Below, in pieces: positions 1 to 38,397 of a stretch of DNA of 38,397 nt (positions are counted from its first letter, which is position 1; the number at the start of each line of letters is the position of its first letter). Location: the NCBI GenBank assembly GCA_004297075.1, contig SCVK01000414.1:1-38397 (forward strand), written 5' to 3'. Origin of the DNA: Chitinophagaceae bacterium. Lineage in GTDB: Bacteria; Bacteroidota; Bacteroidia; Chitinophagales; Chitinophagaceae. The notes under the pieces are model-generated. The model made no database searches, had not been told where the DNA came from, and saw nothing but the letters and a program-made list of their open reading frames with translations. The translations under genes were made by a program, and so were the position numbers.

Positions 1-249
1 ATACTGGATGCTTATAAAGTTGGTGCTACTATAGAAGATCTGGATATATATGATATTGAAAACAGTATCGAAGGCATAGACAACAAAGATATTTTGTGGG
101 TATATGCTTCTCTGACCAAAGGAAGCCGTAATCATTTACGTTCTTTTATCAGAAACATTGTAGCGAATGGCAGCACCTATACCCCGCAATATATTTCGCA
201 GAGCGAGTTTGATGGCATCATTAACAGTCCGATGGAAACCGGTTTTTAA
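1..249 (+). CDS. DUF2202 ferritin-like protein (C-terminal part, 5' end outside window)
   Basis: The frame is open from the first base to a TAA at 247-249, giving 82 residues with no start in the window. The text carries the run GATIEDLDIYDIE, then LTKGSRNHLRSF and a final YTPQYIS. This is the pattern of the C-terminal helix pair of DUF2202 proteins, small four-helix ferritin-like proteins often exported in bacteria. The E-D-L-D and S-R-N-H residues are the type that line the di-metal site in ferritin-like folds. The function of the family is not established. A strong hairpin terminator lies about 60 bases downstream. The family call is from remembered sequence pattern; the truncated N-terminus prevents checking for a signal peptide. 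Confidence 0.75.
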   Translation: MLDAYKVGATIEDLDIYDIENSIEGIDNKDILWVYASLTKGSRNHLRSFIRNIVANGSTYTPQYISQSEFDGIINSPMETGF

Positions 250-310
250 TGGTACGTGTACAATTGGTGGCAGAATAGTGTTATTATATAGTAACGTCTA
301 TCAACAGATA

Positions 311-347
311 GCAGAAAAGAGGCCGTATTACCCGGCCTCTTTTCTGC
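311..347. terminator. Perfect 15-bp hairpin terminator after the DUF2202 gene
   Basis: The arms at 311-325 and 333-347 are exact reverse complements (GCAGAAAAGAGGCCG and its partner) around a 7-base loop. A-rich and T-rich ends flank a GC core, so it can end transcription in either direction. It separates the DUF2202 gene from the CHAD gene. Confidence 0.8.
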
Positions 348-434
348 GGAAACAGCTTTTATATACTACGTTTACGAGCATGAATTCTTTTAATGACGGT
401 TCAAAAAGTAGTACCTTGTATACCCGGTTTCATT

Positions 435-1244
435 ATGCACAGCAAATTGGAACGATATTATACCCAACGGATTAAAAAAATTATCCAACACCTGCAGGTA
501 TTTGAAAAATCTGTTAGCGAGGAAGGATTACACGAATTCCGGGTTGAGTTAAAAAAACTCAGCGCGCTCCTCAGATTCTTACGCAGCGAATACGGAAAAG
601 CAGCCATCAAAAAAACCAAAACAGCTATTGATTTAATTTTCCAGGAAGCTGGTTCCCTTCGCGAGCAACAGTTATTATTGGCATGGCTGGGCAAAAACAA
701 ATTACGCAGGTTACAAAAATCCTGTGCAGCCCAACATCCTGTTCCGGAAATCTCGAAAGCGTTACAGAAAGTACTGCACGCGATCCGGAAAAAACTAGCT
801 GCCAGATTAGTCAAATGCCGGCCACTGGTAGAAAAAACCCCGCAGTCAGTTACGGATCTATACACGGCTAAACTGAAACATCATATCGAGGAATCCTTAC
901 GGAAAATACCTGCCGAAACGGAATGGCATATGCTACGCAAATGCATCAAACAATGGCTGTATGCGGTTAACTGGACCACTACCAACAAATCAACCAGCCT
1001 CAGTCATCTCTACATTCACAGTAACCAGTTACAGGAAGCCATCGGCAACTGGCATGATGCCATCAACATGCATATCATGCTGCTATCTATGAAATTTCAT
1101 TTACCCAAAGATACCAACATACAAAAAGAGCATGCCAGTGCTCTACGGAAGATCCTGGTCACTATTCAGCGCAGTGCCAGAGAAGTGGAAAAGCTGCTGC
1201 TACATTCCGGACTTACCGGCAAGAGCATTTCTTCACTTAAATAA
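435..1244 (+). CDS. CHAD-domain protein
   Basis: This is an all-helical protein of 269 residues from the ATG at 435; the frame also has an ATG at 393. The N-terminal third has the CHAD signature: a conserved His with basic residues on one helix face (LHEFRVELKKLSALLRFLR), followed by an SLREQQLLLAWL helix. A second copy of the pattern near the C-terminus includes GNWHDAINMHIML. CHAD domains bind inorganic polyphosphate, and many are found with CYTH phosphatases; no CYTH gene is visible here. The later start is preferred because a TACCTTG box at 412-418 resembles a Bacteroidota -7 element and would leave a short leader. The stop overlaps the convergent tryptophanase gene by 8 bases. It has no signal peptide, so it is probably cytoplasmic. 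A polyphosphate-binding role is known for the family and only inferred here. Confidence 0.85.
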   Translation: MHSKLERYYTQRIKKIIQHLQVFEKSVSEEGLHEFRVELKKLSALLRFLRSEYGKAAIKKTKTAIDLIFQEAGSLREQQLLLAWLGKNKLRRLQKSCAAQHPVPEISKALQKVLHAIRKKLAARLVKCRPLVEKTPQSVTDLYTAKLKHHIEESLRKIPAETEWHMLRKCIKQWLYAVNWTTTNKSTSLSHLYIHSNQLQEAIGNWHDAINMHIMLLSMKFHLPKDTNIQKEHASALRKILVTIQRSAREVEKLLLHSGLTGKSISSLK

Positions 1245-2610
1245 CCGGTTTCAGTTTAGCGGTGAAATGACGTAACATCGGCGCTTCTTCTATAATACGG
1301 AGGCCTTTGATGGTTCCCTTTTGCTGAAACACTTCAATAATCACTTCGGCTACATAATCGATATGGCTTTGTGTATATACCCTTCTCGGAATTGCCAGAC
1401 GCACCAGCTCCAGCTGTGCGGGGATCAGTTTTTTATCGGGTGTATATTTTCCGAACATCAGGGAACCTATCTCTACCCCACGTATACCGCCATGCACATA
1501 CAAAGCGCCTACCAATGCCTGACCGGGGTACTGATCAACCGGTATATGCGGCAGAAAAGCTTTGGCATCAAGATAAATCGCATGACCACCTGCGGGTTGC
1601 ATTACCGGCACACCTGCTGCAATTAATTTGTTGCAGAGATATTCTATGCTGCGGATGCGGTATTGCAGGTAATGCTCTTCCATCACTTCGGTTAACCCAA
1701 TGGCTATGGCTTCCAGATCGCGGCCTGCCAGGCCACCATAGGTAGGGAATCCTTCCGTCATGATCAGCATATTACGGCATTGCTGCGCCAGTGTTTCATC
1801 ATACATAGCGAGAAACCCGCCGATATTGGCGAAAGCATCTTTTTTGGCACTCATGGTACAACCATCGGCATAAGAAAACATTTCGCGTACAATTTCCGGA
1901 ACAGGTGTATTGGCATAGCTTTCTTCGCGCTGTTTGATAAAATAGGCATTCTCTGCAAAACGGCAGGCATCAATGAACAGGGGAATGCCATGGGCCTTAC
2001 AGATCGCTTTCACTTCCCTGATATTCTGCATGCTCACGGGTTGTCCGCCACCTGAATTATTGGTTACCGTAATCACACAGAGCGGTATAGCCGCTGCCCC
2101 TTTTTCGTTAATGAATTTCTGCAGGGATTCTGTATCCATATTACCCTTAAATGGCGCAGGGATGGAGGGATGTTTGCCTTCTTCGCAAACCAGATCCACT
2201 CCTTCTGCACCGGAGTATTCAATATTGGCCCGGGTAGTATCAAAAAGGGTATTACTCACAAAATATTTCCCTTTTCCACCCAATATGCTGAAGAGAATTT
2301 TTTCCGCAGCCCTGCCCTGGTGCGTAGGTATCACCAGCGGAAAACCCGTAAGATCCTGTATCGTTTTTTCGAAACGAAAAAAACTGGTACTGCCTGCATA
2401 AGACTCATCGCCCTGCATCATGCCGGCCCATTGGTTACTGCTCATGGCACTGGTACCGCTATCGGTTAAGAGATCTATCAATACCCTGTCTGCATGAATG
2501 AGAAAGGGGTTATAAAAAGCATTTTCCAAAATGAGTTTTCTTTCTTCTTCGGTTGTAAAATAAACAGGCTCTACCGATTTGATGCGGAAGGGCTCAATGA
2601 TCGTTTTCAT
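1237..2610 (-). CDS. tnaA: Tryptophanase (L-tryptophan indole-lyase)
   Basis: A PLP-dependent beta-eliminating lyase that cleaves L-tryptophan to indole, pyruvate and ammonia in the cytoplasm. Its 457 residues match the family length. Visible family marks are PFRIKSVEP at the N-terminus, LTDSGTSAMSSNQWAGMM near residue 50, PTHQGRAAE at 95-103, IDACRFAENAYFIKQRE at 213-229, and the PLP lysine in SAKKDA at 254-259 (Lys256 or Lys257). Tyrosine phenol-lyase is the close alternative. The segment VEIGS where the phenol-lyase has MERG, and the ending RHFTAKLK, both fit tryptophanase. It is convergent with the CHAD gene and overlaps it by 8 bases. The gene stands alone: no leader peptide or tryptophan permease is visible upstream, unlike enteric tna operons. 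Confidence 0.93.
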   Translation of the reverse strand: MKTIIEPFRIKSVEPVYFTTEEERKLILENAFYNPFLIHADRVLIDLLTDSGTSAMSSNQWAGMMQGDESYAGSTSFFRFEKTIQDLTGFPLVIPTHQGRAAEKILFSILGGKGKYFVSNTLFDTTRANIEYSGAEGVDLVCEEGKHPSIPAPFKGNMDTESLQKFINEKGAAAIPLCVITVTNNSGGGQPVSMQNIREVKAICKAHGIPLFIDACRFAENAYFIKQREESYANTPVPEIVREMFSYADGCTMSAKKDAFANIGGFLAMYDETLAQQCRNMLIMTEGFPTYGGLAGRDLEAIAIGLTEVMEEHYLQYRIRSIEYLCNKLIAAGVPVMQPAGGHAIYLDAKAFLPHIPVDQYPGQALVGALYVHGGIRGVEIGSLMFGKYTPDKKLIPAQLELVRLAIPRRVYTQSHIDYVAEVIIEVFQQKGTIKGLRIIEEAPMLRHFTAKLKPVI

Positions 2611-2843
2611 GTATATATATTTAGAAGTGATTTACCTGCAGGCAGTGCCATACGGGTAAGAGAAGTTGTTATTCTAACACATCACAAAAAGAGGCATTAC
2701 AATAACGGTGATCAATCAATGGCTGGGAAGATGGCAGTGCAAAAGGACGGGCTGCACACTGCAGTAAGATACATTCAGGAAGGGTGACTGATAATATTTT
2801 TCCAGAGTTGCATACAGCAAAGTTCAGGCTTTTCTGCAATAAA

Positions 2844-2871
2844 CAGCCCGCAAATTTTTGTTTGCGGGCTG
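2844..2871 (-). terminator. Hairpin terminator downstream of the dehydratase gene
   Basis: Perfect 11-bp arms at 2844-2854 and 2861-2871 (CAGCCCGCAAA and its complement) enclose a T-rich loop. It lies about 20 bases beyond the stop of the minus-strand dehydratase gene. It therefore separates that transcript from tryptophanase, which needs its own promoter in 2611-2843. Confidence 0.7.
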
Positions 2872-2890
2872 GTCTCTGATGGTGGATATG

Positions 2891-4606
2891 TTAATGTGAA
2901 TCGCGGGTAACCTGGCTGCCGGAGCCTCCTTTCAGAAAATCCATATCGGCGCCAAGATGGGCCTGTTCTACATGTGTCTGGTACAGGTGCACATATCCGC
3001 GGGTCTCCATTTTTTCTTTTAGTTGCCAGTTGGCTTTGCGTTTAGCCAGTTCCTCTTCAGAAACTGCCAGTTCCAGTTTGCGGCTGCTTACATCGAGATG
3101 AATGATATCTCCGTTTTCTACCAATGCCAGCGGCCCACCCACGGCAGCTTCCGGAGATACATGTAATACCACGGTTCCAAAACCGGTACCGCTCATTCTT
3201 CCGTCTGAAATGCGTACCAGGTCCGTTACCCCCTGCTCCAGCAGTTTTTTGGGCAAAGCCATATTACCCACTTCGGCCATTCCGGGATACCCTTTAGGAC
3301 CTACATTCTTTAATACCATAATACTGTTGGCATCAATTTCTAATGCGGGATCTTCGATACGTGCGTGGTAATCTTCAATATTTTCAAACACCACTGCTTT
3401 ACCCGAATGTTTCAGCAGCGAAGTGCTGGCAGCAGAAGGTTTGATCACCGCGCCATCGGGAGCCAGGTTTCCTTTTACTACAATAATGCCTGATTCGGGT
3501 TTGAAGGGGGCTTCCATCGTACTGATGATATTTCTATCATACACTTCAGCCTGTTTACAGTTATCACCCATTGTTTTTCCGTTTACGGTAAGCACGTCAT
3601 TGTGAATAATGCTTTTCATTTCTTTGATCACTGCCGGCAAACCTCCCGAATAGTAAAGGTCTTCCATGTAATTCTCTCCCGAGGGCTGTATATTGGCCAG
3701 CAGGGGAATACCCTGTGAGTGCGTATCAAAATCATTCAGATTCAGGTCCACGCCGATCCTGCCTGCGATCGCAAGCAGGTGAATCACAAAGTTGGTTGAA
3801 CCGCCAATGGCAGCGTTTACCATGATCGCATTTTCGAATGCCTGGCGGGTAAGTATTTTGGAAAGGGTGAGGTTCTCATTCACCATCTCCACGATTCTTC
3901 TACCGGAAAGCTGCGACAATACTTTTCTGCGCGAATCGGCAGCGGGAATAGAGGCATTATTGGGCAAAGACAAACCCAGTGCCTCTACCATCACCGCCAT
4001 GGTAGAAGCGGTACCCATTACGGCGCAATGTCCCTGTGTACGGGCCATACAGGCTTCGGCTTCTACAAATTCTTCCTGTGTAATCTGTCCCAGTTTATGT
4101 GCCACATCAAAACGCCATACATCCGATGTGCCGATATCTTTTCCCTGCCAATGCCCTTTTAACATGGGACCTCCGGAGATCACCAGTGTAGGAATATCTA
4201 CACTGCAGGCACCCATTACGAGCGAGGGGGTTGTTTTATCGCAGCCACAAAGCAATACCACTCCATCAACCGGGTTGGCCCGGATCGATTCTTCCACGTC
4301 CATACTCACAAGGTTTCGGTATAACATGGCCGTGGGCTTGACCAGTGTTTCGCCGAGCGACATCACCGGGAACTCTACCGGAAAACCACCTGCTTCCAGT
4401 ACCCCTTTTTTCACCGCTTCTGCCAGGTCGCGGAAATGCGCATTACAGGGCGTAAGCTCACTCCATGTATTACAAATCCCGATCACGGGTTTACCTTCAA
4501 ACATATCCTGGGGTATACCCTGGTTTTTCATCCATGCCCGATAGATAAATCCATCTTTGCCTTTGCGGCCAAACCAGTTGCGGCTTCTGAGTGCTTGCTC
4601 TTTCAT
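2891..4606 (-). CDS. IlvD/Edd-family sugar-acid (pentonate-type) dehydratase
   Basis: An iron-sulfur dehydratase of the IlvD/Edd family, 571 residues from the ATG at 4606; the frame is open to an ATG at 4651. Counting from 4606, Cys45 (ICNTW), Cys122 with Lys124 (CGCDKTTP) and Cys194 (GHCAVMGTAST) are the residues that ligand the [2Fe-2S] cluster, with a carbamylated lysine beside the metal site. The C-terminal swivel domain has SDGRMSGTGFGT and SPEAAVGGPLAL. The motif TWSELTPCNAHFRDLA and FPVMSLGET point to the sugar-acid branch (L-arabonate, D-xylonate and similar), which dehydrates an aldonate to a 2-keto-3-deoxy acid, rather than valine/isoleucine IlvD. No other ilv gene is nearby. A hydrolase of glycoside-hydrolase type lies just upstream on the same strand, which fits sugar catabolism. 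The exact substrate cannot be read. The later start is preferred because the likely -7 box at 4667-4674 sits too close to 4651. Confidence 0.85.
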   Translation of the reverse strand: MKEQALRSRNWFGRKGKDGFIYRAWMKNQGIPQDMFEGKPVIGICNTWSELTPCNAHFRDLAEAVKKGVLEAGGFPVEFPVMSLGETLVKPTAMLYRNLVSMDVEESIRANPVDGVVLLCGCDKTTPSLVMGACSVDIPTLVISGGPMLKGHWQGKDIGTSDVWRFDVAHKLGQITQEEFVEAEACMARTQGHCAVMGTASTMAVMVEALGLSLPNNASIPAADSRRKVLSQLSGRRIVEMVNENLTLSKILTRQAFENAIMVNAAIGGSTNFVIHLLAIAGRIGVDLNLNDFDTHSQGIPLLANIQPSGENYMEDLYYSGGLPAVIKEMKSIIHNDVLTVNGKTMGDNCKQAEVYDRNIISTMEAPFKPESGIIVVKGNLAPDGAVIKPSAASTSLLKHSGKAVVFENIEDYHARIEDPALEIDANSIMVLKNVGPKGYPGMAEVGNMALPKKLLEQGVTDLVRISDGRMSGTGFGTVVLHVSPEAAVGGPLALVENGDIIHLDVSSRKLELAVSEEELAKRKANWQLKEKMETRGYVHLYQTHVEQAHLGADMDFLKGGSGSQVTRDSH

Positions 4607-4666
4607 GATTCGTTTTTGTACAGGCGGCATGCCCGGTACCATTACCGGCACATCACTTTTTACACC

Positions 4667-4748
4667 GAAATATACCAGTTATTTTCGGGAACAGGAAGCC
4701 GGATAACAGAGAAGCATTTTTGTTTACAGAAATGACTCCGGATAACAG
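4667..4748 (-). promoter_or_regulatory. Candidate promoter and direct-repeat operator upstream of the dehydratase
   Basis: On the minus strand, TATATTTC (4667-4674 on the plus strand) resembles the Bacteroidota -7 box TAnnTTTG. Upstream of it are two identical 11-base direct repeats, CCGGATAACAG on the plus strand, at 4699-4709 and 4738-4748, spaced 39 bases start to start. That placement fits an activator or repressor binding in tandem near the -33 region. Function is inferred from position only. Confidence 0.4.
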
Positions 4749-4770
4749 CAAGATGTATAAAAAACGGTTC

Positions 4771-6927
4771 CTATTCCAGCACATACCATTGGTAAGCTCC
4801 GGGCAATAAGGTAAAATTGATGTCAACTGTATAATCTCTGTTTAAAGACAGTTGAATGGTTTTCCCATTAGCAGCTATCATACTAACCTGCCGCGACAAT
4901 CCTGTATAATACAATGGCAGTTTAATTTTACGGGTAATGGTTTCCCGGGTGGGATTAAATAGCATCATCAGTCCTTTTTCTTTACCCGCCGGATCAACAT
5001 GCAGCCAACCGTCCCAGTCGCGGCCATCAGCCCGTCGTAAATGTATCAGGTCTGCATTCAGAATATGTCTGTATTGTTTATACCAGCTGATCACTTTGCT
5101 GACCATTTTACGGGTAGCTTCTGTATCGTACAATCTTGGTCCGCGGTAACAGGCCTGTACACCGGCACCATAGTACTGCATCATCAGTTGTTCATAATCG
5201 GCCAGGTGTTCGCTCAAAGGTTCCAGCACGGCTTCCGGTCCACCACCCTGGTACTTGGTAAGCGGCACAAAACCCCATGCCATCGACGGCGTTTTTTCGA
5301 TAGTGCCATCGTGGATATTCTGCCGGTTAAGCATTTTCTGCTGCTCGCGCGATAAAGAAAAATTCACTTCGCGGTAACCCAGTGCGATCTTATGTGTACC
5401 ATCCAGAAAATACCAATCGGGTGCATTGATGTAAACACCCCGCTCATTCAACCAATGATATAATTCCTTCTGGATCTCCATCTGTTTCCACTGCGAATCT
5501 TCCAGCCCGCTATGGCCGGGATGTTGGGTAGAAGCACAGACATCTCCGGGATAAGGACCATCATTTTCCCAGATCGCAAAACCGGTTTCTGCAAAAAAAT
5601 ATTTGATCTTATTGCGGTAAGCCAGTCCCCATTTGCTGCCAAAACAAGGGGCATTCCCGAAAAAAGCACCACCGGGTTTACCTGTTTTTGCATCCACCAC
5701 ATCATCTTCATCGCTGATACGGCGACTGCTGAATAAAGAATATCCTCCCAACAGGATCTTTTTCTCCCGGGCATACTCGGCCAGTGTTTTCCACCGGAGA
5801 ATATTGCTGCTGCTGCTGTCTTCCATGTTCAGGTGACTGCCAAAACTGAGTATCACTGCTTCGTACCCCGTAGCGGCGCATTGATCGACGGCGCGTTTTA
5901 CTTCTTCATCATTTTTACTCACAAGATGCATAAAAACGGGATTCTGCGTGGTCCATGGTGCAATGGTGCGGTACATTTTTCGGATCATCATTCCTCTCCG
6001 CTGCCTGTCGTAACTATCCATCAGCAATTCATGTGTTCTGACCGAGGTAAAAGTTTCATCCGGTGTTAGAGAAACGCCAGTCACTTTTTCAGGATATACT
6101 TCCAGCAGGCAGGGTGTCTGGTAATTATAATTTACCTGCGAACTATAGTTGCTGTCCGTTTTCCAATGCGTGGTCTGGTCGCTGATATCATAGCGCATGG
6201 CATTGTTGAACGCATAATTGGTTTCTACATAAATACCATGTTGTTTTTTCATCTGTTCCGGCGACCCTACAACGGCACTCTCTTCTTCTACCAGTCCCAG
6301 CACTTCATTCACCACCCTGTTTACTGTAATTGTCTTTGCACTTTGGTTATGAACAGACACCCATTTGGCCATCAGAGGAATACCATCGTACAACGCATAA
6401 TGTACCACTATGTTGATTCCCTGCAAGGCAGGTAAAGCAGACACAAAAGTGAATTGTATTTCTTTACCGGTTGGTTGATGCGCATTGGTTAACCAGGTGC
6501 CCGGTTTCCAGTTAATGAAGGGTTTCAGTGCAGCAATCGTATAATTGCGGAAAATAAAATCTGTTGGTCCGGCAGTTAGTTCTGTTTCGCTGCCTTTTAC
6601 GAGATAGGCTTTTTCTTTACGTCCCTGTAAACCACCTACAGCATACACTTGATGGTTGATGGTGATTTTTGCTTCGGGTTCAATACTTCTGAGTAACTGC
6701 TGGCCAGAGCTGAGATTGGTATAATCGATACAGGCAAGGTTAGGGCCTATATAAAATACTCGCTTGAGCAATCCATTGTTCAGTTCCAGGTATTTACCCT
6801 GTTGCTGAACCGTTGCTTTTGCCGTAATAGGGTGGATCAGCCAGTCGTTTACCGATAAGGAGGGCTGTGCTTTCACTTCTATGCAAACTAATAAGAAAGC
6901 GAGCGGTAGCAGGCAGGCAGATTTCAT
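4771..6927 (-). CDS. Secreted hydrolase, probably a glycoside hydrolase with a TIM-barrel catalytic domain
   Basis: 718 residues from the ATG at 6927. The frame extends to 7017, but only the later start gives a normal signal peptide (MKSACLLPLAFLLVCIEVKAQ), so export is likely. The N-terminal 300 residues are beta-rich, with sugar-binding-domain character (LELNNGLLKRVFYIGPN). The middle is an alpha/beta barrel with acidic motifs at strand ends: IWENDGPYPGD, APDWYFLDGTHK and FGSHLNMED. The C-terminus (MMLFNPTRETITRKIKLPLY) resembles the small beta domain that closes clan GH-D enzymes such as alpha-galactosidases. I do not recognise a precise family, and the catalytic pair is not certain. It lies 164 bases upstream of the dehydratase on the same strand, which suggests a joint role in sugar use. 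Confidence 0.65.
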   Translation of the reverse strand: MKSACLLPLAFLLVCIEVKAQPSLSVNDWLIHPITAKATVQQQGKYLELNNGLLKRVFYIGPNLACIDYTNLSSGQQLLRSIEPEAKITINHQVYAVGGLQGRKEKAYLVKGSETELTAGPTDFIFRNYTIAALKPFINWKPGTWLTNAHQPTGKEIQFTFVSALPALQGINIVVHYALYDGIPLMAKWVSVHNQSAKTITVNRVVNEVLGLVEEESAVVGSPEQMKKQHGIYVETNYAFNNAMRYDISDQTTHWKTDSNYSSQVNYNYQTPCLLEVYPEKVTGVSLTPDETFTSVRTHELLMDSYDRQRRGMMIRKMYRTIAPWTTQNPVFMHLVSKNDEEVKRAVDQCAATGYEAVILSFGSHLNMEDSSSSNILRWKTLAEYAREKKILLGGYSLFSSRRISDEDDVVDAKTGKPGGAFFGNAPCFGSKWGLAYRNKIKYFFAETGFAIWENDGPYPGDVCASTQHPGHSGLEDSQWKQMEIQKELYHWLNERGVYINAPDWYFLDGTHKIALGYREVNFSLSREQQKMLNRQNIHDGTIEKTPSMAWGFVPLTKYQGGGPEAVLEPLSEHLADYEQLMMQYYGAGVQACYRGPRLYDTEATRKMVSKVISWYKQYRHILNADLIHLRRADGRDWDGWLHVDPAGKEKGLMMLFNPTRETITRKIKLPLYYTGLSRQVSMIAANGKTIQLSLNRDYTVDINFTLLPGAYQWYVLE

Positions 6928-7279
6928 ACGCAGTGTTTGGTTACTTAAAATACGAAATATGAAAGGAAGGGAGGAAGTTTCTGCAAAATCTGTCGGCAGC
7001 AGGTTGCCGGGCCACAAAAAACCACCTCAAAAAAAAGCATATCCCCCAATAGTACCTTCTTTTCCCGGTGGCTTTATGTATATGGCTGCCGGGCGGCAAG
7101 CCATTATTACAAGTGTAAATCTACTACCGATTGTTGGTTTTCAGGGCATTTGCGTTCACATTGTTATGAACCTATGGAACCACCCGGTTTTATATTTCCT
7201 GTTTTCGTAAAGTGTTTTTCCCGATTGAGAAGTAGGGGCCAGATACGCGAAAATACCTTCGCGGTCTAAACTCTATGAT
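6928..7279. other. Divergent intergenic region between the hydrolase and the TonB receptor
   Basis: No gene is seen in these 352 bases. Near the right end is a 6-bp dyad (CGCGAA at 7246-7251, TTCGCG at 7258-7263). Inside it lies TACCTTCGC at 7254-7262, which resembles a Bacteroidota -7 box and would give the receptor mRNA a leader of roughly 10-15 bases. The same octamer precedes the YheT-like gene at 32723. Confidence 0.4.
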
Positions 7280-9481
7280 ATGTTCCGAAGGATATTTATT
7301 TTTTGTTTCTTATTCCCCTCTCTCCTCTCCGCACAAAGTGGTTCCAATAGCAAAACCGATAGTTTTACACTGAAAATCAATAACTTACCAGATATTACCG
7401 TGGTTGGCCGCAACAGTAAAAGTGATATTCAGCAGATGCCTGAGATCGTAGGTACTTCCATATATGCAGGCAAAAAAAACTCGCTGGTGGTGCTCGATAA
7501 TGTGCAGGGTAATGTAGTAACCAATAATATGCGGCAGGTACTGGCCAAAGTGCCGGGCATTCATATCTGGGAGAGTGATCCCAGCGGGATCCAGATCGGT
7601 ATTGCCGCCCGCGGACTGAGCCCGAACCGCAGCTGGGAATTCAATATCCGCCAGAATGGATATGATATTGCCGCCGATCCCTTTGGTTATCCCGAAGCCT
7701 ATTATAACCCGCAGTTGCAGGGTGTACAAAGAATAGAGATCATCCGCGGTCAGGGTTCGCTGCAATACGGTCCACAGTTTGGCGGTATGGTTAATTATAT
7801 TCTACGCAACGGCAGCGAGATCAACAAACCCTTTGAATTTGAAACACAGCAAACCGTAGGCAGTAATGGTTTATTCAATTCCTATAACGCCATTGGCGGT
7901 AAAAAAGGGAAAGTGCATTACTATACTTTCTTCGATCACCGCAATGGTAACGGATGGAGAGAGAACAGCCGTTATTATACCGATGCCGGATTTGGTACTG
8001 TAACTTATTATGTTACACCCAAATTCTCCATCACTACCGAACTCATGCGTTCACATATCCGCAGTCAGCAGGCAGGCGGGTTAACGGATGCACAGTTTGC
8101 ACAGGATCCTACCCAAAGCTTACGCAGCCGTAACTGGTTTGATATTACCTGGACCACACCTGCCATCATTGCCAACTACCAACTCAATGCCAGCACCCGG
8201 TGGAACACCAAATTATTCGCCACCATCGGCAACAGGAACAGTGTGGGATACACTTCAGCTATTACGGTAAAAGACAGTATCAATCCTGCCACCGGCAATT
8301 ATAATAACCGTGTGCTGAATGCCGATAAATACAGGAACTATGCATTGGAAAGCCGGATCATTACAGACTACACCCTGTTTGACAGGAACAATACTTTCTC
8401 TGGCGGGATCCGGTTGTACACAGGCAGTACTTTCCGTCAATCCAATGGTAAGGGAACAACGGGCAGTAACTATGATATGCGGGTGGCAGATCTCTATCCC
8501 ACCGATATCCGTTTTGATTCCAGGAACCTGGCGGCTTTTGCAGAGAATATCTTCCGCATCAGTGATCAGTTATTACTGATTCCGGGCATCCGTTACGAAT
8601 GGCTGGAAGGTAGTGCTTCCGGACGCAATGGATTTACAGCTGCGGGTGCGCCGATACAACTGCAGAACATACAGCGGAGCAGGAGTTTCTGGCTGGCAGG
8701 TATTGGCAGCGAGTACCATATTACCAAGGGAACGGAGTTTTATGCCAACTATGCGCAGGCTTACCGGCCCATCCAGTTTGCCAACCTGCAGGCGCCACCG
8801 AGTACCGATGTAGTAGATCCTGATCTGTCTGATGCCAAAGGATACAATATAGACCTGGGTTACCGCGGAAAAGTAAAAAGTTATCTTCAGTTTGATGTGA
8901 GTGTATATTATCTCTCTTACCAGAACCGGATTGGTACCGTAACCCCGGCCGGCGCCAGTTACCGCTTAATTACCAACGTTGGTAACAGCATCAGCAAAGG
9001 TTTTGAGGGTTTTGTGGAGTTCAATCCGGTAAAAGCATTTGCCCCAAGCAACACAACCGATCTGCTCTTGTTTGCTTCTTACAGTTATACAGATGCACGT
9101 TACAGCAACGATCACAAAGATGCCGCTACCAAGGGCAAACAGGTAGAGAATGCGCCAAAAAATATTCTCCGCCTGGGTATAACGGCGGGTTACAAAGCTT
9201 TTCTCCTCACCGGCCAGGTTAGCTACAGCAGCGAAACCTTCAGCGATGCCAACAATACGGTAACACCTACGGCCAATGCGCAGAATGGATTGATCCCTGC
9301 CTATACAGTAACCGATCTGACGGCTTCCTATAAATTTTCTAAAAGTTTGTCTGTAAAAACAGGACTGAATAACCTGTTCGATACCCATTATTTTACCAGG
9401 CGTGCCGGTGGTTATCCGGGGCCAGGTGTACTGCCGGGAGATGGCAGAACCTTTTTTATCTCTGTTGGTGCTACTTTCTAA
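7280..9481 (+). CDS. TonB-dependent outer-membrane receptor, FecA-like
   Basis: 733 residues with a signal peptide (MFRRIFIFCFLFPSLLSAQ) and a TonB-box-like DITVVG at about 38-43. The plug domain at about 50-190 contains QVLAKVPGIHIWESD and RIEIIRGQGSLQYGPQFGG, and a 22-strand-type barrel ends in an aromatic residue (GATF). The plug text, with AARGLSPNRSWEFNIRQNG, is the pattern of ferric-citrate receptor FecA and relatives, which import Fe(III)-chelates using TonB energy. It lacks the N-terminal carboxypeptidase-like domain of SusC proteins. It also lacks the N-terminal signalling domain of true FecA, and no FecI/FecR sigma/anti-sigma pair is adjacent, so surface signalling is unlikely. The substrate is not determined by sequence. 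It is a single-gene unit ended by the hairpin at 9489-9512. Confidence 0.88.
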   Translation: MFRRIFIFCFLFPSLLSAQSGSNSKTDSFTLKINNLPDITVVGRNSKSDIQQMPEIVGTSIYAGKKNSLVVLDNVQGNVVTNNMRQVLAKVPGIHIWESDPSGIQIGIAARGLSPNRSWEFNIRQNGYDIAADPFGYPEAYYNPQLQGVQRIEIIRGQGSLQYGPQFGGMVNYILRNGSEINKPFEFETQQTVGSNGLFNSYNAIGGKKGKVHYYTFFDHRNGNGWRENSRYYTDAGFGTVTYYVTPKFSITTELMRSHIRSQQAGGLTDAQFAQDPTQSLRSRNWFDITWTTPAIIANYQLNASTRWNTKLFATIGNRNSVGYTSAITVKDSINPATGNYNNRVLNADKYRNYALESRIITDYTLFDRNNTFSGGIRLYTGSTFRQSNGKGTTGSNYDMRVADLYPTDIRFDSRNLAAFAENIFRISDQLLLIPGIRYEWLEGSASGRNGFTAAGAPIQLQNIQRSRSFWLAGIGSEYHITKGTEFYANYAQAYRPIQFANLQAPPSTDVVDPDLSDAKGYNIDLGYRGKVKSYLQFDVSVYYLSYQNRIGTVTPAGASYRLITNVGNSISKGFEGFVEFNPVKAFAPSNTTDLLLFASYSYTDARYSNDHKDAATKGKQVENAPKNILRLGITAGYKAFLLTGQVSYSSETFSDANNTVTPTANAQNGLIPAYTVTDLTASYKFSKSLSVKTGLNNLFDTHYFTRRAGGYPGPGVLPGDGRTFFISVGATF

Positions 9482-9488
9482 ATTTGCA

Positions 9489-9512
9489 AAAAGAGGCCTC
9501 CGGGCCTCTTTT
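9489..9512. terminator. Bidirectional terminator between convergent receptor and RidA-like genes
   Basis: Perfect 10-bp arms at 9489-9498 and 9503-9512 (AAAAGAGGCC and its complement) with a 4-base loop, flanked by A- and T-runs. It starts 8 bases after the receptor stop and overlaps the stop of the opposing RidA-like gene, so one hairpin can serve both. Confidence 0.8.
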
Positions 9513-10032
9513 AATTTTCTATCTCTACTACCATTTCTATTTCTACTGCCATATTCATCGGCAAAGATGCCATGCCCACCGCACTGCGGGCGTGTTTACC
9601 GGCATCGCCGAAAACAGCTACCATCAGGTCGGAGAAACCATTGATCACTTTGGGTTGATCCGCAAAATTTTCCGTACCGTTTACCATGCCCAATACTTTT
9701 ACGATCCGTTTTACTTTAGACAGATCGCCTACGGCCGCTTTCAGGCTCGCAAGCAGGGAGATGCCGGTGAGGCGTGCAGCTGCATACCCTTCTTCCATAC
9801 TGAGATCTTTACCCAGTTTGCCGGTAATATAGCCCCCTTTGGTTTTATCCTCCGGTCCGTGACCTGACAAAAAAACGAGATTCCCTGTTCGCACCCATTT
9901 TACATAATTGGCAATAGGTGTACCTACGGCCGGAAGGGTAATACCCAGTTCTTTCAGCCTGGCTTCCGGGTGTTGCGCAATAGTATTCTGGGTGATGAAA
10001 AGCAGCAGGCTGGCAAACAATATTTTTTTCAT
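9511..10032 (-). CDS. Exported RidA/YjgF-family protein
   Basis: 173 residues starting with a signal peptide (MKKILFASLLLFITQNTIAQ) and then one RidA-fold domain. The text RLKELGITLPAVGTPIANYV and LVFLSGHGPED fits the YjgF/chorismate-mutase-like subgroup rather than classical RidA. Cytoplasmic RidA hydrolyses reactive enamine/imine intermediates. The catalytic arginine of classical RidA near the C-terminus is not obvious here, where the equivalent region reads VGMASLPMNMAVEIEMVVE, so that activity should not be assumed. It is the last gene of a minus-strand run with dCMP deaminase (26 bases upstream) and a GMC oxidoreductase. Export is predicted from the leader, so the protein would act in the periplasm. 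Confidence 0.85.
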   Translation of the reverse strand: MKKILFASLLLFITQNTIAQHPEARLKELGITLPAVGTPIANYVKWVRTGNLVFLSGHGPEDKTKGGYITGKLGKDLSMEEGYAAARLTGISLLASLKAAVGDLSKVKRIVKVLGMVNGTENFADQPKVINGFSDLMVAVFGDAGKHARSAVGMASLPMNMAVEIEMVVEIEN

Positions 10033-10058
10033 ATAGATGGTTTAGCGGTGTGCAGAGA

Positions 10059-10619
10059 TCATACATCTGCTTCGTTGAAAGAGAGCAGCAGGCTCGAAAT
10101 AGTCGCTTTCACTTTACGGTAAGTTACCCCCGCCGTATCCAACATCCTGCGCGAGGCTTTGGCCGGGTCGGTACCCTCATATTTATCCGATAGATAGATC
10201 ACTTCAGTGATGCCCGACTGGATAATGGCTTTGGTACATTCATTACAGGGAAACAACGCTGTATAGATCTTACAGCCGCGCAGGTCCATACCGATATTGT
10301 TCAGGATCGCATTCAACTCTGCATGACATACATAAGGGTACTTGGTATCCAGGAACTCGCCCTGTTTATCCCAGGGAAATACATCATCATCACAACCCAT
10401 GGGCAGTCCATTGTAACCCGCACCCACGATCTTGTTTTTATCATTCACGATACAGGCACCAACCTGTGTATTAGGATCTTTACTGCGGCGGGCCGATAAA
10501 AGTGCCACGCCCATAAAATATTCATCCCAGCTGATATAGTCTTGTCTCTTTTCCAAAATGGCAGGTATTAAAACGATGGTTACGAATGTAGGATAAAATA
10601 TTTCTCTGGAAAGATTCAA
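10059..10619 (-). CDS. dCMP deaminase (ComEB/DCTD type)
   Basis: A zinc-dependent cytidylate deaminase, expected to turn dCMP into dUMP, the precursor for thymidylate synthase. The zinc site is complete: His99-Ala-Glu101 (CHAELNAI), and Cys125 and Cys128 in [10 protein letters not shown]. Other family marks are [21 protein letters not shown] and [12 protein letters not shown], the latter part of the nucleotide-binding loop. The ATG at 10619 gives 186 residues, about 20 more than usual, and the extra segment ([15 protein letters not shown]) is hydrophobic. A TTG at 10556 would begin [14 protein letters not shown] and give the standard length, and may be the true start. The upstream GMC gene stops 4 bases before the ATG, so the genes are co-transcribed and possibly translationally coupled. 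Confidence 0.9.
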
Positions 10620-10623
10620 TGGT

Positions 10624-12318
10624 TTACAAAAGTCCTTTTTTCAACAGCGCTGCTGCATGGTTAGCCGCTCTTGCGGTTAATGCCATGTATAGAATAGATG
10701 GACTCTGGTTACCAGTGCTTGTCATACAGGCGCCATCGGTTACAAATACATTTGGGCAATGATGTAACTGGTTCCACTCGTTCAACAGGGACGTGGCGGG
10801 GTCTTTCCCCATGCGGCAGCCACCCATTTCGTGAATATCCAGTCCTGGCGGCTGATGATTGTCGTTGGCCACAATATCATACACCCCGGCCCTGGTGAAC
10901 ATGGCAGTGGTCTGCTCTATAAAATCCTTTACCATTTTATCATCGTTCTCATCATACCCAACCGATACAACCAGCTGCGGGATCCCGAAAGGATCGGTCT
11001 TGTCTTTACTCAAACGAACATGGTTCTCTGCTTTCGGAATGGTTTCTCCCTGCATATAGGCATATACATGCCAGCCACCGGGTTCCTGCATGGCTTCTTT
11101 AAAAGCAGCACCAATGGTTTCGTTAGTGATAGTGGTATCGAATTTCTCGCGATAGGCACCTGCGAATGTGGTATAACCTCCTGCAAAATCCGTATCCTTT
11201 TTATCCAGGTTACGGTAATTCGCAATAATGGTTTCTGTTGGATTACGTCCATAGAAATACCGATCCCGATAACCATCCATGCGCCCGTTGAGGTAGGCGC
11301 GGTAATTATGGTGACAGATATATTTACCCAGTAAACCGGAATCATTACCCAGTCCATTGGGGAAACGATCAGAAACAGAGTTCAGCAGGATCAGGTTGGT
11401 GTTCAGGGCAGAGGCATTGACAAAAATGATGCGGGCACTGTATTCGGTTACCTCCTTTGTATGAGCATCGATCACACGGACCGATCTGGCTTTCTGCAGG
11501 GTTTCATCGTAGATGATAGAATGTACCACGGCATCGGTCAGTATGGTAAGGTTCCCTGTTTTGGCGGCCCAGGGTATGGTAGAGGATACCGAACTGAAAT
11601 AACCTCCCAGCGGACATCCCCGCATACAAAGGTTCCGCGATAAACATTGCGCCCTGCCCTGTTCCAGATGCACGGGCTGTGGTTCTGTAATATGTGCCCA
11701 GCGGGCATGTACCAGGTGCCGGCCAAACTCTTTGTATAATACTTCTTTCAGGTACTCCTCCACACAGTTCAGCTCAAAGGGTGGCAGAAACTCGCCATCG
11801 GGCATGGATGCAATACCATCCCTGTTGCCACATACACCAATAAACCGTTCTACATGCGAATACCAGTCGGCCACATCCTTGTAACGGATGGGCCAGTCAA
11901 AACCATATCCAAAACGTTGGGGGCCCGTAAATTCATAATCGCTCCAGCGCTGGCAGGCTCTTCCCCAGGTAAGTGATTTTCCCCCCAGTTGATACCCACG
12001 TATCCAGTCGAACGGTTTTTCCTGTACGTAAGGTTGTATGGCGTCTTCTATGAAAAAATGAGCGTTGTCCTCTCCAAAACCAGCCGAACGTGCGATCAGC
12101 GGATTCTTTTTCCTGAATGCCTGTGTGATATTTCCCCGGTGTGGCAATTCCCAGGGTGCTTTATTGGCTGTGGGATAGTCTTTAATATGTTCTACTTTCC
12201 TTCCCCGCTCTATCAGTAATGTCTGTAAGCCTTTTTCGCATAACTCTTTGGCAGCCCAGCCACCGCTGATACCTGAGCCGATCACGATCGCATCGTATTT
12301 GTTCCGATTGTCTGGCAT
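10624..12318 (-). CDS. GMC-family FAD oxidoreductase (gluconate 2-dehydrogenase-like)
   Basis: 564 residues from the ATG at 12318; an upstream ATG at 12354 exists, but the later one starts just before the FAD motif. The dinucleotide motif GSGISGG is at residues 14-20 and is followed by [22 protein letters not shown] binds the flavin. The C-terminal catalytic region has HEMGGCRMG and [19 protein letters not shown], with the His/Asn pair of the glucose-methanol-choline family. Such enzymes oxidise alcohols or sugars. The closest pattern is the large subunit of membrane gluconate or keto-sugar dehydrogenases, which normally sit beside a small Tat-exported subunit 3 and a cytochrome c. Neither is present, and there is no signal peptide. 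It is the first gene of the run leading to dCMP deaminase and the RidA-like gene. Confidence 0.87.
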
Positions 12319-12361
12319 AACCCTAAAGAAGTGGTAAACGCTTCCTGGCAACAAGGTAAAA

Positions 12362-12395
12362 AAAAACAGGCAAAAAGAATTTTCTGCCTGTTTTT
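12362..12395 (-). terminator. Hairpin terminator downstream of the propeller/phosphoesterase gene
   Basis: 11-bp arms at 12362-12372 and 12385-12395 (AAAAACAGGCA and its complement), with A- and T-runs at the ends. It lies between the stop of the minus-strand gene at 12415 and the start of the GMC gene, so the GMC operon needs its own promoter in about 12319-12361. Confidence 0.7.
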
Positions 12396-12414
12396 ACCAA
12401 AGCGGGAGTTACCG

Positions 12415-15156
12415 TTATTTTTCTTGTGACGATTTGATCACCGTTTTTTTCTGGTTATAATGGTCTTCTCTCTGTTCGGCTGTATTATCCATTTCCGGCC
12501 CTTTCAGGATCTTGCGCCAATCAATGGTTCGGTTGTATTTCTGCATGGCTTTGTCTACCTGGAAAACCCTTTCATCATTTTTCTCCAGCGTATAAGGTGT
12601 ATAATCCGGCGTAGCCGTAAAAAAATCCTGCAGCAGAGAAGCCGTAGCATCATACTGGTTCACATAGGGTACACCTAGTATATTGTAAATGGTTTTTAAG
12701 ATAGAGCCGAAATTGGCATGCGTATTACTTACGTGGCCGCGTTTAACATAAGGTCCGGCCATCAGTAAGAGCGAGCGGTGCGCATCTATATGGTCTACCC
12801 CACCTTGCGGATCATCTTCGGTAACAATCACCAGCATATTTTTCCAATAGCGGGTACGGGAGAGGAAATGCAGGATCCTTCCCAGCGCCAGATCATTATC
12901 AGCCACAAAAGAATGGCGGTACGGATACCCATCTTCCGGCCTAACACCGGCTGTATGATCATTGGGGACCTGCATGGTTAACAGGGAGGGGAACCGCTCT
13001 TTTCCTTTGATCCATTTTTGGGTGAAGATTTTCTCAAACTGGTCTATGCGGTACTGATCCGGTATATTGGTATTATACCCCGGATAACTGGTACTGGTTC
13101 TGTTATACAAAGCTTTCTGCATCGGTACCATTACACCGTGTGCGGCACCGGTAGCGGTATCGTACCATTCTTCGCGCACATGTGCCGTTTCATTGGCTTC
13201 GCCGAAATTGTAGAAAGAAATATTTTTTCTTTCCAGGGCTTCCCATAAACCACCGGCTTCGGCAAAATCTTCCGGATCCATACTGCCGGTAGAGCCCGGG
13301 AAACGGCGGCCGGGAGCTTTGGAAAAGAGCATCGCTTTTTTACTCACACTTGAGTTGGCTTCTACCCACTCGTTGGGGATCACACCCATCATCCAGTGAT
13401 GGCCATGAATGGAAGCATCACTATCGCAATAAAAATTATCGCTGAAAGCAAATTGTTTGGCCGCTTTGTGATGGTTGGGGGATACTTTCAGGTTACGAAG
13501 TCCGGCCTGCATCGAATCCGGCAAAGTATATTCACAGTCTACTCCAAACCTGGCAAGAGAGGCATCGCCCCTGGCATTGGGCAACTGACCCAGCATTTCA
13601 TCGTAAGTGCGGTTTTCTTTGGTGATATATACAATGTATTTGATCGGAGTTTTGCTCTCGCCCGGCAAAACCGGCAAAGGACTACCTGGCTCTTTGGTAA
13701 CAGACACCTGCCGGAACGTATTTTCAATAGACTGTTTTGTATAGGCAGCCAATGCCTCTTTACCCGGCACAGCTACTTTCTGAAAACTGCCCAATTGTAT
13801 ATCACCTATATAAGTGCCCTGCGGCGGTGCTATGAAATCTTTGCCGCCATTGGGGCCTGCGCCTAATCCGCGACAGGTGATCACATACAATTCCTTTTCA
13901 TCTGCCGATAACCGAACCCTGGTGGGTCCCCAGGCAGTGGGTATCAATCCTTTGGTGAGCCTGGTGTTCACATCAATCACTGCCACGGCATTAAAGCCAA
14001 GCAAAGCCACATACAAAGTTTTTTCGTCCTTGCTCAGTGTAATACCGAAAGGCAGGAGGCCGCGGTAACGGTCAATGCGTTTATCAGTAGTAATGGGTAT
14101 ATGACCAAGCAGGCGATGATTTTTATAGTCAATCACTGAGATATTATCATTGGTGGCATTGGTTACATAGGCAAACTGTTTGCCCACGGCAATCGAGTTA
14201 GGACTGGCACCACCCACCACTTCCAGGTCTTCGATCATTTCGCCCACCTGGTGACCGGTCTTGAATTTATCAATTACGCGGTTGGTACCAAGATCGATGG
14301 TGAATACACTCATCGCTTCCGGCGAAGAGGGGCTTCCCACACCGGGAATTTTTTTACCATCGATCACGGTTCCGTAAATGGATTCTTTGGTATTATCGCC
14401 ATAGGGATGGCGTGATATTACCATGGAATCATAGTTCTCTTTGGTAGCACCGGTAATAAGCGGGTAACTATACATGCCCACATTGGCCACAAAGGCCATT
14501 TTCCTGTCGGCACTCAGGGATAAACCAAATGGCTGGCGACCAACGGGAATGGAAGCCGTGATTTTTTTCTCTGCCAGACTATACCGAACCATGCGGAAAT
14601 TAGCCCGATCGAGCACCAGCAGTTCGTTGTTATTGAGCAAAAGATCGGAGGTAAAGCTGTCTTCAAAATCCATCTTACCAACGGTACCATTGAGAGAGAT
14701 GGAATCTATACGTTGCAGTTTCTCTATATCATAAACGATAACGGCCCCGTTATCGCCACCGCTCAGGTAAACCGTGCGGGAATCCTGTGCAAAAGCCACG
14801 CCGAGAAAAGAGCCATGCGATAAAGGTGCACTGATTTTTTTGTCATAGTCGGGAACCCGTATATGGTTAAGATCAGTGAGGTCTATGATCGTAAACACAC
14901 CATTATGAAGGGTTACTGCTTTTTTGCCATCGGGCGAGACCGCCATTCCGAAAGGATCGTGTGTAATGCGGATCAGTTCACCGGCAGGCGTTAAGAAACG
15001 GCCACTCGGTATTACTGATACGCCTTTTTCATTGATCGCTGAATAGGATTCACGGCCGGGAACCTGCAAAGTAGCAACCGTTTTCTGAGCGAACAGATTT
15101 CCGGTGAGGCTTACACCAATCAAACAAACAAAAGATAAAACAACGGGTACTCTCAT
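12415..15156 (-). CDS. Secreted YncE-type beta-propeller / phosphoesterase fusion protein
   Basis: 913 residues with a signal peptide (first 24 residues, ending LFAQ). Residues about 40-470 form a beta-propeller with repeated blades such as PFGMAVSPDGKKAVTLHNG, PFGLSLSADRKMAFVANVG and PFGITLSKDEKTLYVAL, as in YncE/cytochrome d1-type propellers. From about residue 505 (YIVYITKENRTYDEMLGQ) to 860 lies an alkaline-phosphatase-superfamily phosphoesterase domain. Its metal-ligand candidates are in DSDASIHGHHWMMG, QVPNDHTAG, TEDDPQGGVDHIDAHRS and the C-terminal HVSNTHANFGS. The catalytic Thr or Ser probably lies near NRTYD. Members of this fold include phospholipase C and acid phosphatases; the substrate here is unknown. 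The gene is divergent from a SusC/SusD pair across a 248-base region, suggesting shared control and substrate. Confidence 0.88.
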   Translation of the reverse strand: MRVPVVLSFVCLIGVSLTGNLFAQKTVATLQVPGRESYSAINEKGVSVIPSGRFLTPAGELIRITHDPFGMAVSPDGKKAVTLHNGVFTIIDLTDLNHIRVPDYDKKISAPLSHGSFLGVAFAQDSRTVYLSGGDNGAVIVYDIEKLQRIDSISLNGTVGKMDFEDSFTSDLLLNNNELLVLDRANFRMVRYSLAEKKITASIPVGRQPFGLSLSADRKMAFVANVGMYSYPLITGATKENYDSMVISRHPYGDNTKESIYGTVIDGKKIPGVGSPSSPEAMSVFTIDLGTNRVIDKFKTGHQVGEMIEDLEVVGGASPNSIAVGKQFAYVTNATNDNISVIDYKNHRLLGHIPITTDKRIDRYRGLLPFGITLSKDEKTLYVALLGFNAVAVIDVNTRLTKGLIPTAWGPTRVRLSADEKELYVITCRGLGAGPNGGKDFIAPPQGTYIGDIQLGSFQKVAVPGKEALAAYTKQSIENTFRQVSVTKEPGSPLPVLPGESKTPIKYIVYITKENRTYDEMLGQLPNARGDASLARFGVDCEYTLPDSMQAGLRNLKVSPNHHKAAKQFAFSDNFYCDSDASIHGHHWMMGVIPNEWVEANSSVSKKAMLFSKAPGRRFPGSTGSMDPEDFAEAGGLWEALERKNISFYNFGEANETAHVREEWYDTATGAAHGVMVPMQKALYNRTSTSYPGYNTNIPDQYRIDQFEKIFTQKWIKGKERFPSLLTMQVPNDHTAGVRPEDGYPYRHSFVADNDLALGRILHFLSRTRYWKNMLVIVTEDDPQGGVDHIDAHRSLLLMAGPYVKRGHVSNTHANFGSILKTIYNILGVPYVNQYDATASLLQDFFTATPDYTPYTLEKNDERVFQVDKAMQKYNRTIDWRKILKGPEMDNTAEQREDHYNQKKTVIKSSQEK

Positions 15157-15333
15157 AAAACAAACAGGTTAACTGAAGATAACAAATAGAAGAACTAAAC
15201 ACTGTTGGCTAAACCAACTGCTGGCACGAAGATATTTTAAATGAAAAGTAATTCCGCATCAGCGCGACTCTTCATATTGGCATAATGGTAAGATAACCAT
15301 AAGTTAATGTCGACACGTTGATTTTTGAAACAA

Positions 15334-15362
15334 TTTGCGCCCCTATTCGGGTCTTTATTATG
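15334..15362 (+). promoter_or_regulatory. Possible promoter of the SusC/SusD operon
   Basis: TTTG at 15334-15337 is followed after 17 bases by TTATTATG at 15355-15362. This is a weak match to the Bacteroidota TTTG / TAnnTTTG pattern, 43 bases before the susC-like ATG. The region 15157-15404 must also hold the promoter of the divergent propeller/phosphoesterase gene. Only weak evidence. Confidence 0.22.
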
Positions 15363-15404
15363 CCAAGCCTCCGATTGTTCTACTAATTAACCAAAACAAT
15401 TTAC

Positions 15405-18400
15405 ATGAAACTGCTTAAGCTGGTGCTAATGGCACTACTGTCTATTTCTATCTGGCAAGGAACCTATGCACAGACTTCCTCCAAAAGTGGAAACCAAAAC
15501 CAGGGTATTGTTCCCGTAACCGTATCGGGTATCATCAAAGACGCGGAAACCAATACACCTGTAAAAGATGTTACCATCAGTATTGAAGGTAAAAAAGCCA
15601 TTGGTGTAAGCAGGGAGGATGGTTCCTTTTCTGTTACTGTTCCCAAGGGATCTACCCTTGTATTTACCATAGTGTCTTTTGCTTCACAGCGTTTACAGGT
15701 AACTGAAAATATGCAGAACAGAAATATCCTGCTGGCGAGAGAATCCAAAGAGCTGGAGAGTGTAGTAGTTACCGCATTGGGCATCAGCCGTAAACAAAAA
15801 GCCCTTGGTTATTCTGTGCAGAGCATTGGCGAAGCCGACCTGAACGATGCCCGTTCCAATAACTGGTCAAGCGCTTTATCCGGTAAAGTGGCCGGATTGA
15901 ATCTGATCTCCGCCGGGTCTGGTCCTTTGAACTCTACCCGCATCAGTCTGCGGGGCGATGCTTCTATGAACCCCGATGGCAACAATGCCCTGATAGTGGT
16001 AGATGGTATTCCCAGAAACAGTACCATGACCAGTTCTGGTGTTACCAATGCATATGGTGCCGGTTCGGGTAATGATATTCCGATCGATTTTGGTAATGGT
16101 ATCTCAGACATCAATCCGGATGATATTGAAAGCATCACCGTGTTAAAAGGTGCCGGTGCCACCGCTCTGTATGGTAGCCGTGCAGCCAATGGCGCATTGA
16201 TCATCACCTCCAAATCAGGTAACCGCAAAGACAAGGGGATCGGTGTCACTTTCAACTCTAATGCAAGTATCAATACCGTTCTCAAATGGCCCGACTATCA
16301 ATATGAATATGGCCAGGGTACCGGAAAAGCTTTAAATGCAGCCGGTGAAAAATATTACAGCTATGGCGCTACGGCCGATGGTGCCAGCACCAGTGGCACC
16401 TCGAGCGCTTATGGTCCGAGGTTCAATGGTCAGCAGTATTTTCAGTACGATCCTGAAAAACAGGGAGCCGGCAGTACACGCACTACCTGGCAGCCTTACA
16501 AAGACAATATCAAAGGGTTCTGGCGAACCGGTTTTACCTTAACCAATAATCTCTCACTTGAAGGCGGTAACGATAAGGGTTCTGTTCGTGCTTCTTTAAC
16601 ACATAGCAAGAACGAGTGGATCATGCCAAATACCGGGTTCGAAAGAATTTCTGCTGCATTCAGTGCCCAATACAAAATTTCAGACAGGCTAAAGATCACC
16701 GCTAAATTTAACTACACCAATAAACAGAGCGATAACCTGCCCGGTACCGGTTACAATAACCAGTCGATTGCTTACTTTATGATTTTCCAGAATCCGAATG
16801 TAGACCTGAACTGGTACCGCGACCGCTGGAAAAAAGGATTTGAGCAGGTAGACCAGATCCACCCCTTCAGTTCTTTTATCGATAACCCTTTCCTGATTGC
16901 GTATGAAATGACCAATTCAGTAGAAAGCAACAATGTAACAGGTAACCTGGCAGCTACTTACCAGGTAACAAAGAAATTAGACCTGATGCTGCGTTCCGGG
17001 ATCGATCTTACCAGCGAAGCACGCAAACAGCAACGCCCTTTCAGTACGGCTAACTACCTGAAAGGATATTTTAAACAGCAGCATATTGCTGACTACGAAG
17101 TTAATTCAGACTTCCTGTTAACCTATCGTGATAAAATCGGTTCCGATTTTGAACTGACGGCTTCTGCAGGTGGTAACGCCATGAGTCGCAAGTATAACCG
17201 CCAGGATGCGTATGTGGATGGGCTTGTGATTCCAGGCGTTTACAAACTCACCAACGGATCCGGTATGCCGATCATTACTGCTACCGACCGAAACAAACAG
17301 GTGAACAGTTTATATGGTATGGCTTCCTTCAGTTATAAAGGAAAATATTTTATTGATGTTACCGGAAGAAACGACTGGTCAAGCACGCTACCCTTGATGA
17401 GTAATTCTTTCTTCTATCCATCCGTAAACACCAGTTTTATCCTGAGCGATATCTTCCATTTACCCGCTGCCATTTCTTTTGCCAAAGCAAGGTTCTCCAT
17501 TGCACAGGTGGGTAATGATACCGATCCATACAAAACAAAGAAATACTATGGCACCAGCGAGTTCCCTGCGTCCGGATCGGTGCCAACCATTTTACCCAAT
17601 GCCAATTTAAAACCTGAGATCTCCAGCAGTAAGGAATTGGGACTCGATGTACGCTTATTCAAAAGCCGTCTGACTTTTGATATCACTTTATACCATAACC
17701 TTACCAAAAACCAGATCCTCGAAGTACCACTGGATCCCACTACCGGTTACTCACGCGCCGTGTTAAATGCCGGTGTGGTAAGAAACAGGGGTATTGAAGT
17801 GGTGGTAAGTGGTCAACCGATCAAAAGCAGCCGCCTGAAATGGGTAGTAACTGCCACCTGGTCTAAAAATGAGAACCGCGTACTCGAATTGGCCGAAGGA
17901 ATGGATGGTAAACAGGATATCGGTTATGGCGGCAACGCAACCATACAGGCAAGGGTAGGCGGAACCACCGGTGATATCTATGGATTTGGCCTGGTACGTT
18001 CTCCCGAAGGAAAAGTAGTTTACGATGCTACCAGCGGCTTACCGGTTCGTCCCGCGGACATTTCTTATATCGGCAAGGCTTATGCCGACTGGAAAGGTGG
18101 ATTGAAAAACGAATTCACTTACAAAGCTTTCCGCTTCAGTTTCCTGGTGGATGGACAGCTGGGTGGTATCATCTACTCACAAACCCACCACAAAATGACC
18201 GAGCAGGGTAAACTGGTACACACATTACAGGGAAGAGAAGAAAATTATATCATTGGGGATGGTGTGGTACTGGACGCGGCTACCGGTAAATATGTTACCA
18301 ATACCAAAAAAGTATTGCCCGTAGATTACTATACAGAGTTTTACCGTCGCGCTAACGTAGAAACCAATTCATTCGATGCTTCTTACCTGAAGCTACGGGA

Positions 18401-18623
18401 AGTACGTTTAGAGTACAGTGTTCCGGCCAAACGTTTACAGAACAGTGTGTTCAAAGGAGCTTCTCTGGCGGTGTATGGTCGCGACCTGTTCATGATTACC
18501 AGCTTCCCGATGTTTGATCCTGAAACGGCCTCCCTGAACGGATCTACTTTATTACCCGGTGTTGAAATGGGGCAGCTGCCTTCTACGAGGACCATGGGCA
18601 TTAACCTTACTTTGAAATTCTAA
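15405..18623 (+). CDS. SusC/RagA-family TonB-linked outer-membrane transporter
   Basis: 1072 residues: a signal peptide (about 1-22), a carboxypeptidase-regulatory-like beta domain at about 36-118 (VSGIIKDAETNTPVKDVTIS), and the SusC linker VVTALGISRKQKALGYSVQ. The plug domain contains ISLRGDASMNPDGNNALIV and ITVLKGAGATALYGSRAANG, and a large barrel ends in LTLKF. SusC proteins are TonB-powered importers for oligosaccharides, peptides or other large nutrients, and work with a SusD lipoprotein lid. The SusD partner starts 18 bases after this stop. No SusR, hybrid two-component or ECF sigma/anti-sigma regulator is adjacent. Divergence from a secreted phosphoesterase rather than a glycoside hydrolase hints at a non-glycan or phosphorylated substrate, an inference only. 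Confidence 0.95.
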   Translation: MKLLKLVLMALLSISIWQGTYAQTSSKSGNQNQGIVPVTVSGIIKDAETNTPVKDVTISIEGKKAIGVSREDGSFSVTVPKGSTLVFTIVSFASQRLQVTENMQNRNILLARESKELESVVVTALGISRKQKALGYSVQSIGEADLNDARSNNWSSALSGKVAGLNLISAGSGPLNSTRISLRGDASMNPDGNNALIVVDGIPRNSTMTSSGVTNAYGAGSGNDIPIDFGNGISDINPDDIESITVLKGAGATALYGSRAANGALIITSKSGNRKDKGIGVTFNSNASINTVLKWPDYQYEYGQGTGKALNAAGEKYYSYGATADGASTSGTSSAYGPRFNGQQYFQYDPEKQGAGSTRTTWQPYKDNIKGFWRTGFTLTNNLSLEGGNDKGSVRASLTHSKNEWIMPNTGFERISAAFSAQYKISDRLKITAKFNYTNKQSDNLPGTGYNNQSIAYFMIFQNPNVDLNWYRDRWKKGFEQVDQIHPFSSFIDNPFLIAYEMTNSVESNNVTGNLAATYQVTKKLDLMLRSGIDLTSEARKQQRPFSTANYLKGYFKQQHIADYEVNSDFLLTYRDKIGSDFELTASAGGNAMSRKYNRQDAYVDGLVIPGVYKLTNGSGMPIITATDRNKQVNSLYGMASFSYKGKYFIDVTGRNDWSSTLPLMSNSFFYPSVNTSFILSDIFHLPAAISFAKARFSIAQVGNDTDPYKTKKYYGTSEFPASGSVPTILPNANLKPEISSSKELGLDVRLFKSRLTFDITLYHNLTKNQILEVPLDPTTGYSRAVLNAGVVRNRGIEVVVSGQPIKSSRLKWVVTATWSKNENRVLELAEGMDGKQDIGYGGNATIQARVGGTTGDIYGFGLVRSPEGKVVYDATSGLPVRPADISYIGKAYADWKGGLKNEFTYKAFRFSFLVDGQLGGIIYSQTHHKMTEQGKLVHTLQGREENYIIGDGVVLDAATGKYVTNTKKVLPVDYYTEFYRRANVETNSFDASYLKLREVRLEYSVPAKRLQNSVFKGASLAVYGRDLFMITSFPMFDPETASLNGSTLLPGVEMGQLPSTRTMGINLTLKF

Positions 18624-18641
18624 ACAATCTTACTTATATAT

Positions 18642-20108
18642 ATGAAACAGATTACCAAACTTACCGCAGTTGCTTTCCTGGCTACCAGCCTGCTCAGTGC
18701 CTGCACCAAAAATTTTGAGGAGATCAACACTGATCCCAACCGAATTGATGCCATCAGCCCGGGAACCCTGATTAACCCTATTATTTACAATGTGGCCGGT
18801 TATAATATGCAACGTGCAGATGATATCACGTTTAACCTGATGCAGGTTGCACTGCCTTTCCCCAGCGCTTCCGGCGGTTTACACCGGTACGATATTGCTG
18901 AGAATGCCGGCAACGGAACCTGGAACACTTATTACCAGTGGCTGAATAATATCAAAGAAATGTACAACACGTCTGTAAAAGCCAATGACCCCAACTACCA
19001 GGCGATTGCGCTTACTTTACAGGCATGGATCTATTCGAACCTCACAGATTGTTTTGGTGATGTGCCGATGAAAGAAGCCGTACAGGGTGATGGCGGAATC
19101 CTGCACCCGAAATTTGATACACAGGAAGAGATCTATACCACACAGATCAAAAATCTCGACTCGGCCAATAACCTTTATCTCACCAGCAAGTCTATGATCT
19201 ATGGTACGGAAATCCTGTACGCCAATAATGTGAGCAAGTGGAAAAAATTCACCAACTCACTGCGGATGCGTTTACTATTACGTTTGTCTAAGAAAACAAA
19301 TGTAAATGCCTATGCACAGTTAAAGACCATGATCGATAACCCGGCCAAATACCCTGTATTTGCGAGCAATGATGATGCGGCCATATTAAAACTGACAGGT
19401 ATCACACCCCTTACCTCGCCCTGGGGCAGACCGATAGATTTTACTACATTCCGTGCGGCTGGAAAATTTTTCCTCGATAGCCTGAATGCGTTCAATGATC
19501 CACGCAGGGCTAAATTTGCCACGCAGGCAAGAAATGCAGCTGGTACCGCCAATATCGGTTACGTTGGTATTCCCAGCGGGTACACGGGTAGCGAATCTCA
19601 ATTCAATTACATCCCTTCCAATGTAAATGTATCGCTGGTAACGGCTTCTTCCAGTTCGGTTACGCCTATGTCTTGTGTGATTATGCCTTACGCAGAAGTA
19701 GAATTTATCAAAGCGGAAGTGCAGTTCATCAACAACAATGGCACTGCGGCCAAAGCCGCTTACGAAGCCGGTGTAAAAGCAGCTGTTGAACAATGGGGAG
19801 CCGTAATGCCTACCGACTATTTTACCGCTACTGCTACCGCAGCTGCCACCGCCTACAACGGAACCTTACACAGGATCATGCTGCAAAAATACTACGCATT
19901 GTATTTTGTAGACTACCAGGCATGGTTTGAATACCGCCGTACCGGTATGCCGGTTTTACCTGTGAATACGGGCATGGCCGGTAAACAGATGCCAACCCGT
20001 TTCAAATATCCTATCGCCGTACGAACCAATAACCCCGCTAATTACCAGATGGCTGTTCAATCCATGGGGGGCGATCTGAATACAACCAAAGTATGGTGGG
20101 AAAAATAA
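18642..20108 (+). CDS. SusD/RagB-family (SusD-like_2) surface lipoprotein
   Basis: 488 residues with a lipoprotein signal and lipobox LLSAC, with the lipidated Cys at 21. The start FEEINTDPNRIDAISPGTLI is the hallmark of the SusD-like_2 branch. A helical scaffold (YQAIALTLQAWIYSNLTDCFGDVPM, read in parts) contains the TPR-like helices that pack on the SusC barrel. Near the C-terminus, LQKYYALYFVDYQAWFEYRR is typical of the family. It would sit on the outer face of the outer membrane, capture the substrate and close over SusC. It follows the susC-like gene by 18 bases and is ended by the hairpin at 20134-20162. Confidence 0.95.
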   Translation: MKQITKLTAVAFLATSLLSACTKNFEEINTDPNRIDAISPGTLINPIIYNVAGYNMQRADDITFNLMQVALPFPSASGGLHRYDIAENAGNGTWNTYYQWLNNIKEMYNTSVKANDPNYQAIALTLQAWIYSNLTDCFGDVPMKEAVQGDGGILHPKFDTQEEIYTTQIKNLDSANNLYLTSKSMIYGTEILYANNVSKWKKFTNSLRMRLLLRLSKKTNVNAYAQLKTMIDNPAKYPVFASNDDAAILKLTGITPLTSPWGRPIDFTTFRAAGKFFLDSLNAFNDPRRAKFATQARNAAGTANIGYVGIPSGYTGSESQFNYIPSNVNVSLVTASSSSVTPMSCVIMPYAEVEFIKAEVQFINNNGTAAKAAYEAGVKAAVEQWGAVMPTDYFTATATAAATAYNGTLHRIMLQKYYALYFVDYQAWFEYRRTGMPVLPVNTGMAGKQMPTRFKYPIAVRTNNPANYQMAVQSMGGDLNTTKVWWEK

Positions 20109-20133
20109 AACAACAAAGCAATGGTCAATAATG

Positions 20134-20162
20134 AAAAGCCGCTTCTGTACGAAGCGGCTTTT
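20134..20162 (+). terminator. Terminator of the SusC/SusD operon
   Basis: Perfect 12-bp arms at 20134-20145 and 20151-20162 (AAAAGCCGCTTC and its complement) around a 5-base loop, followed by more T residues, 25 bases after the susD-like stop. Confidence 0.85.
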
Positions 20163-20443
20163 TTATACCCGATACTGCATAAAAAATATAGGATAAGCCA
20201 GCGGGGTTTGTGTAACGTTTTACTATCTACCCTAAATCGTTTTCGTATTTTATCATTTTCTTGCTGGCTAAAAGTCGACGCTTTTCAGTAATCCTTGCTG
20301 ATACCTGTTTTTGAATAATGTACGTGCAGCAGGTTTACGTAAGGACGTAATGGTATATATAAGGGATTTTACACAGAATTTATGGGCTTTGAGGGTTACT
20401 TTTTACCAAAACAGGTATTAAGGGGTAGACACAAAACCCGAAA
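20163..20443. other. Long leader/intergenic region before the CBM48-like gene
   Basis: Together with the terminator this makes a 335-base gap without a gene. It contains an 11-bp inverted pair, ATACCTGTTTT at 20301-20311 and its complement at 20408-20418, separated by 96 bases and ending 25 bases before the ATG. A shorter pair, AGCCAGC and GCTGGCT, lies near 20194 and 20263. No clear promoter match was found. Confidence 0.35.
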
Positions 20444-20734
20444 ATGATACAGAAAACATACTTCAAGACCAAAGATTATTGTAAAGTAAAATTCTCTTTT
20501 ACCGTTGAAAACGCTGAAACAGTAGAAATTCTCGGACTGAACAGCGATTGGGAAAATGCCATTGTGATGAGCAGGAAAAAAGATGGCAGTTTCAGCACAG
20601 ATGTTTCTCTCCCTAAAAATTCACAACACGAATTCAAATACCGCATTAACGCCGCAGATTGGGTAAACGACCCTACTGCAGATAGCGAGCAGCCGAATAT
20701 ATATGGCGGCAGCAACAGTGTGATCAGCTTGTAA
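20444..20734 (+). CDS. Free-standing CBM48/AMPK-type glycogen-binding-like domain protein
   Basis: A complete 96-residue protein consisting of one immunoglobulin-like early-set domain. VKFSFTVENAETVEILGLNSDW matches the start of isoamylase N-terminal/AMPK glycogen-binding domains. Then come GSFSTDVSLPKNSQHEFKYR and WVNDPTADSEQPNIYGGSNS, whose Trp and Asn/Pro-Asp pattern corresponds to the alpha-glucan-binding face of CBM48. No signal peptide, so cytoplasmic. Such domains normally sit in front of branching or debranching enzymes; here it is alone, with no glycogen-metabolism gene nearby. It might bind glycogen or act as a small regulatory partner. The fold call is good; the function is not known. 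Confidence 0.85.
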   Translation: MIQKTYFKTKDYCKVKFSFTVENAETVEILGLNSDWENAIVMSRKKDGSFSTDVSLPKNSQHEFKYRINAADWVNDPTADSEQPNIYGGSNSVISL

Positions 20735-20874
20735 AGTCTGGAGTGGAACAATACGTTACGCCAGACCATTCACTGTTGTTGCGTAAAATCTATTTGTTTT
20801 ACCTAATGATTATCAGACTTGGTTTCACAGCTTGTTGATGGTGCAGGAGCTTAGCAGTTCATAAGGACGAAGCC

Positions 20875-20994
20875 CTCTGTGAATCTCTGTTACGCTGTGT
20901 CTCCCTGTTGAAAAATCAGGCCATTATTATTGGGGTAATTGAGCATTTGTAAGTTTTTCAACACAGAAACGCAGAGACCGGGAGTTACACAGAG
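20875..20994. repeat. Large imperfect intergenic palindrome (CTCTGTG/CACAGAG word type)
   Basis: Two arms of about 41 bases, 20875-20915 and 20954-20994, are imperfect reverse complements, built from reiterated words like CTCTGTG and CACAGAG. The inner 10 bases (TGTTGAAAAA / TTTTTCAACA) and the outer ends pair exactly. With its flanks it fills the gap 20735-21053, which has no gene. At 21024-21055 there is a further run of related words (GACTCC, ACTCCTAACTCC). The right arm aligns with the right arm of the palindrome at 31284-31457. Confidence 0.7.
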
Positions 20995-21053
20995 AAAGTC
21001 CGCTGTCTCCATCGGACAACCATGACTCCAGACTCCTAACTCCCGACCCCTAA

Positions 21054-22070
21054 CTAAAAAAAACAAGGTATCCCCTTTTTCCTGATCCCTTCCGTAAAGA
21101 AGTACTGAAAACTCAATTCCAGGCTGCCGGCCATTTTTTGCTGGCGTTGTATATCGGAGCTGGTGATATCGTAACTCAGTCCTAACTGGTAAGCAGGCGT
21201 ACGTAATCCCACATAAGGGTACAGGGCATCTTTTGCCCGCAACCAGGCACCCAGGTAAAATTCAGTTTCCGTAGCACCCAATGCAACTCCGTATGCAGTA
21301 CCTGCTGTGTAGGCACTGGCGCCGCCCTGTTGCATCATATGGGCACTGAAGAAAAGCTGATCCTGATCGTTTACCGGAAATGTGGCACCGGCATGTACCG
21401 TATATCTTGAAGCCAGTGTATTGGTGGTAGTGCTGAAATAATTGAGCTTGGGTTTCAGCACATGGTACATGGCCGCGCCAAATGTAAAACGGTTGCCTGA
21501 TTCGTCTTTGTAATTATACAATATGCCGGCATTCAGATCTGCATACGACACAGAACGGTTATTCATCGTTTCTCCACTGGGAATACTCAGGTCAAAATTA
21601 TCGCCGTTGAACTGGTTGTTGAAATAGAGTTTGCCAAAATCAATATTGCTTCTCGCCAGTGTTGCCTGTATACCGATCCCAATGCTTTGATCGCCTGCTG
21701 CATCCAGCCCTTTATGAAAACCTGTTGACAGAGAGAGATAATTACTCTGGTAAATACCACCCGCCGTTTTATCATACAAAGCATGTACACCCAATCCCCA
21801 GCGATCATTCGAGCCAATCCGGTTCTGCATAATTCTGGTATCAAAAGAAACGGTTCCTGTAATATAGGGATCTCCTACGCCGGACCATTGGTTCCTGTAA
21901 TTGAGTGCCAGCCGGTGCTGCCCGTCAAAATACCCGGTAAAAGCAGGATTAAAACTGAGTGGCGAGCTGAAGTATTGCGAGAAATGCGGATCCTGTGCCA
22001 GTGAGGGCCGCACCAAAGCGACGCCCACTAACAACAACAGTAACCAATAATTACAGGATCTTTTTTTCAT
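21054..22070 (-). CDS. PorP/SprF-family type IX secretion membrane protein
   Basis: 338 residues with a signal peptide (ending RPSLAQ) directly followed by DPHFSQYFSSPLSFNPAFTG, the diagnostic start of PorP/SprF proteins. The rest is an outer-membrane beta-barrel with alternating strands, and it ends in IRKKGIPCFF. SprF of gliding Flavobacteria is needed for secretion or surface attachment of its partner adhesin SprB, a T9SS cargo with a type B C-terminal domain. The gene lies 5 bases downstream of exactly such a cargo gene, so the two form one transcription unit and this protein is probably the dedicated outlet or anchor. Confidence 0.93.
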   Translation of the reverse strand: MKKRSCNYWLLLLLVGVALVRPSLAQDPHFSQYFSSPLSFNPAFTGYFDGQHRLALNYRNQWSGVGDPYITGTVSFDTRIMQNRIGSNDRWGLGVHALYDKTAGGIYQSNYLSLSTGFHKGLDAAGDQSIGIGIQATLARSNIDFGKLYFNNQFNGDNFDLSIPSGETMNNRSVSYADLNAGILYNYKDESGNRFTFGAAMYHVLKPKLNYFSTTTNTLASRYTVHAGATFPVNDQDQLFFSAHMMQQGGASAYTAGTAYGVALGATETEFYLGAWLRAKDALYPYVGLRTPAYQLGLSYDITSSDIQRQQKMAGSLELSFQYFFTEGIRKKGIPCFF

Positions 22071-22075
22071 TTTAC

Positions 22076-25000
22076 TTAATTGATGAGCAACACATTTCCA
22101 TTTCGTTTAATGACATTCCCATTACCATCTACCGCTTCAGCGATCCAGGTATAGGTACCCACGGGTTGTAAGCGCCCATTGTATTTTCCGTCCCACCCAT
22201 TCTGTGGCGATGCATCATTGGTTTGAAACACCAGGTTACCCCAGCGGTTATAGATCTTGAAATATACCAATGAACGAACACCCGATAGAATCGGGTAACA
22301 CCTGTCATTAACCCCGTCGCCATTGGGTGTAAATCCATTCCCGACAAAAATATTTCCATCAAATACCAGTTTCACTGCTACCGTATCGGTGGTGGTACAA
22401 CTGGCACTGTTGGTAATGGTAACCGTGTATTCAATATCGTTGTTCAGTGTGGCCATGGGCGATTGTACGCTGGTACTGTTTAATCCCGTTGCCGGCTGCC
22501 AGCGGTACAATGCCCCCAGCGACCGGGCAGTCAATGGAAAAGCTTTTCCTGCCACCGCTTTTACAGTGGGGTATCTTACCGGCACCCTGGCAGAATCTAT
22601 ATAGATGGCCGCAGTGATCGTTTCTGTGAAAGATGGGCAGGATAGATTATTGGCCGTAAGCGAAACGGTATAATTCCCGGCAGTTGCGTAGGTATGTGTG
22701 GGTGAGAAAGTATTGGCCAATGCCCCATCACCAAAATCCCATAACCAGTTGATACCGCCCGAACCGGCATAGGTTGAAAGATTACTGAAGCTGACCGGTG
22801 CCGCTACACAGCGACTGTTCAATTGTAAACGAAGAACCGGTTTTACCAGTTGATCTATCCGCAGGGTATTGGTGGCTTCGCGCACACATCCCTGCTGCGA
22901 AATAAAACGAACCGAGTATACGCCAGCACTGCTTGCCTCGTAAACCGCATTGGTGGCACCGGTAATGGGAGTTTGGTTTAACAGCCACTGGTAAGCAAAA
23001 GCATCCGTGGCATTCAGTTGCAGCGATGAACCGCTGCATACATAATTCACCGCTGGTGTTTGCAGGTTTCCGGTGGGTATGGGATGCACCGTTACCGTTA
23101 CCGGCAAAACAGCAGAGCAGGCCGACCCGGGTGCATTGGCTTTGATATAATACACACCCGAACTACCCACTGCAGTGGGATTTAACAGGGGGGCACTAAG
23201 TGCCGCATCAGTAAAATAAGCATATATCAATCCATTATCGCTACCCTGTGTAATAGCGGGCGAGCTAAGATTAACTGTTTGTGGCGCACAAACAGCCGTA
23301 GGGTTCTGTGTGGTTAATGAAGGAGGATTATTAATGACCACCGTTACTGCCCCGGAACTGCTGCAGCCGGTGGGCAGGGTTCCTTTAATATAATAGGTAC
23401 CGGCCACACCCGTGGTAGTGGGTGAGGTAAAAGGAATATTGGTGGCCGCATCGGTAAAGTACGTGAATACCGAACCGGCCGTACTGCCTGCTGTTACAGC
23501 CGCTGCGGTAAGATTAACCGTGCCGGGTGCACAAACGGCAGCAGGATGGGTAATGACGAGGTTGGGTAAGGGATTTACGGTTATTGCCACAGGTGCGGAT
23601 GTGGCACTGCACCCATTGATATCTGTAACCGTTACCGTTGGATTACCCGATGTATTCATGCTGATGGTTCGGCTGGTGGCACCTGTACTCCACAGATAGG
23701 TGGCAGCGGCACTCGCAGTTAAACTAACCGACCCACCTGCGCAAAAAGTAGTGGCCCCAACAGTACTGATGGTTGCCAGCGGCAATGGATTTACAGTTAC
23801 ATTGGTAACAGCCGATACAGCACTGCAGCCATTGGCATCTGTAACAGTTACAGATCTTGCTCCCGCAGTACCCACACTGATGGTTCTTGTAGTAGCACCC
23901 GTACTCCATAGATAACTGCTGCCGGCACTCGCGGTCAGATCCGTTGTGCCGCCTGCACAGAAAGAAACTGCATTGCCATTATTGATGGTAGCTACCGGCA
24001 ATGGATTTACCGTAACCGTTACAGGTGCAGAAGTGGCATTACAACCATTGGCGCCCGTTACCCTTACCGATGGCGTTCCCGAACCGGTTACGCTGATGGT
24101 TTGTGTGGTGGCGCCCGTACTCCACAGATAACCGGCACCAGCACTGGCAGTTAAACTAACCGACCCACCCACACAGAAACTGGTTGACCCGCTGGTACTA
24201 ACAGTAGCTGTGGGCAATGCATTTACCGTAACATTGATAGCTGCAGACAGGTTAGTACAACCATTGATATCTGTTACGCTTACCGTGGGAGACGAAGTAC
24301 TGTTTACTGTAATAGACTGTGTAGTAGCACCCGTGCTCCATACATAAGCGGCACCGGCACTCGCGGTTAAACCAACTGATCCGCCGGTACAGAAACTGGT
24401 GGCTCCGCTGGCGGTAATGGTAACCGTGGGCAATGCATTTACCGTAACAACGGTAGCAGCCGAAGTTCCCTTGCAACCATTTCCATCCGTTGCGGTAACC
24501 GTGAAAGTTCCACTATTGGCCACGGAAATAATCGATGTGCCAGCACCGGTATTCCAGTTATAGGAAAGGCCGCCAGTCGCTGTAAGATTTACAGAACCAC
24601 CGGCGCAAAAAACAGTGGGTCCACTGGCAGTGATTGTAGCTGTGGGCAAACCATTCACTACCACTGACACTGTTTGCTGACAACCCTTATCATCCGTGTA
24701 GGTAATTGTAGCCGGTCCGGCAACCAATCCTGTAACAAGTCCGGTAGCACCTACGGTTGCAATGGCACTGTTTGAGGAGGTCCATGGTGTGATAGCATCT
24801 GGCGTTCCTGATCCTGTTAAGCTTGTGGTACTGCCGGCACAGAGATTGGATATACCGGATATTAAGGGTTTTGCATTCACAGAAATTACAGCGGTTTGTT
24901 GACAACCGTTATTATTCCGATAAGTGATAGTGGCCGAACCTGCAGAAACGCCAGTCATAACACCTAAATTACTTACTGAAGCTACAGCTATGTTTGATGA

Positions 25001-26683
25001 TGACCAGGGTGTAGTTGCATCTGCTGTCCCCGAACCTGTTAATATGCTTATTGAACCAACACAAGTGCTTAATGTTCCTCCAATTACAGGTAAAGCATTC
25101 ACAGTTGCCGTGGTGCTGCTTACTGCACTTGTACAACCATTAACCGTGATTGTAAGCGAATATGTACCACTCTCTGCCGTTGAAGTTGTTGGGACTGATG
25201 GACTTTGCGCAGATGAAACAAATCCGTTCGGACCTGTCCATGTATACGCTGCACCACTGACCGATGCTGTAGTTAGCTGTAATGGTGTACCCGCACAAAC
25301 CGCTCCGCTATTTGTTGCAGTTGGTGTAGAAGGAGTTGATTTTACAGTAACTGCGGTACTGCTTGCTGCACTTGTACAACCATTTACAGTTACTGTTAGC
25401 GAATAAGTACCACTTTCTGCTATTGAAGTTGTTGGAACTAATGGATTCTGTGCAGTTGAGTTAAACCCACCAGGACCTGTCCACGAATAACTTGCCCCAC
25501 CTAAAGTGGCAGTTGTTAAACTCAAAGTAGCACCCACGCATATCGGTCCATTATTACTGACAGCAGGAGCCGATGGTATTGCATTGATTGTAATGAGACC
25601 CGATACATCACTGGTCCTTACACAACTTTTGCTATTGGTTACAACAGCATAGTAGTATAAAGCATTGGCTACACTTGTTTGTGGGGTATAGGTATCTGTA
25701 GCAGCGGGAGCCAGATGTGTTGCTACCACTGTGCCACCGCTATTACTATTGGCAACATTACTATACCATTGTACGGAAGTTGTTGTTATAACACCACCAG
25801 GAGTGGCTGCCGTAATAGATAAATCTGTAGCGGTCCCACTCAAACATATATTCTGAACAGTGGTAGCGGGTTGAACGGAAATGACTGGTAATGCATTTAC
25901 TGTTATCTGTGATCCATTACTGACGGTACAGCCGGTATTTGTATTTATGGCAATCAGTGTACCAGAAAATGTTCCTGCACTTACAGTGGAAGGAACATCA
26001 ACTGAAAAATTATTGGTTGTGGGAGATGCGGCAGGAGGAAGTGTAGCATTATACACATCCTGAAACCCTTCTGAAATAGCCGCAGGACTCCAGATAATAG
26101 AATACTTATCCGGCGTATTTGTGGTTGTATAGGTTACATTGAAAGATGTTGTTTGCTGACATATTTCAGTGGTTGTACCTATCTGAGGTGAGAATGTTGG
26201 ATCACTTATCGCTCCAGTTACAGTAATTTTAATTGTGTCACTATACAAAGGAGGACCACCGCCTCCAGGTGTCAATATCCTTCTATAAAAAGTAGAGGTT
26301 ATAATCGGTCCATCTGTAAAAGATTGCGAAGAGGCCCCTGCAATCGTAACCACATCTACTCCTATGGTACCGGTAAAGTCTTTATTATTTGCTTTTTCCC
26401 AACTGATTGCACCTCCTCCAGCTATATCTGCATCACGTAATGACGTAAGTACCGGCGATCCTCCAGAAGCTATACATTTAGCACCTGTGATTCGCCCTCG
26501 GTCTTGCCCGTAAGCAATAGAATAAAATAATATCAATAACAGAATTAATAAAAATCGTTGTCCCAATAGCTGCCAATGCAAAGGAAGAAAAGTTTTCCTT
26601 TCGCCTGCCCGCAGCACTTTTTCGCACCCTTCTAAACGAGGATGCAAAAAAAGATCTACGGTTAGCGGTTGGTTACAGTGCAT
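22076..26683 (-). CDS. Giant modular T9SS-secreted adhesin with gliding-motility-associated C-terminal domain
   Basis: 1535 residues. A hydrophobic signal segment at about 41-60 (FLLILLLILFYSIAYGQ) is followed by Ig-like and sugar-binding-protein-like modules. These are two ICVG/VCAG modules at about 375-530, two Big_2-like modules at 531-680 (CQQT ends), five SprB-type repeats at about 681-1040, two VCAP modules at 1047-1200, an Ig-like module to 1280, and a PKD domain at 1285-1360 (WLWDFGDG). The last 90 residues (NGFTPNGDGVND, FKIYNRWGNLVFQT, GWDGKYNGR, VGTYTW) are the type B T9SS sorting domain. The first Cys of the five central repeats falls at 693, 765, 837, 909 and 981, an exact 72-residue pitch. 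The ATG at 26683 leaves an unusually long basic stretch before the hydrophobic core. A TTG at 26566 would give a normal leader and lies just after a TTCCTTTGC box. Probably a cell-surface adhesin secreted with its PorP neighbour. Confidence 0.92.
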   Translation of the reverse strand: MHCNQPLTVDLFLHPRLEGCEKVLRAGERKTFLPLHWQLLGQRFLLILLLILFYSIAYGQDRGRITGAKCIASGGSPVLTSLRDADIAGGGAISWEKANNKDFTGTIGVDVVTIAGASSQSFTDGPIITSTFYRRILTPGGGGPPLYSDTIKITVTGAISDPTFSPQIGTTTEICQQTTSFNVTYTTTNTPDKYSIIWSPAAISEGFQDVYNATLPPAASPTTNNFSVDVPSTVSAGTFSGTLIAINTNTGCTVSNGSQITVNALPVISVQPATTVQNICLSGTATDLSITAATPGGVITTTSVQWYSNVANSNSGGTVVATHLAPAATDTYTPQTSVANALYYYAVVTNSKSCVRTSDVSGLITINAIPSAPAVSNNGPICVGATLSLTTATLGGASYSWTGPGGFNSTAQNPLVPTTSIAESGTYSLTVTVNGCTSAASSTAVTVKSTPSTPTATNSGAVCAGTPLQLTTASVSGAAYTWTGPNGFVSSAQSPSVPTTSTAESGTYSLTITVNGCTSAVSSTTATVNALPVIGGTLSTCVGSISILTGSGTADATTPWSSSNIAVASVSNLGVMTGVSAGSATITYRNNNGCQQTAVISVNAKPLISGISNLCAGSTTSLTGSGTPDAITPWTSSNSAIATVGATGLVTGLVAGPATITYTDDKGCQQTVSVVVNGLPTATITASGPTVFCAGGSVNLTATGGLSYNWNTGAGTSIISVANSGTFTVTATDGNGCKGTSAATVVTVNALPTVTITASGATSFCTGGSVGLTASAGAAYVWSTGATTQSITVNSTSSPTVSVTDINGCTNLSAAINVTVNALPTATVSTSGSTSFCVGGSVSLTASAGAGYLWSTGATTQTISVTGSGTPSVRVTGANGCNATSAPVTVTVNPLPVATINNGNAVSFCAGGTTDLTASAGSSYLWSTGATTRTISVGTAGARSVTVTDANGCSAVSAVTNVTVNPLPLATISTVGATTFCAGGSVSLTASAAATYLWSTGATSRTISMNTSGNPTVTVTDINGCSATSAPVAITVNPLPNLVITHPAAVCAPGTVNLTAAAVTAGSTAGSVFTYFTDAATNIPFTSPTTTGVAGTYYIKGTLPTGCSSSGAVTVVINNPPSLTTQNPTAVCAPQTVNLSSPAITQGSDNGLIYAYFTDAALSAPLLNPTAVGSSGVYYIKANAPGSACSAVLPVTVTVHPIPTGNLQTPAVNYVCSGSSLQLNATDAFAYQWLLNQTPITGATNAVYEASSAGVYSVRFISQQGCVREATNTLRIDQLVKPVLRLQLNSRCVAAPVSFSNLSTYAGSGGINWLWDFGDGALANTFSPTHTYATAGNYTVSLTANNLSCPSFTETITAAIYIDSARVPVRYPTVKAVAGKAFPLTARSLGALYRWQPATGLNSTSVQSPMATLNNDIEYTVTITNSASCTTTDTVAVKLVFDGNIFVGNGFTPNGDGVNDRCYPILSGVRSLVYFKIYNRWGNLVFQTNDASPQNGWDGKYNGRLQPVGTYTWIAEAVDGNGNVIKRNGNVLLIN
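23566..24646 (-). repeat. Five tandem 216-bp coding repeats in the adhesin gene
   Basis: The region encodes residues about 680-1040 of the adhesin as five modules of exactly 72 residues. Each carries FC(A/T/V)GG, a run like YLWSTGATT and a closing NGC motif. DNA similarity is visible between neighbours, so copy number may vary by recombination between strains. Confidence 0.85.
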
Positions 26684-26939
26684 TATGCAGAATATTGTAC
26701 GTGTAGGGAAAGCCCAAGGTTTACAGGTAAATTACGTCAAAAATCAGAAGCCGGTTTCCTTGTTGCTTCTGTCATGAGATCCCCGTTTTACATAAATAGA
26801 CAACCCAATCCCCCTATTTGTTGTATCGCAAACGATTGCATCGGGGGTTTTTTGCCCGTTATTACGCGAAATTCTGGCCCGGCCTCTTCAGAAATAGACA
26901 GATTCGGTTATCTTGTTCATCTAATCTTCGATTCGGCCT

Positions 26940-28082
26940 ATGCAATCAGTACAGCAGCATTTTACAGGGGGGCAGTGGCATACGCTTCAACCCAACAATG
27001 ATTTTAACAATGCTGCCTGCCAGTTGGTACTCCTGTTTGGCGCAGGATCGCTGGTAACAGATCCGGCCATTTTTGCCGCCAAACGCGCCGAATTTCCACA
27101 TGCCCATATTGTTTCCTGCTCTACTTCCGGAGAAATTATAGCAGATGCTGTATTTAATGAAACCATCGCCCTTACCGCTATTCAGTTTGCCCATACCCGT
27201 ATCCGTTGTGCACAGATGAACGTAAACCAGCACACCAGCAGTTTTGAAACAGGCAAAAACCTGATGAAAGAGCTGGATGCAGCTGATCTCGTAACTGTAT
27301 TTGTGATCTCGGAAGGCAGTTTCTCCAATGGCAGCGAACTCGTAAATGGTTTTAACGAGAATAACCCCAAAGGCATTTCCATTACCGGTGGTATGGCCGG
27401 CGACGCGGATCGTTTCCAGAAAACACAGGTGGGCCTGGATGCCCCGGCCGCAGAAGGAAATGTGGTAGTCATCGGCTTCTACGGAACGCGCCTGCAGGTG
27501 GGTCATAGCTCTTTTGGTGGCTGGGATGAGTTTGGCCGTGAACGCATCATAACCCGTTCTGAAAAAAATATTTTATACGAGATCGATGGCCGCAGCGCCC
27601 TGGATCTGTACAAAGAATACCTCGGTCCCTATGTAGATGAACTGCCGGGCTCGGCACTGTTTTTTCCGCTTTCGATGCGGGTGGGCCATGATGGACAAAG
27701 CCTCGTACGAACCATCCTCGGCATTAATGAGGTTGATAAGAGCATGATCTTCGCAGGTAACCTGCCCGAAGGCAGTAAAGTGCGCTTAATGAAAGCCAAT
27801 TTTGATAAAATCATCAATGGATCTTCGGTAGCTGCCACCAATGCCTTTCCGACTACTGCCCAAAAATCGCCCGGACTGTCGATCCTGATCAGTTGTGTGG
27901 GCCGTAAACTGATTTTGCAGGAAAGAACTTACGAAGAAGTAAAAGCTGCCCGCAAAGTGCTGGGGCCGGATACAGTAATCAGTGGATTTTACTCTTACGG
28001 AGAAATATCACCACTCGGCAAACTGAACAATTGCGAACTGCATAACCAAACCATGACCATCACAACATTTACAGAGATCTGA
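26940..28082 (+). CDS. FIST-domain sensory protein
   Basis: 380 residues: FIST_N at about 25-215 (LVLLFGAGSLV, VSCSTSGEI, FVISEGSFSNGSELVNGF, GISITGGMAGD) and FIST_C at about 225-370 (ALDLYKEYLGPY, SILISCVGRKLIL, ISGFYSYGEISP). FIST is a sensory domain, proposed to bind small ligands such as amino acids, usually found in front of signalling output domains. Here it is a complete stand-alone cytoplasmic protein with no output domain and no signal peptide. The hybrid histidine kinase gene starts 27 bases after its stop, so the FIST protein is probably the kinase's separate sensor. Upstream, a TAATCTTCG box at about 26931-26940 is near the start but imperfect. Confidence 0.93.
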   Translation: MQSVQQHFTGGQWHTLQPNNDFNNAACQLVLLFGAGSLVTDPAIFAAKRAEFPHAHIVSCSTSGEIIADAVFNETIALTAIQFAHTRIRCAQMNVNQHTSSFETGKNLMKELDAADLVTVFVISEGSFSNGSELVNGFNENNPKGISITGGMAGDADRFQKTQVGLDAPAAEGNVVVIGFYGTRLQVGHSSFGGWDEFGRERIITRSEKNILYEIDGRSALDLYKEYLGPYVDELPGSALFFPLSMRVGHDGQSLVRTILGINEVDKSMIFAGNLPEGSKVRLMKANFDKIINGSSVAATNAFPTTAQKSPGLSILISCVGRKLILQERTYEEVKAARKVLGPDTVISGFYSYGEISPLGKLNNCELHNQTMTITTFTEI

Positions 28083-28109
28083 CTGTTATAATACCTTATC
28101 CCGTATAGC

Positions 28110-29627
28110 ATGCCCTACCATACCATTCTGGAAAAACAGATAGAACGCTTTCTGCCGGCCGGTTTGCAGAACAACCCGGAACTGGCTGTTTTTCTGGAAA
28201 CGGTAAGCAAATGTTATGAGTCATTCGAAAAAGACAAAAAGATCACTGAACACGCATTTGATATCAGCGAGCGCGAATACCAGCTGGTTACCCGCGACCT
28301 GCAGCGCGAGAATGAAATCAGGGAGCAATCCATCCTCAAACTGAAAGAAGCCATCCGCTCCCTCGACCCCGATGGCAGCATCGAGTTTGGCGAGCAGGAA
28401 GGCGATATCATCAATATCATCACTTTTCTTGGCAAACAGATTGCCCAGACCAAAATACTGGAACAGGAACTCATTAACTCGCGCAACCTGGCCGAAAAAG
28501 CGGCGCAGGCCAAAAGCGAATTCCTGTCGGTAATGAGCCACGAGATCCGCACCCCGCTCAATGCCATCATCGGCACTATCATGCTGCTGCAGTACCATCC
28601 CCTTTCTCCCGAACAGAAAGAACTGTTGCGGGTAATGGAGATCTCATCAGAAAACCTGTTAAGCCTGGTGAACGATGTGCTCGACTTCAGCAAAATGGAA
28701 GAGGGCAAGATCAATTTTGTGGAACGGACCATTAACCTGCTGCATTTTCTCAAGAATATCAAGATGGCCAACCGTGTAAGGGCCGAAGAAAAAGGGAATA
28801 CCATTAAGATCCTCTACGATGACGACCTGCCGAAATATGTGACGGGCGATGATGTGCGGCTGGGACAGATCCTGAATAATCTGGTATCCAATGCCGTAAA
28901 ATTTACACAGAACGGAACGGTTACCATCCGCGTAGGACTTCATTCCGCCACCGAACAGGATGTGCTGATTGATTTTTCGATAGAAGATACCGGTATCGGC
29001 ATCCCTTCTGAAAAGCAGGGACTGATCTTTGAAAGGTTTACGCAGGCCAATAACAATATCACCCGCGATTTTGGCGGTTCGGGCCTGGGGCTCACCATCA
29101 TTAAACGCTTGCTGGAGCTGCAGAACAGCCATATACAGCTCGAAAGTGAAGCGGGTAAGGGTTCCCGCTTTTACTTTACACTGCGTTTCAAAAAACATAC
29201 GGAAGAGATCAGCGAAGAAAGTAAACCGGAAGAAAAATTACAGAAACAGGATTTGAAGGGGTTACATATTCTGCTGGTAGAAGATGTGGCTTTTAATGTG
29301 ATGGTAGCCGAAAAAATGCTGCAGCACTGGCATGCCACGGTTGATCTGGCCGCCAATGGCGCAATTGCTGTTGAAAAAATCCGTAACAATACTTACGACC
29401 TGGTTTTAATGGATATTCAAATGCCTGTAATGGATGGATATACCGCAACGCAGGAAGTAAGAAAGTTCAATCAGGAAGTACCCATCATTGCCCTCACCGC
29501 CTCTGCCATAAACCTTGATATTCAATCAAAAGCATTTCAATCGGGTATGAATGGCTGTATCACCAAGCCTTTTAATCCCGGCGATCTTTCATCGATCATC
29601 CTGGAGAAAACAAAACGAAAAGACTGA
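28110..29627 (+). CDS. Cytoplasmic hybrid histidine kinase with receiver domain
   Basis: 505 residues with no membrane segment. Residues 1-125 are helical and probably coiled-coil, with no PAS or GAF pattern. HisKA follows with phospho-acceptor His144 in MSHEIRTPLNAI, then a HATPase domain with N-box (LNNLVSNAVKF), G1 box DTGIGIP at 293-299 and G2 box GGSGLGL at 322-328. The receiver domain at about 383-500 has acidic Glu391-Asp392, phospho-acceptor Asp435 (LMDIQMPVMDG) and Lys486 (TKPF). All catalytic residues are present. There is no DNA-binding output, so the phosphate must pass to another protein or act within the receiver. It is co-transcribed with the FIST gene, its likely sensor partner. 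Confidence 0.95.
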   Translation: MPYHTILEKQIERFLPAGLQNNPELAVFLETVSKCYESFEKDKKITEHAFDISEREYQLVTRDLQRENEIREQSILKLKEAIRSLDPDGSIEFGEQEGDIINIITFLGKQIAQTKILEQELINSRNLAEKAAQAKSEFLSVMSHEIRTPLNAIIGTIMLLQYHPLSPEQKELLRVMEISSENLLSLVNDVLDFSKMEEGKINFVERTINLLHFLKNIKMANRVRAEEKGNTIKILYDDDLPKYVTGDDVRLGQILNNLVSNAVKFTQNGTVTIRVGLHSATEQDVLIDFSIEDTGIGIPSEKQGLIFERFTQANNNITRDFGGSGLGLTIIKRLLELQNSHIQLESEAGKGSRFYFTLRFKKHTEEISEESKPEEKLQKQDLKGLHILLVEDVAFNVMVAEKMLQHWHATVDLAANGAIAVEKIRNNTYDLVLMDIQMPVMDGYTATQEVRKFNQEVPIIALTASAINLDIQSKAFQSGMNGCITKPFNPGDLSSIILEKTKRKD

Positions 29628-29827
29628 CACGTTCATACCGGTATATGGCCGTTTATCTGATCTGATTATTTTGTTTTACGGATCATTTTACTATTTTCGT
29701 TCCCGCAACGCCGGAACCACCTTAAAAAACGGCAGCATCTTTTTACCAATTTTACGCCCATGAACAACTAAGCAGAGCTTAGGCAGACATCATTGAACGT
29801 TTAGGCTCACCTCTTATTATCGCATAC

Positions 29828-29845
29828 ACAATGGTTATCCATTGT
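29828..29845. promoter_or_regulatory. Small dyad upstream of the MATE gene, possible operator
   Basis: ACAATGG at 29828-29834 and CCATTGT at 29839-29845 form a perfect 7-bp dyad with a 4-base centre, 41 bases before the MATE start. The size and position fit a dimeric repressor site, but a small mRNA hairpin is equally possible. Confidence 0.3.
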
Positions 29846-29886
29846 AATTGGTAAATATTCATTTTACATTCTAATTCATTTACGTA

Positions 29887-31281
29887 ATGACTGTTCATAC
29901 AACTCATGAGAGAAAGCCATCTCTATGGTCCAATCTCAAAACATCTCTTAAAAGCGAGCACCAGGATTTTACCACAGGCAGTATCCGGAAAGCCATTTTT
30001 ATGCTGGCCATTCCCATGATACTGGAAATGTGCATGGAATCTGTATTTGCCGTGGTAGACATTTTTTTCGTAGGCAAACTGGGGCCCAATGCTGCAGCGG
30101 CAGTAGGTTTAACAGAATCTTTTTTAACCATCCTCTACTCGGTAGCCATTGGTTTAAGTATGGGTGCCACCGCCATGGTAGCTCGCCGTGTAGGCGAAAA
30201 AAATTATGATGATGCCGCCAAGGCCGGTGCACAGGCGGCCCTGCTTGCTTTACTCGTTTCTGTGATCATCAGTATTGTTGGTTTCTTTTATGCAGGAACC
30301 ATTCTCTCGCTGATGGGGGCCAATGCAGCTATTATTGAAATGGGCACTACCTATGCCCGCATCATGCTCAGCGGTAATATTGTGATCATGCTGTTATTCC
30401 TCATCAACGGAATTTTCCGCGGTGCGGGTGATGCCACCATTGCCATGCGCAGTTTGTGGCTGGCCAATATCTGTAATATCATTCTATGCCCTATTCTCAT
30501 TCACTATTTTGGCTTACCGGGAGCGGCCATGGCTACTACCACAGGCAGAGGCATTGGTGTATGTTACCAGGTATATCATCTTTTTAAAGGAAAGGGAATC
30601 ATTAAGATCCATCTCAGGCATTTTATACCCGATGTATCCGTATTGAAAGGCATTTTTAAAATTGCTTCTACCGGTACCCTGCAGTTCCTGATCGGTTCTG
30701 CCAGCTGGATCGCCATGGCCAGGATCATTGCCGGTTTTGGGGGCGATGCCATTGCAGGTTATACCATCGCTATCCGTTTGCTGATCTTTTTCCTGATGCC
30801 CGCCTGGGGACTCAGTAATGCAGCCGCCACACTGGTGGGCCAGAACCTGGGTGCCCAGCAACCCGATAGGGCGGAGAAGTCTGTGTGGAAGACCGCGCAG
30901 TACAATGCCATTTTCATGGCTATCGTATCAGTGCTGTTTTTTACCTGTGCCGAATTCTTTGTATCGCTGATCAACAACGATCCTGCTGTGGTAAAAACAG
31001 CTGTACTGGCATTACGTATTGTAAGTCTGGGTTATATTTTTTATGGCGTAGGTATGGTCATGATCAACGCATTTAACGGTGCGGGAGATAGTAAAACACC
31101 TACCTGGATCAACCTGTTCTGGTTCTGGGTTTTCCAGATCCCCTTTGCTTACCTGCTGGCCATTGTATGGAATATGGGACCCACCGGTGTATTCATTGCC
31201 ATCGTAGTAACAGAAACCTGTATTACCATTACCAGTGTGATCCTGTTTAAGCGCGGTAAATGGAAACTGATCAAGATATAG
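29887..31281 (+). CDS. MATE-family multidrug/metabolite efflux transporter
   Basis: 464 residues with about twelve hydrophobic segments in two related halves, preceded by a 30-residue hydrophilic N-terminus. Typical MATE text: IRKAIFMLAIPMILEMCMES, VGLTESFLTILYSVAIGLSMG, NGIFRGAGDATIAMRS in the first half, and the paired AFNGAGDSKTPTWINLFWFW in the second. GLSNAAATLVGQNLGA is the conserved loop motif. It would export cationic or other small organic compounds across the inner membrane using Na+ or H+. It is a single gene, and the large palindrome 31284-31457 starts right after its stop. Confidence 0.95.
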   Translation: MTVHTTHERKPSLWSNLKTSLKSEHQDFTTGSIRKAIFMLAIPMILEMCMESVFAVVDIFFVGKLGPNAAAAVGLTESFLTILYSVAIGLSMGATAMVARRVGEKNYDDAAKAGAQAALLALLVSVIISIVGFFYAGTILSLMGANAAIIEMGTTYARIMLSGNIVIMLLFLINGIFRGAGDATIAMRSLWLANICNIILCPILIHYFGLPGAAMATTTGRGIGVCYQVYHLFKGKGIIKIHLRHFIPDVSVLKGIFKIASTGTLQFLIGSASWIAMARIIAGFGGDAIAGYTIAIRLLIFFLMPAWGLSNAAATLVGQNLGAQQPDRAEKSVWKTAQYNAIFMAIVSVLFFTCAEFFVSLINNDPAVVKTAVLALRIVSLGYIFYGVGMVMINAFNGAGDSKTPTWINLFWFWVFQIPFAYLLAIVWNMGPTGVFIAIVVTETCITITSVILFKRGKWKLIKI

Positions 31282-31283
31282 GA

Positions 31284-31457
31284 TTTGCGAATAACGGATT
31301 AGCGGATGGCGGATTAAGGGCCGATCTCTGCGTAAACTCCCTGTTCTCTCGTTCTCTGCGGTGAATAGATCTCACTTTCACCGCAGAGACGCAGAGAGGC
31401 AGAAGTTTCGCAGAGAAAGAATCCGCAAATCCGTCATTCACGAATCCGCTAATCGTT
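31284..31457. repeat. Large imperfect palindrome filling the MATE-CorA gap
   Basis: The whole 179-base gap between the convergent genes is palindromic. The inner arms pair TCTCTGCGGTGAA (about 31353-31365) with TTCACCGCAGAGA (31377-31389). Next are CTCTGCG/CGCAGAG words, and the outer arms pair GGATTTGCG- and CGGATT-type words (31281-31315) with AATCCG words (31420-31454). The right inner arm resembles that of the 20875-20994 palindrome. It may act as a bidirectional terminator, but is far larger than one. Confidence 0.75.
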
Positions 31458-31460
31458 CCC

Positions 31461-32558
31461 CTAAAACCATCCTCTCCTGCGGAACACAAACACCATCCAC
31501 ACCGGTACCACCAGCATCAACCCCACCGCAATAAAAAATCCATATTGATGGTGCAGGTAAGGTATTCGGTCGAAGTTCATACCGAAAATACCACCGATGA
31601 CCGTGGCGGGGGCCAGTAAACAGGTTACTACGGCCATTACTTTCATGACCTCATTCATCTTCAGGTTTACATTACTGAGGTAGAGATCCTGCAGGTTCAT
31701 CATCATATCACGGTAGTTCTCTGCGAGATCATTGGCCTGTAGAATATGGTCGTAAATATCTTTGAAATATTTGATGGTGCGCTCTTCGAGCAGTTCGCTG
31801 TCGCTGCGGATAAACCCATTAATGAGTTCCCTCACCGGACTCACATTTCGTTTTAACACGATCAACTCCTTACGCAGGTTATTGATCTCGGCCAGTGCGC
31901 GGGTATTGCTGCTGCGGATGATCTTTTCTTCGAGCAGTTCAATATGTTCGCTCAGTTTCTCCATCACCACATAATAATTGTCTACGATCATATCGAGCAA
32001 TGCATAACAGAGATAATCGGCACCGCTGATGCGGAGTTTACTATTATTGACCCGCAACTTCTCCCGAATGGGATCAAACACATCCCTGCGGGCATCTTCC
32101 TGAAAAGAAAGCACAAAATCTCTACCGAGTATGATACTGATCTGCTCCGTTTCTACCGCACCGGTACGGTCGTTAAAGTACAGCATATTCAACAGACAGG
32201 AAAGTACGGGATCCAGGTCGTCCATCTTGGGACGTTGGCTAACGCTCAGGATATCTTCCTGTATCAGTACATGTATATTAAAATAGTTGCAAACTTTTTC
32301 TACATCCGCTTTACGGATCCCGTCAATATTGATCCAGGTGGTGTGATGATTGTCTTTAAACGGAAAACAATCCGTAATACTGGTAAAAGATTGCTCATGC
32401 AGATGCGCCGGTGAATAATCGAACACACTAACGCTGATCTCCTGCGCTTCCTCCCGCTTGGGCACCACCGTCGGGTTCACCTGGAAAATATCCCTGGTAC
32501 GCCGGGTATTGAATAAAGAAGATACTTTGAAGTATTTCAGGTATTTATTTTCTGGCAT
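31461..32558 (-). CDS. corA: CorA-type magnesium/cobalt channel
   Basis: 365 residues from the ATG at 32558 (MPENKYLKYF); the frame runs on to 32627 only through palindromic DNA. A large soluble N-terminal domain (TWINIDGIRKADVEKVCNYF, LSVSQRPKMDDLD) is followed by long helices. The C-terminal pair of membrane segments begins VMAVVTCLLAPATVIGGIFGMNF and contains the defining GMN selectivity motif; the basic tail is FVFRRRGWF. It forms a homopentameric Mg2+/Co2+ channel in the inner membrane. A TACCTTCA box just upstream of the start is -7-like. It is divergent from the YheT-like gene across a palindromic spacer. Confidence 0.94.
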   Translation of the reverse strand: MPENKYLKYFKVSSLFNTRRTRDIFQVNPTVVPKREEAQEISVSVFDYSPAHLHEQSFTSITDCFPFKDNHHTTWINIDGIRKADVEKVCNYFNIHVLIQEDILSVSQRPKMDDLDPVLSCLLNMLYFNDRTGAVETEQISIILGRDFVLSFQEDARRDVFDPIREKLRVNNSKLRISGADYLCYALLDMIVDNYYVVMEKLSEHIELLEEKIIRSSNTRALAEINNLRKELIVLKRNVSPVRELINGFIRSDSELLEERTIKYFKDIYDHILQANDLAENYRDMMMNLQDLYLSNVNLKMNEVMKVMAVVTCLLAPATVIGGIFGMNFDRIPYLHHQYGFFIAVGLMLVVPVWMVFVFRRRGWF

Positions 32559-32580
32559 GATTTGAAGGTACGATATTCTT

Positions 32581-32719
32581 AATGAGTGAATGATAGCATG
32601 ATAGAATGATAGGATGGGGAAAAACAATGGGGGAATACAGGTATCTAATATACCCTATTCTTTCAGTGAATACCGCTCAAAACATTCTATCATCCTATCA
32701 TTCACTCATTCTATCATTG
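32581..32719. repeat. Imperfect palindrome of ATGATAG/CTATCAT words between corA and the YheT-like gene
   Basis: The 16 bases AATGAGTGAATGATAG at 32581-32596 are exactly complementary to 32695-32710. The rest of both arms (to 32616, and 32682-32719) is made of reiterated ATGATAG/CTATCAT words in different registers. A 65-base centre contains a smaller GGTAT/ATACC dyad. The element lies between two divergent starts, so it overlaps both promoter regions. Confidence 0.75.
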
Positions 32720-32734
32720 ATTTACCTTCGCCCC

Positions 32735-33739
32735 ATGCCCATCCTTCCGCAACCACAATTCAAAGCGCCGTTCTGGCAATACAATGGTCATCTGCAGACG
32801 ATTGTTCCGAGCCTGTTCCGTAAAGTGGATTTCCGTTACCAGGAAAGAGAAAGACTGGAACTGCCGGACGGGGATTTTGTGGATCTGGATTGGCACAGGA
32901 CCGGGAGTAAAAAACTGGTGATCATTACCCACGGACTGGAGGGTGATTCCGGGAGGCATTATGTGCTGGGTATGGCTAAATTATTTGCACAGAATGGTTT
33001 CGACGCGCTGGGCTGGAACTGCCGCAGCTGTAGTGGCGAGATGAACCGCCTGCCCCGGTTTTACCACCATGGAGATGCAGGTGATCTGCGGCTGGTCATT
33101 GCTTATTCGATCCGGCAATATGGTTATGAAGAAATTATACTGGTGGGCTTCAGCATGGGTGGCAGTTTAAGCTTACGGGCAGTAGCCGAGTTTCCGGAGG
33201 AAGTGCCGGAACAGGTAAAGAAAGTAATTGGCTTTTCCGTTCCCTGCGATCTGGTGAGTAGTGTGAAGATCCTCTCACAATCAACCAATACTATTTACAG
33301 TTCACGTTTCCTGCGTAAGCTCGGTGAGAAAATCAAGGCCAAAGAAGAAATATTCCCGGAGCAGATCAGTTATGCGGGGTATGAAAAGATCAAACACTTT
33401 GCAGACTTCGACAACCGCTATACGGCTCCCTTACACGGTTTTGCAGATGCTTTTGATTTTTACACTAAGGCCAGTGTAAAACCTTTACTCACAAACATCC
33501 GGATTCCTTCTTTGATTGTGCAGGCCAAAAACGATTCGTTTTTAACACCCGAATGTATGTGCGAAGAGATCATTGCTCCCCATCCCTACCTGTTCCTGGA
33601 AACACCAGCGCAGGGTGGTCACTGTGGTTTTATGCAACAGGGTTCTGCAGTCAGTTGGGCCGAATTAAGGGCGCTCAGCTGGGCTATTAGTGGTCGGGAC
33701 GCTCAAAGCGGCCTGACCACTAATAGCCCGAGTTCATAA
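32735..33739 (+). CDS. YheT-like alpha/beta hydrolase with REP-derived C-terminal tail
   Basis: 334 residues from the ATG at 32735; the frame opens at 32606 only within the palindrome. Fold marks: HGLEGDSGRHYVLGMAKLF (oxyanion region), nucleophile Ser140 in VGFSMGGSLSLRA, the acid Asp in QAKNDSFLTPE, and the catalytic His in GGHCGFM. This is the YheT/ABHD1-3 group of serine hydrolases, likely cytoplasmic esterases or lipases of unknown natural substrate. A TACCTTCGC box ends only 3 bases before the ATG, suggesting a very short or absent mRNA leader. The last 15 or so residues (from SGRDAQSGL onward) are encoded by a REP palindrome at 33681-33729 and are not part of the fold. Confidence 0.9.
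   Translation: MPILPQPQFKAPFWQYNGHLQTIVPSLFRKVDFRYQERERLELPDGDFVDLDWHRTGSKKLVIITHGLEGDSGRHYVLGMAKLFAQNGFDALGWNCRSCSGEMNRLPRFYHHGDAGDLRLVIAYSIRQYGYEEIILVGFSMGGSLSLRAVAEFPEEVPEQVKKVIGFSVPCDLVSSVKILSQSTNTIYSSRFLRKLGEKIKAKEEIFPEQISYAGYEKIKHFADFDNRYTAPLHGFADAFDFYTKASVKPLLTNIRIPSLIVQAKNDSFLTPECMCEEIIAPHPYLFLETPAQGGHCGFMQQGSAVSWAELRALSWAISGRDAQSGLTTNSPSS
33681..33729. repeat. REP palindrome, copy A (3' end of YheT-like gene)
   Basis: Perfect 15-bp outer arms (GGGCTATTAGTGGTC at 33681-33695; complement at 33715-33729) enclose a core that folds imperfectly: GGTCGGGACGCT, loop CAA, AGCGGCCTGACC. The same core occurs at 34038-34064 and, inverted, at 34550-34575. It forms the last codons of the hydrolase gene. 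Confidence 0.88.
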
Positions 33740-33800
33740 TGAAAACTTACCGCCCATCTCACCACAAACCAACCACTGTTAACCCGGTTCGTTCAGCCTC

Positions 33801-34412
33801 TTACCAAATCTTTTTTAACATCTCCTCATCCAACACCCCATAACTATCCGCATAAAATGAGAATGACCCATACCCCGAAAGGGCCCATAACAATTTCTCA
33901 TTACAAATCAAAAAATGATCAGCCCCTGTTAATTGCCTGAAAGAAGAATAAGGCCAATCTTCCAGTTTTTTAACAAGATTTGCTTTTACCGGATTTTGAT
34001 GAATGTAATGCATGCAGGTAATAAGATAGCTCCAGGGGGTCGGGACGCTCAAAGCGGCCTGACCACTAACACACTTAGCCTTCGTCTTTTGCTGAAATAA
34101 CGAACCAGTTGTACCATTTTGTTTATTAATAGCCTGCGAGTAACTGCTAAGCAACATCCCCAGTTGATAAGAAAATTCCTGCATAGGTTTACCGCCAAAA
34201 GAAGGTCTTTCTGCACAGCCATTCGCTGTAGCCATCACCAGTAAATGAAAATGATTAGGCATCAGGCACCAACACAACATTTCGCAGGCAGGAGAAAGCT
34301 GTTTGTGGATTTTCTGCAAGAAAAACGCATAGTTTTTATCGCTGAAAAATATCCTTTGCTGGTTATTACCCCGATTATAGATATGATACACTTCTCCTGG
34401 AATATAATGCAT
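33801..34412 (-). CDS. REP-associated tyrosine transposase (RAYT, Y1/HUH family)
   Basis: 203 residues of the single-domain Y1 transposase family related to IS200/IS605 TnpA. The HUH metal motif is His54-Phe-His56 in MPNHFHLLVM. The N-terminus GEVYHIYNRGNNQQRIFF is the RAYT start pattern. A candidate catalytic tyrosine is Tyr136 in MHYIHQNPVKANLV, followed by EDWPYSSFR. RAYTs are single-copy genes thought to mobilise REP palindromes by cutting single-stranded DNA. Here copies of one palindrome lie on both sides (33681 and 34539). A third is within the gene, in frame, encoding residues about 116-126 (SGQAALSVPT) in the linker before the tyrosine helix. The frame stays open and all motifs remain, but activity of this form is uncertain. 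No tnpB is present. Confidence 0.9.
   Translation of the reverse strand: MHYIPGEVYHIYNRGNNQQRIFFSDKNYAFFLQKIHKQLSPACEMLCWCLMPNHFHLLVMATANGCAERPSFGGKPMQEFSYQLGMLLSSYSQAINKQNGTTGSLFQQKTKAKCVSGQAALSVPTPWSYLITCMHYIHQNPVKANLVKKLEDWPYSSFRQLTGADHFLICNEKLLWALSGYGSFSFYADSYGVLDEEMLKKIW
34038..34068. repeat. REP palindrome, copy B (inside the RAYT gene)
   Basis: The core GGTCGGGACGCT, loop, AGCGGCCTGACC is identical to copy A, and its right flank CACTAA also matches A. The left flank does not, so one outer arm is missing or diverged. It lies in frame within the transposase coding sequence. Confidence 0.88.
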
Positions 34413-34538
34413 ATGGCAGCCTTTGCCATTCGGGCAGCTTCAACTGCCTGAATAGTGGTTTGGAATAGATGATATACATTCTGCTTACATCGGGGTTGTT
34501 ACCTGTAGGGTGTGTTACCACCGAATCAATTTGCGCCC

Positions 34539-34586
34539 CCGCCCTTAACGGTCAGGCCGCTTAAGCGTCCCGACCGTTAAGGGCGG
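34539..34586. repeat. REP palindrome, copy C (3' end of recQ, upstream of RAYT)
   Basis: Perfect 15-bp arms at 34539-34553 and 34572-34586 (CCGCCCTTAACGGTC and its complement). The core is the inverted form of copies A and B, with a shorter TA loop. The outer arms differ in sequence from copy A, although each is self-complementary. It contains the last codons and the stop of recQ (TAA at 34561-34563, minus strand). Confidence 0.88.
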
Positions 34587-36750
34587 CAATGGTCATGCGG
34601 ATCTCGCCATAGCTGATCTCTTCGGGCAAATGGTCTTTGATCTGCTTTAGACCCAGGCGCCCAAATTGATTGGCTGCCGCTTCAATCAATTCTCTTTTAT
34701 CCGCCGCTACCAATTCCTCCACGTCCAGATCGCCAATGGTGATATAATGACTGAGATGTGTTTCAACAGTGGTAAGCGACAGCTGCCGCTCTTCCGCGAT
34801 CTCTTTGACCGACTTACCGGAACGGAACATATCATAGCTGATCCGTTTGGTATCCGAAGCCCTTTCGCGCGGAGCACTGATTTTTCTGGCTCGCGGTGTT
34901 TTTTTCAGGTCGATGCGGGTGGGTATTTTGCGTTCGATGCAGTAATCCTGCACTTTCTCCAGAAAAGGCATACCATACCGTTCGGTTTTATACGCACCAA
35001 AACCAGTGATCTTCGGAAGATCTGTTTTTACCAATGGGAGATAAGTGGCCAGATCAAGCAGGGTACTGTCGCTGAAGATCAGGTAAGCCGGTACATTCTC
35101 TTCGTGTGCAATGCGATTACGCAGCTGCTTCAGCTCTTCGAACAGTTCTTTTTCGTAGGCATGCTGCTGATAGATCTCCGGTTCTTTGGCAATCACTACC
35201 TGCACCGGTGCAGATAAGTAAACTTTTTCTGCTTTGAATAATACCGCATTGCTTTTCTCCGCCAGTTTCAGCACAGGATACTCTCCCTCGCTTTGCTGCA
35301 GGTAACCATAATGCAATAGTTCTTTTACATAGTGCAGCCACTCTTCCTTTGGTTTGTCTTTTCCCACACCATACACCGATAGTTTTTTATGCTCCTCACG
35401 GATCTTCTCGCTGTTACTGCCTTTCATAATATCCACCACATAACGCATACCAAAACCCTGGTTCAGGCGGTAAACGGTACTGAGAATTTTCTGCGCAATA
35501 ATGGTACTGTCCTGTAGTTCAGGTTTACTCAAACAATTATCGCAACTACCACAATAGTCAGGAGCCTGTTCTCCAAAATAAGTCAGCAGGTATTTTCTGC
35601 GGCAGCCACGTGTTTCGCAGAGTTGTACCATCTGGTCCAGTTTCTTCAGCAGGATCTGTGTTTGTTCGGGATTGTTCTCTACCTGCGCAAACCCCTTCAG
35701 TTTCATCACATCACCTGCGCCATAAAACAGAATGGCTTCGCTATGTAAGCCATCGCGACCGGCACGGCCTGTTTCCTGGTAATAACCTTCTATATTTTTG
35801 GGCAGATCGGCATGTACCACAAAACGCACATTGCTTTTGTTGATGCCCATTCCAAAAGCAACTGTGGCCACCATAATCTTAATATCATCTTTCAGAAACA
35901 GATCCTGGCGTTCATCGCGGATGCTTTTGTCGAGACCGGCATGATAGGCCGCCGCACTATATCCATCCGCCTGCAGATCGGTGGCCAGGCTTTCGGTGGC
36001 CGCCCGGCTTAAACAGTAAATGATGCCGCTGTCTTCTTTGTGTTCTTCGAGATAATCTACCAATACATCGTAATAGCCTTTTTTGGGTTTGATATAATAG
36101 TAAATATTGGGTCGGTTAAAACTATTCTCAAATACCTGGTAATCGGTTACCCGTAACTGCTCAATGATATCTTTCCTCGTCAACGTATCCGCTGTTGCTG
36201 TCAGGGCAATGATGGGGATAGAAGGAAATTGCTGCTTCAGCTGGCTCAGTACGCGGTACTCGGGTCTGAAATCATGTCCCCACTGACTGATACAATGCGC
36301 TTCATCGATCGCAAACAAAGAAACCTTGATCTCTTTGAGAAAAGACAGGAACTGTACTTCGCCACCCACCAAACGCTCCGGCGCCACATAGAGCAGTTTT
36401 AATTCGTTGCGGCGCAATTGCTGCAGGATCGCTCCCTGCTCGCCACTGCTTTGGGTACTGTTCAGGAATGCGGCTTTTACGCCACTCAATACCAGTGCAT
36501 CTACCTGGTCCTTCATCAAGGCAATCAGTGGACTAACCACAATGGTTACACCGGGTAAACAAAGAGCGGGTACCTGGTAACAAAGGCTTTTACCTCCGCC
36601 GGTGGGCATCAGTACAATGGCATCTTTGCCCGATAGCAGGTGTTCAATAATGGCCGCCTGGTTATGCCTGAACTCGGTATAACCGAATACAGACTCCAGC
36701 ACATCGGCGGGTGTAGCTATTAATGGAGATCTCGCGTTGCCCTGTTTCAT
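34561..36750 (-). CDS. recQ: RecQ-family ATP-dependent DNA helicase
   Basis: 729 residues from the ATG at 36750 (an alternative ATG is at 36768). Helicase motifs, counted from 36750: 0 (FRHNQ), Walker A PTGGGKS ending at residue 55, DEAH at 149-152, SAT-type TATAD, motif V (VATVAFGMGINK) and motif VI (QETGRAGRDG). The zinc-binding region has four cysteines (RGCRRKYLL, YCGSCDNC). RQC winged helix and HRDC domains follow (ELKQLRNRIAHEENVPAYLIF), then a C-terminal helix-turn-helix region (SVKEIAEERQLSLTTVETHL). It unwinds recombination and fork intermediates 3'-5'. The last codons (NGRDA, stop) come from REP copy C, so the native terminus may have been slightly altered. Its start faces the C1 peptidase gene across 165 bases. 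Confidence 0.96.
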   Translation of the reverse strand: MKQGNARSPLIATPADVLESVFGYTEFRHNQAAIIEHLLSGKDAIVLMPTGGGKSLCYQVPALCLPGVTIVVSPLIALMKDQVDALVLSGVKAAFLNSTQSSGEQGAILQQLRRNELKLLYVAPERLVGGEVQFLSFLKEIKVSLFAIDEAHCISQWGHDFRPEYRVLSQLKQQFPSIPIIALTATADTLTRKDIIEQLRVTDYQVFENSFNRPNIYYYIKPKKGYYDVLVDYLEEHKEDSGIIYCLSRAATESLATDLQADGYSAAAYHAGLDKSIRDERQDLFLKDDIKIMVATVAFGMGINKSNVRFVVHADLPKNIEGYYQETGRAGRDGLHSEAILFYGAGDVMKLKGFAQVENNPEQTQILLKKLDQMVQLCETRGCRRKYLLTYFGEQAPDYCGSCDNCLSKPELQDSTIIAQKILSTVYRLNQGFGMRYVVDIMKGSNSEKIREEHKKLSVYGVGKDKPKEEWLHYVKELLHYGYLQQSEGEYPVLKLAEKSNAVLFKAEKVYLSAPVQVVIAKEPEIYQQHAYEKELFEELKQLRNRIAHEENVPAYLIFSDSTLLDLATYLPLVKTDLPKITGFGAYKTERYGMPFLEKVQDYCIERKIPTRIDLKKTPRARKISAPRERASDTKRISYDMFRSGKSVKEIAEERQLSLTTVETHLSHYITIGDLDVEELVAADKRELIEAAANQFGRLGLKQIKDHLPEEISYGEIRMTIAALNGRDA

Positions 36751-36915
36751 GAAACTGCAAGATAACAAGCAAATGATGCAAATGAATAAGCATTAATACG
36801 CTAAAAAAAGGGTGTTTTCCCCATTGCGGAAGCGGGATGGGTTTATTTTTTTTACATATCCATTGATCCAGGGAAGCAGTCAATCTCACTGCCGCCCGTA
36901 AACATCCGATATACA

Positions 36916-37845
36916 ATGAAAAACCTTACTAAAGGAAAAGGGTGGTTAAAAGACTACCCCGATTTCCGCGACCAGACCCCGTTCAGTTCCGAATTAACCA
37001 CCAAACAGGTAGAAAGAGGTGTAAAACGACCCGTAAAAAAATTACTGGAGCAATTGAGTGCTGCCAACACATCCGCCACAGGGAAACAGAAGGCCAGCAT
37101 CTCACTTCCCAAAAAAGTAGATCTGCGTGCCTGGTGTTCGCCTATCGAAGATCAGGGGCAGATCGGTTCCTGCACGGCCCATGCATCTATTGGTTTGTAT
37201 GAGTATTTTGAGCGGCGGGCTTTTGGCAAACATATCGATGGTTCCCGTTTGTTTCAGTACAAAGCCACCCGTAACCTCTTACAGCAAACAGGCGATGATG
37301 GCGCTTACCTGCGAACCGCCATGGCATCGCTGGCTCTGTTTGGAGTAGTGCCCGAAAAATACTGGCCCTACGATGAAACAAAAGTAAACGACGAGCCAAC
37401 GGCTTTTCTGTACTCCTATGCACAGAACTTCCAGGCCATTTCCTATTACCGGTTGGATGCTGTGGGAGTTAGCAAACCTCATTTGCTCGATACCATCAAA
37501 GATCACCTGCACAAAGGGCTACCCTCCATTTTCGGTTTTACCTGTTATACTTCTCTCGATCATACCGAAGACGGAAAAATTCCTTTCCCTGATAAAAAAG
37601 AAGAGTATACGGGCGGACATGCCATCATGGCCGTTGGGTATGATGATACGATGAAGATCAGCAATCCGCTGAACCGGGAGCTGGTTACTACCGGCGCCTT
37701 CCTGATCCGCAACTCCTGGGGAACCGGCTGGGGCCAGGATGGATATGGCTGGCTGCCATATGAGTATGTGCTAAAAGGTATTGCAGACGACTGGTGGACG
37801 ATGACCAAAGCCGAATGGGTAGATACGCACCAGTTTGGTTTATAA
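36916..37845 (+). CDS. Papain-like C1-family cysteine peptidase without signal peptide
   Basis: 309 residues. The catalytic set is visible: Gln82 and Cys86 (EDQGQIGSCTAHA), His235 (YTGGHAIMAVGYDD) and Asn266 (IRNSWGTGWGQDGYGW). DLRAWCSPIEDQG is the usual start of the mature domain. The 65 preceding residues (GKGWLKDYPDFRDQTPF) contain a motif seen at the N-terminus of many bacterial C1 proteins but are too short for a classic I29 propeptide. No signal peptide or membrane segment is seen, so a cytoplasmic enzyme or unconventional release is possible. It is a single gene with a strong terminator; the divergent neighbour is recQ. Confidence 0.92.
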   Translation: MKNLTKGKGWLKDYPDFRDQTPFSSELTTKQVERGVKRPVKKLLEQLSAANTSATGKQKASISLPKKVDLRAWCSPIEDQGQIGSCTAHASIGLYEYFERRAFGKHIDGSRLFQYKATRNLLQQTGDDGAYLRTAMASLALFGVVPEKYWPYDETKVNDEPTAFLYSYAQNFQAISYYRLDAVGVSKPHLLDTIKDHLHKGLPSIFGFTCYTSLDHTEDGKIPFPDKKEEYTGGHAIMAVGYDDTMKISNPLNRELVTTGAFLIRNSWGTGWGQDGYGWLPYEYVLKGIADDWWTMTKAEWVDTHQFGL

Positions 37846-37882
37846 AATTGTTTCGCTTCAACACTAACCCAGGCGCAAAACA

Positions 37883-37907
37883 AAACGGCTTCCGATGGAA
37901 GCCGTTT
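37883..37907. terminator. Bidirectional terminator between convergent C1 peptidase and DUF1080 genes
   Basis: Perfect 11-bp arms at 37883-37893 and 37897-37907 (AAACGGCTTCC and its complement) with a 3-base loop, between the two convergent stops. Confidence 0.82.
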
Positions 37908-37929
37908 GCCTAACTGTATTCTGCAAGGT

Positions 37930-38397
37930 TTACAATTCTCTGATCCAGATATTCCGGTAACTCATGGGGTTGCCGCCATCCATGCCATGGTCCTGTAATA
38001 CCAGTGGTTCTTTATCACTATGCGCTTCGTACTTGGGCTGACCGATCCATTCGGTATGGCCCTTGATGCTTACATGGTTCTGCACCAATACGCCGTTATG
38101 TAAAACGGTAATGGTTGCGGGCGTTTGTAATTTACCATCCGAAAAAAACCGGGGCGCGGTAAAAATCACATCATAACTCTGCCATTCACCGGGTTTGCGG
38201 CTGGCATTCACCAGCGGCACATGTTGTTTGTAGATACTGCCTGCCTGTCCGTTTACATACGTAGGATTATTGTAAGAATCCAGTACCTGTAATTCATATC
38301 TACCCATAAAAAAGATCCCACTGTTGCCGCGCGATTGACTGGCTCCGGCAATGGCAGCCGGTTCTCTCCATTCAATATGTAACTGGCAATCGCCAAA
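37930..38397 (-). CDS. DUF1080 (3-keto-disaccharide hydrolase-like) protein, 5' part outside window
   Basis: The minus-strand frame is open from the window end to a TAA at 37930, giving 156 residues of the C-terminal part. It starts inside the domain ([14 protein letters not shown]), then has [39 protein letters not shown], and the ending [18 protein letters not shown]. This is the concanavalin-like beta-sandwich of DUF1080, a family of secreted Bacteroidota and Planctomycetota proteins. Some members hydrolyse 3-keto-glycosides; many are only predicted glycan-binding or glycan-cleaving proteins. The start, signal peptide and any second domain lie outside the window. An internal ATG at 38307 lies mid-domain and is not a plausible start. 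Confidence 0.88.

Follow-up and report, generated by a model that had tools for sequence, protein, structure and literature searches.

The locus

The window, the whole 38,397-nt stretch of Chitinophagaceae DNA that was analysed, carries a gene for a TnpAREP-like Y1 HUH transposase (RAYT) of 203 residues at 33801–34412 on the minus strand. It is placed between two convergent genes, one for an alpha/beta hydrolase (32606–33739, plus strand; the position of its start codon is provisional) and recQ (34561–36768, minus strand). What kind of transposase is this? The protein has NHFH at residues 53–56, YIHQNP at residues 136–141 and, with its C-terminal SS, the motif PYSSF. It matched the NCBIfam profile NF047646 (REP_Tyr_transpos) at E = 1.8e-16 with 60.4 bits, under the cut-off of 80; a Pfam search gave no match at 0.001. 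A three-sequence RAYT profile matched the E. coli TnpAREP (PDB 4er8) at E = 7.2e-5, and the NHFH and YIHxNP positions are common to the window protein and two relatives, one of which has V in place of I. The AlphaFold model, built from 3 sequences only, is weak (mean pLDDT 54.5). The sequence-only reading had proposed a Y1-type transposase with an HUH motif between the repeats described below, and the two motifs, together with the below-cut-off match to the REP-associated tyrosine transposase profile, bear this out.

Three copies of a palindromic REP core lie in and around this gene, just where that reading had placed them: core A at 33692–33718 (plus strand), core B within the RAYT gene at 34038–34064 (plus strand) and core C, inverted, at 34550–34575 (minus strand). 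Its claim that the window holds no others also stands, the exact 11-mer GGTCGGGACGC occurring at these three places only. Cores A and B share an identical stretch of 32 nt (33692–33723 and 34038–34069), and the loop of core C is one base shorter than theirs. The hydrolase open reading frame passes through hairpin A, which is read in frame as GRDAQSGLT near the end of the frame; core B is read in frame as GQAALSVPT; and the recQ frame ends within core C, which supplies its last four residues, GRDA, and its stop codon.

Core B is armless. A and C are each enclosed by outer arms of 11 nt, which are, as first described, unlike each other and perfectly self-complementary. The left arm of A, GGGCTATTAGT (33681–33691, plus strand), is hydrolase coding sequence and lies at the position of the last codons in the relative G070 (SWAIS here, DWALH-stop in G070). 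The right arm, ACTAATAGCCC (33719–33729, plus strand), is the left arm inverted and is absent at the single comparison site, that of G070. Taken in the sense of the core, the left arm of C, CCGCCCTTAAC (34576–34586, minus strand), is recQ coding sequence, and the right arm, GTTAAGGGCGG (34539–34549, minus strand), is the recQ end inverted; no such copy exists at eight core-free recQ ends. With their arms A and C have predicted folding energies of −39.3 and −40.9 kcal/mol, and the core of C alone one of −15.4 kcal/mol.

How is this region arranged in related genomes? In G070, as we read its locus (L072), the hydrolase and recQ genes are adjacent, their stop codons 11 nt apart. In G155 and G033 a RAYT gene follows recQ, as in the window. 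The G155 protein is 67% identical to ours over 198 residues, and its gene, too, is flanked by its own REP: cores A and C do so in the window, and the cores at C83:925–974 and 1641–1690 in G155. The G155 gene also carries an internal core at the same place as core B, in the opposite orientation. The sequence-only reading held that the repeat had invaded the transposase gene, and an in-frame insertion at a site shared with G155 agrees with it. By analogy with known systems, the RAYT would mobilise its REP as single-stranded DNA.

The repeated unit and its distribution

Is the core dispersed, which the sequence-only reading had proposed to test, or confined to this locus? The window's own assembly (G000; 4.07 Mb in 568 contigs, 82.75% complete) contains 7 exact copies of the core pattern and 0 of the reversed control pattern, so the repeat does recur in its own genome. 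A covariance model built from ten copies (E up to 1e-5, with strict filters, so that weak copies may be missed) found the element in 6/147 genomes of the same genus, again as a dispersed repeat, with 21 rows in G000, 13 in G033, 13 in G082, 1 in G130, 36 in G155 and 10 in G160; some of these rows are the two strands of a single site. A contig scan also placed the core, among the matches listed, in other Chitinophagaceae and Bacteroidota MAGs.

RAYT-like proteins are present in 16/147 genomes. Close RAYTs occur in G000, G033 and G155 (100%, 78% over 111 residues, and 67% identity), and all three genomes have the element. G082 (56% complete) gave weak RAYT matches only. The core is present in G160 (99% complete, 10 rows) and G130 (1 row), neither of which gave a RAYT match, and the other 12 RAYT-positive genomes (at most 43% identity, short fragments aside) gave no element. 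Every genome with a close RAYT has the core; G160 and G130, and the 12 genomes with more distant RAYT-like proteins, are exceptions to the association. On the simplest reading a single RAYT lineage and its REP would have been lost, or would be decaying, in some of the members. A four-protein tree is firm, for the genomes that matter here, only in grouping G000 with G070 and G091 (support 99); its weak nodes have supports of 45, 53 and 41.

To define the unit we extracted 117 distinct copies from the six genomes and analysed 103 with no more than 4 core mismatches, dropping 14; none of the 103 was counted on both strands. These copies show the repeated unit to be an imperfect hairpin of 26–27 nt, GGTCGGGRCGCT-loop-AGCGRCCTGAMC. 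Where does it end? Positions −1/+1 pair in 93/103 copies and −2/+2 in 89/103 (permuted maxima 73 and 39), and position +3 is T in 97/103. In the 69 copies whose arms do not exceed 4 nt, pairing is in excess of the permuted maximum up to position 2 and no further, and therefore the element proper consists of the core and a short foot (TANC on one side, GNTA on the other), in which N is variable and the N positions pair. One marginal exception in the same 69 copies is position 12, with 31 pairs where the permuted maximum is 30. A conserved 5′ GTAG foot, as in GTAG-tagged REPs, was not seen across the 103 copies.

Nineteen of the 21 neighbouring pairs (less than 130 bp apart) are inverted, like REPINs, 18 of the 19 in identical relative order. 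About half of the copies (48/103) touch a gene 3′ end. With open length as the sole criterion for calling an ORF, 28 copies lie within 6 nt past a sense stop codon, 18 are in a sense ORF that ends in the core or within 40 nt of it, 2 are antisense and 55 are placed otherwise. Some copies lie in frame within protein linkers, and recQ of G155 reads through a core, as our own recQ does at C. Since TAAC or TAGC stands on the left side in only 15/103 copies, the location at gene ends may reflect selection rather than targeting of stop codons.

We conclude that the sequence-only reading of a RAYT with its own REP family is right: the core is dispersed, it is biased to gene ends and forms inverted pairs, and the protein matches both the RAYT profile, below its cut-off, and E. 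coli TnpAREP.

Frequency of the long arms

If the element proper ends with its foot, how common are arms like those of A and C? Perfect arms reach 9 nt or more in 20/103 copies: 7/16 in G000, 5/19 in G033, 1/17 in G082, 5/39 in G155, 2/11 in G160 and 0/1 in G130. In 1000 random re-pairings of left and right flanks, such arms were seen in 0.2 copies on average and never in more than 3; with 20 observed against 3, a chance origin of the arms is rejected. The 20 long arms are all different, reverse complements included. At the other extreme, the arms do not exceed 4 nt in 69/103 copies.

The covariance model includes arm pairs, so the set of 103 favours armed copies; samples chosen by the core alone matter because the model rewards those pairs. 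Among copies selected by the core alone, arms of this length are found in 4/7 of the exact ones in the own genome, in 6/36 (30 loci) in the same group of genomes, a sample that overlaps with the 103, and in 1/56 (50 loci, recognised by title) in other Bacteroidota. Arm growth is therefore not general for this core. As background, the loci that gave the 103 copies were scanned for arms of 9 nt or more on either side of any 26–27 nt spacer, and 25 of 570,032 positions had them.

Origin of the arms at orthologous sites

Where do the arms come from? To address this question we compared armed gene ends with their core-free orthologues, recording for each gene the longest exact inverted copy of its final 42 nt in the 130 nt that follow. 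Gene identities are from Pfam (MutS, YchF C-terminal domain, LpxB, cytidylate kinase, tyrosine recombinase and YgaP-like membrane domain); the tyrosine recombinase gene we take to be xerD-like. No gain of an arm was seen within a single population; the relatives have only about 60–90% protein identity at the compared genes, and the comparison sites are therefore not identical DNA.

At the xerD-like gene the inverted copy is 4 to 9 nt long in the 14 core-free of 18 loci. The right arms at the armed loci are 19 nt in G000, 10 in G033 and 10 in G160, and each reverse-complements the HPAF codons in the diverged form of its own genome; the arm in G155 is 6 nt. The core-free xerD ends of G066, G087 and G091 have hairpins of their own, of other sequence, which begin at or after the stop codon. 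For ychF, where the core is too diverged for the site to enter the count of 103 and 20, the inverted copy measures 5 to 7 nt in the 15 core-free of 18 loci. The G000 arm of 21 nt inverts the FNV codons, the stop codon and eight further bases; the arms of G033 and G155 are 5 and 4 nt.

At recQ the inverted copy is 5–9 nt long at the eight core-free ends and 11 nt, with the core, in the own genome. The match at the recQ of G010 stops short of the gene end. In G155 an 11-nt arm copies the codons AHL, and in G033 the arm is 6. The hydrolase arm can be set against one site only, that of G070, the closest comparison for both A and C, and the ends of G070 MutS (SGRDA...RVPT) and RecQ (NSRDK) resemble decayed elements. 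As these possible remnants make G070 an imperfect empty site, the comparison for A and C is weakened. The xerD and ychF comparisons are independent of G070.

On the 5′ side of lpxB the sister genomes G010 and G088, both core-free, have the native sequence GCGGTATTTTGCAG, and G070 has a near match. The inverted copy is found in G000 and G033 only, in each with that genome's own variant base and with a one-base bulge next to the core, which keeps lpxB outside the count of 103 and 20. In G155 a gene ending VLN-stop has a 20-nt arm that copies the gene end with one mismatch; the counterpart arm in G082 is 6 nt, or 8 with one mismatch.

If an arm can differ between sites that share an insertion, which came first? 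The mutS linker contains an in-frame inverted pair common to G000 and G082 and, decayed, to G160. A more doubtful remnant of an inverted pair is seen in the mutS linker of G155. The arms of the distal mutS REP are 2 bp in G082 and G160 and 11 (15 with one mismatch) in G000, so that insertion first and arm growth later is the simplest order; this is a single site, and arm loss in the other genomes is possible.

Seven of the 20 long-armed copies thus have orthologue support (A, C, L005, L028, L030, L102 and L106), two are undecided (L101 and L110) and 11 are uncompared. At L101 (lpxB of G155, 16 nt) neither side is conserved. L110, at a YgaP-like membrane gene of G155, has the longest arm, 28 nt, whose coding overlap is GAAATAA, 7 nt only; the core-free gene of G087 has the same 7 nt by chance, and other loci have terminators of their own. 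The core at L110 may have entered an older terminator.

The comparisons show that at several sites one long arm is native host flank and the other, judged from aligned orthologues, its inverted copy. At recQ, hydrolase, xerD-like, ychF, mutS and lpxB the native arm consists of codons, a stop codon or promoter sequence. An inverted copy of adjacent native sequence that is absent from event-free relatives, the signature of a quasipalindrome event, is found at recQ, xerD, ychF and mutS, and with a bulge at lpxB. The earlier statement that pairing, not sequence, is conserved outside the core therefore describes the arms correctly, but the orthologous sites indicate that the pairing arose by copying of host flank and not by conservation of a part of the element. 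Such copying best explains the site-specific arms.

Is the copying polar? At the same six genes it is the 5′ flank of the core strand that is native. Yet L023 (9 nt), where the right side touches a coding end, and L110 may run the opposite way, and for this reason we claim no strand rule. The native side is recognised by conservation, moreover, and many cores have the 5′ flank geneward, so this bias may be the result of selection; recognition by conservation likewise makes the direction of copying inseparable from selection.

A proposed mechanism for arm growth

How might a short hairpin acquire arms from its host? Perfect hairpins can arise through template switching at inverted repeats, an established process (PMC8794818) that can also homogenise arms and invert spacers (PMC8604942); quasipalindrome template switching seems to be treated in PMC7202029 too. 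We consider it probable, at about 0.7, that in this RAYT/REP system of a Chitinophagaceae lineage the transposed REP hairpin seeds such switching, which copies host flank into the outer arm. During replication the nascent strand would stall at the hairpin and fold back, one half of the core pairing with the other, so that its 3′ end is set on the host flank. The folded strand would then grow by copying its own flank and afterwards rejoin the normal template, leaving an inverted copy of that flank. Copies that spare the gene would survive, and the outcome would be a long stem at a gene end, with a possible effect on termination or mRNA stability. Opposite core orientations at the RAYT-internal site (window and G155) and near cmk, the cytidylate kinase gene (G000 and G160), fit spacer inversion; they may also reflect independent insertions.

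Could the transposase instead make the arms at insertion? The hairpin would be joined to the 3′ end of the target, and its own 3′ end would prime a flank copy of variable length before the second joining. The same end product is predicted, as is a native side on the 5′ flank of the core strand, which is what the six best-supported genes display; the −2/+2 foot pairing in 89/103 copies would agree with the matching or copying of two or more nucleotides on insertion. Against this route stand the mutS site, where one shared insertion has arms of 2 bp in G082 and G160 and of 11 in G000; arms of 10 and 13 nt in the RAYT-negative G160 (99% complete), which a later loss of the RAYT would explain; and the 69/103 copies whose arms do not exceed 4 nt. 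We regard this route as unlikely. The fuller proposal, in which a hairpin mobilised by the RAYT makes a palindrome for itself wherever it newly inserts, self-primed copying of the target flank being one step of the insertion, seems to us unlikely as well; if true, it would be a new insertion outcome for an HUH transposase, an inverted duplication of target flank instead of a direct target duplication.

Entry of the core into the loop of a pre-existing hairpin or terminator is suggested by L001 and L110, which resemble terminator stems, by pairs directly after an intrinsic terminator (L042, L022 and L127) and by the hairpins that core-free gene ends often have. At xerD, ychF, recQ, mutS and lpxB it is rejected: the arms there are codons, stop codon or promoter box, and the core-free orthologues of xerD, ychF and recQ lack an inverted gene-end copy longer than 9 nt. 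Insertion into existing hairpins may account for other sites, such as L110 and L001, and as a general explanation it is very unlikely. Equally improbable is an origin by point mutation, with selection for a strong RNA or DNA hairpin and arms built through compensatory change. Many of the hairpins do lie at gene ends, foot pairs covary and the lpxB arms of G000 and G033 differ by one paired change, but perfect arms of 10–19 nt that track diverged codons would need many coordinated changes. Variable stems are described among REP subfamilies (PMC3733652), which might suggest that the arms belong to the mobile unit, that is, to many subfamilies. With the 20 long arms all unlike even as reverse complements, none present at two unrelated loci, and the compared arms matching their own host gene, such an origin is hardly conceivable; a single mobile unit with long arms is rejected, 20/20 arms being different.

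If template switching seeded by the transposed hairpin is the correct reading, the orthologous comparison sites are a natural before-and-after record of how short mobile hairpins give rise to longer palindromes made from host DNA. This bears on the origin of long stems and of variable REP arms, on how stem pairing persists while codons change, and on how far transposed hairpins increase local template switching. Every armed site could serve as a reporter, so that the question is directly testable.

Comparison with known systems

RAYTs with their REPs, in-frame insertion and template switching are each already known; the new point is the site-specific arms. Our search of the open-licence literature found no report of REPs seeding site-specific palindromes or gaining inverted flank copies. 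Location of REPs near gene 3′ ends, where they may give stop codons, and insertion in ORFs have been published (PMC3733652).

The locus resembles a REPtron, a TnpAREP/RAYT gene with its REPs or REPINs, in having an HUH gene amid one dispersed hairpin with inverted pairs and a bias to gene ends. TnpAREP recognises GTAG (PMC8266576). By motif the window RAYT is nearest to TnpAREP subclass 2.6 (RAYT group 5) of the Bacteroidetes (PMC6006769). Both have a Y motif of the form YIH[QN]NP, a C-terminal SS and no canonical GT[AG]G foot, whereas the HUH motif is NHFH here and NH[LIV]H in the subclass. According to the same paper, the flanks of subclass 2.6 genes are atypical structures that lack GT[AG]G; the window case may resolve one of them. 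In-frame REPs within tnpAREP genes are known for subclass 2.4 (PMC6006769). What sets the window family apart from known RAYT/REP systems is its long, site-specific arms copied from host flank.

Like the Rickettsia palindromic elements (RPE; PMC3733652), the present element forms in-frame palindromes in coding genes, here mutS and the RAYT gene; it differs from them in sequence and in having long arms unique to each site. The GTAG-15 and GTAG-23 REPs of A. variabilis and T. roseum are likewise central in a longer palindrome, but in the account given of them (PMC3733652) the outer palindrome has one consensus, whereas here 20 arms differ and the compared ones copy the neighbouring gene. In process there is a likeness to quasipalindrome switching, in which one arm becomes a perfect inverted copy of the other and spacers are inverted (PMC8794818, PMC8604942). 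Unlike the cases described there, the seed here would be a transposed REP, present at many sites of one genome, and growth would proceed outward into unrelated host sequence.

How are copies of the core placed with respect to genes? At the three extracted loci L022 (genome G033), L042 (the window's own genome, G000) and L127 (G155), an intrinsic terminator is followed immediately by the core, in what looks like one and the same gene pair across these genomes. In G000 the T run of the terminator is mirrored around the core, giving GGTTTTTTT[core]AAAAAAACC (L042). Cores with perfect arms also lie upstream of the cytidylate kinase gene, near its start, in G000 (L039, arms of 17 nt) and in G160 (L109, 13 nt), the orientations of the two being opposite. 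At position 1513 of L104 (G155) a 17-nt arm opens with GGTCGGGAG, as though the copying that gave rise to this arm had taken in a piece of a second core.

Within a gene, an inverted pair of cores is read in frame in the MutS linker of both G000 and G082 (L189–L193), and the linker of G160 contains a decayed form of this pair. Such a decayed pair is perhaps also present in the MutS linkers of G155 and G070.

Our inverted-repeat search of the window also returned a repeat at 311–347 (perfect 15-bp arms, 7-nt loop, beginning GCAGAAAAGAGGCCG), which is unrelated to the core. An imperfect inverted repeat at 31334–31408, its 32-nt arms 75% complementary, lies just past the 3' end of the minus-strand ORF 31461–32627.

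Among the 147 same-genus genomes searched, the core was not found in the 12 that carry more distant RAYT-like genes (loci L011–L014, L016, L114–L124 and L126).

Four cores stand in direct tandem, with a 38-bp period, at 10–150 of L306 (JAKQJG010000222.1), from another Bacteroidota MAG; at L289 and L302 copies likewise lie near one another. The spacing of the L306 tandem resembles that of a CRISPR.
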